In this document: positions 1-64,000 of the stretch, piece after piece
Layout of the letters: the number at the start of each line of letters is the position of its first letter
How positions within the stretch are numbered: position 1 is the first letter of the stretch
Notes under the pieces: model-generated
What the model was told of the DNA's origin: nothing
What the model saw: only the letters and a program-made list of their open reading frames with translations
Database searches by the model: none
Translations under genes and position numbers: made by a program
Source of the DNA: Bacteroidota bacterium
Lineage (GTDB): Bacteria > Bacteroidota > Bacteroidia > Bacteroidales > VadinHA17
DNA: 64,000 nt
Assembly: GCA_022561875.1 (NCBI GenBank)
Contig: JADFQJ010000005.1
Location: forward strand, 16,461-80,460
Direction: 5' to 3'

Positions 1-204
1 TAGGGCTTGTTCGACCCCTGCTTTAAGAGTCTGTGTACTATAGGGACAGCCACAGCAAGCCCCTGTTAACTCAACTTTTACAACCATATCCTCAGTAATC
101 TCCACAAGCGAGATATCCCCTCCATCTGCCTGAAGGTAAGGACGTATTTTTTCAAGTCCGTTTCGAATTCTGTCGTGTAATTGTTTTTTTTCTGTTGTTT
201 CCAT
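1..204 (-). CDS. NifU-domain Fe-S scaffold protein (partial, truncated by window edge)
   Basis: Reverse-strand translation METTEKKQLHDRIRNGLEKIRPYLQADGGDISLVEI...GACCGCPYSTQTLKAGVEQAL has the NifU C-terminal CGCP-type motif; starts at 204 and runs off the window. Confidence 0.85.
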   Translation of the reverse strand, partial: METTEKKQLHDRIRNGLEKIRPYLQADGGDISLVEITEDMVVKVELTGACCGCPYSTQTLKAGVEQAL

Positions 205-209
205 TTCAG

Positions 210-1337
210 TTATTTCTGAGGGACTGCACATCCCTGTGTATTTGTAATTTCAACTTTTCGTGTTGGATCAAGGTTTTTGTTTCTCCTGGCTACCTCGTCA
301 GCTACCCGGTCGGCCATTTCCAGAAAGGCTTTGCCTACAACTGAATCTTCGTCAAGGACCGATGGTTTACCGGTATCTCCACTCTCACAAATACTTTGCA
401 TAATAGGAATTTGTCCTAACAGAGGAAGGTTTTTCCTTTCCGCAAGTTTTTTACACCCTTCTTTTCCAAAGATGTAATATTTGTTATCAGGCAACTCTTC
501 CGGTGTAAACCATGACATATTCTCGACCAGTCCTAATACGGGCACATTGATCTTATCACCCTGGAACATTGAAATTCCTTTTATAGCATCGGCTAATGCT
601 ACTTCCTGCGGGGTGCTTACAATAATTGCACCGGTAATCGCTACTTCCTGAACCAGGGTAAGATGAACATCACTTGTCCCCGGAGGAAGATCTACTATAA
701 GATAATCCAGTTCCCCCCAATTACCCTGTCTGATCAGTTGCATCAGTGCATTGGTTGCCATAGGACCTCTCCATACCAGGGCATCCTCAGAATTGACAAA
801 AAATCCTATTGATAACATTTTTATTCCATAATTCTCAACAGGTTCAATAATGTCTATACCATCAACTTTCCTTACCACAGGTTTTTTATCCTCCACATTA
901 AACATTTTAGGAATAGACGGGCCGTAGATATCAGCATCGATCAATCCTACTAAAGCACCCGATTTGGCAAGGGCAATGGCAAGGTTCGTAGCTATTGTCG
1001 ACTTTCCTACACCACCTTTACCTGATGCAACAGCAATTATATTTTTTACCTTTGGCAATATTTTTGTGTCTTCCTTTGCAACCTTATCCGACCTAATACT
1101 GATATTTCCTTTTATTTCAGCATTCTTATCCACATATTCATGAATAGCTCTTACACTTGCCTGCCGTATAGCAGTCACAAAAGGATCGTTAGATTTTTCA
1201 AAATGAAGGGTGAAACTGATTTTTTTTCCATTTATTTCCAGGTCCTCTACCATATTTAAACTTACAATATCCTTTTCTTTCTCAGGGTGAATAACCTTTT
1301 TCAACGCAGATATAACGTTTCCTTTATCATAACTCAT
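210..1337 (-). CDS. Mrp/NBP35 family iron-sulfur carrier ATPase
   Basis: Deviant Walker A ASGKGGVGKST, DUF59-like N-terminus; likely start is MSYDKGN at 1337, not the ORF start 1379. Confidence 0.93.
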   Translation of the reverse strand: MSYDKGNVISALKKVIHPEKEKDIVSLNMVEDLEINGKKISFTLHFEKSNDPFVTAIRQASVRAIHEYVDKNAEIKGNISIRSDKVAKEDTKILPKVKNIIAVASGKGGVGKSTIATNLAIALAKSGALVGLIDADIYGPSIPKMFNVEDKKPVVRKVDGIDIIEPVENYGIKMLSIGFFVNSEDALVWRGPMATNALMQLIRQGNWGELDYLIVDLPPGTSDVHLTLVQEVAITGAIIVSTPQEVALADAIKGISMFQGDKINVPVLGLVENMSWFTPEELPDNKYYIFGKEGCKKLAERKNLPLLGQIPIMQSICESGDTGKPSVLDEDSVVGKAFLEMADRVADEVARRNKNLDPTRKVEITNTQGCAVPQK

Positions 1338-1412
1338 TCTAAAATTATTTTTATTTAAATTTAATAAACTTAAGCGCAAAAATAATAATTATTTTCAGTA
1401 ATCCCGGAAATA

Positions 1413-1748
1413 TTAATGCAATTCCTTCCGTGGATCCCAGAAGAGTTTTTCAAAATCAACCACCTTATCCTCCTCAACCCTGATCCCCTCATTTTCAAGC
1501 AATTGTTTCATGATCAACGAACCGCCAAAATGTTTCTTTCCGGAAAGGATTCCGCTCCTGTTCACAACACGGTGTGCAGGAATAAAGGGACTAAGTCCAC
1601 GGGAACTGTTTAATGCCCAGCCCACAACACGGGCCGAGCCTCCGGTTCCCAGATAATTCCCAATAGCGCCATAGGTTGTAACCCTTCCGTATGGAATTTT
1701 TTTCGTTATCTCGTAAACTTGTTCAAAAAAACCAGAATTCTTAATCAT
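1413..1748 (-). CDS. MGMT-family (alkyltransferase-like) DNA-binding protein, active-site Cys replaced by Ala
   Basis: YGRVTTYGAIGNYLG...ARVVGWALN...PAHRVVNRSG: AGT/ATL fold motif with PAHRV instead of PCHRV. Confidence 0.88.
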   Translation of the reverse strand: MIKNSGFFEQVYEITKKIPYGRVTTYGAIGNYLGTGGSARVVGWALNSSRGLSPFIPAHRVVNRSGILSGKKHFGGSLIMKQLLENEGIRVEEDKVVDFEKLFWDPRKELH

Positions 1749-2442
1749 CCCCGGAAAATTCGATAGGTTTATTATTTGTAAGTCGAAAACTAAGGCAGGT
1801 TATCTTTTCTCCTTCCTCAATAAATCGTTTTTCATAAAAAGTTTTTATCTGCAGGTTTTCGTCCGATATATCTGCACTATACAGATCCGGCGTTGAATAC
1901 AACAATTCCAGGTTGTTTTTTTTGATAATATCCAGTGTATATTGAAACAGGGAATGGTTATCTGTTTTCAGATTGATTATTCCTTCAGGGGTTAATAATT
2001 CCTTATATGAATTGAGGAACTGTGGATTTGTAAGTCGTTTCTTTTCCCTGCTTTTTTTAGTCTGTGGATCGGGAAAGGTAAGCCAGATTTCGCTTATTTC
2101 ATCTTTACTGAAAAAAGAATTGATTAGTTCAATACGGGTGCGGATAAAACCAACATTTTTCAATTCCATTTCTTCAACTATCCGGGCACCTTTCCATATC
2201 CTGGCTCCTTTAATATCAATTCCAATAAAATTTTTATTCGGAAATTTTTTCGCCAGGTTAATGGTATATTCCCCCTTTCCACAGCCCAGTTCGAGCACTA
2301 TTGGCAGGTTGTTTTTAAAGAACTTCTCAGACAATTTGCCTTTCAACAAGTGATCTTTTTTATAAACATCCTCAAATGCGGGCTGAATAACATGGGCGAA
2401 ATCCTTTATTTCAGTCCATTTCCGTAATTTATTTTTTCCCAC
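1741..2442 (-). CDS. trmB: tRNA (guanine-N7-)-methyltransferase
   Basis: LELGCGKGEYTINLAKKFPNKNFIGIDIKGARIWKGA and LTFPDPQTKKSREKKRL motifs; GTG start overlaps the stop of gldH. Confidence 0.92.
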   Translation of the reverse strand: MGKNKLRKWTEIKDFAHVIQPAFEDVYKKDHLLKGKLSEKFFKNNLPIVLELGCGKGEYTINLAKKFPNKNFIGIDIKGARIWKGARIVEEMELKNVGFIRTRIELINSFFSKDEISEIWLTFPDPQTKKSREKKRLTNPQFLNSYKELLTPEGIINLKTDNHSLFQYTLDIIKKNNLELLYSTPDLYSADISDENLQIKTFYEKRFIEEGEKITCLSFRLTNNKPIEFSGDD

Positions 2443-2930
2443 TATTTTTCGATTTCAGCAATTTGCGCCTTTTCAATTCTAAGTCCGATATCATAAATTT
2501 CTTTAAGATGTTCAGTCCGCATTGCCTGTTCAAACTCAAAAGAATAGTAACCCGAAACGGGAAATCTGATATTTTGTTTATATAGCACCCTTAATTCATG
2601 AATATCTCCCCAGCCGCTACCATACCATTTCCCTCTATTATCAGCAAGAATACAATCGACTGTATCGCGTATCCATTGGCCGGTTGGCGAAGTAGTGGTT
2701 AAAAAAATGTATAGATTACGGTAAGAATACCCGGATCCGTTACGGATATTTATATAAATATTATGAGGAGTGACAGTATCAGTTAGAAACACTCGAAACA
2801 CAGGCTTATGATCCACTTTCCAAACATGGAGAGGGATCTCTGTAAATTCCTCATATACCCTGTCAGGATCACAGGAAACAATGGCTAACAGGGCAATAAC
2901 GGCAAATAGATAAATCCGCTTACTTTTCAT
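2442..2930 (-). CDS. gldH: Gliding motility lipoprotein GldH
   Basis: Lipoprotein signal MKSKRIYLFAVIALLAIVSCDPDRVYEEF; GldH-like body; usual position after the PSP1/RicT gene. Confidence 0.85.
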   Translation of the reverse strand: MKSKRIYLFAVIALLAIVSCDPDRVYEEFTEIPLHVWKVDHKPVFRVFLTDTVTPHNIYINIRNGSGYSYRNLYIFLTTTSPTGQWIRDTVDCILADNRGKWYGSGWGDIHELRVLYKQNIRFPVSGYYSFEFEQAMRTEHLKEIYDIGLRIEKAQIAEIEK

Positions 2931-4062
2931 TCCTTGGTTTCCATTTTCTCTTTTTTCTTTTCGATCTCTTCCTCGCAGGTTTTGAAGAATTCCTGAACCT
3001 GTCAAGACTTTCCTCCCCATCGTCACTTTTAAATACTTCAAAAGTATCAGTAAAAGTGGCTTTATCTTCCAGAAATTGAACTTTATGGCCTTTTTTGTTT
3101 TCTTCCTGAATAGCAGCTACTCTCTCCACCGGAATTACTGTAAGATTAACTATTTTCTCTTTATCGAAGGAATACCACATAAGACGTTTATAAATATCCG
3201 TTTTCTGGTGATAAGCAACTCCTTTCTCTGTTTCAAGAGGTATTGATGTGTCCGGAAAATCCTGCTGTGCATCAAGATAGGAACCCAGTTCATAGTTAAG
3301 GCAGCATTTCAACTTCCCGCATTGGCCGGCCAGTTTTTGAGGATTGAGTGACAATTCCTGATGCCTGGCGGAATTGGTTGAAACTGAAACAAAATTTGTA
3401 ATCCAGGATGAACAACATAGTTCGCGGCCACAAGGGCCAATTCCTCCTATTCTTCCTGTCTCCTGCCTTGCTCCAATCTGTCGCATTTCTATTCTTACTT
3501 TGAACTCATCGGCAAGAACCTTGATCAATTCCCTGAAATCAACCCTCCCATCAGCTATGTAATAAAATATTGCCTTTGTATTGTCTCCCTGGTACTCAAC
3601 ATCCCCAATTTTCATATCCAGTTTCATATCTTCAGCCATCTTTCTTGATTTCAACATAGTTGATTGTTCAAGGGCAATTGCCTCCTCCCATTTTTCCAGA
3701 TCGGCGGGTTTGACCTTACGATAAACCTTTTTCATTTCTTCAGTATCTTTCATCCCATTCCCTTTTATCATTCGCCGATATGCCAATTCACCGGTCAGTG
3801 AAACAATCCCGACATCATGTCCCGGTGAGGCTTCAACTGCAACAATATCTCCTGCATTCAACCTCAACTCATTAACATTTCTATAGAAATCTTTTCGTGT
3901 ATTTTTGAACCTGATCTCAACAATGTTGTTGGCTTTCCCACTTTCGGGAATATCCTTCAGCCAATTGCAGCAATCAAGCTTATGGCAAGAACCTGCCATT
4001 TGTTGGGATTTATGATGAGTTTCCGACCTGTAGTTCCTGTTATTCTGTTCGCTGTAATCCAT
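2920..4062 (-). CDS. PSP1 domain-containing protein (RicT/YaaT-like)
   Basis: PSP1 core RVDFRELIKVLADEFKVRIEMRQIGARQETGRIGGIGPCGRELCCSSWI and LAGQCGKLKCCLNYE cysteine motifs. Confidence 0.92.
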   Translation of the reverse strand: MDYSEQNNRNYRSETHHKSQQMAGSCHKLDCCNWLKDIPESGKANNIVEIRFKNTRKDFYRNVNELRLNAGDIVAVEASPGHDVGIVSLTGELAYRRMIKGNGMKDTEEMKKVYRKVKPADLEKWEEAIALEQSTMLKSRKMAEDMKLDMKIGDVEYQGDNTKAIFYYIADGRVDFRELIKVLADEFKVRIEMRQIGARQETGRIGGIGPCGRELCCSSWITNFVSVSTNSARHQELSLNPQKLAGQCGKLKCCLNYELGSYLDAQQDFPDTSIPLETEKGVAYHQKTDIYKRLMWYSFDKEKIVNLTVIPVERVAAIQEENKKGHKVQFLEDKATFTDTFEVFKSDDGEESLDRFRNSSKPARKRSKRKKRKWKPRNEK

Positions 4063-4074
4063 TTTCGAAAAAAA

Positions 4075-5208
4075 TTACTGTTTTATCAATTTTGCAAGTC
4101 TGTTTGCCATATCATGAAAAACGATTTTCCCGTTAGCATTCGCTTCAATATGCAAGCAGGCCTGATTAAATTCACTTGCAATTCCGAAAATATTATTTTT
4201 ATTAATGAATTTTGAAAATTTAACGGAAAAGTCTGATTCATACCGTGTCATTCTGATCATTTCTCCAGAGGTTTCCGGATTTATGTTCATAATAAAATTC
4301 TCCCGGATAATCCTTAATCCATAATCCAGAAACAGTTTTTGAGATTCTCTGCCTAATCTGGACATTTCTTCAACCCAATTAAGGAGCCCCAGCATATCAC
4401 GGACCCAGCATAATCTCATAAGGGCAGTGAATTTCTCAAAATGGAGCCTGCTTTCCCCGGTTTTTTCCAATAAATTCAGAGCTTTGAGCCAATTACCGTC
4501 AGCCAAATGAGCAGCATCCTTTATTTCAACTTTTTCAAAATCATACTTCTGCTTAAGAGCTGAAAAAATTTCCGCCTCTTCCAGCTTAGGTATCTTTATC
4601 ATCTGAGCACGTGAATAAATGGTAGGCAGAATATTGCCTGAATTCTCGGTAATCATCAGGAACAAGGTTTTTGAAGGTGGTTCTTCAATAATTTTCAAAA
4701 GCTTATTCGCTGTCTGATCATTCATCTTTTCCGGCAACCAGATTATTACTACCTTAAATTCAGACTCGTATGTTTTCAAACTTAATTTTCGAATTATTTC
4801 ACTACTCTCTTTTACATTGATAAACCCTTGTTTGTTTTCCAGACCAATTGCTTTATACCATGCTGCAGGATTCAGGTAAGGATTTTCTATAAATGATTTT
4901 CTCCACTCTTCCAGAAATTTATCAGTTAACGGATCTTTGACCTTAGGTGTTGATGCAACAGGTAAAATGAAATGCAGATCGGGATGGATCAGTTTTGCAT
5001 ATTTATTACATGAGGGACAAGTCCCGCAGGAATCATCCCCGCTCCGGTTTCCGCATGATAAATATTGAGCATAGGCAATGGCTAATGGCAGACTTCCTGC
5101 TCCTTCAGGTCCGGAAAACAACTGGGCATGGCTTACTCTGTTATCCTTTACTGTTTTAATAAGTTTCTTTTTAGTCTCTTCCTGACCAATTACATCTTTA
5201 AAAAGCAT
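4075..5208 (-). CDS. holB: DNA polymerase III subunit delta'
   Basis: DnaX/HolB-type AAA N-terminus with Cys cluster CGNRSGDDSCGTCPSC and KLLKIIEEPPSKTLFLM. Confidence 0.88.
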   Translation of the reverse strand: MLFKDVIGQEETKKKLIKTVKDNRVSHAQLFSGPEGAGSLPLAIAYAQYLSCGNRSGDDSCGTCPSCNKYAKLIHPDLHFILPVASTPKVKDPLTDKFLEEWRKSFIENPYLNPAAWYKAIGLENKQGFINVKESSEIIRKLSLKTYESEFKVVIIWLPEKMNDQTANKLLKIIEEPPSKTLFLMITENSGNILPTIYSRAQMIKIPKLEEAEIFSALKQKYDFEKVEIKDAAHLADGNWLKALNLLEKTGESRLHFEKFTALMRLCWVRDMLGLLNWVEEMSRLGRESQKLFLDYGLRIIRENFIMNINPETSGEMIRMTRYESDFSVKFSKFINKNNIFGIASEFNQACLHIEANANGKIVFHDMANRLAKLIKQ

Positions 5209-5234
5209 GCTGAATATGTTCTTTAATATACAAA

Positions 5235-5242
5235 CAAAGGTA
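5235..5242 (-). promoter_or_regulatory. Candidate Bacteroidetes -7 element (TACCTTTG) upstream of holB
   Basis: CAAAGGTA on + strand = TACCTTTG on - strand, 27 bp upstream of the holB start; no clear -33 TTG found. Confidence 0.4.
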
Positions 5243-5424
5243 ATGAAATCATTATTAATTCTGATTGCAGATATTGACTTTCCCCTATTTATAATTAATT
5301 TTGCAGTGTTGCATTAAGAAAAACTAACCGCAGAGATCGCAAAGAAGGCGCAAAGTTCGCTAAGAATATTTGTTCTTTGTGTTAACCTTTAAAAGTATGC
5401 TATACTAAAATAAACATAAAAAAT

Positions 5425-6618
5425 ATGAAAACGATTGACAATTACGATTTTACGGGGAAAAAAGCAATCATCAGGGTTGACTTTAATGTGCCGATTAACA
5501 CACAGCTTGAGGTGGCTGACGATACACGGATAAGGGCAGCGATACCGACAATTAAAAAAATACTTTCTTCAGGCGGATCTGTAATTTTGATGTCGCATCT
5601 TGGACGTCCGAAAGGTGAATATGAAGAAAGATTTTCTCTTAAGAATGTGATCCCCCGCTTGTCGGAATTGCTTGAAACAGATGTTAAATTTGCAAAAGAT
5701 TGCATTGGCGATGAAACATCCAAAACAGTAAATGAACTTAAACCCGGAGATGTCCTTCTGTTGGAAAACCTGAGATTCCATAAAGAAGAAAAAAACGGTG
5801 AAAAAGGATTTGCCAAAAAGCTGGCAGACTTTGCAGATGTGTATGTAAATGACGCTTTTGGCACCGCTCACAGGGCACATGCATCAACCACTATCATTGC
5901 AAAATTCTTCCCCGAAGAAAAAATGTTCGGATATCTTATTGGTAACGAATTAAAAAGTATTGATAAAGCGCTGCACCAGCCCGAAAAACCCTTTACTGCC
6001 ATAATGGGCGGCGCCAAGGTGTCTGATAAGATCCAGGTTATTGAAAACCTGCTTGATAAGGTTGACAATCTGATAATTGGCGGCGGAATGACGTACACTT
6101 TTATTAAAGCAAGAGGTGGTAAAATCGGTGCTTCACTTGTTGAAGAAGACAAACTTGATATGGCAAATGATTTGATTAAAAAGGCGGAAGAAAAAAATGT
6201 CAGGCTTTATCTTCCGGTAGATAATGTGATTGCTGATAAATTCGAAAATGATGCAAAAACAGATGAGATTCCTGTTGATAAAATCCCTGACGGATGGATG
6301 GGACTTGATATTGGTTCAAAAACCATTGAAGAATTTTCGGAAATAATTAAAAACTCTAAAACCATACTATGGAACGGACCTATGGGAGTATTTGAAATGT
6401 CAAGTTTCCAGAACGGTACTGAAAGTATTGCCAGAGTAATTGCCGAAGCAACAGAAAAAGGCGCATTTAGCCTGATTGGCGGAGGCGACTCGGTTGCTGC
6501 AATCAATAAATATAACCTGAAGGATAAAGTGAGTTGGGTTTCGACAGGTGGCGGCGCTATGCTGGAGTATATTGAAGGCAAAGAACTGCCCGGTGTTAAG
6601 GCAATACTGGAAGAATGA
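5425..6618 (+). CDS. pgk: Phosphoglycerate kinase
   Basis: [46 protein letters not shown]. Confidence 0.98.
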
Positions 6619-6725
6619 CTCGCAAAGACGCAGAGACGCAGAGGCGCAAAGAAGAGAAAGGTGAAGAAAGAAAAGAAGAGGGGAAAATGTAAAATTTAGA
6701 ATGTAATAATGAAGAAAGAAAAGAT

Positions 6726-7268
6726 ATGAATAGATTATTATTATTGTCTGCTTTGTTACTTTTTGCTTTTTCGGGATGCGAAAAAGAAGAAGGTCCTGAT
6801 ACTTCCGGGGAAGCAACCCTGACATCCGATCGTATCCTGGAAGGATCAACATATTCAATCTACGGTTTCTCTTTTGAACAGGGGAAGATGATTAAATATA
6901 ACCCTGCAGGAGAAGGAATAATCCCTGATTTTTTTATCCTCCCTAAAACAGGAACCGGTGGACAGATAAACGGGGCATTGCTTGATAGTCCAAACCAAAA
7001 TAAATCGTTCAGCTTAACTGCAGAGTTCAGTGATTCTTTGCTTGCGTTACAATATTTTGAGCAATATAAAAACGTTATCGATTCCAACTATGTTTTCCTT
7101 GCCGATCCGCTAAATGAAAACCAGATATGGACCTTCCGCACCAGAGATAATAAATTTGGTAAAATCCTTATAAAAGAAATGAAAGCGTTTGTTAAAAACT
7201 CCGAAAACTATGCAGAAACAACATTCCTCTGGGAATTTCAACCGGACGGATCATTGGAATTTGAATAG
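6726..7268 (+). CDS. Hypothetical lipoprotein
   Basis: Signal/lipobox MNRLLLLSALLLFAFSGCEKEE; no recognised family. Confidence 0.7.
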   Translation: MNRLLLLSALLLFAFSGCEKEEGPDTSGEATLTSDRILEGSTYSIYGFSFEQGKMIKYNPAGEGIIPDFFILPKTGTGGQINGALLDSPNQNKSFSLTAEFSDSLLALQYFEQYKNVIDSNYVFLADPLNENQIWTFRTRDNKFGKILIKEMKAFVKNSENYAETTFLWEFQPDGSLEFE

Positions 7269-7390
7269 AGTCCATCTATAAACTTAAAGAAATGAATAAT
7301 GAAATTTATTGAAATACTGATTCAATATACTTAACGATCTTTGCGTAATCTTTGCGGACTTTGCGAGAAATTCTTTATTTTCACTTGTTG

Positions 7391-8377
7391 ATGAAAAAAT
7401 CTAAAGAGAAAATATTCACTGTCCGGTCATCTGAAAATTTCGAAAAACTGGCGCTTGAAGTGTTTCGATACCAGGCAAAGAATAACGAGACCTATTCAAA
7501 CTATCTTAACCATCTGGGAATAATCGCCGGCAGTATTCACCAGCTCGACCAAATACCTTTTTTACCTATCGAATTTTTCAAAACGCATAAAATAATTACA
7601 GGCGAAAATGTTCCCGGAAAAATTTTTACCAGCAGTGGCACAACAGGAGCCGGAACTTCCAAACATTATGTAACTGATATAAGCTGGTACAGGGAAAGTT
7701 TTACACGGACATTTCAATATTTCTACGGTAATCCCGAACAATTCTGCATACTTGCTTTATTGCCATCTTATATTGAGCGGGAAGGTTCTTCTCTTATCTA
7801 CATGATGGACTACCTGATGAAAAAAAGCAATAACCCGGCAAGCGGTTTTTATCTTGATAAACTTGACACCCTTGCAGAAAAGATAATCCTTTTACGTGAA
7901 CAAAACCAGAAGATCCTGTTGTTTGGTGTCAGTTTTGCCCTGCTTAACCTGGCAGAAAAATATAAGCCCAATCTGTCCGGGCAGATTGTTATGGAAACCG
8001 GGGGGATGAAGGGAAGAAAACATGAAATCATCAGGAAAGAGTTGCATGAAGTACTATGCAAAGCATTCAATACAGAAGTGATCCATTCGGAATTTGGAAT
8101 GACAGAGTTGTTATCACAGGCATATTCCAAAGGAGACGGAATTTTTCATACCCCTCCGTGGATGAAGGTCCTGATAAGAGACAGTTACGATCCTTTTTCA
8201 TATATTAAGAAAGGACGATCGGGTGGTATCAATATAATTGACCTTGCCAATTACAATTCATGCTCATTTATTGAAACCAGGGATCTCGGCCGGCTCCTCC
8301 CGGATGGCGGATTTGAGGTCTCCGGTCGCTTCGATTCAAGCGATGTCCGGGGTTGCAATCTGATGGTGGAAGAATAG
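7391..8377 (+). CDS. LuxE-like acyl-protein synthetase / acyl-activating enzyme
   Basis: IPFLPIEFFKTHKI...FTSSGTTGAGTSKHYVT adenylate-forming motif and LuxE-like overall sequence; probable ATG at 7391 downstream of the ORF's TTG. Confidence 0.75.
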   Translation: MKKSKEKIFTVRSSENFEKLALEVFRYQAKNNETYSNYLNHLGIIAGSIHQLDQIPFLPIEFFKTHKIITGENVPGKIFTSSGTTGAGTSKHYVTDISWYRESFTRTFQYFYGNPEQFCILALLPSYIEREGSSLIYMMDYLMKKSNNPASGFYLDKLDTLAEKIILLREQNQKILLFGVSFALLNLAEKYKPNLSGQIVMETGGMKGRKHEIIRKELHEVLCKAFNTEVIHSEFGMTELLSQAYSKGDGIFHTPPWMKVLIRDSYDPFSYIKKGRSGGINIIDLANYNSCSFIETRDLGRLLPDGGFEVSGRFDSSDVRGCNLMVEE

Positions 8378-8385
8378 GGAAAAAT

Positions 8386-9525
8386 CTACAACCCGAGCTT
8401 CTCAGCGATTTTCTTCGGCACCGCATCCTTATGAACCATAAAAGCAATTGTATGTAATCTCACAAAAGATTCTGACATGTATAGATATCCGCCAAAATCA
8501 TTACTATCCGGTCCCCAGGAATTTTTTGTTATAAAATAAACAGCGCCGTTCTTATCTTTTGCCATCCCTGTAAGATGCATCAGGTGATCGTCGGTAACAG
8601 TATAATTACCAAATGCTTCCTGTCGCATTTCCTGAGTTATCTGTTTTTCTTTTCCGGGCTTAACAAAAACCGAATCTTTTACTTCGTCACTCATATCATC
8701 CCAGCCGGTTTCAGGAACTATGGCAACACCATTTTTGTGTGAAAAACCCCTGTCACTTATATCGCCGTCCCATGCAACAGAATAACCTGCTTTAATTGCC
8801 TTTTTCATAACCTCGATAAGATCGTCAACAGGCAGGTTATAGTACCCATCATACGACCAGTTGTCAGGCACTTCAAGCACAAAGCTTTCATAATATGGAT
8901 GATGACTGTATGAAGTAAGCTCGATATAATCATCAGGGTTTATTCCCAGTGTTTCTGCAAAAGATTCAGGGGTATAAGTCTTTCCATTGTAATTAAAAGA
9001 AGCCGGTGCTTCACCAAGATAAGCATCAAGAACCGAGCAATATGCATCATTCCAAACAGGTGTGGGTTTCCTGCCTTTTATTACACCATCCAGCATTCCT
9101 TTAAGAACAAAGGTTTGTTCGCTATGATTGTGTTTTTCCTGTCCATATACCTTCCCGGAATAAACACTTTCCGGAACTATACCGTTTTCTGCTATCTCAT
9201 TCAGTACGTCATGCGCCTGACCTCCCTGGCTAAAATTTGTTTTGCCATGGAATCTTAAATAATTCAATGCTTTGGTTTTAAATACATTTCTGACAAAAAA
9301 CATTTCCGACAGATCAAACTCCCCTTTGCCCATTCTTATCAACTCAGTCTCAAGAAATGATGTTGTCGCAAAGCACCAGCATGTTCCTGTGCGATCCTGG
9401 CTTTTAACACTTGTGGTTTCCAGAATCTTAATTTGTTTAAAGTCGAAATTCTCTTTTTCGATCTTTTGCGCTGATACGATAGTTGCCAGCAATGCAATTA
9501 GAATAATTGAAGTTAGTTTTTTCAT
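8386..9525 (-). CDS. C1-family cysteine aminopeptidase (PepC/bleomycin hydrolase-like), with signal peptide
   Basis: QDRTGTCWCFATTSFLETE catalytic Cys, HLMHLTGMAKD, FITKNSWG catalytic Asn; N-terminal signal MKKLTSIILIALLATIVSAQ. Confidence 0.9.
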   Translation of the reverse strand: MKKLTSIILIALLATIVSAQKIEKENFDFKQIKILETTSVKSQDRTGTCWCFATTSFLETELIRMGKGEFDLSEMFFVRNVFKTKALNYLRFHGKTNFSQGGQAHDVLNEIAENGIVPESVYSGKVYGQEKHNHSEQTFVLKGMLDGVIKGRKPTPVWNDAYCSVLDAYLGEAPASFNYNGKTYTPESFAETLGINPDDYIELTSYSHHPYYESFVLEVPDNWSYDGYYNLPVDDLIEVMKKAIKAGYSVAWDGDISDRGFSHKNGVAIVPETGWDDMSDEVKDSVFVKPGKEKQITQEMRQEAFGNYTVTDDHLMHLTGMAKDKNGAVYFITKNSWGPDSNDFGGYLYMSESFVRLHTIAFMVHKDAVPKKIAEKLGL

Positions 9526-9652
9526 TTTTATCTCTATTTTAGTTAATATAAAAATGTTTATGAATTTAAAATTATTCGTTGATTAATAAGTATTAGGCTA
9601 AGACTGAGGCTTTTGAAATATATAAAATATCAATCAAATATTACTTTTTTTA

Positions 9653-10222
9653 TTAAAATCCGGCAACTCCTCCTGAAACAATAAATTTCATTATTTCTGC
9701 AGATGGTGCTTTAATTGGGGTTACATGCTCACTGGGAACAATAAACAGTTCACCGGAGAAATTATAGGAATGCGGAAAATAAACTGCAACTTTTTTTTCT
9801 TTAATACCAAGATTACTAAGATCTTCCTTCGTAAGAAAACCCAGTTTTTCAAGGTTTGAAATTGTATTAACCAGAACTAATACCGGTTTGTTGAATTTCT
9901 TTTCCTTCCCGACAAAAGCAGACAGTAAATCCCTGATTGAAGAATAGATAATCTTTATCAGCGGAGCTTTTTTCAATAATTTTGCAATAAGGAACCTGAC
10001 AGGTGATGCAATGATGGATTGTCCCAGAAAACCCAGTAATGCAATGACTATCAACACAACTAAAAGGTTCATTCCCGGAATGTTTACCGGCAGCAAAGGA
10101 TCAATATATGTTTTCAGTAAATTATCAATAAACCTGAAAACCAGGTAAACTATATAAGCTGTAACACCTATGGGAGCAATAAATAATAACCCCTGGATAA
10201 AATAACCCGCAATTTTTTTCAT
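9653..10222 (-). CDS. DUF502 family membrane protein
   Basis: Two TM segments, GLLFIAPIGVTAYIVYLVFRFIDN...IPG...HVTPIKAPSAEIMKFIVSGGVAGF. Confidence 0.85.
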   Translation of the reverse strand: MKKIAGYFIQGLLFIAPIGVTAYIVYLVFRFIDNLLKTYIDPLLPVNIPGMNLLVVLIVIALLGFLGQSIIASPVRFLIAKLLKKAPLIKIIYSSIRDLLSAFVGKEKKFNKPVLVLVNTISNLEKLGFLTKEDLSNLGIKEKKVAVYFPHSYNFSGELFIVPSEHVTPIKAPSAEIMKFIVSGGVAGF

Positions 10223-10240
10223 TTGTTTATATTTTTACTT

Positions 10241-10588
10241 TTATTCCAATTCCTTCTGTTTAGATTTTGGCATTTTTTTCACAACCAGTTCATAGGAATG
10301 ATCGGTTAATTGAAAAACCAGCTTGTCAGGCATCGATCCATCCATGTCAATAGTGTTCCAATGCTTTTTGTTCATGTGATATCCGGGCCTTATTGATGGA
10401 TATTCCTCTCTCAGTCTGATGGCTTTTTCGGGATCGCATTTCAGATTTACCGAGAAATCTCCGTCAACATCTGTAAGTGCGAACATTTTACCCAGTACTT
10501 TAAATACAAGTGTTGTTTCATCAAAAGGGAATCCTTCCGTAACGCCCGGTTTTGCTAAACAATAATCTCTGAAGATTTCAATATTCAT
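10241..10588 (-). CDS. MmcQ/YjbR family DNA-binding protein
   Basis: CLAKPGVTEGFPFDETTLVFKVLGKMFAL...GYHMNKKHWNTI. Confidence 0.9.
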   Translation of the reverse strand: MNIEIFRDYCLAKPGVTEGFPFDETTLVFKVLGKMFALTDVDGDFSVNLKCDPEKAIRLREEYPSIRPGYHMNKKHWNTIDMDGSMPDKLVFQLTDHSYELVVKKMPKSKQKELE

Positions 10589-10775
10589 GTTAGTTAGTTT
10601 AAAGTGCTAACCGGATTTTAAAGCGTAAAAAAGGATTTTGCGAGGAACGAAGTGACGCCTGCCCTCCGCCTTCAGCCTTTCGTCCCCTCGCCCTCTCGCC
10701 CCCTCGCCTCTTCGCCCCTTCGTTTTTCTCCTCTTCCTATTTACTACCTACTATTTACTTCTTACTTCTTCTTTC

Positions 10776-11144
10776 CTAGTGCCTCAAAGTCGGGTAAAAA
10801 GCATCCTCAATATGTTCAATTTCATATTCCTGGTCGTCAAAAACCACAGTTATGATATCAAATCTCACTTCCAGGTCAATATCATATTTATGAATATAAG
10901 CATTGGCAGCCTGGATCAGGAATCTTTGTTTTTTCATATTTACAGCATCCCTTGGATTTTCCTGAAAACCAACCGATCTGGACTTAACTTCCACAATTAT
11001 AAGGAAATCGTCTTTTTCGGCGATAATATCAATTTCTTTCTTTCTGTGCCGCCAATTCTGCTTAAGGATCCTGTATCCTTCAGCAATCATCTTGTCTAAA
11101 GCAATTTGCTCACCCTTTTTCCCCAGATATTGCTGTCTTGTCAT
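10776..11144 (-). CDS. YraN family (UPF0102) predicted endonuclease-fold protein
   Basis: GKKGEQIALDKMIAEGYRILKQNWRHRKKEIDIIAEKDDFLIIVEVKSRS. Confidence 0.92.
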   Translation of the reverse strand: MTRQQYLGKKGEQIALDKMIAEGYRILKQNWRHRKKEIDIIAEKDDFLIIVEVKSRSVGFQENPRDAVNMKKQRFLIQAANAYIHKYDIDLEVRFDIITVVFDDQEYEIEHIEDAFYPTLRH

Positions 11145-11276
11145 TTATAAAGAATTAAAAACTAAAATTAGACATTTCCGTGGCAAATATGTAATTTTGG
11201 CACGAATTATTATGCCTGAATATGGTGAAACTGCTTATATTCACGCTCTTTTTATGGCCCGGACCGTCTGATAAAA

Positions 11277-11423
11277 ATGACGATTTTTAATTACAAATGT
11301 TATCAATGGCGGGTAAGAAACAAAGAGAAAAATACAGAAGTAGCATACTGGGTATTTAACGACGATTTTAATTTCTTCAATGATCTGTTTAAAATACCTG
11401 AAGATTATGAAATTTCACGATAG
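11277..11423 (+). CDS. Possible small ORF (48 aa), unknown
   Basis: ATG...TAG translating MTIFNYKCYQWRVRNKEKNTEVAYWVFNDDFNFFNDLFKIPEDYEISR; below the ORF-track length cutoff. Confidence 0.25.
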   Translation: MTIFNYKCYQWRVRNKEKNTEVAYWVFNDDFNFFNDLFKIPEDYEISR

Positions 11424-11543
11424 CCTATGTTTTTAAGTAGGGTGGTTGTATCATGTGTTTGAGTTCGGTTTAAATAAATTCTTTCGGCATTTTTCTCTCT
11501 CTCCCTGTTTTTTATACCAATCAAAAAATATGATTTTCTTGGT

Positions 11544-11551
11544 TATCTTTG
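11544..11551 (+). promoter_or_regulatory. Candidate Bacteroidetes -7 element TATCTTTG upstream of metG
   Basis: TAnnTTTG match 38 bp upstream of the metG ATG; -33 not evident. Confidence 0.35.
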
Positions 11552-11589
11552 TTCCAATTTGCATATTTCTAAAAAAACCAATTTTTCGG

Positions 11590-13620
11590 ATGAAAGGATT
11601 CAAACGTTTCCTCATTACTTCAGCATTACCTTACGCCAACGGACCTCTTCATATCGGACATCTTGCCGGTGTTTACGTCCCTTCAGATATTTATACCCGC
11701 TATTTGCGGGCAAAAGGGAAAGATGTTATTTCCATCTGTGGTTCAGACGAACACGGTGTGCCTATTACGCTAAAAGCACGAAACGAAGGTGTATCTCCGC
11801 AGGATATTGTCGATAAATATCATTTAATGAATAAAAATTCATTTAAAAAATTCGGGATCGATTTTGATATTTACGCCAGAACTTCAGCTAAAATTCATCA
11901 TGAAACGGCATCACAGTTTTTCAAAACGCTTTACGATAATGGAGATTTTATTGAACAGGAAACGGAGCAATATTATGACAATGAAGCAAGCCAGTTCCTC
12001 GCCGACAGGTATATTACCGGAACCTGTCCTCATTGTGGAAATGAAAACGCCTATGGAGACCAATGTGAAAATTGCGGAACTTCATTGAATCCCACAGACC
12101 TGATCAATCCCAGGTCAACTATCAGTGGGAATAAGCCGGTTCTCAAAAAAACCAAACACTGGTACCTGCCATTAGATAAACATGTGCCGTTCCTGAAGAA
12201 ATGGATACTTGAAGAACACAAGAACTGGAAAGCCAACGTTTACGGGCAATGCAAATCATGGCTTGATATGGGTTTGCAACCAAGGGCTGTCAGCCGCGAT
12301 CTGGATTGGGGGATTCCACTTCCTATTGAAAACACAAAAGGAAAAGTTATGTATGTCTGGTTCGATGCCCCGATAGGGTATATCTCTGCTACCAGGGAAC
12401 TGACAGATGACTGGGAAAAGTACTGGAAAGATCCTGACACTAAAATGGTGCATTTCATCGGTAAGGATAATATTGTTTTTCATTGCATTTTTTTTCCGTC
12501 AATGCTCAAGGCTGAAGGGAGTTATATTCTTCCTGATAATGTACCTGCGAATGAATTCCTTAACCTTGAGGGAGAAAAGATCTCGACCTCAAGAAACTGG
12601 GCTGTATGGCTTCACGAATACCTGGTTGAGTTCAGCGGAAAACAGGATGTTCTGCGGTATGTGTTAACTGCCAATGCTCCCGAAACAAAAGATAACGACT
12701 TCACATGGAAAGATTTTCAATCCCGCAACAATAACGAACTGGTAGCTATACTCGGAAATTTTATCAACCGTGCATTGGTCCTTACACAGAAGTATTTTAA
12801 CGGTATAGTACCGGAGTTGTCAGAATTAACAGACTTTGATAAAGAAACTCTTGAAGAGATCCCAAAGCTGAAAAAGAAAGTTGAAAACAGTCTGGAGAAT
12901 TTCCGTTTCCGTGAAGCACAAAAAATCGTAATGGATGTAGCAAGACTGGGTAATAAGTATCTCGCAGATACCGAACCATGGAAAATCATTAAAACTGATA
13001 AAACAAGAGTTGGAACTATTATTAATATTTCATTGCAAATAACTGCAAACCTGTCTATTCTCCTGGAGCCCTTCCTCCCTTTCACAGTAGAAAAAATTAA
13101 AAAGTACGTGAATTTTACAAAATGGAACTGGGAAATGATCGGACAGAAAGATCTGCTCCCTCCCGGGCATAAGATGAACCAACCTTCTCTTTTGTTTGAG
13201 AAAATTGAAGATAAAACAATTGAAAAACAGGTAAATAAATTACTCCAAACACGAAAAATATCTGAAAACACAACCGAGATCATGGAACAAAAAGATATTA
13301 TCTCATTTGATGACTTCACTAAAGTTGATATCAGGACAGCAACCATTCTTGAAGCTGAAAAGGTTCCCAAAACCACGAATTTGCTCAAACTAAAAATTAA
13401 TACCGGGGTAGGTGAGCGAATTCTTGTTGCAGGGATTGCCGGACATTTTGATCCTGATGAAATTATTGGAAAGCAAATATTGATAGTGCTTAATCTGAAG
13501 CCCCGCAAGATAAGAGGAATAGAATCTCAGGGCATGATCCTGATGGCAGAAACAGGAGAAGGGAAATTAACGTTTGTTTCTCCCACCGAAAAAATACCCG
13601 ACGGCTGTACTGTAAAGTAG
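11590..13620 (+). CDS. metG: Methionyl-tRNA synthetase with C-terminal tRNA-binding domain
   Basis: [38 protein letters not shown]-terminal EMAP/Trbp111 domain [15 protein letters not shown]; start MKGFKRF at 11590. Confidence 0.97.
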
Positions 13621-13713
13621 AAGAATATTCGAGTTAACAACTACATCACACTGTGATCATCTCAGGTATTTGAAAAATCATAAATATTCAAACTTTGCGA
13701 AGCTTTGTTCTTC

Positions 13714-14712
13714 TTAATATTTCGTTACCCACACCTGTTCAAAACCTTTTTGTTTCCTCATTTTCCTCATTTCTGTTATTGCAAGATCAATTGAAGGATA
13801 TCCTTTCATGCCAACACGGTAATGATCATTATTTGCTTTGAAAACAACCGGATCGAACCCTTGTCTTTCAAGCTGTTTTTTCATGTTGTGTGCATTGTTT
13901 TCAATCAGGAAACTGCCGGCAATGATGTAGTAATGCAGATCGGCGACAGGTTTTTCGGGCTGCCTGTTTAACGATGGTTGTGCAATGGTTTTGGTGATTA
14001 TCTCTGCTGCCTTATCTGTTTTCTCAATGGTTTCAGGTTTCTCTATATCAATCTTTTCAATTTTTGTTTTTCCGGTTACACCAGCTTCTGTTTTGGGCCG
14101 GGCTTGTTCAGTCCCGGAAAAGGGATTAAGTGAGGAGATGACAGCATTAAAATCCAGCATATTTGTCTTCAACGGAATAAGTACAAGGGCAACAGCTACA
14201 GCCACAGCAATAGCTATACGCCTGAATGTGCGCCTCCTTGAAAGGGAAGCAGGGGATCTTTCCTCAAATTTCTTCTGAATACGTTTAGTTACATCATATT
14301 CTTCAAGAGGATCGAAATTAAAATGAGCCAGACCATATGAATCAAGCAGAAAATTAGTAGTACCTGAAGGCTCGAATTGCAGGTTCTTTTCTCTATCCAT
14401 TTGCAGGGTTCCCACATCTTCAATAATCACTTTCTTTCCCTTATTGAGTTTAGTTTTCAATCCTTTCACAAATGAATCAACAAGCCTTTTGGCATCAACA
14501 AACCCAATATTTTTCGATCTTGACACATAACCAATCAGCAAACCGTCATTGTGTTTCAGGTTACGGTTAAAACTTATCTCCTTGTAAGGTGGTGAAAACG
14601 AATTCTGTGACTGGTTAATCTTTGCTGATTGTAAATTGGCAACAAATCCACCAAAATCAGGAATAATAACACAATCGTGTTGAAACAACAGCTCTTTTAT
14701 ATAATTTTCCAA
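13714..14712 (-). CDS. HU-CCDC81-like / SPOR domain-containing protein
   Basis: N-terminal MENYIKELLFQHDCVIIPDFGGFVAN (HU-CCDC81 type), central TM, C-terminal SPOR repeat YYIIAGSFLIENNAHNMKKQLERQGFDPVVF. Confidence 0.88.
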   Translation of the reverse strand: MENYIKELLFQHDCVIIPDFGGFVANLQSAKINQSQNSFSPPYKEISFNRNLKHNDGLLIGYVSRSKNIGFVDAKRLVDSFVKGLKTKLNKGKKVIIEDVGTLQMDREKNLQFEPSGTTNFLLDSYGLAHFNFDPLEEYDVTKRIQKKFEERSPASLSRRRTFRRIAIAVAVAVALVLIPLKTNMLDFNAVISSLNPFSGTEQARPKTEAGVTGKTKIEKIDIEKPETIEKTDKAAEIITKTIAQPSLNRQPEKPVADLHYYIIAGSFLIENNAHNMKKQLERQGFDPVVFKANNDHYRVGMKGYPSIDLAITEMRKMRKQKGFEQVWVTKY

Positions 14713-15001
14713 ACCTGAAGTTTTTGAGTTATGTCAGTAACAAAGATAAATAAAATTTTATCCGGTCAATAATTTTTTTTACTAAAACTTTCTCTTTATC
14801 TCATACTCTTTCTTATTGTCTCCCAATCACACAGCCACACAATCTTTTCTTCACTTTTCCCTTTTATCTTTTTACTTTTGTCCACAGTGAAATATGCTCC
14901 TTCGTCGCATTTCACGTGGCAGGCTTTTGCCTTTTTAAAATGCAAATCCATACGATTTTATCTATCTTAGCGCCAAAATTATCCTTCTTAACCGATAAAA
15001 C

Positions 15002-16138
15002 ATGAAAGAAATCCGGATGGTTGACCTTAACGGGCAACATCAGAAAATCCATACCCTTATTAATAATTCCATCGAAGGAGTCATAAATTCCACTGCATTT
15101 ATAAATGGACCCGAGGTAAAGAATTTTCAAAAGAGTCTTGAAAATTACCTTAATGCAAAACATGTTATTCCTTGCGGCAACGGTACGGATGCTCTTCAGA
15201 TATCACTTATGTCACTGTGTCTCAGGCCGGGAGATGAAATAATCACTTCCGATTTTACATTTATCGCTACGTCAGAGGTGATTGCTTTTCTTGGTCTCAA
15301 ACCTGTATTTGTTGATGTTGAACCCGGCAGCTTTAACATATCCCCCGATTCTATCAAGAAATCACTTTCTCCAAAAACAAAAGTCATTGTACCTGTTCAC
15401 CTCTTCGGGCAATGTGCAAATATGGATGAGATTCTTAACATTGCAAAAGAGAATAACCTTTTTGTTATTGAAGATACTGCACAAGCTCTTGGCGCTGAAT
15501 ACTCTTTCAGTGACGGAACAAAAGCCAGGGCAGGAACAATGGGTGATATCGGAACTGTTTCATTCTTCCCATCCAAGAATCTGGGTGCATATGGAGACGG
15601 GGGTGCCATTATCACAAATAACGATGATCTTGCAACGAAGATCCGTTCCATCGGGAACCACGGAATGGAGAAAAGATATTATCATAACAGGATTGGTGTA
15701 AATTCCCGGCTTGACAGTATCCAGGCAGCCATACTGAATGTTAAACTGAAATATCTGGATGAGTATAACCAGAGCCGTCAAAAAGCAGCAGCCTTTTATG
15801 ATAAAGCATTCCGGAACCTGGATGGAATTACAATCCCACACCGCACCAACTCCTCTACACATATTTTCCACCAGTATACTTTAACAACAGAGCCGGAATT
15901 AAGAGACCCGTTAAATGCATGGCTTGCCCAAAAAGGTATCCCGTCAATGATCTATTATCCCGTTCCTCTTCACCAGCAAAAAGTTTTCAGTAACTATGGA
16001 TATAATAACAAAAAGTTTCAGGTTACCGGGAGTCTGAGCCGCCGGGTAATTTCATTGCCAATGCATACCGAACTGGATAAAGAACAGTTAGATTACATTG
16101 TAAGTCATATAATTACATTTCTTAACAACCATAAATAA
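15002..16138 (+). CDS. DegT/DnrJ/EryC1/StrS aminotransferase (WbpE-like)
   Basis: CGNGTDALQISLMSL, EDTAQALGAEY, SFFPSKNLGAYGDGGAIITN (PLP lysine). Confidence 0.92.
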   Translation: MKEIRMVDLNGQHQKIHTLINNSIEGVINSTAFINGPEVKNFQKSLENYLNAKHVIPCGNGTDALQISLMSLCLRPGDEIITSDFTFIATSEVIAFLGLKPVFVDVEPGSFNISPDSIKKSLSPKTKVIVPVHLFGQCANMDEILNIAKENNLFVIEDTAQALGAEYSFSDGTKARAGTMGDIGTVSFFPSKNLGAYGDGGAIITNNDDLATKIRSIGNHGMEKRYYHNRIGVNSRLDSIQAAILNVKLKYLDEYNQSRQKAAAFYDKAFRNLDGITIPHRTNSSTHIFHQYTLTTEPELRDPLNAWLAQKGIPSMIYYPVPLHQQKVFSNYGYNNKKFQVTGSLSRRVISLPMHTELDKEQLDYIVSHIITFLNNHK

Positions 16139-16147
16139 AACAGGTGA

Positions 16148-16735
16148 ATGGGGAAAGAATATTTCGCACACAAAACTGCTGTAATTGATGATGGTTGCAG
16201 TATTGGAAAAGGAACAAAAATCTGGCATTTTACACATATTATGCCCGGTTGTGAAATCGGAGAAAAATGTAACATCGGACAAAACGTTGTTGTTTCCCCA
16301 CAGGTCAGACTTGGGAAAAACGTGAAAGTCCAGAACAACGTTTCTATCTATACAGGAGTGATATGTGAAGAGGATGTTTTCCTGGGACCTTCAATGGTAT
16401 TCACTAATATCATCAATCCCAGAAGTTCAGTTATCAGAAAAGATGAATATATGAAAACCTATGTTGAGAAAGGAGCAAGCATCGGGGCTAATGCAACAAT
16501 AATTTGCGGGATCCGTATCGGGAAATATGCATTTATCGGAGCCGGAGCTGTAGTTAATAAAGATGTTAAACCTTATTCACTTGTTGTTGGTAACCCTGGC
16601 CGCCCTATCGGATGGATGAGTGAATTTGGACACAGACTGCTATTCGATAAAAAAGGTTCAGCCCAATGTTCGGAAAGTAAGGAGAAATATATATTGAAAG
16701 ACGGAGTGGTTAATAAAATAAAAGATGCTGATTAA
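16148..16735 (+). CDS. Left-handed beta-helix N-acetyltransferase (WbpD-like)
   Basis: Hexapeptide repeats IGKGTKIWHFTHIMPGCEIGEKCNIGQNVVVSPQVRLGKNVKVQNNVSIYTGV. Confidence 0.9.
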   Translation: MGKEYFAHKTAVIDDGCSIGKGTKIWHFTHIMPGCEIGEKCNIGQNVVVSPQVRLGKNVKVQNNVSIYTGVICEEDVFLGPSMVFTNIINPRSSVIRKDEYMKTYVEKGASIGANATIICGIRIGKYAFIGAGAVVNKDVKPYSLVVGNPGRPIGWMSEFGHRLLFDKKGSAQCSESKEKYILKDGVVNKIKDAD

Positions 16736-16803
16736 CATAACTTAAGAACATCGCTTTGCAAATTGATTAAAAAAACTTAATCATATTCCCGATAAATCGG
16801 GAC

Positions 16804-16862
16804 TGAAAAGTATAAATAGCCCGGTCTTCAGATTGCCGACTGCCGACTGAAGATTGCCGACT
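16804..16862 (+). repeat. Dispersed 59-bp intergenic repeat, copy 1
   Basis: Ungapped match (7 mismatches/59 by my alignment) to the reverse complement of 23711..23769. Confidence 0.85.
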
Positions 16863-16897
16863 TTAAAATGCAAAGTATAATGAAATTAGCCTAAAAA

Positions 16898-16960
16898 TTT
16901 AGACATTTTAGCATTCCAGACATTTTAGGTACTTTAGGCACTTTAGGCACTTTAGGCATT
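16898..16960 (+). repeat. TTTAG(G/A)CA(C/T)-type tandem microrepeat upstream of the Gfo/Idh/MocA gene
   Basis: tttagacattttagcattccagacattttaggtactttaggcactttaggcactttaggcat. Confidence 0.8.
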
Positions 16961-16981
16961 TCTTTTATCAAGCCATAAACA

Positions 16982-17011
16982 TTGAAATTCCGATACAATT
17001 AACTACCTTTG
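16982..17011 (+). promoter_or_regulatory. Bacteroidetes primary-sigma promoter candidate (TTG-N19-TACCTTTG)
   Basis: TTG at 16982-16984, 19-nt spacer, TACCTTTG at 17004-17011, 20 bp upstream of ATG 17032. Confidence 0.7.
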
Positions 17012-17031
17012 GTATCCACAAATTAATTACT

Positions 17032-17994
17032 ATGAAAAATAAGAAGAAGCAAGTAAATTTTGCATTAATTGGTGTTGCCGGCTATATTGCTGCCAAACAT
17101 TTGGAAGCCATAAAAAGCACTGATAATCTGCTTCTTGCAGCGCTGGACAAATTTGACAGTGTTGGTATTATGGACGGTTTTTTCCCTTCTTCCGATTTTT
17201 TTGTGGAATTTGAGCGATTCGACCGCCATATAGATAAACTGCGGAGATTTGGAACAAAAATAGACTATGTCAGTATATGTTCTCCTAATTACCTGCACGA
17301 TTCACATATACGTTTTGCGTTGCGGCATCAGGCAGACGCTATCTGCGAAAAACCTGTTGTATTAAACCCATGGAATATTGAAGCGCTGCAGGACATTGAA
17401 AAGGAAACCGGCAAAATGGTGAACACGATCTTTCAACTACGCCTGCACCCTTCTATCATTAAACTAAAAAAAATAATCGACGAAAGTCCGAAGGATAAAA
17501 TCTTTGATCTTGATCTGACTTATATTACAAGTCGCGGAAACTGGTATTTTATTTCATGGAAAGGAGATATTCAGAAATCCGGCGGGGTTGCTACAAATAT
17601 TGGTGTTCATTTTTTTGATATGTTAACATGGATATTTGGCGATGTGAAAAAGAATGTGGTCCATATTTCACAATACAATAAAGCTGCCGGGTTTCTTGAA
17701 CTTGAAAAAGCAAGAGTAAGATGGTTCCTGAGTGTGGATAACAACGATCTTCCGGTTGAAATTAAGGAAAAAGACCAGGGTACCTTCCGGTCGATCAAGC
17801 TTGAAGGTGAAGAAATTGAATTCAGTGATGGTTTTACCGACCTTCATACTGTCAGTTATCAGAAAATTCTTCAGGGTAACGGTTTTAGTCTTGAAGATGC
17901 AAAAAAATCGATCGAAACAGTATATACCATACGAAACGCTAAATCCAAAAGATTAAAAGGTGAATATCATCCATTTTGTAAGAATATTAAATGA
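17032..17994 (+). CDS. Gfo/Idh/MocA family oxidoreductase (WbpB-like)
   Basis: FALIGVAGYIAAKHLEAIK, YVSICSPNYLHDSHI, CEKPVVLNPWN, GGVATNIGVHFFDMLTWIFG. Confidence 0.9.
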   Translation: MKNKKKQVNFALIGVAGYIAAKHLEAIKSTDNLLLAALDKFDSVGIMDGFFPSSDFFVEFERFDRHIDKLRRFGTKIDYVSICSPNYLHDSHIRFALRHQADAICEKPVVLNPWNIEALQDIEKETGKMVNTIFQLRLHPSIIKLKKIIDESPKDKIFDLDLTYITSRGNWYFISWKGDIQKSGGVATNIGVHFFDMLTWIFGDVKKNVVHISQYNKAAGFLELEKARVRWFLSVDNNDLPVEIKEKDQGTFRSIKLEGEEIEFSDGFTDLHTVSYQKILQGNGFSLEDAKKSIETVYTIRNAKSKRLKGEYHPFCKNIK

Positions 17995-18000
17995 AAAAAA

Positions 18001-18200
18001 GTTGAGTAAGGTGAGTAAGGTGAGTGAAGATGAGGAAATGAGTGAATGAGTAAATGATAAAATGAGTAAATGGGAAGAGGTGAAGAGGGACGAAGAGAGG
18101 GAGCGAGGGGGCGACTGAGAGATGAAGAGAAGAGTGTGTTCACGATTCTTCAATTTTAGTCATTTTAGTCATTTTAGTCATTTTAGTCATTTTGAATTTT
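18001..18200 (+). repeat. Composite intergenic microrepeat array (GAGTAAGGT, GAAGAGG/CGAGGGGGCGA, GTCATTTTA units)
   Basis: gttgagtaaggtgagtaaggtgagtgaag..., then ...gggagcgagggggcgactgag..., then four tandem attttagtc units. Confidence 0.8.
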
Positions 18201-18234
18201 AATCACTGAACAATTAATAAAGCATAAAACGAAC

Positions 18235-19497
18235 ATGAAAATATCGATTACCGGTTTGGGCTATGTCGGGCTTCCATTGGCTCTTGAATTTGCAAAACAT
18301 CTTCCTGTTATTGGATTTGATATCCGGGAAGAGAGGATAGAAATGATGAAAAATGGCAAAGATCCCAGCCATGAGTTGACCCCGGAAGAGTTCAAAGGAA
18401 AAAATATTAAGTTCACTTCCGATCCGGACGACTTAAAAGAAGCATCTTTCCATATCATTGCCGTACCAACACCCATTGATGACCATAACCTGCCTGACCT
18501 GAAGATACTTTTGGAAGCCACATCAATAGTTGGCAAACAGCTAAAAAGAGGTGATTATGTCGTTTTCGAATCAACTGTTTACCCGGGCTGCACCGAAGAA
18601 GAATGTATCCCTCTGCTTGAAAAGGAATGCGGACTTTCGTGCGGAAATGATTTTAAAGTTGGTTTTTCCCCGGAAAGAATAAATCCGGGAGACAGGGAAC
18701 ACACACTTACAAAAATTGTTAAAGTAGTATCGGGTTGTGATGATGAAGCACTTGAGATTATCAGTAAAACCTACGAAATGATCATTGAAGCAGGTATTTA
18801 CCGTGCCGGTTCAATAAAAATTGCCGAAGCTGCCAAGATCATTGAAAACACACAACGGGATATCAATATCGCTTTCATGAATGAGCTTTCAATCATTTTC
18901 AACCGTATGAATATCAACACATACGAAGTGCTTGAAGCAGCGGGCACAAAATGGAATTTCCTGAATTTCTTTCCGGGTCTTGTCGGCGGACACTGTATAG
19001 GAGTCGACCCATACTATCTTGCATACAAGGCAAAAGAGCTTGGATATCATGCACAGATAATTAACTCGGGCCGGTTCGTAAACGATTCAATGGGCGCCTA
19101 TATTGCCAAACAAACTGTAAAAAAAATTATAGCCCAAAAGAAAAATATTTCCGAATCCAAAGTTTTGATACTGGGAATAACATTTAAAGAGAATGTTAGT
19201 GATATAAGAAATTCCAAGGTTATTGATGTAATAAAGGAATTTATTTCATTCGGAGTAAAAGTGGACGTTATCGATCCTTACGCAAACAAAACAGAGGTCA
19301 GGAAAGAATTTGGGCTTGACCTTAAAGATAAGGTCTCGAAAGGGTATGACGCCATTGTATTAGCGGTAAATCATGAAGAATACAGAACATTGGATGAAGA
19401 ATATTTTAGTTCAATCGCTGCTGATAAAGCCATTTTTGTTGATATAAAAGGGACATTTAGAAATAAAATTAACAAACTGGAATACTGGAGTTTATAA
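18235..19497 (+). CDS. Nucleotide-sugar (UDP-HexNAc) 6-dehydrogenase (WbpA/TviB-like)
   Basis: ITGLGYVGLPLALEFAKH, VPTPID, ESTVYPGCTEEECIPLLE, VGGHCIGVDPYYLAYKA. Confidence 0.92.
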   Translation: MKISITGLGYVGLPLALEFAKHLPVIGFDIREERIEMMKNGKDPSHELTPEEFKGKNIKFTSDPDDLKEASFHIIAVPTPIDDHNLPDLKILLEATSIVGKQLKRGDYVVFESTVYPGCTEEECIPLLEKECGLSCGNDFKVGFSPERINPGDREHTLTKIVKVVSGCDDEALEIISKTYEMIIEAGIYRAGSIKIAEAAKIIENTQRDINIAFMNELSIIFNRMNINTYEVLEAAGTKWNFLNFFPGLVGGHCIGVDPYYLAYKAKELGYHAQIINSGRFVNDSMGAYIAKQTVKKIIAQKKNISESKVLILGITFKENVSDIRNSKVIDVIKEFISFGVKVDVIDPYANKTEVRKEFGLDLKDKVSKGYDAIVLAVNHEEYRTLDEEYFSSIAADKAIFVDIKGTFRNKINKLEYWSL

Positions 19498-19499
19498 AA

Positions 19500-20528
19500 A
19501 TGAAAAAACAAATTCTAGTAACAGGAGGTATCGGTTATATTGGTTCACATACTGTTGTTGAACTAATCGAATCAGGATTCGAAGTCATTATTGTTGATAA
19601 CCTGTCCAATTCAAGTATAGCTGCGTTAAACGGCATCGGGGAAATTACCGGTAAGAGTCCCCTGTTTGAAAAACTTGATGTTTGTAATAAATCACAGCTC
19701 AGATCCTTTTTTGAGAAACATGCCGGCATTGTAGCCATTATTCACTTTGCCGCCTTTAAATCAGTGGGTGAATCGGTATCAAATCCACTGAAATATTACT
19801 ATAACAATCTTGTGTCTACCATAAACCTTCTCCACTTCATGAAGGAGAAAGATATTCCGTATATGGTTTTTTCATCATCATGCACTGTTTACGGACAACC
19901 TGATGAACTGCCTGTTTCAGAAGAGGCTCCTGTAAAAAAGGCAATGTCTCCTTATGGTAACACCAAACAGGTAATGGAAGAGATCATCAGTGATACTCTT
20001 GCTTCAACCCCCTCGCTTAAAGCAATATCACTCAGGTATTTTAATCCGATCGGAGCTCATCCTTCAGCTCTGATCGGTGAATTGCCTATTGGTATACCTG
20101 ATAACCTGGTACCGTTTATTACACAAACAGCCATTGGGATACGTGATGAGCTAAAAGTTTTTGGAGATGATTATAACACTCCCGACGGTTCGGCAATAAG
20201 GGATTACCTGCACGTTGTTGACCTTGCAAAAGCTCATGTAGTTGCCTTGCAAAGATTGTTGAACAAGCAAAATAAGGAAAATTACGAAGTGTTTAACCTG
20301 GGAACAGGAGAAGGTGTATCTGTATTGGAAGCTATCAAATCGTTTGAACGTGCCACGGGTGAAAAACTGAATTATAAAATTGTTGACAAAAGGCCCGGAG
20401 ATATAGAGAAATTATGGGGAGATACAAGCCTTGCGAATAAAGAGTTGGGATGGAAAGCTGAAAAGAGTCTTGATGATGCTATGCTAACAGCATGGAAATG
20501 GGAAAATTATTTACAGAAACGGAAATAG
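19500..20528 (+). CDS. galE: UDP-glucose/UDP-GlcNAc 4-epimerase
   Basis: VTGGIGYIGSHTVVELIE, FSSSCTVYGQPDELPVSE, YGNTKQVMEEI. Confidence 0.94.
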   Translation: MKKQILVTGGIGYIGSHTVVELIESGFEVIIVDNLSNSSIAALNGIGEITGKSPLFEKLDVCNKSQLRSFFEKHAGIVAIIHFAAFKSVGESVSNPLKYYYNNLVSTINLLHFMKEKDIPYMVFSSSCTVYGQPDELPVSEEAPVKKAMSPYGNTKQVMEEIISDTLASTPSLKAISLRYFNPIGAHPSALIGELPIGIPDNLVPFITQTAIGIRDELKVFGDDYNTPDGSAIRDYLHVVDLAKAHVVALQRLLNKQNKENYEVFNLGTGEGVSVLEAIKSFERATGEKLNYKIVDKRPGDIEKLWGDTSLANKELGWKAEKSLDDAMLTAWKWENYLQKRK

Positions 20529-20559
20529 AACCTTTTTTTATTGATAAAACCGTTTACAA

Positions 20560-21615
20560 ATGAAGAAAGTACTACTTATTACAGGAGGAGCAGGATTCAT
20601 AGGTTCACATGTAGTTCGCAGATTTGTCAACCAATATCCCGATTACCAGATTATTAATCTTGACAAGCTTACCTATGCAGGAAATCTGGAAAATCTGAAA
20701 GACGTTGACAAAAAAGATAATTACACTTTCGAAAAAGGGGATATAATCGACCGGGATTTTATTTTTGATCTGTTCAAAAAATATAATTTCACAGATGTTA
20801 TTCATTTGGCTGCGGAATCGCACGTTGACCGGTCAATTTCAAACCCGACAGAATTTATTTACACTAATATTGTTGGTACGGTTAACCTGCTGAACGCGGC
20901 AAGGGAGCTCTGGGGTAAAAATCAGGAAAATAAACTGTTCTATCATATCTCGACTGATGAGGTTTACGGATCATTAGGTAAAGAAGGATATTTTGTTGAA
21001 TCAACTCCTTATAATCCCCGTAGCCCTTATTCTTCCTCGAAAGCAAGTTCTGATCACCTGGTAAGGGCTTATTATCATACATTTAACCTTCCAATAGTCA
21101 TTTCCAATTGTTCAAATAATTATGGCCCCAATCAGTTTCCGGAAAAACTGATCCCTCTTGCTATCAACAACATCAAAAACAATAAAAAGATCCCTGTTTA
21201 CGGTAAGGGGGAGAATGTGCGTGACTGGCTTTATGTTGAAGATCATGCCGGCGCTATTGATCTGATGTTCCATAAAGGTAAAACCGGAGAAACATACAAT
21301 ATTGGAGGTAATAACGAATGGAGGAATATCGACCTCATTCATCATCTTTGCAAGGTAATGGATCGCAAGCTCGGCAGGGACCCCGGAACATCAGCAAAAC
21401 TGATCACATTTGTAAAAGACCGTGCAGGGCATGATCTGCGTTATGCTATTGACTCGGGAAAGATACGGAAAGAACTGGGATGGAAACCTTCGGTCAATTT
21501 TGAGAAAGGATTGGAAAAAACCGTTGAATGGTATCTGGAAAACACAGAATGGCTTAACCGTATTATATCCGGAAAATACGAAGAATACTATTCTCAGCAG
21601 TATGTGAAAAGATAA
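20560..21615 (+). CDS. rfbB: dTDP-glucose 4,6-dehydratase
   Basis: ITGGAGFIGSHVVRRFVNQYPDYQIINLDKLTYAGNLENL, HISTDEVYGSLG, YSSSKASSDHLVRAYYHTF. Confidence 0.94.
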   Translation: MKKVLLITGGAGFIGSHVVRRFVNQYPDYQIINLDKLTYAGNLENLKDVDKKDNYTFEKGDIIDRDFIFDLFKKYNFTDVIHLAAESHVDRSISNPTEFIYTNIVGTVNLLNAARELWGKNQENKLFYHISTDEVYGSLGKEGYFVESTPYNPRSPYSSSKASSDHLVRAYYHTFNLPIVISNCSNNYGPNQFPEKLIPLAINNIKNNKKIPVYGKGENVRDWLYVEDHAGAIDLMFHKGKTGETYNIGGNNEWRNIDLIHHLCKVMDRKLGRDPGTSAKLITFVKDRAGHDLRYAIDSGKIRKELGWKPSVNFEKGLEKTVEWYLENTEWLNRIISGKYEEYYSQQYVKR

Positions 21616-21630
21616 AAGTAAAACCCCACG

Positions 21631-21677
21631 AACTCGTACTCGTAACCCGTAACTCGTAACTCGTAACCCGTAACCCA
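21631..21677 (+). repeat. AACTCGTA/AACCCGTA tandem microrepeat
   Basis: aactcgtactcgtaacccgtaactcgtaactcgtaacccgtaaccc between rfbB and the DUF4954 gene (convergent). Confidence 0.85.
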
Positions 21678-21678
21678 T

Positions 21679-23670
21679 CTACTCCTTAACCATTTTCATT
21701 CTTTCAATTAATTCATTTCCCAGAAATTTTTTTTTCTCAATATGATCTTTAATAGCTGATACCTGTTGGTTTTTTTCGAAATCCCCTCTCACCTGTGCAA
21801 AATCAAGAAGCTTGATTTTCAGATCGCCATCAGCACCAAATCCAGTATGTTTTGCAAGTGTAAATTCTTTTTTGGCATCTTCATAAAGCATCTTGTCAAG
21901 ATCTATAACACTCTTCTTCCATTTGCGGGTTAACCGGATAATGTCCTCCGCTGCAAAATCAGCCAGGTTCTTCCCTGTCTCTTTTTGTATCATATCGATA
22001 GCCCAGGTCCACTCGTAAGTATAATAATTATTATGCAGGGATTCAAATGTTTTGCGAATATCTTCCAGAGTATTAATCTTTCCCTTTTCAATATGATTCA
22101 TGAGTTTTTCAATCTCATCGAGAGGGGCAATAAGTCCTGCCAGGTCAACCCATTTCCCTTTTCCGATTGCGGTATCGGGCATCAGCCTTTCCCTTATCTC
22201 CCGGTTAGTTCTGAATTTAGCTATTTCCAGTCTTTTAATCAATGAGTTTCCCAGGAATTTATCAATTCCCATTCCGTATAATTTTATTCCCCTTTCAAGA
22301 GAAGCTCTGGAAATCTTTGTATTTTCATAAGTATAGAAATCGGATTTTTCACCAGAATACTCCCTGAGTTTTATCAGCAGGTCGCGTCCTGCCATCATTT
22401 TTTTTATGGTATATGGGCTGAGTAAATTAAAATTTATAAAGTCGAGTTTCCGGATATCCTTGCGGCGGTCTCTCCTGGGCCATTTTTGTGCATCCCTGAT
22501 TGTTCCTACACTACGCAAATTTACACCCGGAGCAAGTATACTTTCATCTTTACTTTCCACAATATAGGAGAATGGCATGTCGGACGTATCAGAGTTTTTA
22601 TAATGCCTTCCCACCACCAGGGTAAACGGACCAACCTTTGCAGGCCATAAAAGATAGGAATTGCTGGTTGTTTTTGCTCCTCGCTCAACAATGCCCTGAT
22701 GTATTGGTCCGAGTTTATACATGTGGTTACTTTGGTTTGAACCACTGCCGGCATTCATAAAAGAAAACATTCCGGCAATAAGCAAGGTTGACTTATGGTG
22801 TGTTACGGTGTATGGTCCTGCAAAAAGCGAACAAGCTTCTCCATGGTAACCGGCACAATTTGCAAAGAACAAAGAGTTTTCGGCTGAATAGTGCTTTCTA
22901 AGCACACATGCCTGCCCGATAAAGCATTTATCAATAACCGTTGAATCCGAGACAGTTGCACCCGATGACACTATGAAATCTTCCATAATTACACCGGGAC
23001 CGATATAAACCGGATCAAGAGAATTGGAATTGATGCTTCCATTGGATAGCAGCTCTGCCCCTTCAATAGAAGCGTTATCCCCGACACATACATTCTTAAT
23101 GATCCTTGAATTTGTAATTCTCACATGATTCCCTATCTTTCCTTTCACGGAAGTTAACGTCCGTGTGTAATTTCCGATCATATGAAACAATTTTTCGATC
23201 ACATCAGGACGATGGCGGTAGAGTACCAGGATATAAGCCAGATGAGCTGATAGTTCATTAAAAATCGGGAGTTTTCTTCCCCCGGTCTCATCCAGAACAT
23301 TTACCAAAACACCATTACCAAACGAACTTTCTCCATCCACTTCAATAATGTCCACATTTTCGATATATGATTCTTCTCCAACCTCATAATTTGCCATGTA
23401 GCTTCTAACCTGCGCAACATAGGCATTATCGTTTATCAGGCAATTATGCAAAACAGCATTATAAATACCCGACTGTTTTTTCATTCCGTTAGGCAGTTGA
23501 AACTCTTTTTTGAAACAACCCATGCGGATCTCTCCCGAAAAAGTTACATTTTTTACATTAACAGGGTTGAAATCATTGGTTACTTTCACCTGTGACCACT
23601 CATTTGCATGACAGTTCTGCCGGTTAAGCTGTTTGATCTCCTCTTTTGTAAGTTTCCGGTAAGAATTCAT
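21679..23670 (-). CDS. DUF4954 family protein (beta-helix/hexapeptide-rich)
   Basis: MNSYRKLTKEEIKQLNRQNCHANEWSQVKVTNDFNPVNVKNVTFSGEIRMG with UDP-GlcNAc pyrophosphorylase-like helix repeats. Confidence 0.85.
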   Translation of the reverse strand: MNSYRKLTKEEIKQLNRQNCHANEWSQVKVTNDFNPVNVKNVTFSGEIRMGCFKKEFQLPNGMKKQSGIYNAVLHNCLINDNAYVAQVRSYMANYEVGEESYIENVDIIEVDGESSFGNGVLVNVLDETGGRKLPIFNELSAHLAYILVLYRHRPDVIEKLFHMIGNYTRTLTSVKGKIGNHVRITNSRIIKNVCVGDNASIEGAELLSNGSINSNSLDPVYIGPGVIMEDFIVSSGATVSDSTVIDKCFIGQACVLRKHYSAENSLFFANCAGYHGEACSLFAGPYTVTHHKSTLLIAGMFSFMNAGSGSNQSNHMYKLGPIHQGIVERGAKTTSNSYLLWPAKVGPFTLVVGRHYKNSDTSDMPFSYIVESKDESILAPGVNLRSVGTIRDAQKWPRRDRRKDIRKLDFINFNLLSPYTIKKMMAGRDLLIKLREYSGEKSDFYTYENTKISRASLERGIKLYGMGIDKFLGNSLIKRLEIAKFRTNREIRERLMPDTAIGKGKWVDLAGLIAPLDEIEKLMNHIEKGKINTLEDIRKTFESLHNNYYTYEWTWAIDMIQKETGKNLADFAAEDIIRLTRKWKKSVIDLDKMLYEDAKKEFTLAKHTGFGADGDLKIKLLDFAQVRGDFEKNQQVSAIKDHIEKKKFLGNELIERMKMVKE

Positions 23671-23710
23671 ATTAATAAAATATTTACAATGGCTAATCTC
23701 ATTATATTAA

Positions 23711-23769
23711 AGTCGGCAGTCTTCAGTCTTCAGTCGGCAAACTAAAGACCAGGCTATATATACTTTTCA
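23711..23769 (-). repeat. Dispersed 59-bp intergenic repeat, copy 2 (inverted relative to 16804..16862)
   Basis: Reverse complement aligns ungapped with copy 1. Confidence 0.85.
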
Positions 23770-23912
23770 TGATTTTGAATTATATGATTAAGTAATCGTC
23801 CGATTTCTTCAGATCGTTTATTAAAATCATCAAAAAAAATATGTGAAGTTAAGTTTTTAAATCTAGTTGCCATTTTATTATTGCTACTTGGTTTTCCAGT
23901 GTACCATTTAAT
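23754..23912 (-). pseudogene. Remnant C-terminal fragment of an unidentified small gene (possibly four-helix-bundle type)
   Basis: Reverse-strand reading [52 protein letters not shown]; no full-length ORF; partly duplicated at 25001 onward. Confidence 0.35.
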
Positions 23913-24060
23913 TTATTGGTCTTCAATCTCCAGTCTTCAGCCCCCAATAAAAGTATAGCTATTTGATGCTAACCAATTGCCGACTGCCGACTGCCGACTA
24001 TTTTATTCTACTGTTACAGATTTTGCCAGGTTTCTTGGCTGATCAACATTACAACCTCTC
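23836..24060 (-). repeat. Direct repeat copy A (glmS tail + downstream DNA)
   Basis: Aligns with 25001..25303; about 9 differences in the first ~140 bp; last 54 bp identical. Confidence 0.93.
24003..24060 (-). pseudogene. Duplicated 3'-terminal fragment of glmS (18 codons + stop)
   Basis: Reverse translation [18 protein letters not shown] identical to the GlmS C-terminus. Confidence 0.92.
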
Positions 24061-24118
24061 CCGTTTTCCGAAAAAGACACCCAAAAAGAAAAATCAATCC
24101 ATTATGTGAGATTTTTTA

Positions 24119-24199
24119 GCACCAAAGGTGCGTAAATCAACAGCCCCGAGCGCAGCTCGGGGTCTATGATACGTCTCACCCAATAAGCCCCAACGGGGC
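24119..24199 (+). repeat. REP-like triple-hairpin cluster downstream of the RAYT gene
   Basis: Hairpins GCACC-AAA-GGTGC (24119-24131), CCCCGAGC-GCA-GCTCGGGG (24144-24162), GCCCC-AAC-GGGGC (24187-24199). Confidence 0.88.
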
Positions 24200-24206
24200 G
24201 TAATCA

Positions 24207-24659
24207 CTAGTCCCAAACATATCGCTCATCATAATTGATATTATATTCCTTTAGAAAAGCAAGATATTCATCTTTAAATGATCTCTTCTGATGATGTTTA
24301 TCTTGTGACGAAATATAATCTTTTACCACATCAATTTGTGCCGGGTGAATTGAAAATCCTCCATACCCGCTCTGCCAATAAAACTTTTGATATTGTTGCC
24401 CCTTTGTTTTAATCCATTTTGATGAATGAGTCTTTAATTCTTCGATCAGTTTCATTAATGCAATCTTTCGCGATAACAAACAAAGAATATGAACATGATC
24501 TTGATGTCCTCCTACAATTATAGGATTACATTCGAGATTTTTACATATTCCTCCAAGATAACTAAACAACTCTTCCTGTATATGCTTATCAATGAATGGG
24601 TATCTGTTTTTTGTACTAAAAGTAATGTGCATGTAATTCTTTACTAATGATTGTGGCAT
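24207..24659 (-). mobile_element. REP-associated tyrosine transposase / IS200-like TnpA (Y1 HUH transposase)
   Basis: HITFSTKNRYPFI, GGHQDHVHILCLLSRKIALMKLIEELKTHSSKWIK, FYWQSGYGGFSI, VVKDYISSQDKHHQKRSFKDEYLAFLKEYNINYDERYVWD. Confidence 0.92.
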
Positions 24660-24678
24660 GTTTCAAATTATTGATTAC

Positions 24679-24758
24679 GCACCTTTGGCGCTTATTTAAT
24701 ATCGCATTACAACCCCCGGACTGCGCCCGGGGCTGTTGATTATCGCCCACTTCGGGGC
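24679..24758 (-). repeat. REP-like triple-hairpin cluster upstream of the RAYT gene (inverted orientation)
   Basis: GCACC-TTT-GGCGC (24679-24691), CCCCGGACTGCGCCCGGGG (24714-24732), GCCCACTTCGGGGC (24745-24758). Confidence 0.85.
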
Positions 24759-25000
24759 TTAATTTGTAAATAAATATATCATTATAATAGCGGGACACCT
24801 AAAATCACAAACACAAAAACCATAAAACACTATTAGACTACTTATTAAGATGTTTCAATATGTTATTTTTCAAGGATTACGGAAAACAGGAAACATGTCC
24901 AAATATAAAACAGGACACCCAAAAAACCAACACAACAGACATTAAAACTCTGTTATTTACATGATTAACTTTTTAGTACAAAAAAAGTTCGGAAAACAGG

Positions 25001-25303
25001 AAAATATGTGAAGTTAAGTTTTTAAATCTAGTTGCCATTTTATTACTGCTACCTGGTTTTCCAGTGTACCATTTAATTTATTGGTCTTCAATCTCCAGTC
25101 TTCAGCCCACAATTAAAATATAGCTATCTGATATTACCCAATTGCCAACTGCCTTTTGCCAACTGCCTTTTGCCAACTGCCTTTTGCCAACTGCCTTTTG
25201 CCAACTGCCTTTTGCCAACTGCCTTTTTGCCAACTGCCAACTAATTCACTCTACTGTTACAGATTTTGCCAGGTTTCTTGGCTGATCAACATTACAACCT
25301 CTC
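25001..25303 (-). repeat. Direct repeat copy B (overlapping the intact glmS 3' end)
   Basis: Matches 23836..24060; interrupted by the 14-bp tandem array. Confidence 0.93.
25144..25243 (+). repeat. 14-bp tandem repeat GCCAACTGCCTTTT (6 full units plus partial)
   Basis: Units start at 25144, 25158, 25172, 25186, 25200, 25214; partial at 25229. Confidence 0.95.
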
Positions 25304-27084
25304 ATAACTGCAATATGGTATGAAAGCAACTGCAGTGGTATAACAGTAAGCAAAGGAGCAAGAGCAAGGAGTGTTGAGGGAACTTCAAAAACATGATCGG
25401 CAATTTCACTTATGGTTTTATCCCCTTTAGTAACCACAGCAATAACAATTCCCCCCCTGGCTTTTACTTCCTGGATATTGCTTACAATCTTCTCATACGA
25501 ATCATCCTTTGGAGCAATAACAACAACCGGCATATTTTCATCAATAAGAGCGATCGGTCCATGTTTCATCTCGGCTGCCGGGTACCCCTCGGCGTGTATA
25601 TATGAAATTTCTTTTAATTTCAAGGCGCCTTCCAGGGCAACCGGAAAAAAATAGCCTCTTCCGAGATAAATAAAGTTGTTAGAATTAACATATAAACCGG
25701 CTATTTTCTTATAATGATCATTGTTTTTAAGGATCTCTTCTATTTTTGAGGGTAACTTTTGCAATTCACTGATAAATTTTTCATACTTTTTTTCACCAAG
25801 AATAAACCGTTTTCTTCCAATCAACATTGCCATCATCGTAAGCACAGTAACCTGTGCAGTAAAAGCTTTTGTTGAAGCAACTCCCATTTCCGGACCTGCG
25901 TGCGTATATACACCTCCCTGGGTTGCCCTGGAGATACCGGAGCCTACCACATTACATATACCAAGAACGAGAGCGCCTGCTTCACGTGCCTGGTTCACCG
26001 CTGCAAGAGTGTCAGCCGTTTCACCACTCTGACTGATAGCAATTACCACATCATCTACATAAATCACCGGGTTACGGTATCTGAACTCCGAAGCATATTC
26101 AACCTCTACAGGGATTCTGGCAAATTCCTCAAAAAGATATTCTCCGATAAGAGCGGCATGCCATGAGGTGCCACAACCGATAATGATAATTCGCCTGGCA
26201 TTTACCAGTTTCGGCATCACCTCATGTAATCCTCCAAGGTGGATTGTATTCCTTTCCTTTGAGACCCTGCCCCTGAAAGTATCCTGAATTGAACGGGGTT
26301 GTTCAAAGATCTCCTTTAGCATAAAATGCTCAAAGTCTCCTTTATTTATTTCACCGATATCAAGATCAAGGGTTTGGATTTTGGGGGTTAATTTAATGTT
26401 TCCAATAGTTTTCAGGGTTAGCTTATCTTTCGTGATTATTGCAACATCATTGTCATTCAGGTAAACAACGCTTTTGGTATGTTCTACAATGGGTGTAGCA
26501 TCTGAGGCAATAAAATATTCACCATCACCTATTCCTATAACCAACGGACTTCCTTTTCTGGCAGCAATAAGTTGCTCCGGTTCATCGGCACAAATGATCA
26601 CCAATCCGTAAGCGCCTATTACTTTTTTCAGTGCAAAACGTACCGCCTGTTCGGCAGAAATTTTTCCGTAGAGGTAAATATATTCAATCAGGTTAGCCAG
26701 TACTTCTGTATCTGTTTCAGTACTAAACTGATATCCCCTTTTTATCAATTTATTTTTCAGCCTTGCGTAATTCTCTACAATTCCATTATGGATCAAAATA
26801 AAATGACCGTTCTGTGACTTATGCGGATGGGCATTTATATCATTCGGGGCTCCATGCGTTGCCCAGCGGGTATGCCCGATGCCAATATCACCCTTTAAAT
26901 CATTCCCTTTAACGTGTTTCTCAAGGTCGCTAACCTTCCCTTTACACTTAAATGTTTTTATTTTACCATCATCAATAACGGAAATTCCGGCTGAATCATA
27001 TCCCCGGTATTCCAGTTTTTTTAACCCGCTAATAAGGATAGGATATGCCGGTTTATTTCCTATGTAGCCAACAATACCACACAT
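25246..27084 (-). CDS. glmS: Glutamine-fructose-6-phosphate aminotransferase (isomerizing)
   Basis: [19 protein letters not shown]-terminus, SIS domains, [14 protein letters not shown]-terminus. Confidence 0.98.
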
Positions 27085-27129
27085 AAAGATTATAATTATG
27101 GTTCTTCAGAATAATACTATAGTCTATTT

Positions 27130-27262
27130 GGAATATTGGAATATTGGAATATTGGAATGCTGGAATGCTGTAGAATCAAGCATCCCATTCTTCCATTATT
27201 CGGACTCTTCGACTTCTTCACTCTTCCATCTTCCCATTCTTCCACTATTCCATTATTCCATT
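27130..27262 (+). repeat. Inverted microrepeat array: (GGAATATT)n/(GGAATGCT)n facing (TTCCATTA)n
   Basis: ggaatattggaatattggaatattggaatgctggaatgctg ... cccattcttccactattccattattccatta. Confidence 0.85.
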
Positions 27263-28556
27263 ATCTGGTATAGGTAACCTTCAACCCAACTTTTCCAGAG
27301 TGGTTATATCCGTTAAGCACTACCCTGCCAGCCCGGTAATAATCTGCATTGACAAAGATATAAACGGTTGGGTCATCATAATATCCGGTAAGGTATTTAT
27401 AGAAAAAATCTGAAATATTGAAAGTATATACTCCCTCTTTCAGATCTCCCCCAAAATAATATCTGCCAAGAACCAGATCATGTACTGTTTCAAAATTCCC
27501 ATCTTCATTACGGATTTTTATATCCAAATATTCCGGTGGAGTATATTCCGAAGAATAGGGATCATCTGATGACAGTTTTATTACCAGTTCTGCTTTATTA
27601 ATCGCTATTGGCAGAGAATCCTGCCGCCAATTCTCAAACGTTGGGAATTTCAATTTTGTATATACCCCCGACAACCCTTGTATATAGCTTACACTATCTT
27701 CTATGTTATCATCCAGATGACTTATTCTGTAAGCAGGATCAGCAGTGCTGAAATCATGAGAATACAAATTTATACGTGCTGAACTTTCACTGATAGAAAA
27801 TTCATAATATAATGTATCTGACGATGGATAATGATAAAACAACACCATTGAGGTTAATGGTGAAAGAAGGTTGAAACTTGTCAACGCCCCATTACCTGCA
27901 GGTTCATCTGTAGTAAAATAAAGACCTTTGAATTTCTGCAAAAAATCTTCCTGCGAAACTAACGCGGCTGAATCATCTATTATTTTCCCGGCAAAGGCAT
28001 TATTCAAATGTATCTTGATTAAAGTATCAGATGCATTGTAATTTGCCGAGCCTACAGCATCCTCATAGTATAAACCTTCCTGATTAAAATTTGAGTAATA
28101 AGCAGAATCAAGATAAATATCTTTTTTAAGCTCATGGGCATTAATCACCATTACAGAATTAGTATCACCATATGAACCAGTAATCTCAAGATATACAATA
28201 AGAGAATCGATAACCGGCTCCTGGCTGAAAACCAATTCGCCTGATAATCGCACCTGTATAATAAAATCAGCTTTGGTAGTACCAAATACAGGATCGATAA
28301 ATTCACCAGCTACAGCTAAAGCCGTTTCATCTGTTCTTAATGAATCTAATAACCCGGTATAAACCTCAACAGGGAACTCATCGTAATAATTCACTGAAAA
28401 TTTATCGCCTTGTGGCTGGAGATCTTCACCTATCACAGTTGCTTCTTCGTCACAGGAAGTTAATAAAAATAAACCGCCCAAAAAAAGGACGGAAATAATT
28501 ATTTTAATATAGTAAGCCGGCTTGTTAATTAGCCGGCTTAAAACTGTTAATTTCAT
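27261..28556 (-). CDS. DUF4270 family lipoprotein
   Basis: Signal/lipobox IIISVLFLGGLFLLTSCDEEATVIGEDLQPQGDKF; Bacteroidetes DUF4270-like; start MKLTVL at 28556. Confidence 0.85.
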   Translation of the reverse strand: MKLTVLSRLINKPAYYIKIIISVLFLGGLFLLTSCDEEATVIGEDLQPQGDKFSVNYYDEFPVEVYTGLLDSLRTDETALAVAGEFIDPVFGTTKADFIIQVRLSGELVFSQEPVIDSLIVYLEITGSYGDTNSVMVINAHELKKDIYLDSAYYSNFNQEGLYYEDAVGSANYNASDTLIKIHLNNAFAGKIIDDSAALVSQEDFLQKFKGLYFTTDEPAGNGALTSFNLLSPLTSMVLFYHYPSSDTLYYEFSISESSARINLYSHDFSTADPAYRISHLDDNIEDSVSYIQGLSGVYTKLKFPTFENWRQDSLPIAINKAELVIKLSSDDPYSSEYTPPEYLDIKIRNEDGNFETVHDLVLGRYYFGGDLKEGVYTFNISDFFYKYLTGYYDDPTVYIFVNADYYRAGRVVLNGYNHSGKVGLKVTYTR

Positions 28557-28563
28557 GATGATA

Positions 28564-29370
28564 TTACGATATAAGTTTATCATAGAAATCGGAATATATG
28601 TTTATATATTCTTCCTCATTCAGATAATTCAGAACAGGAATATCACGTTTATTAATAAACGTTTCCAGTCCGGAATTTATTTTTTTACTTCCTATAATAA
28701 CTGCATCCGAATTTTCGATGGCAAGTTTGCTTAAATTTAAATAATTGGCGTCATCTATTATTTTAATGTCATCTTTAGTTATTCCTTCGAGCAAAAGTTT
28801 CTTGCCAAATGAAGGATCCAATGAATTCTTAAATTCATTATCATATACCGAAAACACTACTACAGAGTTTGAAAATAACGGATCATCGGCATAGCTTTTT
28901 TTAATATAAAGCGGCACCAGACTTGTAAACCAACCATGACAATGAACAATATCCGGGGCCCATCTTAATTTTTTTACAGTTTCAAGGACGCCACGTGCAA
29001 AAAAAACCGCCCGTTCATCATTGTCACTAAAGTCTTCCCCTTTTTTATCTGAAAGTATAAATTTCCTCTGGAAATAATCCTCATTATCAATAAAATAAAC
29101 CTGCATCCTTGCAGACTGAATGGAGGCCACTTTAATGATCAACGGATGGTCGGAATCATCAATTATCACGTTCATGCCAGATAGCCTGATTACCTCATGA
29201 AGTTGATTCCTTCTTTCCTTAATACATCCGAATTTAGGCATAAAAGTACGTATCTCTTTGCCTTTTTCCTGAATACCCTGAGGCAAATATCGTCCAATCC
29301 GGGACATTTCATTCTCGGGTAAGTAAGGTGTGATTTCCTGGGAAACAAATAGAACCTTTTTGTTTTCCAT
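28564..29370 (-). CDS. Glycogen/starch synthase catalytic-domain-only protein (GT5 N-terminal half)
   Basis: VLFVSQEITPYLPENEMSRIGRYLPQGIQEKGKEIRTFMPKFG...APDIVHCHGWFTSLVPLYIK; only 268 aa. Confidence 0.85.
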   Translation of the reverse strand: MENKKVLFVSQEITPYLPENEMSRIGRYLPQGIQEKGKEIRTFMPKFGCIKERRNQLHEVIRLSGMNVIIDDSDHPLIIKVASIQSARMQVYFIDNEDYFQRKFILSDKKGEDFSDNDERAVFFARGVLETVKKLRWAPDIVHCHGWFTSLVPLYIKKSYADDPLFSNSVVVFSVYDNEFKNSLDPSFGKKLLLEGITKDDIKIIDDANYLNLSKLAIENSDAVIIGSKKINSGLETFINKRDIPVLNYLNEEEYINIYSDFYDKLIS

Positions 29371-29401
29371 ATGAATAAAATATTCTTTGATAAATATTTT
29401 G

Positions 29402-29432
29402 CAAAGGTAGTAAAATTATTGATAATTCTCAA
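29402..29432 (-). promoter_or_regulatory. Bacteroidetes promoter candidate (TTG-N20-TACCTTTG) for the glgA-like/DUF4270 pair
   Basis: CAAAGGTA at 29402-29409 and CAA at 29430-29432 on + strand, upstream of the start at 29370. Confidence 0.6.
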
Positions 29433-29551
29433 TCTTGATAGTCACATACGATTGTCACACTGCCCGAAAATATAAAAACAATAAAAAAACGAGCTATGTT
29501 GAAAACATATTTAATGAATTTCCTATATTTGAAGAAATAGTGGTTAAACAA

Positions 29552-30406
29552 ATGAAGGTTTATAAAAACATCCCTGCCCTTATTGAAAAAACAGGAGCTA
29601 TTAAGAGGAAAGGCTTGAAAATCGGTTTTATTCCAACCATGGGGGCTCTTCATAAAGGCCATTTATCCCTGATAAACTGCTCACAAATAGATAACCCGGT
29701 AACTGTCGTTAGTATTTTTGTTAATCCAACACAGTTTAACAACCCGGTCGATTTACAAAAGTATCCCAGGGAACTTGATAATGACATTGCACTACTGGAT
29801 ACCATACTTAATCAGAACGATCTTGTTTTTACGCCTGATGAAAAAACAATCTATCCTAAACCTGATAACAGGATCTTCAATTTCGGGACTTTGGACAAAA
29901 CAATGGAAGGGAAACACAGGCCGGGACATTTTAATGGTGTAGCCCAGGCTGTCAGCCGGCTTTTTTCTATTATTAAACCCGACAAGGCATATTTTGGAGC
30001 GAAAGATTTCCAGCAAGTTGCAATCATTAAAAATTTAATAAAACAGCTGAATCTTCCGGTTGAGATAATCAGTTGCCCTATTATCAGGGAAAGTGACGGT
30101 CTTGCCTTGAGTTCCAGGAACAAATTATTATCAACAGAACAAAGAAAAGCAGCTGCAGAAATTTCCTCTGTCCTGTTTCAGGCATTGGAATATTCAACAG
30201 GTCATTCTGTTATTGAAACAAAAAATATGGTTATTCGAACGGTTAATTCAAACCCGCTTCTTAATGTTGAATATTTTGAAATTGTAGATCCTGAAACATT
30301 TCTTCCTGTCAGTAAATGGGATGAAATTCCTGAATGTCGTGGTTGTATTGCAGTAATTGTAGGAAAAGTAAGACTTATTGACAACATTAAATTGTCTGTT
30401 AGGTAA
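29552..30406 (+). CDS. panC: Pantothenate synthetase
   Basis: GFIPTMGALHKGHLSLI, VVSIFVNPTQFN, PGHFNGVAQAVSRLF, RESDGLALSSRN; start MKVYKN at 29552. Confidence 0.96.
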   Translation: MKVYKNIPALIEKTGAIKRKGLKIGFIPTMGALHKGHLSLINCSQIDNPVTVVSIFVNPTQFNNPVDLQKYPRELDNDIALLDTILNQNDLVFTPDEKTIYPKPDNRIFNFGTLDKTMEGKHRPGHFNGVAQAVSRLFSIIKPDKAYFGAKDFQQVAIIKNLIKQLNLPVEIISCPIIRESDGLALSSRNKLLSTEQRKAAAEISSVLFQALEYSTGHSVIETKNMVIRTVNSNPLLNVEYFEIVDPETFLPVSKWDEIPECRGCIAVIVGKVRLIDNIKLSVR

Positions 30407-30492
30407 TAATTTGCGAAGCTGTGTTTTTATTCCGTTCTTCATATCATTAATATAAAAATGTATTCATTATCCTGATGAATTTAATTTCTTTA

Positions 30493-30500
30493 TACCTTTG
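30493..30500 (+). promoter_or_regulatory. Candidate -7 element TACCTTTG upstream of panD
   Basis: TAnnTTTG match about 33 bp upstream of the panD start. Confidence 0.4.
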
Positions 30501-30532
30501 CAGAAAAATTGATCATTGTATTAATTTACACT

Positions 30533-30889
30533 ATGATGTTTATTGAAGTTGTTAAGTCGAAAATACATAAGGTAAGGGTTACTGAATCTAATCTTCAGTA
30601 TGTAGGAAGTATTACTATTGATGAAGATCTGATGGATGCAGCAAATATCATTGAAAACGAGAAAGTTCAGGTGGTAAATATAAACAATGGTGAAAGACTG
30701 GAAACTTATGTTATTAAGGGAGAAAGAGGATCAGGTAAAATATGCATGAACGGACCTGCAGCACGGAAAGCAGCTGTTGATGATATTATTATTATTATTT
30801 CCTATGCTTCAATAGATTTTAATGAAGCTAAAAAATTCAAACCCCGTGTAATCTTCCCTGACACTGCTGCAAACCAACTCATTCCATAA
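30533..30889 (+). CDS. panD: Aspartate 1-decarboxylase
   Basis: [38 protein letters not shown] with Gly-Ser cleavage site; [20 protein letters not shown]. Confidence 0.96.
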
Positions 30890-30894
30890 CTCAA

Positions 30895-31935
30895 TTGAAA
30901 AACAAGCTACTTACTGTTTTTTATTTTCTTTTATTTCTTACCCTGGGGATAATCTTACTCTATTTTGCGTTCCGTAATATTAGTTTTCAGGATCTTCTTT
31001 CAGATCTCAAAAGCGCAAACTATTTCTGGATCGTTCTCTCTCTCTTCCTGGGGTTTTTGGGGTTCGTTGTACGGGCATTTAGATGGAATATGCTAATTGA
31101 ACCACTGGGTCATAAACCTCCGCTGAAGGATACATTCCATGCTCTGATGACAGGATATCTGACAAATTACGCTCTCCCCCGTTTTGGTGAGGTAACCCGC
31201 TGCGTTACTCTTAGCCGGACTAATAAAATTCCCCTGAATGTTTTAATCGGGACTGTTATTATTGAAAGGACCATTGATGTGATAGTCCTCTCATTTCTTG
31301 TAGTAACCATCTTTTTTGCCAAAATTGATTTTTTTGGTCATTTTCTGAAAACTCAGGTATTTGACCCTCTCCACAAAAAAATTTTTAATCTCCTTGATTT
31401 TTCATTCATTACCTGGGCAGCTGTTATTTCCGGAATAATTATCCTGATCTTTGTTTTCTTGCAATACCGGGCAAAACTTTCAGGCTTTTCATTCTACCGG
31501 AAAATAAAAAAGATCATCCTGGGAATATTTGAAGGACTAAAAACCGTGTCCGGTATGAAAAGGCGGGTGGATTTTGTTTTTTATTCTGTGTTATTGTGGT
31601 TTATCTATTTTCTAATGACATGGGTTGTCATTTATTCAATCCCTGAAACTTCACATTTAACCGCACTTGACGGGTTGTTTCTTTTGGTAATTGGTAGTCT
31701 GGGAATGTCTGCACCGGTTCAGGGTGGTATTGGCGCTTTCCACTGGATAATATATAAAGGGCTGACCCTTTACGGAATAAGCCGGGAGAAAGGGCTGGTA
31801 TATGCAACATTATCCCACGAATCACAAACACTTCTTGTGGTTATTTTAGGAGCTTACTCATTTTTAATGCTTTTTCTTGAGAGAAAAAAAAGAAAAAGAT
31901 TATCTTTTCAGTCAGAATCTAAACCGTCTGATTAA
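30895..31935 (+). CDS. Lysylphosphatidylglycerol synthase TM-region/UPF0104 flippase-like membrane protein
   Basis: Multi-TM, AFRWNMLIEPLGHKPPLKDTFHALMTGYLTNYALPRFGEVTR; TTG start. Confidence 0.88.
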   Translation: MKNKLLTVFYFLLFLTLGIILLYFAFRNISFQDLLSDLKSANYFWIVLSLFLGFLGFVVRAFRWNMLIEPLGHKPPLKDTFHALMTGYLTNYALPRFGEVTRCVTLSRTNKIPLNVLIGTVIIERTIDVIVLSFLVVTIFFAKIDFFGHFLKTQVFDPLHKKIFNLLDFSFITWAAVISGIIILIFVFLQYRAKLSGFSFYRKIKKIILGIFEGLKTVSGMKRRVDFVFYSVLLWFIYFLMTWVVIYSIPETSHLTALDGLFLLVIGSLGMSAPVQGGIGAFHWIIYKGLTLYGISREKGLVYATLSHESQTLLVVILGAYSFLMLFLERKKRKRLSFQSESKPSD

Positions 31936-32441
31936 TGAACAAGTTTGAACACATTAAATCTAAGATAGTTAGTGGGATCGATCTCACTCGCCTTCTTGCT
32001 TTCTACCGTTTTAAAAACCAAAAAATTGTTTTTACCAACGGCTGTTTCGATCTTATTCACCTCGGACATGTTGAATACCTTATGCAGGCAGCTAATCTGG
32101 GTGATGTTTTAATTATCGGACTTAACTCCGATTCGTCTGTAATAAAAATAAAATGTTCCGGCAGACCCGTGCTTGATCAGGAATCAAGAGCAATGACACT
32201 CGCTGCTTTCAGCTTTGTTAACATTATTGTACTGTTTGATGAAGAAACTCCTTACGAGTTAATAAAACAAGTCCGGCCTGACATCCTGGTAAAAGGCGGT
32301 GATTACAAACCAGCAGAAATTGTTGGCTATGATATTGTTAAAGAAAATGGTGGAGAGGTAAAGATCGTTGATTTTATTAAGGGATATGCCACATCCGACA
32401 TTATAAAAGACATTGTTTCGCAAATCCACCCTGAGAAGTAA
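31935..32441 (+). CDS. rfaE2: D-glycero-beta-D-manno-heptose 1-phosphate adenylyltransferase-like nucleotidyltransferase
   Basis: KIVFTNGCFDLIHLGHVEYLMQAANLGDVLIIGLNSDSSV; LVKGGDY. Confidence 0.9.
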   Translation: MNKFEHIKSKIVSGIDLTRLLAFYRFKNQKIVFTNGCFDLIHLGHVEYLMQAANLGDVLIIGLNSDSSVIKIKCSGRPVLDQESRAMTLAAFSFVNIIVLFDEETPYELIKQVRPDILVKGGDYKPAEIVGYDIVKENGGEVKIVDFIKGYATSDIIKDIVSQIHPEK

Positions 32442-32447
32442 AAAACT

Positions 32448-33812
32448 ATGTCAAAAACAAAAACATCCTGGGTGTGCCAGAATTGCGGTGTTGAATCATC
32501 CAAATGGATTGGGCGTTGCACTTCTTGCGGGGAATGGAATACTTACGTTGAAGAGATTGTCCGAAAAGATACTTCCGGTAAAATAACTAATTACTTTTCC
32601 ATCGGAACTGCAAAACCCATAACCCTACAAGAGATAACTTACCTTGAAGAAGCAAGAATCGATACCCAAAGCAGTGAGCTGAACCGGATACTTGGCGGGG
32701 GCATGGTTCCCGGATCAATCCTTCTTCTTGGCGGAGAGCCGGGAATAGGAAAATCGACCCTGGCCCTCCAGATCGCACTTGGGTTAAAGGAGGTAAAGAC
32801 ACTATATATTACAGGTGAAGAAAGCAACCAGCAAATTAAACTCAGAGCCAGCCGTATCAAATCAAACCATGAAAACTGTTTTATCCTTACTGAAACATCT
32901 CTGGAAAACAGTCTCACCCAAATAAAAAACACTCAAGCCGGATTCGTAATTGTTGACTCTATTCAAACCATGTTCACAGAAAATATCTCTTCTTCCCCGG
33001 GAAGTATTTCACAAATACGCGAATGTACTGCTCGTCTTCTGAGATTCGCCAAGGAAACATCTGTTTCTGTTTTACTCATCGGGCATATTACAAAAGAAGG
33101 GAATCTTGCCGGGCCAAAGGCGCTTGAACACATTGTGGATGTAGTACTTCAATTTGAAGGCGATAAAAATCATATGTACCGCATCCTCAGAGCAACGAAA
33201 AACCGTTTCGGATCCACATCTGAACTGGGTATTTACGAAATGAGAAACAGTGGTCTCAGGGAGGTACACAACCCATCGGAATTATTAATTTCTCATATCG
33301 ATGAGAATCTGAGCGGTGTATCCATTTCAGCAACTATCGATGGTGTCAGACCGTTTCTTATCGAAACGCAAGCGCTCGTGAGCTCTGCTGTCTATGGCAC
33401 ACCACAGCGCTCGTCCACCGGGTTCGACCTGAGAAGGTTGAATATGTTACTGGCTGTTTTGGAGAAGCGGGCCGGGTTCAAACTGGTGGCAAAAGATGTA
33501 TTCCTTAACATAGCAGGCGGAATAAAAGTAAACGATCCTGCAATCGATCTGGCAGTTATCTCAGCTATCTTATCATCAAACATTGATATACCGATCAACA
33601 AGCGTATGTGTTTTGCAGGTGAAGTAGGTCTTTCCGGTGAAATCCGTCCTGTGAACAGGATAGAACAACGTATTCGCGAAGCGGAAAAATTTGGGTTAAG
33701 CGAAATGTGTATTTCAAAATATAACCGTAAGGGTATCGATTTTTCAAAATTCAATATCAAAATACATTTTCAGTCACGGATCGAAGACCTGATAAAAAAT
33801 ATTTTCAAGTGA
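32448..33812 (+). CDS. radA: DNA repair protein RadA
   Basis: CQNCGVESSKWIGRCTSCGEWNTY zinc finger, GGEPGIGKSTL, KNRFG, Lon-like C-terminus. Confidence 0.96.
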   Translation: MSKTKTSWVCQNCGVESSKWIGRCTSCGEWNTYVEEIVRKDTSGKITNYFSIGTAKPITLQEITYLEEARIDTQSSELNRILGGGMVPGSILLLGGEPGIGKSTLALQIALGLKEVKTLYITGEESNQQIKLRASRIKSNHENCFILTETSLENSLTQIKNTQAGFVIVDSIQTMFTENISSSPGSISQIRECTARLLRFAKETSVSVLLIGHITKEGNLAGPKALEHIVDVVLQFEGDKNHMYRILRATKNRFGSTSELGIYEMRNSGLREVHNPSELLISHIDENLSGVSISATIDGVRPFLIETQALVSSAVYGTPQRSSTGFDLRRLNMLLAVLEKRAGFKLVAKDVFLNIAGGIKVNDPAIDLAVISAILSSNIDIPINKRMCFAGEVGLSGEIRPVNRIEQRIREAEKFGLSEMCISKYNRKGIDFSKFNIKIHFQSRIEDLIKNIFK

Positions 33813-35539
33813 ATGAAACAACTATAATTGAAGTAAAAGAACTGAGCATTTCATTTCCAAACGGAGAAGAAGAAAATCATGTACTTAAAAATATCAGCTT
33901 TTCCATTTCAAAAGGGAAATGCACCGGCATTCTTGGTGAGTCAGGTTCCGGTAAAACAATGACTGCTCTTGCGATAATGAATCTCCTGCCACCCGGTGCA
34001 AATATTACTTCAGGTGAAATATTATTTTACCCATCCGGTAAAGAAGCTCTGGATCTGTTAAGAACCTCCTATAGATCACTAATGCCAATTCGGGGCAACA
34101 GGATTTCAATAATCTTTCAGGAACCTATGTCTTCTTTGAATCCTGTTCATTCATGCGGCAGACAGGTTGATGAAATTTTATGCCGCCATCTGAGTATTTC
34201 CTCAAAAAAGGCAAAAAAAAGGACTCTTGACCTGTTTCGTGAGGTTCATTTACAGGACCCGGAAAGAACATATTCAAGCTATCCCTATCAACTCTCAGGA
34301 GGACAGCAACAAAGAGTAATGATTGCCATGGCAGTTGCTTGCAAGCCCGATCTTCTTATTGCAGATGAACCTACTACGGCGCTGGATGTGACAGTTCAAA
34401 AAAACATTATTTCCCTCCTCAACGATTTAAGAGCAAAATATCATATCTCCCTTCTTTTCATTTCACATGATATTGGAGTCCTGAACGAGGTTGCTGATGA
34501 TATTATAGTAATGTACCAGGGTGAAATTGTCGAAACAGGACCAATATCCAGGGTATTAACATCTCCGGAACACCTGTATACTAAGGGACTCTCGGCTTGC
34601 AGACCCGGATTATCCACAAGGCTATACAGACTTCCTTCTGTATCCGGCTTTTCCTCCATTACGCATAGCGAGATAAATCAAAAAGCAGTTCCTGAAAATA
34701 GCTGTAAGTCTGATCAAACAAGAAAGCAACGGCATATTGCAATATATTCGGCAGAACCACTTCTAAGAGTAAGGGATTTAAAAGTAGATTTCCCTGTTTC
34801 CCGGAATTTCTTCGGGAAGGTTGTTAAACAATTCACTGCAGTTAACAACATTAGTTTTGACCTGTTCCGTGGAGAAACCCTGGGTGTTGTCGGGGAATCG
34901 GGCTGTGGAAAAACCACTCTGGGAAGGTCAATACTAAACTTGATTGAATCGTCACAAGGAACAATCGAATATAATGGGAAACAAATTTCTTCAACCGGTA
35001 AGAAAATGTGGAATGAATTACGAAAAAAAATCCAGATAATTTTTCAGGATCCGTATTCATCCCTTAATCCACGTCTGACAGTTGGCAAAACCATACTTGA
35101 ACCTATGAGAGTCCACGGAATCCTTTCAACAGAGAAGGAACGAAAGTCAAGGATGATCGAATTGCTTAATAAGGTCAATCTTGACCCACTATATGCCAAT
35201 CGTTTCCCTCATGAACTTTCAGGGGGTCAACGTCAAAGGATCAGTATCGCCAGGGCCATTGCCCTTGAACCTGAATTTATTATTTGCGATGAAGCAGTAT
35301 CATCCCTTGATGTTTCAATCCAGGCTCAGGTGTTAAACCTGCTTAATGATCTGAAAGAGGATTTCGGACTTACATATATTTTTATTTCACATGATCTTGC
35401 AGTAGTAAAATATATGTCAGACAGAATTATGGTTATGAAAGATGGTGCGCTGGTGGAAATTGGTGAATCTGATAAAATTTACCAATCCCCTTCAGATGAA
35501 TACACAAAAAAGCTGATCGAATCTATTCCCGGGTCCTAA
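33809..35539 (+). CDS. Oligopeptide-type ABC transporter, fused double ATP-binding protein (DppD-DppF/YejF-like)
   Basis: Two Walker A (GESGSGKT, GESGCGKTT) and two LSGGQ(Q/R)QR signatures; GTG start. Confidence 0.93.
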   Translation: MNETTIIEVKELSISFPNGEEENHVLKNISFSISKGKCTGILGESGSGKTMTALAIMNLLPPGANITSGEILFYPSGKEALDLLRTSYRSLMPIRGNRISIIFQEPMSSLNPVHSCGRQVDEILCRHLSISSKKAKKRTLDLFREVHLQDPERTYSSYPYQLSGGQQQRVMIAMAVACKPDLLIADEPTTALDVTVQKNIISLLNDLRAKYHISLLFISHDIGVLNEVADDIIVMYQGEIVETGPISRVLTSPEHLYTKGLSACRPGLSTRLYRLPSVSGFSSITHSEINQKAVPENSCKSDQTRKQRHIAIYSAEPLLRVRDLKVDFPVSRNFFGKVVKQFTAVNNISFDLFRGETLGVVGESGCGKTTLGRSILNLIESSQGTIEYNGKQISSTGKKMWNELRKKIQIIFQDPYSSLNPRLTVGKTILEPMRVHGILSTEKERKSRMIELLNKVNLDPLYANRFPHELSGGQRQRISIARAIALEPEFIICDEAVSSLDVSIQAQVLNLLNDLKEDFGLTYIFISHDLAVVKYMSDRIMVMKDGALVEIGESDKIYQSPSDEYTKKLIESIPGS

Positions 35540-37890
35540 TAAATTCTCTCATCAAACGGGTCATAATCGTCCAGTGGATGTGCTTTTTTGTATTGGTCAC
35601 AATCGAGTTCAATATTAAAAACACGGGGGGGGTCAAAAACATCTTCAATCGTCACACTCAAACTATCATTATAAATCTTTTGCATATAAAGTCCGAATAC
35701 CGGAAGAGCCATATTTGCTCCTGCTCCGAGTCCCAGACGCTCAAAATGGACCGACCTGTCCGGCCAGCCTGCCCATATTCCCGTAACCAATTTTGGGGTC
35801 ACTCCTATAAACCAACCATCAGATTGATTCTGGGTAGTACCTGTTTTCCCTCCGATCTCATTCATTAGCGCGTATTTCCAGCGCAATCTTCTGCCGGTGC
35901 CTTCCTTAACAACTCCCTGCAGTAAATTCAGCATAAGATAAGCGTTTGCTTCACTTACAGCTTCATTAAATGACGGTTTGAATATTGAAATAAGGTTACC
36001 GTCTTTATCTTCAATTCTGGTAACAAAAATTGGCCTGATATGAACCCCTTTGTTTGCAAAAGTACCATAGCCACCAACCATTTCATACAGAGAAATCTCT
36101 GAAGTTCCAAGAAAAATTGAAGGCACGGGATCGATAAAGCTACGAATACCCATTTTCTGCATTACATCCCTAACTGACTGGGGATTAAATCGTTTTATCA
36201 GCCATGCTGAAATATAATTCTCGGAATGTGCCAGTCCCCACTTCAGGGATACCATTTTTCCCCAATAATTTCTGGGTCCGGTACTGCGAGGACGCCAGAC
36301 AGAATCATTCACAATAAAAGTTTGTGGCACGTTTGGGACCTGATAACAGGGTGAATACCCATCCTGCATTGCAAGAGTATATAAGAAAGGTTTTATAATA
36401 CTGCCAATCTGCCGTTTTTGATTGGTTACTGCATCATATTTAAAGTATTTAAAATCAGGACCACCAACATAAGCTTTCACATATCCTGTTTGAGGGTCTA
36501 TTGACATCAATCCTGCCCTGATATAATACTTATAATATCTGATAGAATCAATGGGTGTCATAACTGTATCAATCTCTCCATCCCAGGAAAAAACCTTCAT
36601 CTCCACCGGCTTATTAAAGGATGCGTTAATTGAATCTTCAGAAACCCCGGCATTCCTTAATTTTCTGTAGCGCTCGGTACGATGGGTGGAAATTTCCATC
36701 AGATAACTGATTTCCTTACTGTTCAGATCATCAGAAAATGGCGGATTCCGGTAATTTTCTGCTGAAGCCATAAAAGCTTCCTGAAGATCCTGACCCAGAT
36801 GCTCTCTTACAGCTTCTTCAGCATATTTTTGCATAGTGGAATTAACCGTAGAAAAAATCTTCAGACCATCACGATACAGGTTATATTCTGCCCCGTCAGG
36901 CTTAGTGTTTTTAGAACACCATCCATAAAGAGGATTATTCTCCCATTGATATTTTGCTTCTTCATACTGTTCTTCAGTAAAAAAATATCTTCGCTCAGGT
37001 TTGGATCTGCTCATGATTATGCGCAGGTATTCCCTGAAGTAGGTAGCTAACCCCAGGTTATGACTTTGCTTTGTAAAATCAAGTTCGATTGGCAGGGTTT
37101 TAACCGAGTCATACAGTTCTTTTTTCATATACCCGTATTTTACCATCTGTGAAAGCACAATATTCCTCCTGTGAAGAATCTTATCATATCTTCTGAGAGG
37201 ATTATAATAAGCCGGGTTTTTCACCATGCCCACCAACATGGCTGCTTCTTCAATCTTCAGGGAATCCGGGGAGGTATTAAAATAAATCGAGGCTGCCGAA
37301 TGTATTCCCACCGCTTGATAAAGGAAATCAAACACATTCAGATACATTGTTATTATCTCATTTTTGGTATAGCTCTTTTCTAATTTTACTGCTGTCACCC
37401 ATTCTTTGAATTTTGTAATACCCAAATTAAACATTCTCACCAGGGCAAGTTTGTAGGTTGTAGTATCGCGTGGGAAAAGATTTTTTGCCAGTTGCTGTGT
37501 AATAGTACTTCCTCCTCCAGCGCTCGATTCTCCTTGTAATAATGTTTTGTATATTACCCTGCCCAAACCTCTGATGTCGATACCGGAGTGTTTATAAAAT
37601 CTGATGTCTTCTGTAGCAATCAGTGCATCAATAATATACGGAGATATTTTATCTATACTAGTCCATGTTCTGTTTTTAATGTAGTATTTTCCCAGCAATT
37701 TCCCATCTTCAGACCATACTTCCGAAGCCAGATCATTCTCCGGATTCTCAAGCTGTACAAAAGATGGCATAGGACCGAAAACATCAAATGAAATCAGGAC
37801 AAACAGAAAAGTGATACAGACAAACGGGAAGGAAAAAATTCCCCAAACCCAATATAGGTATTTCTTGTATTTTGATTTTGCAGAAGCCAT
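35536..37890 (-). CDS. Penicillin-binding protein 1A (transglycosylase/transpeptidase)
   Basis: EDIRFYKHSGIDIRGLGRVIYKTLLQGESSAGGGSTITQQLAKNLF; GGKTGTTQNQSDGWFIG. Confidence 0.95.
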   Translation of the reverse strand: MASAKSKYKKYLYWVWGIFSFPFVCITFLFVLISFDVFGPMPSFVQLENPENDLASEVWSEDGKLLGKYYIKNRTWTSIDKISPYIIDALIATEDIRFYKHSGIDIRGLGRVIYKTLLQGESSAGGGSTITQQLAKNLFPRDTTTYKLALVRMFNLGITKFKEWVTAVKLEKSYTKNEIITMYLNVFDFLYQAVGIHSAASIYFNTSPDSLKIEEAAMLVGMVKNPAYYNPLRRYDKILHRRNIVLSQMVKYGYMKKELYDSVKTLPIELDFTKQSHNLGLATYFREYLRIIMSRSKPERRYFFTEEQYEEAKYQWENNPLYGWCSKNTKPDGAEYNLYRDGLKIFSTVNSTMQKYAEEAVREHLGQDLQEAFMASAENYRNPPFSDDLNSKEISYLMEISTHRTERYRKLRNAGVSEDSINASFNKPVEMKVFSWDGEIDTVMTPIDSIRYYKYYIRAGLMSIDPQTGYVKAYVGGPDFKYFKYDAVTNQKRQIGSIIKPFLYTLAMQDGYSPCYQVPNVPQTFIVNDSVWRPRSTGPRNYWGKMVSLKWGLAHSENYISAWLIKRFNPQSVRDVMQKMGIRSFIDPVPSIFLGTSEISLYEMVGGYGTFANKGVHIRPIFVTRIEDKDGNLISIFKPSFNEAVSEANAYLMLNLLQGVVKEGTGRRLRWKYALMNEIGGKTGTTQNQSDGWFIGVTPKLVTGIWAGWPDRSVHFERLGLGAGANMALPVFGLYMQKIYNDSLSVTIEDVFDPPRVFNIELDCDQYKKAHPLDDYDPFDERIY

Positions 37891-37892
37891 AG

Positions 37893-37970
37893 AGTTGAAA
37901 GTTAATAAAGTTAAAAGTTTGTAAAGTTGAACGCTTCCTTTTAACCTTCAACTTTTAACTTTTAACTTTC
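37893..37970 (+). repeat. Inverted microrepeat (AAAGTTAA... / ...TTAACTTT) upstream of PBP1A
   Basis: gttgaaagttaataaagttaaaagtttgtaaagttgaa ... ttcaacttttaacttttaactttc. Confidence 0.8.
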
Positions 37971-38117
37971 TTCCGATTTATTTGCATCAAAAATAGTAAA
38001 ACTTTATTGAATATATTATTCGAAATTTTGAACTTAGCGCACTATTTATATTACTTTGTGGAAATTTTAACTGAATAATCTTATTCAAAATTTATGAATT
38101 AATCCGACTTCCATAGA

Positions 38118-40451
38118 ATGATTGAAAATTTAGTTATTGTTGAGTCTCCGGCGAAAGCAAAAACCATAGAAAAATTTCTTGGCAGCGACTTTATGGTTAA
38201 ATCCTGTTTCGGTCATGTTCGTGACCTGTCGAAGAAAAATTTCGGTATCGAAATCGAAAATAATTATTCTCCCCAATATATAATAACAGAGGATAAGAAA
38301 AAAATTGTCGGCGAATTAAGAAAGCTGGTAAAAGAATCCACAGTTGTATGGCTTGCAACTGATGAAGACCGTGAAGGAGAAGCTATTGCCTGGCATCTGT
38401 CAGAGATATTGAAATTACCGGCTGAAAACACCAAACGTATTGTTTTCCATGAAATTACAAAGGATGCCATACGGAAAGCCGTAGATAATCCCAGGGGAAT
38501 AAACAAGGATCTTGTAAATGCACAGCAGGCACGCAGGATTTTAGACCGGCTTGTGGGTTTTGAATTGTCGCCTGTTTTGTGGAAAAAAATTCAGCCTAAA
38601 CTATCAGCAGGCAGGGTTCAATCAGTCGCAGTCAGATTATTAGTTGAAAGAGAAAGAGAGGTTCTTCATTTTAAACCGGAATCAAAATTTAAAGTGTATG
38701 GAACCTTTAGCTTTTCTGATAATAATGGGAAAAAAGGAGAGCTCAAAGCAGAAATTCCTGATCGTTTCCCTGGTCCTGATGAAGCAAAAGAATTCCTAAA
38801 CCTTTGTAAAGATGCAGATTTTAAGGTTGTTGATATTACGACCAAACCGTCCCGGAAATCTCCTGCTCCCCCCTTTACAACCTCAACCCTGCAACAGGAA
38901 GCCAGCAAAAAACTGGGGTTTTCAGTATCCCAAACCATGTCGGTTGCACAAAAACTATATGAAGCCGGTTTTATTACTTATATGAGAACTGATTCTTTTA
39001 ACCTCTCAGGTCTTGCTCTGGCAAGCGCGCGCAAAACAATAATTGAAAAGTTCGGAGAAAAATACGCCAAAACCCGTAAATATAAAACAAAAGTAAAAGG
39101 AGCACAGGAGGCACACGAAGCTGTCAGACCAACATATTTTCAAAATAATACAATTAATGGAAACCATTCCGAACAAAGGCTTTATGAATTAATATGGAAA
39201 CGTACTATTGCATCTCAAATGAGTGAAGCACAACTCGAAAAAACCACCGTAACTATCGATGTTCCCAATAGTGACAAGAAATTTATTGCCTCCGGAGAAG
39301 TAATAAAATTTGACGGGTTTTTAAAAATCTATATGGAATCGGGAAATGATAAGTCTGATGATTCTGCAAAAGGATTGCTCCCCCCAGTCAGCGCCGGGCA
39401 AAGTTTGAATTATGAAACTATCAGCGCCAATGAACGGTTCTCAACTTCACCCCCGAGATATACTGAAGCAAGCCTTGTAAAAAAACTTGAAGAACTTGGT
39501 ATTGGCCGCCCTTCCACCTATGCTCCGACAATTTCCACTATCCAGCAGAGAGGTTATGTGCTCAAAGAAGATCGTCCGGGTTTTAACAGAACAGTCAGGA
39601 TAATTTCAATATCGGAAGGGAAATTGGAAGAGAAAACCAAAACTGAAACAGCAGGTACAGAGAAGAAGAAATTGTTCCCAAAAGATATCGGAATGGTTGT
39701 AAATGATTTTCTTCTCGAGCATTTCAGAGATGTCCTGGATTACAATTTTACTGCTTCTGTAGAAAAAGAATTTGATGAAATTGCCGCAGGGAAATTAGAC
39801 TGGACTGAAATGATTGATAACTTTTATAAACCATTCCATGTAAAAGTTGAGAAAAGTCTTGCCGATTCGATAAAGAAAACCGGTGAGCGACAACTTGGTA
39901 AAGACCCTGAAACAGGAAAACCGGTTACAGTTAAAATCGGCAAATATGGCCCCATGGTTCAACTGGGTGATAGCAATAAAGATGAAAAACCCAGGTTTGC
40001 CAGTCTGATGAAAGGGCAGATTATTGAAACAATTACACTCGAAGAAGCCCTTGAATTATTCAAACTCCCGAGAACCATTGGTGATTTTGAAGGGAAAGAT
40101 TTAGTGATTGGAGTTGGCAGATACGGACCGTATCTTCGTCATGATGGCAAGTTTTTTTCGCTTATGAAAGGTACAGACGACCCAATGACTATTATTAAAT
40201 CAAGAGCCATAGAACTGATCGATGAAAACAGGAAAATTGAAAATAAACGGGTCATTAAAAATTTTTCCGCCGACCCTGACATGAAAGTTCTTAGTGGACG
40301 TTATGGTCCTTATATTTCTTATAAAAAGAAAAACTTCAGAATACCCCGGAAAAAAGATCCTGAATCCCTTACATATGACGATTGTATGAAAATTATTGAA
40401 GAGGGACAAAAGAAAGAAAGGCAAAAGGCAAAAGGCAAAAGGCAAAAGTGA
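38118..40451 (+). CDS. topA: DNA topoisomerase I
   Basis: VIVESPAKAKTIEKFLG, LATDEDREGEAIAWHL, GFITYMRTDSFNLS; Bacteroidetes-type C-terminus without zinc ribbons. Confidence 0.96.
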   Translation: MIENLVIVESPAKAKTIEKFLGSDFMVKSCFGHVRDLSKKNFGIEIENNYSPQYIITEDKKKIVGELRKLVKESTVVWLATDEDREGEAIAWHLSEILKLPAENTKRIVFHEITKDAIRKAVDNPRGINKDLVNAQQARRILDRLVGFELSPVLWKKIQPKLSAGRVQSVAVRLLVEREREVLHFKPESKFKVYGTFSFSDNNGKKGELKAEIPDRFPGPDEAKEFLNLCKDADFKVVDITTKPSRKSPAPPFTTSTLQQEASKKLGFSVSQTMSVAQKLYEAGFITYMRTDSFNLSGLALASARKTIIEKFGEKYAKTRKYKTKVKGAQEAHEAVRPTYFQNNTINGNHSEQRLYELIWKRTIASQMSEAQLEKTTVTIDVPNSDKKFIASGEVIKFDGFLKIYMESGNDKSDDSAKGLLPPVSAGQSLNYETISANERFSTSPPRYTEASLVKKLEELGIGRPSTYAPTISTIQQRGYVLKEDRPGFNRTVRIISISEGKLEEKTKTETAGTEKKKLFPKDIGMVVNDFLLEHFRDVLDYNFTASVEKEFDEIAAGKLDWTEMIDNFYKPFHVKVEKSLADSIKKTGERQLGKDPETGKPVTVKIGKYGPMVQLGDSNKDEKPRFASLMKGQIIETITLEEALELFKLPRTIGDFEGKDLVIGVGRYGPYLRHDGKFFSLMKGTDDPMTIIKSRAIELIDENRKIENKRVIKNFSADPDMKVLSGRYGPYISYKKKNFRIPRKKDPESLTYDDCMKIIEEGQKKERQKAKGKRQK
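40420..40447 (+). repeat. Heptanucleotide GGCAAAA x4, inside the 3' end of topA
   Basis: ggcaaaaggcaaaaggcaaaaggcaaaa immediately before the TGA stop. Confidence 0.95.
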
Positions 40452-40740
40452 AGAGAGAAGAAAAAGAAAAGTCAACAGTCGGCAGTCAGCAATCGGCATA
40501 TCGGCAGTTAGCAGTTGGCAAAGAATTAAAACAAGCAAATTTAAAGAAAGAAAAAAGAAAAATGCCACTAAGACACAAAAACACAAAGATTCACAAAGAG
40601 CAGACACTCAATATTTTATACTTATTGAGTTCTTTGAGTCTTCATGCCTTCGTGGCTATAATTACTTTTATGAGTGGACACAACCAGTAACCGGTAACAT
40701 TTTAGTCACTTTTAACTTTATACATTTTTATCTTTTACCC

Positions 40741-41901
40741 ATGGACCTGAATTATTATTTCGATCCTGTAAGTCTGGACAAACCAGGTTTTGAGTTGCTG
40801 CCACCACGTGCTTTATTCAGCAGGAACATCAGTATCCATACACCTAACACACCCGTTGACAAGCTTAATAATTATGATGTTGCAATTGTGGGAGTACCTG
40901 AAGACCGCAATTCCCCTAATAAGGGCTGCTCTCAAGGCCCTGACAAAATAAGAGCCTCGTTATATCAGCTCTCAAAACCGAAGAAAAAATTCAGAATTAT
41001 TGATTTGGGAAATATTAAACAGGGAGAAGAGGTCGATGATACCTACTTTGCATTACGGGATGTGGTTTCAGAACTTCTGCAACAAAAGGTATTCCCTATT
41101 GTAATTGGGGGAAGCCAGGATCTGACGTATGGGGTTTTTAATGCATACGAGAAGAAAGATGCTTTATTGAACCTGGTAACTATCGACTCCAGGATAGATT
41201 GGAAAAATGATCCTGGACAAATCACTTCACAGAACTATCTTGACCAAATCATTTCCCGAAAAGACAGACTTGTACAATACTTTAATATTGGACACCAGGA
41301 CTATTTCACTGATAAAAAGTTATTAAATCAACTCCGTAAAAAATATTTTGACTCATTCCGCATTGGAATGGTAAGGTCAGACATTAAAGAAATGGAACCG
41401 GTATTGAGGGATGCTCATATTGTTAGTCTTGATATTGGTTCCGTAAGGCAATCTGATGCGCCGGGGCACTTTAACCCTTCACCAAACGGTTTTTACGGTG
41501 AAGAGATCTGCCAACTGGCAAAATATGCGGGACTAAGTGACAACCTGCAGGTTTTTGGTATTTTTGAAACCAACCCCACCCTGGATATAAATAACCAATC
41601 TTCCCGGCTGGCAGCACAGATCATTTGGTATTTATTCGAAGGGATGACACAAAAGATTGTTGAAAACCCGGCTGAGCGAAACGGACGGTTTACAAAGTAT
41701 ATAGTAAATTTGAGTGGCGTTGGAAAAGATATTGTTTTTTACAAAAGTAATCAGACTGAAAGGTGGTGGCTGAAAATTCCTGCTCGAAAAACCAATTCGG
41801 CAAAGCCGGAATTCATCGCCTGCACCTATGAAGACTATGTTAAAGCCAGCAGTCAGGAAATACCAGACCGTTGGTGGAAAGCATTCCAGAAACAAGGATA
41901 A
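40741..41901 (+). CDS. Arginase/formimidoylglutamase-fold protein with degraded metal ligands
   Basis: VAIVGVPEDRNSPNKGCSQGPDKIRASLYQL and IVIGGSQDLTYGVF align to the ureohydrolase fold; start MDLNYYFDP at 40741 chosen over the long ORF start 40396. Confidence 0.85.
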   Translation: MDLNYYFDPVSLDKPGFELLPPRALFSRNISIHTPNTPVDKLNNYDVAIVGVPEDRNSPNKGCSQGPDKIRASLYQLSKPKKKFRIIDLGNIKQGEEVDDTYFALRDVVSELLQQKVFPIVIGGSQDLTYGVFNAYEKKDALLNLVTIDSRIDWKNDPGQITSQNYLDQIISRKDRLVQYFNIGHQDYFTDKKLLNQLRKKYFDSFRIGMVRSDIKEMEPVLRDAHIVSLDIGSVRQSDAPGHFNPSPNGFYGEEICQLAKYAGLSDNLQVFGIFETNPTLDINNQSSRLAAQIIWYLFEGMTQKIVENPAERNGRFTKYIVNLSGVGKDIVFYKSNQTERWWLKIPARKTNSAKPEFIACTYEDYVKASSQEIPDRWWKAFQKQG

Positions 41902-42042
41902 TTGCCATTAATCAAATAAGATAAGGAATGGACAAAATTAATTGTATGTTTATAACTTGTTAATTTGATTGAAAATATTATTTTTACTTTTCAAACTTTA
42001 TTATTACAAAACAAGCATATTGCGAAAAAGGGGAGAAATAAG

Positions 42043-42987
42043 TTGGCAAAAAGAGTTAAAATAATTATACTTTTATTATCCGTCTCACTGATATGCCAGG
42101 GGCAACAGGATCCTCAAATCAGCCAGATCATGTTTAACCAGATGTTCATTAACCCTGGATATGCTGGAAGTAGTGACATGATCAGTATTGTAGCCCTGAA
42201 CCGTCAATCCTGGGTTGGGTTTGACGGAGCTCCCAAAACGACAGTTTTTCATGTAAATACCCCTTTTAACCTGTTTGGGATCAATAGCGGAGTCGGATTA
42301 TCACTAATGAGTGACCAGGCCGGTTTTGACGATAATATGAGTATCAATCTCTCTTACGCATACAAGATTGATATTGCATCAGGCAAACTGGGGATTGGTC
42401 TGTCCGTAGGCATGATGAACAAAACATTGGAACCCACATGGATAATCCCAACGAGCGATTACCATGAACCTGCCAGTATTGACCCGTTAATACCTGAGAA
42501 TAATGAAAGCTATGTCGCTTTTGATATGGGTTTTGGAGCATATTTTAAAACCCGCGAATTTTATATTGGAATATCATCAACCCATTTAAACGAAGCGAAA
42601 ATTAAATATTCCAAAGGAACTCCTTACCTTAAGAGACATTATTACTTTATTGCCGGTTACCATCTGCCAATTAACAATCCCATGATAGAGGTTACACCGT
42701 CAATTTACCTGTTTTCGGACGGAAGGATAACTCAGCTTAATATAAACACCAATGTTCAATACAATAAAAAAATATGGGGTGGCGTTACTTACAGAGCAGG
42801 AGATGCCATTATCGGGTTAGTAGGAATGGAGCTTTTCAACGGTGTCAGAGTTGGTTACGCTTACGACTTTGCAACTTCTGATATAAGAAAAAACAGTAGC
42901 GGAAGTCATGAATTAATGATGAGTTATAGCTTTAACCTTAGCTTTGACAGGAGTCCACAACGATACAAAAGTGTAAGATTTTTATGA
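42043..42987 (+). CDS. porP: PorP/SprF family type IX secretion outer-membrane protein
   Basis: QGQQDPQISQIMFNQMFINPGYAGSSDMISIVALNRQSWVGFDGAPKTTVFHVNTPF; probable TTG start at 42043. Confidence 0.92.
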   Translation: MAKRVKIIILLLSVSLICQGQQDPQISQIMFNQMFINPGYAGSSDMISIVALNRQSWVGFDGAPKTTVFHVNTPFNLFGINSGVGLSLMSDQAGFDDNMSINLSYAYKIDIASGKLGIGLSVGMMNKTLEPTWIIPTSDYHEPASIDPLIPENNESYVAFDMGFGAYFKTREFYIGISSTHLNEAKIKYSKGTPYLKRHYYFIAGYHLPINNPMIEVTPSIYLFSDGRITQLNINTNVQYNKKIWGGVTYRAGDAIIGLVGMELFNGVRVGYAYDFATSDIRKNSSGSHELMMSYSFNLSFDRSPQRYKSVRFL

Positions 42988-43033
42988 TTATTGGAAAAAA
43001 TTAATTTACTTGCACTATAAAACTTATATAGCC

Positions 43034-44368
43034 ATGAAAAAAATGTTCTTTTTCTCTATTGTTCTGGCAATTATTTTAAGCAGCTGCGGAGGTCCATCAG
43101 TCAACGGTGAACTGGTTGGAGTGCAGGGCAGGAAAAAATGGTATGAGCCTGATCCTTATGGAATGGTATTTGTTCCGCAGGGAAGCTTCAATATGGGGCC
43201 AAGCGACCAGGATCTTGCCTTTTCAATGGATGCATTCACAAAGACCGTAACTGTAGATGCTTTCTGGATGGACGATACTGAGATCACAAATAATGAATAT
43301 CGCCAGTTTGTAAACTATGTCAGAGATTCTATTCTGCGTTACAAACTGGGAGATGCCGGGATTGAAGGTTTCTTTAAAACTGATGAAAACGGAGATCCTT
43401 ACGACCCACCTGTTATCGACTGGGAAACTGAGATAGATAGCGAGATTGAAGAAATTGCTGACATTGTTGAGGAAATATATTATCCTGAAAACGAAAGGTT
43501 CAATAACAGGAAACAAGTTGATACAAGGAAACTTATTTACACATATTTCTGGATCGATCTGCAACAGGCTGCAAAAGAAACAAGCCGGTATAATTTGGAA
43601 ACCCAGTCGTATGATGGAGAAATAGTTAACCAGGAAGGAGAACGTATCCAGATCGAGAATCGTTCATCTTTCATTATGCATGATGAAGTGACTTGTTATC
43701 CGGATACCCTTGTGTGGATCAGAGACTTTACCTATTCGTATAATGAACCATGGGCAAATATGTATTTCTGGCATCCTTCATTTGATAATTATCCTGTTGT
43801 TGGCGTTACATGGAAGCAAGCAAACGCTTTTAGTATATGGAGAACGAATTATCTTAACGATTATCTTACAATAAAGGGTAATTCATGGGTTCAGGATTAC
43901 CGTTTACCCCTTGAAACTGAATGGGAATATGCTGCCCGGGGCGGGCTGGATCATTCCATGTACCCATGGGGAGGACCATATACCAGAAATGATAAGGGTT
44001 GTTTCCTGGCTAACTTTAAAACATTACGTGGAAATTATATTGACGACGGAGCTTTAATTTCAACAGATGTTGCTTCCTACTCGGCTAACGAATTCGGTTT
44101 GTATGATATGGCTGGGAACGTAGCTGAGTGGACATCAGGCGCTTATGACGAATCAGCGTATGTATTTACACATGATATGAATCCAAATTACCAGTATAAT
44201 GCTCGCATTGATGATCCTCCCGTTATGAAAAGGAAGGTTATACGAGGCGGTTCATGGAAAGATATTGGATATTTCCTTCAGGTTAGTTCAAGAACATATG
44301 AATACCAGGATTCTGCCAAATCCTTTATCGGATTCAGAAATGTTCGATCATATATGGGTTATAAATAA
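43034..44368 (+). CDS. gldK: T9SS/gliding motility lipoprotein GldK (FGE-sulfatase domain)
   Basis: Lipobox ILSSCGG, MVFVPQGSFNMGPSDQD, RLPLETEWEYAARGG, GNVAEWTSGAY, VIRGGSWKD. Confidence 0.94.
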   Translation: MKKMFFFSIVLAIILSSCGGPSVNGELVGVQGRKKWYEPDPYGMVFVPQGSFNMGPSDQDLAFSMDAFTKTVTVDAFWMDDTEITNNEYRQFVNYVRDSILRYKLGDAGIEGFFKTDENGDPYDPPVIDWETEIDSEIEEIADIVEEIYYPENERFNNRKQVDTRKLIYTYFWIDLQQAAKETSRYNLETQSYDGEIVNQEGERIQIENRSSFIMHDEVTCYPDTLVWIRDFTYSYNEPWANMYFWHPSFDNYPVVGVTWKQANAFSIWRTNYLNDYLTIKGNSWVQDYRLPLETEWEYAARGGLDHSMYPWGGPYTRNDKGCFLANFKTLRGNYIDDGALISTDVASYSANEFGLYDMAGNVAEWTSGAYDESAYVFTHDMNPNYQYNARIDDPPVMKRKVIRGGSWKDIGYFLQVSSRTYEYQDSAKSFIGFRNVRSYMGYK

Positions 44369-44400
44369 TTTTTTCAGATTAATAATAAAATTCAACTATT

Positions 44401-45306
44401 ATGAATGTAACTGAATTAGTAGAAAGCAGTGGTTGGAAAAACTTTATGTCAAAACTCTATGGCATTGGTGCATCGATTGTAATTATTGGCGCTCTTTTTA
44501 AAATCCAGCACTGGCCTCTTGCCGGACTTCTTTTAACTATTGGGCTTATGACCGAAGCAGTAATCTTTTTCTTCTCGGCATTTGAACCACTTCACGAAGA
44601 GGTTGACTGGACTCTTGTATATCCTGAATTAGCAGGTATGAATGATGATGAGGAAGATCTTGCCCAGTTCAAACCTGCGGGCAGAGGAAGCAGTTCGGCT
44701 CTGGAAAAGTTTGATGCTTTGCTTGAACAGGGAGAACTCACTCCTGATCTCTTTAATAAACTTGGCAAAGGTCTTAGTAAACTTAATGAAACAACAGCCA
44801 GATTATCCGATATTTCGGATGCCAGCGTTGCTACAAATGATTATGTTAACAGCATTAAGGAAGCTGCCAATAGTGTTGATTCGTACACAGAATCATATGT
44901 CAAATCAACTGAAGAGTTGAAAGAATCTGTTACCAGACTCTCCGGATCATATGACAAAACAGCTAACCTGATAGCAGAATCAGGTAGTAACTATCAGCAA
45001 TTATCTGAATCATTTTCAGTTATTGAGGATGGTAGCAAGTCGTATGGAGAACAACTTGAAGCGCTTAACAAAAACCTCTCTGCATTAAATGCAGTTTATG
45101 AACTGCAGTTACAAGGAACCAGTGATCATCTTAAAACGTCCGAGTCTCTGTATGAAAATCTTGATACAATGATGGATGATTTGAGAGATACTGCCGAAGA
45201 CACTAAGAAATATCGCGAAGAGGTTGCAAAACTTAACGAAAACCTGTCTGCCCTGAATACCGTATACGGTAATATGTTGGCGGCTATGAACGTTATGGGC
45301 AAATAG
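44401..45306 (+). CDS. gldL: T9SS motor protein GldL
   Basis: MSKLYGIGASIVIIGALFKIQHWPLAGLLLTIGLMTEAVIFFFSAFEP; coiled-coil C-terminus; order between gldK and gldM. Confidence 0.95.
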   Translation: MNVTELVESSGWKNFMSKLYGIGASIVIIGALFKIQHWPLAGLLLTIGLMTEAVIFFFSAFEPLHEEVDWTLVYPELAGMNDDEEDLAQFKPAGRGSSSALEKFDALLEQGELTPDLFNKLGKGLSKLNETTARLSDISDASVATNDYVNSIKEAANSVDSYTESYVKSTEELKESVTRLSGSYDKTANLIAESGSNYQQLSESFSVIEDGSKSYGEQLEALNKNLSALNAVYELQLQGTSDHLKTSESLYENLDTMMDDLRDTAEDTKKYREEVAKLNENLSALNTVYGNMLAAMNVMGK

Positions 45307-45344
45307 TAATATTCAGTTTTAATTATAAATTTCATCCCTGAATT

Positions 45345-46976
45345 ATGGCCGGAAAAGAAACCCCAAGGCAAAAAATGATTGGCATGATGTATTTGGTGCT
45401 CACCGCATTGCTGGCGCTGAATGTGTCAAAAGATGCCGTGGAAGCTTTTAAACTTGTTGACAAAAGTCTTACCAAAACCACTGAAAATTTTAGCAGTAAA
45501 AACGAATTAATCTACCAGGAATTCGATCAGGCTGCAAGTGAAAATCCAATAAAAGCAGGTCCATGGAGAAATATTGCTAACGGGGTCAGGGAGCGTGCCG
45601 ACGAGATGTATGACTATATACAGGAACTGAAGATCGAGATAATTCAGACTGCCGAGGGAAAAGATACTGAAGCTCTTGAAGGAGATGTGATCATCGTTGA
45701 ACATATCAGAAAAATTGATGAGAATAATATTCCTTCACAGATACTTGTTGGATCAGACCAGAATGGAAAGGCTTTTGACATGAAAGCTGCAATGGAAGAA
45801 TACCGTGGGTTTTTAATGGATATAGTTGGAAACAAGAATGTCAGTGTCTCATCTTCAATCGAAGCCGGTCTTAATACAGATGATCCTGTAATTAAAGGAG
45901 AAAAGCAGCTTTGGGTTAATCACATGTTCCAGGCATCACCTCTTATCGCTTCAATCACTTTGTTATCCAAATTACAAAGCGATGTAAGAAATGCTGAAGC
46001 TGAAACTATTAATTTCCTTTATCAGCAAATTGATGCCGGAGCTTTTAAATTTAACAAGCTGATCCAGACTGTAATTACTAATTCGAACTATATTATGAAA
46101 GGCAATGAATATAAGGCTGAGGTATTCATCGCTGCAACAGACACAACACAACAACCTGAAGTCTTGGTGGGAAAATATGAAACTACTGTTAATGCCAATG
46201 GAATTAAAGAATACCGTATGATTGGTGATTACCAAACATTAACCGTAGATGAGCGTGGACGGGGAATATACAAGTTAAGACCTACTGTTTTAGGAGATAA
46301 AACCTGGGGCGGACTTATTAAAATGAAAGCCCCTGATGGAAGTATTATTAATTATCCTTTCCAGGCAAAATATACGGTTGCACCACCTAATGTGGTTGTT
46401 TCTCCCACTGCTATGAATGTTTTTTACGTTGGCGTCCAGAATCCTGTAGATATTTCCGTTTCCGGAGCAAGTTCTGATAAAACTTATGCCACTATGACAA
46501 ACGGCACAATAAAAAGAGGAACTACCAGGAAGTTCCGTGGTTCATTTATTGCAAGCCCTAGAACTCCCGGTCAAATTGCCAATGTTACGGTTACTGCCGA
46601 AATTAATGGCGAAAAACGTTCGTTTGCACCTATCCCTTTCAGGGTAGAAGTTGTACCTGACCCTGTTGCAAAAGTTGGTGATAAAAACAGCGGGTCAATT
46701 GCAAAATCACTCCTGGAGGTCCAGGTGGCAGTTTTTGCTGAACTGGAAAATTTCCTGTTCGATATACATTATGATATCACCGCCTTTACGATTGAAATAA
46801 CCGACCGCGGGTTTACCGTTACCGAAGCATCAAGCAGCCACAGAATTACAGCAGCCCAAAAAACCTTAATTAACAGATTAAAGAGGGATAGCCGTATTGT
46901 ATTTACTGATGTAAAAGCAGTCGGTCCGGATGGACGTCAAAGGTCGCTTCCCCCAATCGTTCTGAGAATTGAATAA
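45345..46976 (+). CDS. gldM: T9SS motor protein GldM
   Basis: MAGKETPRQKMIGMMYLVLTALLALNVSKDAVEAF. Confidence 0.96.
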   Translation: MAGKETPRQKMIGMMYLVLTALLALNVSKDAVEAFKLVDKSLTKTTENFSSKNELIYQEFDQAASENPIKAGPWRNIANGVRERADEMYDYIQELKIEIIQTAEGKDTEALEGDVIIVEHIRKIDENNIPSQILVGSDQNGKAFDMKAAMEEYRGFLMDIVGNKNVSVSSSIEAGLNTDDPVIKGEKQLWVNHMFQASPLIASITLLSKLQSDVRNAEAETINFLYQQIDAGAFKFNKLIQTVITNSNYIMKGNEYKAEVFIAATDTTQQPEVLVGKYETTVNANGIKEYRMIGDYQTLTVDERGRGIYKLRPTVLGDKTWGGLIKMKAPDGSIINYPFQAKYTVAPPNVVVSPTAMNVFYVGVQNPVDISVSGASSDKTYATMTNGTIKRGTTRKFRGSFIASPRTPGQIANVTVTAEINGEKRSFAPIPFRVEVVPDPVAKVGDKNSGSIAKSLLEVQVAVFAELENFLFDIHYDITAFTIEITDRGFTVTEASSSHRITAAQKTLINRLKRDSRIVFTDVKAVGPDGRQRSLPPIVLRIE

Positions 46977-46995
46977 TAAAAAACTTATTTACATT

Positions 46996-47853
46996 ATGAA
47001 AAAGCATAGAATAATATTTTCAGGAATACTTTTTCTGACCATTTTATTTTCTTCTGCACTGAAAATATCAGCTCAGGAATCCCCTGCATGGGTAAAAGGC
47101 TTATATAAAAAAGATATTAAGGATAAATCACCGATCCCTTACTCTCACCTGCGTGAAGCAGATGTTATGTGGTCAAAAAAAATATGGAGGGAGATCGACC
47201 TTAGAAAAAAAATGAATCAGCCTTTATATTTTCCTGTTGAACCGATTGGTGATCGTGTAAGTCTTATACATATAATTCTCGCTGAAATTAAGTCGGGAAC
47301 AGTAAATGCTTACGATGCCGATGTTGGTTATGATATGACCGTAAAGATCACCCAGGCTGATATAGACAGGAATATGGGAGCTAGAACTGACTCAACAAGT
47401 ATCCAGATAGCCCCCGGTGTTTATAGAGATACTATAACTGTTACGGAACCAAGTTTTGAAGATGTTAAGCAGATCCAGGTTATGGAAGAGTGGTTCTTTG
47501 ATAAAAAACACTCCCGGATGGATGTCAGGATTCTTGGATTAATGCCAATCCGGCACTTTTATAACATAGAACGCGGTGAATTTCAAAAAGTAAGGATATG
47601 CTGGATTTATTATCCTGATTTCAGGAATACTTTTGCAAATCATGAAATTTTTAATCCCAACAATGATGCTCATCGAATCTCTTTTGACGATTTCTTTATG
47701 CAAAGAAGATTCAGCAGTACAATTATTGCTGAATCAAACGTTTACAATAACCGTCAAATAAATCAATATGAAACAGGGAAAGAGGCGCTGATTGAAGCAC
47801 AACGTATAAAAGATTATATATTCAACTTTGAACATGATCTCTGGGAATACTAA
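46996..47853 (+). CDS. gldN: T9SS component GldN
   Basis: SHLREADVMWSKKIWREIDLRKKMNQPLYFP...YNNRQINQYETGKEALIEAQRIKDYIFNFEHDLWEY. Confidence 0.95.
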   Translation: MKKHRIIFSGILFLTILFSSALKISAQESPAWVKGLYKKDIKDKSPIPYSHLREADVMWSKKIWREIDLRKKMNQPLYFPVEPIGDRVSLIHIILAEIKSGTVNAYDADVGYDMTVKITQADIDRNMGARTDSTSIQIAPGVYRDTITVTEPSFEDVKQIQVMEEWFFDKKHSRMDVRILGLMPIRHFYNIERGEFQKVRICWIYYPDFRNTFANHEIFNPNNDAHRISFDDFFMQRRFSSTIIAESNVYNNRQINQYETGKEALIEAQRIKDYIFNFEHDLWEY

Positions 47854-47877
47854 TCTTCAAAAATATATTTCACAAAT

Positions 47878-47908
47878 AAAAAAGACACAACAAAAGTGTC
47901 TTTTTTTA
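47878..47908. terminator. Bidirectional intrinsic terminator between gldN and manC
   Basis: AAAAAAGACAC-AACAAAA-GTGTCTTTTTT: 11-bp stem, A/T tracts on both sides, between convergent genes. Confidence 0.85.
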
Positions 47909-49006
47909 TATGTACCCCTCTCCCTTGCGGAGTTTTACATCATTCACAAATTGCTTGATCTTCTGCTCATCTTTTTTCTTGCAGATAAGAAGAATATTAT
48001 CCGTTTCAACAACAATATAATCTTCTAATCCCTGCAATACAACAAGTTTATCATCCGATACTTTTATAACAGATCCTTTAACATCATAATCGAAAACATT
48101 TTGCCCGGTAATTGCATTATTATTCTTGTCCTTTTTCAGGTTTTCAAAGAGTGAGCCCCAGGTGCCAAGATCTGACCAGCCAAAATCGGAACACAATACA
48201 TATACATCATCTGCTTTTTCCATTATACCATAATCAATGGAAATGTTTTTGCATTTTGAATATGTCTTAAGAATAAACTCATTTTCTTTATCAGTATCAT
48301 AAAATCGGATCCCCTCCCTGAATAAACTATCGATTTCAGGTAAGTGTTTATCAAATGCATTCATTATTGAGCTGAGCGACCAGATAAAAATTCCCGAGTT
48401 CCAAAAGAACTCACCGCTTTCAAAAAAAACCTTTGCCAGATCATAATCAGGTTTTTCTGTGAATGTTTTAACTTTGTTCAAGTTAGATTTTGTGCCAAAT
48501 TTTTTTCCATTTAAAACCTGAATATATCCGTAACCTGTTTCAGGCCTGTCAGGTTTTATCCCCAGGGTTAATAATGCATCATTATTCCTGACAAATTCAA
48601 AACCATCCAGTATCTTTTCTTTGAACTTTTTTTCATTTTGTATTAAATGGTCGGAAGGTGCAACAACAATATTGGCTTCCGGATTTATTTTATTAATTTT
48701 ATAATTTGCATAAGCTATGCATGGCGCTGTGTTTTTCCTTAAAGGCTCAAGCAGAATACCGGATGGTTTAATTCCGGGAAGCTGTTCACGGACAAACTTC
48801 TCATAGTCAGCATTTGTTACGATCAGAATATTTTCTTCGGAACAAATATCTGCAAACCTGTCAAATGTTTGTTGAAGAAGTGTCTTTCCAATTCCCAGAA
48901 TATCAAGAAATTGCTTGGGTTTTTGTGTGCGGCTATAGGGCCAGAACCTGCTACCTATACCTCCCGCCATAATTACGCAAAAGTTGTTTTTATCCATAAT
49001 TTTCAT
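47906..49006 (-). CDS. manC: Mannose-1-phosphate guanylyltransferase
   Basis: VIMAGGIGSRFWPYSRTQKPKQFLDI, PSDHLI, FTEKPDYDLAKVF, WNSGIFIW. Confidence 0.93.
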   Translation of the reverse strand: MKIMDKNNFCVIMAGGIGSRFWPYSRTQKPKQFLDILGIGKTLLQQTFDRFADICSEENILIVTNADYEKFVREQLPGIKPSGILLEPLRKNTAPCIAYANYKINKINPEANIVVAPSDHLIQNEKKFKEKILDGFEFVRNNDALLTLGIKPDRPETGYGYIQVLNGKKFGTKSNLNKVKTFTEKPDYDLAKVFFESGEFFWNSGIFIWSLSSIMNAFDKHLPEIDSLFREGIRFYDTDKENEFILKTYSKCKNISIDYGIMEKADDVYVLCSDFGWSDLGTWGSLFENLKKDKNNNAITGQNVFDYDVKGSVIKVSDDKLVVLQGLEDYIVVETDNILLICKKKDEQKIKQFVNDVKLRKGEGYI

Positions 49007-49131
49007 TTTTTCAGCTTCAATTTACAAAAAATATTCTTTTAATGATAATATTTAACAACATAGTTTGATTATCTTACGGTAAACCAATATTATTTATAAT
49101 CTTTGTATTATGAATACCTAATAAATAGTAT

Positions 49132-49872
49132 ATGCAGCTATTTTATCACATTGGACAATATTTTATCCTGCTGACAAAGGTCTTCTCAAAGCCTGAAAAG
49201 GGAAAGATATACTACAAACAAACCCTTAAGGAAATAATTAGCTTAGGTATCAATTCAATTGGTATTGTTATTATTATATCCGCATTCACAGGCGCTGTAA
49301 TAACCTTACAAACTGCCTATAATACTGAAAATCCTTTCTATCCACGATACCTTATAGGACTAATGGCACGTGATACTATTATTCTGGAGTTTTCATCTAC
49401 TATGGTAGGTTTAATCCTTGCAGGAAAGATTGGATCTAGTATAGCCTCAGAAATAGGGACCATGCGTATAACAGAGCAAATTGAAGCTCTTGAAATAATG
49501 GGAGTGAACTCTGCAAGTTACCTTATCCTTCCAAAAATCATTGCATCGGTTCTTTTCAATCCCCTGCTCACCATGATAAGCATTGCTGTAGGAGTGTTTG
49601 GTGGCTGGATTGCAGGAACTGCTACAGGTGTAGTGTCATCCGAAGATTACATCTATGGCATCCAGTTCGCCTTTACACCTTTTTATGTAACATATGCTCT
49701 TATAAAAACAGTGTTTTTTGCTTTTATAATAACCTCCGTTTCTTCATATTACGGGTATTTTGTCAAAGGCGGGGCTTTGGAAGTAGGCCGCTCCAGCACC
49801 AAAGCCGTGGTTTACAGCTGTATCTTAATACTACTTTTCGATGTAATCCTCACCCAATTGATATTATCATGA
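49132..49872 (+). CDS. mlaE: MlaE-family ABC transporter permease
   Basis: GAVITLQTAYNT...MVGLILAGKIGSSIASEIGTMRITEQIEALEIMGVNSASYLILPKI. Confidence 0.93.
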   Translation: MQLFYHIGQYFILLTKVFSKPEKGKIYYKQTLKEIISLGINSIGIVIIISAFTGAVITLQTAYNTENPFYPRYLIGLMARDTIILEFSSTMVGLILAGKIGSSIASEIGTMRITEQIEALEIMGVNSASYLILPKIIASVLFNPLLTMISIAVGVFGGWIAGTATGVVSSEDYIYGIQFAFTPFYVTYALIKTVFFAFIITSVSSYYGYFVKGGALEVGRSSTKAVVYSCILILLFDVILTQLILS

Positions 49873-50627
49873 TAAAGGTAAGTCATATATGGAAATCTTT
49901 TAATAATCAAACTGTTCTTAAGGATATAAGTATTGAATTTGATCAGGGGATGATAAATTTAATCATTGGACAGAGTGGTTCGGGGAAAACTGTCCTTCTA
50001 AAATCAATCGTTGGTTTACTTGATATTGATAAGGGAGAGATTAAATTTGAAGATATTGTTTACAACAAGCTTAATTTTAAGAAAAAGAAGGAAATTAGAA
50101 AAAAAATCGGAATGCTATTCCAGGGTAGCGCCCTGTTTGATTCCTCCACTGTTGAGGAAAATGTGATTTACCCACTTGATATGTTTACAAATATGAGTTT
50201 TGAAGAAAAGAGGGAACGTGCTAATTTTTGTTTGAAACGGGTGAATGTATTAAATGCAAACCATCATTACCCTTCGGAAATTAGTGGCGGCATGCAAAAA
50301 CGAGTTGCTATTGCCAGAGCCATTGTCCTTAATCCAAAATACCTTTTCTGCGATGAGCCTGACTCCGGACTGGATCCTATTACTACCCTCAGGATAGATA
50401 ATCTGATCAAAGAAATTACCGAAGAATTCAATACAATTACCATAGTAAATACACATGATATGAATTCCGTCATGGAATTCGGCGAAAAAATTATTTTTAT
50501 TCATGATGGGCAAAAGTGGTGGGAAGGCACAAAGGAAGAGATCCTTCATACAGATAATGAAAAATTAAACGATTTTGTTTTTGCAAATCACATGGCTAAA
50601 CGTATGAAACAAATGAAACGAACATGA
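49869..50627 (+). CDS. mlaF: MlaF-like ABC transporter ATP-binding protein
   Basis: GQSGSGKTVLLKSIVGL, SGGMQKRVAIARAI, CDEPDSGLDPI. Confidence 0.93.
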   Translation: MIKVSHIWKSFNNQTVLKDISIEFDQGMINLIIGQSGSGKTVLLKSIVGLLDIDKGEIKFEDIVYNKLNFKKKKEIRKKIGMLFQGSALFDSSTVEENVIYPLDMFTNMSFEEKRERANFCLKRVNVLNANHHYPSEISGGMQKRVAIARAIVLNPKYLFCDEPDSGLDPITTLRIDNLIKEITEEFNTITIVNTHDMNSVMEFGEKIIFIHDGQKWWEGTKEEILHTDNEKLNDFVFANHMAKRMKQMKRT

Positions 50628-50730
50628 TTTCTTTTTAACATAAAAATTAAAAACATAGCTTCGCAACCGCTAAAGTTTTATGCGAACGCGGTCAACGTAG
50701 CTAAATTCCGATACATAAAAATATATATTC

Positions 50731-51915
50731 GTGAAAAATAAGAATGCCGGTTTTAACACAAAGCTTGTACATTCAGGAAAATTGGAAAATTCGTTAGGTA
50801 GTATTACAGTACCCATTTACCAAACATCCACTTTTTCTTTTAATAACGTACAGCATGGGGCTGACTGCTTTTCAGGTAAAGATGACGGATATATTTATAC
50901 GCGTCTGGGTAACCCGACAATAAATGCCCTGGAAGAGACAATAGCTGAACTTGAGAACGGATTCGGAGGAATTGCAACCAGTTCGGGTATGGGTGCAATC
51001 AATTCAATTTATATGGCATTACTCGGACAAGGTGCACATCTGGTAAGTACAGCATCAATATATGGGCCTTCCCGCAATGTGATTGAAAAACACTACAGCC
51101 GGTTTGGTGTTGAAGCTGCTTTTGTGAATACTACCGATCCTGATAATGTAAAACAATCAATTAAATCCAATACCAGAATGATCCTGGTTGAAACCCCGGC
51201 TAATCCCACTATGCAAATAACCGATATCCGGAAAATTGCAGAAATCGCTCACAAACACGGAATCCCTCTGGTTGTGGATAATACTTTTTCAAGTCCTTAT
51301 CTCCAAAATCCCCTCGACCTGGGCGCTGATGTTGTGTTCCACTCCATTACAAAATTTATTAACGGTCATGCTGATGTAGTTGGCGGAGTCATTATAACGA
51401 AAGAGAAAGATCTTTATAAACAGATTAGAGATATGATGGTGAATATTGGTTGTAATATGGACCCGCACCAGGCTTACCTTGTTCACAGAGGCATTAAAAC
51501 CCTTTCAATCCGTATCGAAAAAGCCCAGAAAAGTGCTGCAAAGATCGCACACTGGCTCGAAGAGCACCCTCTTGTTAAATTGGTAAAATATCCGGGACTC
51601 AGATCACACCCGCAGCATGAGCTTGCTAAAAAACAAATGAGAGGATCCGGTACAATGATAAGTTTTGAATTAAAGGGTGGTTTCGATGCCGGAAAGGTTC
51701 TTATGGACAATGTAGAGCTGGTAATTCTTGCAGTATCACTTGGCGGAATTGAAACACTTATTGAGCACCCTGCTTCAATGACTCATTCTGGTATTAGCAG
51801 GGAAGAAAAACTGAAGATTGGTATTTCGGATGGTTTGGTCCGTTTATCAATTGGAATTGAAAATGTTGAAGATCTGATTGATGATCTTTCCCAGGCATTA
51901 GATAAGATATCCTGA
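50731..51915 (+). CDS. Trans-sulfuration (Cys/Met metabolism) PLP-dependent enzyme
   Basis: KLVHSGKLENSLGSITVPIYQTSTF, YIYTRLGNPT, HSITKFINGHADVVGG (PLP lysine); substrate not assignable. Confidence 0.9.
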   Translation: MKNKNAGFNTKLVHSGKLENSLGSITVPIYQTSTFSFNNVQHGADCFSGKDDGYIYTRLGNPTINALEETIAELENGFGGIATSSGMGAINSIYMALLGQGAHLVSTASIYGPSRNVIEKHYSRFGVEAAFVNTTDPDNVKQSIKSNTRMILVETPANPTMQITDIRKIAEIAHKHGIPLVVDNTFSSPYLQNPLDLGADVVFHSITKFINGHADVVGGVIITKEKDLYKQIRDMMVNIGCNMDPHQAYLVHRGIKTLSIRIEKAQKSAAKIAHWLEEHPLVKLVKYPGLRSHPQHELAKKQMRGSGTMISFELKGGFDAGKVLMDNVELVILAVSLGGIETLIEHPASMTHSGISREEKLKIGISDGLVRLSIGIENVEDLIDDLSQALDKIS

Positions 51916-51964
51916 CACTAATAAGCCTTATTTAGAATGGCTGTATCCGGAACATTTCATTAGG

Positions 51965-52996
51965 TTAAAAGAAATACAGACCCACAAATCCTATAATTAA
52001 CCCAACCAGAACATTTATTAGTTTCATATAAATAAATCCTTTTTTTGATTCCGCAAGTAAAGGAATCGCCCCGTGTCCGTCCTGTACAATTGAACTTGCC
52101 AATAATATGCTGAACGGAATTGTGCCATTTACAAAAAGTGTGATAAAAACCAGTTGTGGCCCGGATTCAGGAATTATGCCGAACAATACAGCAATAATTA
52201 AGATAATATATTGATTATCCTGTATCCAATTGTTTATATTCAAGAACCCCTCGATAAAATGAATAATGAAAAAAGTTCCCAGGGTCCAAAAAAATATACG
52301 CGGTAAATGTTTTTTTATCACATGTCCCCAAAGATGTTCCATAAGGAAATGATCAGGAACAGTTGTTACGATAAACAATGTAGCTAAACCGCCTGTAAGA
52401 AAGGTAATCCGCATCCAATTCCACTCTTCAGGGCCTAATTTTCCTGCTGCAATAAAAACTATAAAAAGTAAAAAGCCGGTTATTAATAATGTCCTTTCAA
52501 AGCTCAGGCGCTTAAACCGGGTAATTAATTTATCCCTGGGAAAACAATTATATTCTATTTCTTTTTCATGTACCTCAAACCCATATGATCTGTCGCTAAC
52601 ATGATCTTTTTGTTTCGATACCAACAAAATGAAAAAGCCAGTAAAAATAGCAACGGCAAAAACAATAATCGTTAATATCAGAGCTTTTTCCGGCATCATG
52701 GCAAACATTACAAATGCTTCATCGCCAAAAGTTGCTATCATTGCAGTTACCAGGGCTGCAAAGTTTACAATACGGTGAGTATATAAGGAAACAACCGTGA
52801 ATGCTCCAAGGCAACCGGGAATAATTCCCAGAAATGCTGATAAAATAATCTGTAACCATCCTTTCTGCTGCAATCTACGATTCCAGATACCCTGTGTTTG
52901 CACATTGATATAATCAATAATAAGCATCATCATCAGTACAAAACCGGTGATCATTAATGCATGCTTAAAAATATGTGCAAGTGATTGTAAATCCAT
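51965..52996 (-). CDS. Putative 10-TM heavy-metal/manganese exporter (ArsP_2-like)
   Basis: Multi-TM; GIIPGCLGAFTVVSLYTHRIVNFAALVTAMIATFGDEAFVMFAMMPEKAL and a second-half repeat GIIPESGPQLVFITLFVNGTIPFSILLASSIVQDGHGAIPLLAES. Confidence 0.82.
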   Translation of the reverse strand: MDLQSLAHIFKHALMITGFVLMMMLIIDYINVQTQGIWNRRLQQKGWLQIILSAFLGIIPGCLGAFTVVSLYTHRIVNFAALVTAMIATFGDEAFVMFAMMPEKALILTIIVFAVAIFTGFFILLVSKQKDHVSDRSYGFEVHEKEIEYNCFPRDKLITRFKRLSFERTLLITGFLLFIVFIAAGKLGPEEWNWMRITFLTGGLATLFIVTTVPDHFLMEHLWGHVIKKHLPRIFFWTLGTFFIIHFIEGFLNINNWIQDNQYIILIIAVLFGIIPESGPQLVFITLFVNGTIPFSILLASSIVQDGHGAIPLLAESKKGFIYMKLINVLVGLIIGFVGLYFF

Positions 52997-53137
52997 ATTA
53001 TCAATATTGTACTATAATTCAAAGCGCCTGAAGTTTAAAGCGCTAAAATGTCTGGAATGCTAACATGACTACTCAACTCACTCAACTCTTCTCCCTCCAC
53101 TTTTGTCTTTTTTCCGTAACTGCCGACTACCGACTGA

Positions 53138-54079
53138 TTATTTACCAAATGTTGTCTGATAAAAAACACCTCTCTCCTGTTGAACAGATTTGATCTTATT
53201 GTCTGCTTCCAGCACATCAAGATATTTATTTATTTCATCGATATGTAAGCCGAGAATTTTAGCAAGGTCATCAATAGTGCATGGTCTTCTGAATATAGTT
53301 TCCAGAATAGCAGATTCAATATCATCACGGAAAGATTTTATCTCTTTTCGCGATGGGGCCGCAGCAATAATTTCAACATTATCAAGCTTCCAGAAATCTG
53401 CTATTTGCTCCAATTCCTCTTTGCCGGCAACTTTAATGCCTGGTACAACTCCTGGTCTGTCAAGTGTGTTTAATTGAATGCTTTCCGGCTGAATTTTTTT
53501 AAATGTCTCTTTTAATAAATTCAAATCCTGTTTGCTGTCGTTATAACCCGGAATAATAAGAACTTCCAGCCAAATTTTGCCCTGGTATTCTTTTCTGAAT
53601 TCACAAAGACCATTTATATAATCTTCAATATTCAGCGAATGAAAAGGTCTGTTTATTTTCCTGAAAAACAGGTCAGAAGCAACATCTAACGATGGCAACA
53701 CAAGGTCCGCATCCAGAATTTCCGTTCTTACCTGTTTGTTATTGAGTAAAGTTCCGTTTGTCAGAACAGCAACAGGAATATCGGGATAATTTTGTTTAAT
53801 GAATTTTAAGATATCGCCAATACGTGAATTAAGAGTAGGTTCTCCCGAACCTGAAAAAGTAATATAATCCGGCGCCGGATTATTACCGAGATGATTTTTT
53901 AATTCCTCTATCACTTCGTTATAAGGGACATATTCTTTTCTTTCGATTGTTAACCTGGTAGTAGGTCCGCATTCACAATAAATGCAGTTAAGTGAACATA
54001 CCTTGTGAGGAACAAGGTCAATACCTAAAGACATTCCCAAACGCCTTGACGGTACAGGACCAAAAAGATATTTGTACAT
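53138..54079 (-). CDS. Radical SAM protein with C-terminal winged-helix-like domain
   Basis: YLFGPVPSRRLGMSLGIDLVPHKVCSLNCIYCECG (CX3CX2C), TFSGSGEPTLN; C-terminal HTH-like LETIFRRPCTIDDLAKILGLHIDEINKYL. Confidence 0.9.
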   Translation of the reverse strand: MYKYLFGPVPSRRLGMSLGIDLVPHKVCSLNCIYCECGPTTRLTIERKEYVPYNEVIEELKNHLGNNPAPDYITFSGSGEPTLNSRIGDILKFIKQNYPDIPVAVLTNGTLLNNKQVRTEILDADLVLPSLDVASDLFFRKINRPFHSLNIEDYINGLCEFRKEYQGKIWLEVLIIPGYNDSKQDLNLLKETFKKIQPESIQLNTLDRPGVVPGIKVAGKEELEQIADFWKLDNVEIIAAAPSRKEIKSFRDDIESAILETIFRRPCTIDDLAKILGLHIDEINKYLDVLEADNKIKSVQQERGVFYQTTFGK

Positions 54080-54321
54080 AATTTGTCAGTTAGCGTTTAT
54101 ACAATCTATTCTAAACTACCTGAGATTAGCTTTACTACCCCGCTTCATTATACGAATTTTCCAGATTAACCGGTTCATTTACCCTCCCGGGTATTCAATC
54201 TGTGCTTGTATAAAAAGGAAATGCCGGTATTTCGATGTGGTTTGATTTTAGTTGTTTCCGCCAATCACTGGTCCAACCGGTTTAATTGGCTAGTTTTATC
54301 GTGGTCCTGGACGGTTTTTAT

Positions 54322-54564
54322 TTATTCCTCTTCGTCCACCTCCTCATAATCAACATACTCTCCCGAGTCTTTGCTGAATATTTTCCTGTTTCCCTGTTTG
54401 TTATTATGAATTGTAACCTCTCCCTCTTTCTTAGCCCCTTCATCTTTGGGATCGAACATAGTATATCTATTCCGTGATGGTGGAAATAATATCCTCCTGA
54501 AAAATTTCACCACCAAATAGAAAACAATTATTATTAATATGGTCCGAAATAAGCCTATGATCAT
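54322..54564 (-). CDS. DUF4834 family small membrane protein
   Basis: MIIGLFRTILIIIVFYLVVKFFRRILFPPSRNRY, charged C-terminus. Confidence 0.75.
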   Translation of the reverse strand: MIIGLFRTILIIIVFYLVVKFFRRILFPPSRNRYTMFDPKDEGAKKEGEVTIHNNKQGNRKIFSKDSGEYVDYEEVDEEE

Positions 54565-54674
54565 CTATTTTATGCTATTATCCTGCAAAGTTACGGAAAA
54601 TTTTTTATTCCTGGTGATTGTTCCCTGGTCAATCGACCAAACACGGACTGGAATGTTACTGTGGTTCGTTTTTT

Positions 54675-56168
54675 TCACTGCAACAGTGGCTTATCCTTAA
54701 ACCGTTTAGGATTACACCCGAAAACAATATTCAATCCAAACCGGATATTGATCCTCTTCAGATCTGCCGGGAACGGAAATGATGTAACATTACCGTTGTC
54801 CTTGAACTGCATTTTATTAAACGTAACAGGAATATGATCGGAAATAAAATAAAACTGGAATGGACCTCCGCGAAAACTAAGCCCCACACCCAGGTTATTG
54901 TAACTGTTATTAGACATAGTATAACTTACACTGGTTATCAGAGCATTACCAAGATTAGTATTGGCAGAAATTGTGAATGCCTGCTGTATCTTTCCCTTAT
55001 ATATCTGTGATCTTGACAGAAAGCCGAGATTTAGTTTTTCACTTACATTAAATGTACCCCCAAGATATACCTTTGCCGGAAGCATTGTTTTATAAGCTTC
55101 TTCCTGGGTCAGAGGCATAAATATATCAGCAATGCTGTCCAGCATCGCTTCAGCTACATCTCCAAGATCTCTGTTATCATTTACATCAAATTCCGGCGAG
55201 GCATCGATCCCTTCAAAATTATATGTCCCTTTCGAAACAAAATTATATACATCCTGCTTCCAGTTAATAAATCCCAGATCAACTATACTTGCCGATAGTG
55301 TGAAATAATCACTAATATTATATACAGCTCCCAGATCAACTGCAGCCCCCATGTTTCCCGAATTCAAAATAAAATCAATGATTCCTTCATCTGTATCCAT
55401 GACCTCCTTTATGCGAATGGAATCAACAAATCCCTCGGAATCAGTAATAACTGTAATCGGGGCAGATACATTAAGACTGATATCAGAATGCAAAGTATGA
55501 GTAAAAGCATTTCCTTCATCAATAGTTATTCCAAGGTCTGCATTTTTTAAAGAAAGGTTAGCTTTTCCAAACAATAGTTTACCTTTTGCCCCGAAGGTTA
55601 ACCTGTTATTGAATTTTTTTGAAAGGGTTATTCCGTACTCCCGGTAATATGTCATATCAAACGTGAAATCCGTAAAATCAGCAGTACCCCCAACAAATGC
55701 ACTGTTACCATGAAAAGCAAGCGTCATTAAATCTTTCGGTAAGGAGAGGAAAAAATTTGCTTTTTCAGTTATATCAAAAGTGAAATAGGTTTCTCCACTT
55801 CTGAACCCGAGTGCAAATAACTGAACATGCGCTTCCGGTGAAATATATAATCTCCCGGGGAGCTTATCAAGAAAATCATCAATATCATAACTGGGATGAA
55901 GAATAGTGATAAGTGAATCGGCGAACTCACCGGTTCCTTTGAAAATAAAATCGTCAAAACTGAAACTGTTATTTGAATAATTAAAATAAACGGATGAAAC
56001 GCCAGGGAGCCCCAGGTAAAAACCATAACTGCTCTGTAGCGCAGGATTCATCAGCTTTGATTGTGGCAGTCCCATATAATAAAGTGTTTGGTTTTCCTGT
56101 GCCTTCAGGGTAAAGGGAATCACTAACATTCCAAGGAGAATAAAACTAAGAAAAACTGATCTTTTCAT
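54675..56168 (-). CDS. DUF5723 family outer-membrane beta-barrel protein
   Basis: Signal MKRSVFLSFILLGMLVIPFTLKAQENQTLYYMGLPQSKLMNPALQ; barrel-like strands; start at 56168. Confidence 0.8.
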   Translation of the reverse strand: MKRSVFLSFILLGMLVIPFTLKAQENQTLYYMGLPQSKLMNPALQSSYGFYLGLPGVSSVYFNYSNNSFSFDDFIFKGTGEFADSLITILHPSYDIDDFLDKLPGRLYISPEAHVQLFALGFRSGETYFTFDITEKANFFLSLPKDLMTLAFHGNSAFVGGTADFTDFTFDMTYYREYGITLSKKFNNRLTFGAKGKLLFGKANLSLKNADLGITIDEGNAFTHTLHSDISLNVSAPITVITDSEGFVDSIRIKEVMDTDEGIIDFILNSGNMGAAVDLGAVYNISDYFTLSASIVDLGFINWKQDVYNFVSKGTYNFEGIDASPEFDVNDNRDLGDVAEAMLDSIADIFMPLTQEEAYKTMLPAKVYLGGTFNVSEKLNLGFLSRSQIYKGKIQQAFTISANTNLGNALITSVSYTMSNNSYNNLGVGLSFRGGPFQFYFISDHIPVTFNKMQFKDNGNVTSFPFPADLKRINIRFGLNIVFGCNPKRFKDKPLLQ

Positions 56169-56217
56169 TATCATGATATATATTTTTTCAACTTTTAACT
56201 TGATACTATTCATCATC

Positions 56218-58338
56218 CTATTCACCGAAGTCAAATTCGTACGAAATTCTTGTGCTGACTCCTATTTTAAACTCAAGCGTATAGGTTGTAAGTATTTTTA
56301 CCGGTTGAGAACCATTGTTATAGGTATTAAACGAACCTGCAACAATGAGTTTGTCTGCAATATCAAGATTTTCCAGGAAATCACCGGTTATTACAATGGA
56401 TGTAGTATCCTGTGTTGGTTCAGTAACAATTCCGTTCCCGTCAACAGATGCTGCAGAAAACAATGAAGGCACATCTAATGTAGCCAACACCTGATCTGTA
56501 GTAGAATCATACAATTGAATATTAAATCCTATTTCCAGCGGAAAGCCATTATTTATAAGAAGATGTAACCTTGCACTCTCAATATTATCAACACTGAAAT
56601 CCTCATCTTCCTGACTATCTTCTAATTTCAAAGGATTCTCCAGTGTATCCTGAAGTGTAAGGTTATTTGCCCTAAATTCAAATGGTATTTCCACTTCCAA
56701 ACCGGCAACGACACTGCTCTCCCCCGTAACAAAATTATCCCATCCCTGCTTACCGAGCGGGTTCACCGTTGCTCCTCCTGAATAGGTGATCTTGCCGGGT
56801 CTTATTTCAATAAGCCCGACAATATCCGTATTATCCTTGTTAAATGATACTGTTGAAGTAACCGGGCTGTTATACCTGTCAGTTGGATATTCAAAATTCA
56901 TGGTATCAGCATTAAGGGCTTGTATTTCACCTTCGCTATTACTCCCTGTAAGGTTGAGGTCAATGGAAACAGGAACTCCGACCGAATTAGAGTAATTTAT
57001 ATTAACTATCGGATTGGTAAATGTAAAAGTACCGGAAATAAGGTCTTCAATTTCATCAAGTCCAAGGTCAATCGAATCTTCGTCAATATTAAAATTGTGC
57101 TGCCCGAAATATCCCTCAACATATGAGAAATCAATATCACTGATCTGATATGTGAAATTAACCGAATCGGCCAGATTAAAAATTATCATCCCTCCTCCGG
57201 AAGGTTTAATAGACAATCCATATTCAAAAGGGATGGAATTATAGGGCTGTGCAGGGTCTGTAGAGAAATCATTTACAGTGTTATCGAGCGAAAGCTGACC
57301 TGTTTTTGTGCCGCTTGCCCCCAAAGGAATCGTAAACCGTGTTGTATCAGCTCCTGCCAGGGAAGTGGGAAGTGTAATAACAACCTCCACATTTTCTGTT
57401 ATATACGATTCCAGGGTGTAATCAATATTTGCTGTGTTGATTTCTAAAAAGGTGATCTCCACACCATTGTCAAGGTTAAACTGAATAGTATCAGTAACCG
57501 ATAAAAACAACTGCTCGGGCAAAATGGCTTGCCCTCTTACAATAGTCAGGTCAAATGCAGATACAGATACACTTATTTCGTCAGTGGTCAGGTTTATTGC
57601 TACCGGGACAGAACTTCCCGGCGAGCTTATTGTAACCAGTTCCACTGTAAGCGAGCTTGAAACAATCTCTCCTGCCAAATCAATTTGGGAATTTGCGTTG
57701 CCTCCGGGAGGAACATTGTTGAAAATAAGTGTATCTCCCACCTGGCTATTATCAGAGGCGTTTAATATTACAACTTTAAGGCTTATTTCAACCGGCAGGT
57801 TATTGGTGATGGTCATGGAAATAGTACCTGATCCGAATTCCACCAGGACAAAATTAGAGAAAGGGCTGATTGTAATAGAATCCCCGGGTAAATCCGGGAT
57901 AGCCGGGAACATGCTTGTTGTCCCGTCAAGCGCTTGCAGTGCAGCCCTGAAAGCAGGGGGGAACCCGGTACTGATCTCATCGAGTGAGATTGATCCGCCG
58001 CCTGAAAAATCAGCAAGCTTCAGCGCCCCTAACTGAAAACTCCTGTTTTGTACATCCTGAACAGGAATTTCCAGTATCTCCGAAACATCAAAGGTAAATA
58101 ATGAATCCTGCTTAAAAACAATTTTTATTGAGTTATCATCAAGAAATTGCAAGGTGTCATTCGATTCAATCGCGTTGCCAAGAGTAAGACTGCCCTTTAC
58201 AACAGGCGCTGAAATCCCAATTTTTAAAGATGCCCGGGTCGACAGTTTCTCAAAATCATATGTCTCTTTAATACAGGAATTAATCAAAATAAAAAATGAT
58301 ATAATTCCCAGTCCGGTATAAATAAATCTTTTGTTCAT
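56218..58338 (-). CDS. Large hypothetical lipoprotein (706 aa), beta-rich
   Basis: Lipobox FFILINSCIKETYDFEKLS; repetitive beta-strand segments; upstream of and same strand as the DUF5723 gene. Confidence 0.75.
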   Translation of the reverse strand: MNKRFIYTGLGIISFFILINSCIKETYDFEKLSTRASLKIGISAPVVKGSLTLGNAIESNDTLQFLDDNSIKIVFKQDSLFTFDVSEILEIPVQDVQNRSFQLGALKLADFSGGGSISLDEISTGFPPAFRAALQALDGTTSMFPAIPDLPGDSITISPFSNFVLVEFGSGTISMTITNNLPVEISLKVVILNASDNSQVGDTLIFNNVPPGGNANSQIDLAGEIVSSSLTVELVTISSPGSSVPVAINLTTDEISVSVSAFDLTIVRGQAILPEQLFLSVTDTIQFNLDNGVEITFLEINTANIDYTLESYITENVEVVITLPTSLAGADTTRFTIPLGASGTKTGQLSLDNTVNDFSTDPAQPYNSIPFEYGLSIKPSGGGMIIFNLADSVNFTYQISDIDFSYVEGYFGQHNFNIDEDSIDLGLDEIEDLISGTFTFTNPIVNINYSNSVGVPVSIDLNLTGSNSEGEIQALNADTMNFEYPTDRYNSPVTSTVSFNKDNTDIVGLIEIRPGKITYSGGATVNPLGKQGWDNFVTGESSVVAGLEVEIPFEFRANNLTLQDTLENPLKLEDSQEDEDFSVDNIESARLHLLINNGFPLEIGFNIQLYDSTTDQVLATLDVPSLFSAASVDGNGIVTEPTQDTTSIVITGDFLENLDIADKLIVAGSFNTYNNGSQPVKILTTYTLEFKIGVSTRISYEFDFGE

Positions 58339-58400
58339 ATGTATATTTTTTTAATCATTTCTGGGTACTGGGTACTGGTTTTGATTTTACAGAATACTTT

Positions 58401-58490
58401 GCTCTTTGCGCCTCTGCATCTCTGGGTCTCTGCGATTCGTTCTTCCCTCTTCTCTTATTCGCCTTCTCGCCCAGTCGCCTCTTCGCCGCA
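58401..58490 (-). repeat. Intergenic microrepeats (rc of GCAGAGGCGCAAAG family; TCGCCTCTTCGCC family)
   Basis: gctctttgcgcctctgcatctctgggtctctgcgattcg...cgccttctcgcccagtcgcctcttcgccgcatcg. Confidence 0.75.
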
Positions 58491-58496
58491 TCGCTC

Positions 58497-61268
58497 TTAT
58501 TTAACGGAATAATTATACAGAAAATTATTTTTATTTCCAACAATCAGGTTATATTTCCTGTCATTTCGCTTAAATCTTCCTATTGAAAATAACGTGTTCC
58601 CACTCACGGGAAATCCTTTGTAAAGCTCACCATTGTTATTAAACAGGTATATTTTATTTGCCTGTTCCGAAACTATTCCTATCTTCTTATCTGTTGATGA
58701 AAATGTGTATCCAACAGGTCTGTTATCGATATTATAATCAAATGAATGGGAAAACAGTAATGATTTCTTATGATTATAAACCTCAAGCTTTTTATTATCA
58801 ATATAAATATACTCAAAAAAGCCGTCTCCGTTCAGATCAATGTAATCAAAATAGTGCTCAGGTGAGAAATCTTTAATTTTCTCCTTTTCTATTTTACCGT
58901 TAAAATAAACAAAACAAACTGTTCCTGATTTATCAGTTGTAACCATTCGTGGAGTTGCATCAGTACTTCTGATATCCGGAATAATATCATTATTCTCCGA
59001 AACAGCAATATTTTCCTTCATCTTTACCCGCGAATTGCCCTTTCTGTCAAGTATATAGATCCTGTTATCATCGGCAACCACAATATAATCTTTGTTTCCA
59101 ATCCTGAAATGATGAATATATGAATCGATAATTGTTTCAGTGTGTCCAAATGACCAACCGCTTACAATATTCCCCTCCTTATTGTAAACATAAATCTTTT
59201 TATCCTCACCGGGAATAAATATTCTATAATCTCTGTTATTCTCATAATCAAACAAAGACATCCCATACGTAGCTTTAGACCTGAGACTTACAGGAAATCG
59301 CTCCACATAGTTACCATTTCTGTCGATTAAATAAAGTTTCTCTTTTGTATTAAATATTATCTGTAACTTTCCGTTTTTATAAAAATCAATCTGATAAGCC
59401 CTTCCCATAATTTTTCCTTCAAGGGGCAATTTCCATAAAATCCTGCCTGCAGAATTAATTAAATAAATTTTGTTGCTATGGTCCTGAACAAAAACTTCCT
59501 GGTTATGAGTATTATGATTTTCAAGAAACTGAGGTTTGAATGCAAAGCTTGTGTCAAGCAGGCTTTGCCAGACAGTCTGTGCTTCTTCCCTGTAAACAGG
59601 CTGGTATTTTAAAAAAACGTTATTATAAAGCATTGAATTACTTACACTGAACTGTATCGCAAAAGCATGCAATTTATTTACAACATTGCTTTCCCTTTTC
59701 CAGCCTTTCCGAAATTCCTTATTAAGATAATCAGATATTTGCGAATGTCCGCGGGGAATATTTATATAGAAATAAAAATTGTACCTGCCGGAAAGTTCAT
59801 CGGCAAACTCACGGTAATGAAGATCCGTGTGAAGGGTCATTTGCAAAATATTATTATGGATGATTTTTGATAATGATTGAAATGAATTCCCAAAGATCAG
59901 ATAGTTGTCAACAAAGGTAAAATGAGAAAATGCAGCCCCCCCGAAAATTTTCCCGAAAAGCTTTTCCGGTATAAAGTGAACAGGCGATTTATATACCGGA
60001 ACTTCAGTTTCTGCATCTATTATACAATAACGGACAAAGTTCGAAAATGGTTGATTTACCCTGTCACAATAACCCGAAATAAACTTTTTCAGCGACTTCT
60101 CTGCAAGACTTTTACTCCTGGTTTTGAAAACAACGATCCTGTTCTGTGATTTTTCAATGTTTTTTATGTCAGTCATGGCAATACCAATCTCATCTCCAAG
60201 AAATGCAAAGAATTCTTCTTCCAGATCGTAGCCTGATTTTATTTTAATCTCGTTTAATATGTTTTGGTAAATAGTAATGAGTCCTTCCCTCTCCAGATAA
60301 TTCCTGTACTTTTTCCTGAACAACTGTATGTCGCTAATTCCGTAAGCAAGAAAAACAGATGTGCTTGCCGGAAGCACATTTTCCATTTCAAAATTCACCG
60401 CTGATTGGTCAGAGAATATATTAAGATAATTGTTCAGGGAATCATTCGAATATGTAAAACCATTGAGAAGTATTTTTTCTTCATTAATATTTACATCCAG
60501 TTCAGCCCAGTTAGCAAGTTGTGTTAATTGTAGCGCCAGGTTATGGTATTCGCCGCCAAATAGCTGAGATACAAGCTTTGGAAAGGTTTTGAATTGAATA
60601 TATAAATTGGCATCTACATTCCGGCCTGCGGTTTTTTCAACTATTCTGAATCCATTCGATTGTTTAATCGATTCCGGCTGGTCGATCTGCCGGATTGCAT
60701 TTTCCAGTAAAATGTCTGAATAACTGAAAATAAAAATGCCTTTTTTTACAGCATAATACAAGCTCCTGCTTTTTTTTATACCCGTTCGTTTTAGTTTATG
60801 GATTTCTGTGTTTCCATATTTTTTGCTTGTGCCGGTACAATCAGGACAAATTTCACTAATCGCATCTATTATCGCTTTTTCTTTTACCCGTTCAGGAAGA
60901 TTTGTTAACAGAAGAAGATCAATCCCATTCCTGCCAATCATATGAACAGAAATAATAATTTTACTTTTTTTGAAAAGATCACCTGCCAGCTTAACTTGCC
61001 GCACAACAGAATCAATAAAAACAAGCTGATTATCAAATTTCTTAAACCTGCTGATTTCTGTGAATTCTTTCCATATCAGACTTTTATCATGCAAAGCAGA
61101 TACAAGTCTCATCAGATTATCCGTTTCAATGATCATTGAAGCGTCAACCGGTACTGCCCGAAAAGCGTCAATTTCTTTATCATTTTTGGGATAAAGCAAA
61201 AAATAACCGATAATTAATACTATTACGAAAAAACCTGAAATAAAAAGTGACAGTAGTTTTCGGGACAT
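58497..61268 (-). CDS. Membrane-anchored DUF3352-like protein with C-terminal PQQ-like beta-propeller
   Basis: N-terminal TM; FRAVPVDASMIIETDNLMRLVSALHDKSLIWKEF; C-terminal repeats IYLINSAGRILWKLPL, LYLIDRNGNYVERFPV, IYVYNKEGNIVSGW, IYILDRKGNSRVKM. Confidence 0.7.
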   Translation of the reverse strand: MSRKLLSLFISGFFVIVLIIGYFLLYPKNDKEIDAFRAVPVDASMIIETDNLMRLVSALHDKSLIWKEFTEISRFKKFDNQLVFIDSVVRQVKLAGDLFKKSKIIISVHMIGRNGIDLLLLTNLPERVKEKAIIDAISEICPDCTGTSKKYGNTEIHKLKRTGIKKSRSLYYAVKKGIFIFSYSDILLENAIRQIDQPESIKQSNGFRIVEKTAGRNVDANLYIQFKTFPKLVSQLFGGEYHNLALQLTQLANWAELDVNINEEKILLNGFTYSNDSLNNYLNIFSDQSAVNFEMENVLPASTSVFLAYGISDIQLFRKKYRNYLEREGLITIYQNILNEIKIKSGYDLEEEFFAFLGDEIGIAMTDIKNIEKSQNRIVVFKTRSKSLAEKSLKKFISGYCDRVNQPFSNFVRYCIIDAETEVPVYKSPVHFIPEKLFGKIFGGAAFSHFTFVDNYLIFGNSFQSLSKIIHNNILQMTLHTDLHYREFADELSGRYNFYFYINIPRGHSQISDYLNKEFRKGWKRESNVVNKLHAFAIQFSVSNSMLYNNVFLKYQPVYREEAQTVWQSLLDTSFAFKPQFLENHNTHNQEVFVQDHSNKIYLINSAGRILWKLPLEGKIMGRAYQIDFYKNGKLQIIFNTKEKLYLIDRNGNYVERFPVSLRSKATYGMSLFDYENNRDYRIFIPGEDKKIYVYNKEGNIVSGWSFGHTETIIDSYIHHFRIGNKDYIVVADDNRIYILDRKGNSRVKMKENIAVSENNDIIPDIRSTDATPRMVTTDKSGTVCFVYFNGKIEKEKIKDFSPEHYFDYIDLNGDGFFEYIYIDNKKLEVYNHKKSLLFSHSFDYNIDNRPVGYTFSSTDKKIGIVSEQANKIYLFNNNGELYKGFPVSGNTLFSIGRFKRNDRKYNLIVGNKNNFLYNYSVK

Positions 61269-61431
61269 GTTTGCAAATAAAGGTACTTTCGCTCAAATTT
61301 ATAAATAAATTCCAGATTCAAAAAAATAAAGCATCTGCATATTTAGTTTGGAATAGTTTTTGATATTTTTTTAGTCACTTTGAATTTTAGGCATTTCTTT
61401 TATTAGGCGCTGAATAGTTACGTTGCTTGTT

Positions 61432-63837
61432 ATGATAAAGAAAATTTTCCTCCTCCTTTTTTCTGTTTTTTCTCTTAGTCCGCTCCCGGCACAAAACCTG
61501 GTTGTTAAACGTGCTTCGGACAACAAACCGGTAGAAAATGTTGCCCTCTATAATAAAAGCCGGACTGTTTCAGTCTATACTAATAGTAATGGGATTGCAT
61601 CTCTTGATCGCTTTAATCCCGGCGACAGCATCTTTTTTCAGCATCCGTCATTTAATAAAGTTGTTTATACAAAACAAATGCTGAATAAACTGGATTTAAC
61701 CGTCATGCTGGAGAAAAAAATCTGGATGCTTGATGAGTTCGTGATTTCTGCCAGCAAATGGGAGCAGAAAATCCGCGAAATACCTAATAAAATAAAAATC
61801 TTAAGAAACCACGATATTTCCTTTAATAATCCACAAACTGCGGCCGATCTGCTTGCCGGTTCAAATGAAGTGTTTATACAGAAAAGTCAGCTTGGTGGCG
61901 GTAGTCCCATGATAAGGGGGTTCGCCACAAACTCCATTCTGCTTGTTCTTGATGGCGTAAGAATGAACAATGCAATTTACCGGAGCGGAAACCTTCAGAA
62001 CGTGATCTCCCTCGATCCGCATATCATTGAAAACACCGAAATAATATTCGGACCGGGATCGGTTGTTTACGGCAGTGATGCTCTGGGTGGTGTTATGGAT
62101 TTTCATACGAAACGGGCGCTGCTTTCTACCGGTGAAAAGAATAACTTCTCACTCAATACATTTGCCAGGTATTCTTCAGTAAACAAAGAAAATACAGGAC
62201 ATCTCGATTTCAATATTGGTTCAGAAAAGTGGGCGTCTCTTACCAGTATCTCTGTCAGTAAATATGACAACCTGAAAATGGGGACCAGAAAAAATCCTGA
62301 TTACCGGCGTTATGAATATGCAAAAAGGATCAATAATATCGATTCGGTTTTTAAAAACCCAAATCCAAATATCCAAAAGTTTTCGGGTTACAGTCAAATA
62401 AACCTGATGCAGAAAATACGCTTCCGCCCGAATGAACATCTCAATATGAATTATACTTTTCATTTGTCAAGATTATCAGATGTACCCAGATACGATCGCC
62501 TGATTCAATACAAAGATGATCATCTAAAATATGCTGAATGGTACTATGGTCCGCAAAAATGGACCATGCATTCATTCAATGCCAGTTATGATAATCCCTG
62601 TGTTGTTTTCGATGCTATACAACTTACAATGGCCGGCCAGGCATATGAAGAAAGCAGGCACGACAGAGAATTGGGAAAAACAGAAATCCGTCATCGGACA
62701 GAAAACGTTAATACTCTTTCCCTGAACCTCGATATGGACAAGAAAATAAATGAGCGACAGGATTTTTATTACGGATTTGAGTTTGTTTTTAACGATGTGA
62801 ATTCCATTGCAGAAAGAGAAAATATTATTTCAGGAGCAGTTTTACCGGAAGCTACCCGCTATCCTGACGGGGATAATAAATATCGTACCGCTGCAGTATA
62901 CTACAGTTATAAAAATAATTTCAATGATTTCTTTACCCTGAATACGGGTACCCGCCTGAACTATATTAACCTGAGTTCCACCCTGGTTGATAATTCTTTT
63001 TATAACTTCCCTTTTGATAAAATCTTACTGAACACTATGGCTCTTAACGGGTCGGCCGGACTGGTTTTCAGACCAAATGAAAAATGGCAGATAAATTTAA
63101 ATGCTTCGTCAGGGTTCAGAGCGCCAAATATCGACGATGTTGCAAAAATATTTGATTCCGAGCCAGGAAGTGTTATTGTACCTAACCACGATCTTGATCC
63201 TGAATACGCATATAATCTTGATCTTGGGTTTATCAGAGAGTTCTCAGACAAATTTCATTTTGAAATAACCGGTTTTTATACATTCCTCAGGAATGCTATG
63301 GTCCGAAGGGATTTTGTTTTTAACGGCCAGGATTCTATAATGTACGATGGTCAGTACAGTAAAGTTCAAGCCGTTGTAAATGCCAGCAGCGCTACGCTCT
63401 ATGGAGTAAACCTGAATTTAGACGCTGAAATACGGGAATATCTTTCATTTAACATAACCCTGAACTATACATTTGGTGAGGATTATGAAGATATTCCACT
63501 GCGGCATGTTGCACCCTTTTTCGGAAGCGCTCACCTTGTGTATGAAAATCAACATCTGCAGATCGATCTTTTTGCAAACTTTAACGGTGAAAAGCCATAT
63601 GATAAAATATCACCTTCCGAGCAGTCAAAAACCCATATATATGCTGTTGATGATAACGGCAACCCCTATTCTCCCGCATGGTATACACTTAACCTGAAAA
63701 CTTCATACAGGTGGAATGAGCATTTTATTCTTTTCGCAGGGATTGAAAATATGCTGGATCACCGATACCGCCCATATTCATCAGGTATTGTTGCACCAGG
63801 CCGTAATTTTTTCTTTTCAATTAAATACACTATTTAG
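61432..63837 (+). CDS. TonB-dependent receptor with N-terminal carboxypeptidase-like domain
   Basis: Signal peptide, plug motif QTAADLLAGSNEVFIQKSQLGGGSPMIRGFATNSILLVLDGVRMNNAIYRSGNLQN, C-terminal NFFFSIKYTI. Confidence 0.93.
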   Translation: MIKKIFLLLFSVFSLSPLPAQNLVVKRASDNKPVENVALYNKSRTVSVYTNSNGIASLDRFNPGDSIFFQHPSFNKVVYTKQMLNKLDLTVMLEKKIWMLDEFVISASKWEQKIREIPNKIKILRNHDISFNNPQTAADLLAGSNEVFIQKSQLGGGSPMIRGFATNSILLVLDGVRMNNAIYRSGNLQNVISLDPHIIENTEIIFGPGSVVYGSDALGGVMDFHTKRALLSTGEKNNFSLNTFARYSSVNKENTGHLDFNIGSEKWASLTSISVSKYDNLKMGTRKNPDYRRYEYAKRINNIDSVFKNPNPNIQKFSGYSQINLMQKIRFRPNEHLNMNYTFHLSRLSDVPRYDRLIQYKDDHLKYAEWYYGPQKWTMHSFNASYDNPCVVFDAIQLTMAGQAYEESRHDRELGKTEIRHRTENVNTLSLNLDMDKKINERQDFYYGFEFVFNDVNSIAERENIISGAVLPEATRYPDGDNKYRTAAVYYSYKNNFNDFFTLNTGTRLNYINLSSTLVDNSFYNFPFDKILLNTMALNGSAGLVFRPNEKWQINLNASSGFRAPNIDDVAKIFDSEPGSVIVPNHDLDPEYAYNLDLGFIREFSDKFHFEITGFYTFLRNAMVRRDFVFNGQDSIMYDGQYSKVQAVVNASSATLYGVNLNLDAEIREYLSFNITLNYTFGEDYEDIPLRHVAPFFGSAHLVYENQHLQIDLFANFNGEKPYDKISPSEQSKTHIYAVDDNGNPYSPAWYTLNLKTSYRWNEHFILFAGIENMLDHRYRPYSSGIVAPGRNFFFSIKYTI

Positions 63838-63879
63838 TCCCCGTCTATAAATTCCGAAAGTTTAAATAAAGAGTAAAAA

Positions 63880-64000
63880 TCACAAATGACAAGCACCAAA
63901 ACACAAATAAATCTCAATGACCCAAATCACAATATTCAAAGCTGTTTCGGTCATTTGGTAATTGATATTTGGAATTTATTTGTTATTTGTTTTTTGTTAT
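63880..64000. repeat. Long imperfect inverted repeat (AACACAAATAAAT...CAATGACCCAAAT / ATTTGGTAATTGATATTTGGAATTTATTTGTTATTTG)
   Basis: The two arms are visibly reverse complementary around 63950; continues to the window edge. Confidence 0.75.

Follow-up and report, generated by a model that had tools for sequence, protein, structure and literature searches.

What is the role of a protein that has the fold of an arginase, shows altered metal-binding motifs and is encoded between topA and the core operon of the T9SS? This question was raised by a 386-aa protein encoded in the window, the 64,000-nucleotide stretch of Bacteroidota DNA analysed here. The label pArg is used below for the family of this Arginase-fold protein.

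The pArg locus and its product

In the window, topA, pArg and porP-gldK-gldL-gldM-gldN (41965-47853) followed one another on the + strand. NCBIfam matches above cut-off agreed in this respect with the initial annotation, which had placed the gene between topA and porP-gldKLMN on one strand. The locus comprised the following features:

38118..40451, + strand: topA, the conserved upstream partner (above NCBIfam cut-off)
40452..40740, no strand: topA-pArg spacer of 289 bp, with A/G-rich repeats near its start (sequence)
40741..41901, + strand, stop codon included: pArg, 386-aa putative pseudoenzyme with Arginase/HutG fold (Pfam, NCBIfam, AF2, Foldseek)
41965..42987, + strand: porP/sprF family gene, the first after pArg; open reading frame, likely start near 42043 (NCBIfam)
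43010..47853, + strand: gldK, gldL, gldM and gldN, the T9SS core operon (each above NCBIfam cut-off)

The pArg reading frame encodes ...IVIGGSQDLTYG...VTIDSRIDWK...VSLDIGSVRQSDAPG..., and no signal peptide was apparent in this sequence. Short A/G-rich repeats occurred at 40404-40560, in the 3' end of topA and the spacer, where an open frame is joined to pArg on its upstream side.

The initial annotation had stated that the ureohydrolase framework is retained and had proposed a structure prediction as a check. Homology, Pfam score and fold all placed pArg in the Arginase/ureohydrolase superfamily (PF00491; 7e-30, 104.9 bits versus a gathering score of 22). An AF2 model calculated from a 55-row alignment reached a pLDDT of 90.8 and a pTM of 0.92, and its top Foldseek match in the PDB was Bacillus subtilis formimidoylglutamase (3m1r, E 2.6e-20, TM (target) 0.79). 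A viral fold search returned viral arginases as its sole matches. The best NCBIfam family was hutG (TIGR01227), at 112.9 bits, below the equivalog cut-off of 229.15, so that pArg does not qualify as a HutG equivalog.

Metformin hydrolase structures also ranked high among the Foldseek matches. In this enzyme an arginase-family subunit lacks metal, an exact precedent (PMC11271267, PMC11399263) by which pArg would be the catalytically inactive subunit of a working ureohydrolase, as MetCb/MefH-beta is. In a profile search, however, the window's own genome yielded no PF00491 gene besides pArg, which excludes a partner subunit as far as the assembly shows, save in its missing 2%, and most genomes matched the family profile just once. 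Such a subunit role is therefore very improbable.

Loss of the binuclear manganese site

Alignment identified the remnants of the active site, all on the + strand:

41107..41121: former GGDHS motif, now GGSQD (residues 123-127), with Gln126 in place of the metal His
41185..41199: former DAHxD motif, now DSRID (149-153), with both Asp intact and Arg151 in place of the metal His
41425..41457: former SxDxDxxDP motif, now SLDIGSVRQSD (229-239), with Asp231 intact and Gly233 in place of the second metal Asp
41566..41568: Glu276, corresponding to the Glu that binds guanidinium in arginases (alignment of relatives)

The three altered signatures were thus found as first described, as was the loss of both metal-binding His and one Asp. 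In arginase numbering, the Mn ligands H101, H126 and D234 are replaced by Q126, R151 and G233, while D124 (D149), D128 (D153) and D232 (D231) are retained, together with E276. Three of the six ligands (two His and four Asp) of a Mn-dependent ureohydrolase therefore remain in the window's protein. Across 125 pArg relatives, the lost positions kept the ligand in 11 (H101), four (H126) and one (D234). None of the relatives had the complete set, and 112 kept one to three ligands. The retained carboxylates were well conserved across most of the family (D124 in 122/125, D128 in 115/125 and D232 in 120/125; 92-98%), as was the Glu276 position (E in 93/125, D in 21/125), whose guanidinium-binding role we assume from E277 of rat arginase I.

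Since ligand loss recurs across the 125 relatives, the emptied site is a family trait rather than an oddity of one genome. Together with dN/dS values of 0.09-0.19 among congeners, the absence of a complete ligand set from all relatives also argues against chance and supports loss of the binuclear Mn site. Formiminoglutamase of T. cruzi natively carries Asn instead of the first His and was solved with Mn2 (titles of 4mxr and of the N114H variant 4myn). Loss of H101 alone is thus not disabling, and the losses of H126 and D234 carry the argument. Judged from these ligand losses, pArg is probably non-enzymatic.

Against a metal-free site, the three Asp and Q126 could hold one metal ion. Retention of D149, D153 and D231 in most relatives and the presence of five polar or Cys positions that were invariant in 125/125 (C257, C361, Q186, R223 and E219) would fit an enzyme that uses a mononuclear metal or other chemistry. 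However, the divergent relatives L196-L199 had still fewer ligands, with D124 and D232 also missing in L196-L198; in the f14 lineages D124 and D232 are gone, yet the fold and the C-terminal tail persist. Retention of the gene in the f14 lineages and in L199 despite loss of these Asp, as well as the absence of any recurrent metabolic neighbour in pArg loci, makes continued enzyme activity unlikely. The ligand losses in L196-L199 offer a natural experiment on the importance of any metal binding.

A conserved C-terminal domain

Beyond the arginase part, the models and the alignment revealed an additional region:

41647..41898, + strand: C-terminal extension (residues 303-386, ~84 aa) with four strands and two helices

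Its beta4-alpha2 arrangement was seen in both models, and it carries the motif FYKS..T.RWW...PC.Y.DY..A...E.P.RWW, in which F31, R39, W40, W41, C59, D63, Y64 and P73 (domain numbering) were invariant in 55 sequences. The extension was conserved in aligned pArg relatives and absent from short relatives with an intact site. No match for the domain was found above cut-off in Pfam or in the PDB (phmmer best 0.54, Foldseek best E 3.3), and assignment to a PUR/whirly-like or other known fold was rejected on these values.

Probable origin from a formimidoylglutamase-like enzyme

In a tree of the arginase part, all extension-bearing members formed one clade (100% SH-aLRT) on a long stem of 1.61 changes/site; rows L018, L195 and L199 had long branches and were placed less certainly. 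The clade's neighbours were short relatives of about 310-340 aa from outside Bacteroidia, with canonical or near-canonical motifs (e.g. GGGHDI / DTHLD / SFDMDAVRSSDAP). Loss of the Mn site, retention of the fold and gain of the beta4-alpha2 domain are documented by sequence, alignment, tree and model.

Gene neighbourhoods were examined for ten short-relative loci. NCBIfam identified hutI beside the short relative in three of these ten (L202, L205 and L206); the neighbour proteins submitted from L201, L203 and L210 were not hutI. When neighbours were listed by open reading frame and compared against window genes only, none of the ten loci showed linkage of the intact-site relative to topA or the T9SS. 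Because the closest short relatives keep the metal motifs and three of ten lie beside hutI, pArg is probably a pseudoenzyme derived from formimidoylglutamase (HutG).

The possibility that pArg serves as the HutG of the window's genome was rejected. This genome does contain hutI, at a contig end, but FtcD adjoins hutI in a genome of the same family and in another genome of the order, so that the HutG step can be carried out otherwise. FtcD was not seen in the window's own genome.

Distribution and constraint

At a threshold of E <= 1e-15, the pArg family was present, mostly as a single copy, in 188/197 Bacteroidia genomes, which bears out its expected conservation across this class. GldM was found in 192/197 of these genomes and was essentially absent outside Bacteroidia (three weak matches in 50). 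Both proteins were essentially confined to Bacteroidia in the samples searched. The dN/dS values of ~0.1 among congeners indicated purifying selection. Loss of the enzyme site, and the lack of pArg in a set of T9SS-positive Bacteroidales genomes, would agree with a functionless relic carried along by its neighbours. Near-universal retention in the class, low dN/dS, a conserved added domain and persistence of the gene where it is unlinked from both topA and the T9SS render a relic scarcely credible.

Gene order around pArg

Among the matches listed, topA directly preceded pArg in the same orientation in 83/127 genomes, and gldM lay within 10 kb in 59/105 class genomes, always downstream and on the same strand. 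The initial annotation had described such a gene near topA/gldK in many Bacteroidetes, and synteny with both topA and the core of the T9SS is indeed real. In the remaining 46/105 genomes (among the matches listed), the T9SS core was not within 10 kb on the contig of pArg, in some cases because of contig breaks. Where all three could be placed among the matches listed, pArg was linked to topA and the T9SS in 51 genomes, to topA only in 11, to the T9SS only in three and to neither in 20, some of these separations being contig breaks.

In 80 further loci, which lean towards a few orders because they were drawn from the window's nearest relatives, topA preceded pArg in nearly all cases with enough upstream sequence. 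The topA-pArg gap had a median of 15 bp (75 loci), often with -4/-1 overlaps, as compared with 173 bp for the pArg-porP gap (n=56). Strand and operon-like spacing thus place pArg in an operon with topA, to which the 289-bp gap of the window is an exception; no match to a Bacteroidota -33/-7 promoter was found in this spacer. The Bacteroidota -7 element TAnnTTTG was enriched in the pArg-porP gap (28/55 versus 9.6 in mononucleotide shuffles). Fusion of pArg to topA in the long-frame genomes G499, G519 and G572 was rejected, as the open reading frames are separate.

The link to topA is not obligatory, since about one genome in three no longer has it. Neighbours vary there, and no recurrent metabolic neighbour was found beside pArg loci. 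At nine of 20 loci unlinked from topA and the T9SS (L161-L163, L165-L168, L172 and L176), an open reading frame of 323-355 aa occurred on the opposite strand within about 200 bp. From motif reading alone, its N-terminus (L161, L163, L166 and L168) contains a Rossmann-type TGxTGFLG like that of NAD-dependent epimerases.

Loss of the Mn site, conservation across Bacteroidia and synteny together suggest that pArg probably has a conserved, non-enzymatic role.

Dependence on the T9SS

The initial annotation had suggested a link of this role to the T9SS or gliding and had proposed a comparison of genomes with and without the T9SS. For the 149 genomes of the window's order, partly by elimination and among the matches listed, pArg was present in 105 genomes, each with GldM or SprA, and absent from 37 T9SS-positive genomes and from all seven that lacked both GldM and SprA. 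The contrast between 105/142 and 0/7 (among the matches listed) gave a Fisher probability of about 1e-4, which ignores kinship. The matches in G602 and G695, which cover the arginase part only (about residues 28-304), do not enter the pArg count.

These data bear on the proposal that pArg is a T9SS or gliding accessory that works from the cytoplasm on the GldLM motor or influences expression or assembly of the T9SS core. Its absence from T9SS-negative genomes of the order, the class boundary shared with GldM and the consistent position of gldM downstream are in line with such a function. Shared ancestry would, however, produce the same nesting and explains the boundary and the 0/7 equally well. 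The 37 T9SS-positive genomes without pArg indicate that the T9SS can work without it, whereas a T9SS component should be present wherever the system is. Furthermore, the close neighbour of pArg is topA rather than gldK, the gap to porP is long and enriched in TAnnTTTG, and many genomes have no T9SS core nearby. As co-occurrence and synteny do exist, the accessory role is weakened rather than refuted, and is considered doubtful; pArg is probably not a part of the secretion system. The initial reading was thus half right: a conserved pseudoenzyme is supported, with a tie to topA (11 topA-only versus three T9SS-only genomes) better than one to the T9SS.

A literature search on arginase-like genes with the T9SS, gldK or Flavobacterium returned nothing relevant. 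One genome of the class set (G456; 95% complete) contained pArg and topA and gave no match to GldM or SprA, reflecting either an incomplete assembly or a real loss of the T9SS with pArg kept. Duplications of the T9SS core were also seen, with gldM-gldN present twice in L121 (15028-19552) and a second gldN near gldN in L156 and L159; GldM matches were numerous in some genomes (eight in G677).

Proposed role of pArg

We propose, with a probability of about 0.6, that pArg is a cytoplasmic, non-catalytic pseudoenzyme descended from a HutG-like ureohydrolase, made together with TopA and binding a partner through its C-terminal domain. It would have originated once, on the stem of the class Bacteroidia. 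There, the binuclear Mn site of a formimidoylglutamase-like enzyme would have disappeared and the beta4-alpha2 domain would have been added, while the alpha/beta fold and, in most cases, the remaining carboxylates were preserved. Operon spacing suggests co-transcription with topA, and a cytoplasmic location is predicted from sequence. The conserved, tryptophan-rich C-terminal domain would most likely bind the partner, while the emptied pocket would at most bind a small guanidino or polyamine-like ligand. Ureohydrolases are oligomeric, and pArg may be so too. A housekeeping role tied to TopA or to chromosome state would agree better with the gene order than a role specific to the T9SS. A more elaborate version would make pArg a regulator in the cytoplasm that couples TopA activity or DNA supercoiling to adjacent envelope functions including the T9SS, perhaps through a guanidino or polyamine ligand sensed in the emptied pocket; this seems a long shot.

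Comparison with known systems

Since hutG is the nearest NCBIfam family, transfer of its name could credit Bacteroidia with a HutG or arginase activity that is absent; pArg is almost certainly not that enzyme. As a constrained, class-wide and mostly single-copy protein of the topA operon, it lends itself directly to genetic study. It also represents a clear case of an enzyme that became a pseudoenzyme and acquired a domain along one stem.

An arginase-like protein of T. brucei reportedly represents a ureohydrolase fold that evolved without a binuclear Mn cluster (Hai et al. 2015, cited in PMC11271267). This protein, likened to pArg by description, is eukaryotic and, unlike pArg, has no topA or T9SS context.

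Metal-less arginase-family proteins have precedents, one of which is the structural partner of an active subunit (PMC11271267, PMC11399263). In MetCb, an arginase-family subunit without metal, five of the six ligands are changed (PMC11271267). MetCb/MefH-beta of metformin hydrolase (8ryi, 8snf) resembles pArg, an arginase-family protein predicted to lack metal. MetCb, however, forms a pair with an active paralogue whose gene lies alongside, no counterpart of which was found in the window's genome, and a C-terminal domain of the pArg kind has not been reported for MetCb/MefH-beta.

HutG (TIGR01227; B. subtilis 3m1r) shares with pArg its fold, is its best sequence and structure match and is its phylogenetic neighbour. 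In contrast to HutG, pArg has lost half of the metal ligands, scores 113 bits against a 229-bit cut-off, lies outside a hut locus and carries an extra C-terminal domain of 84 aa.
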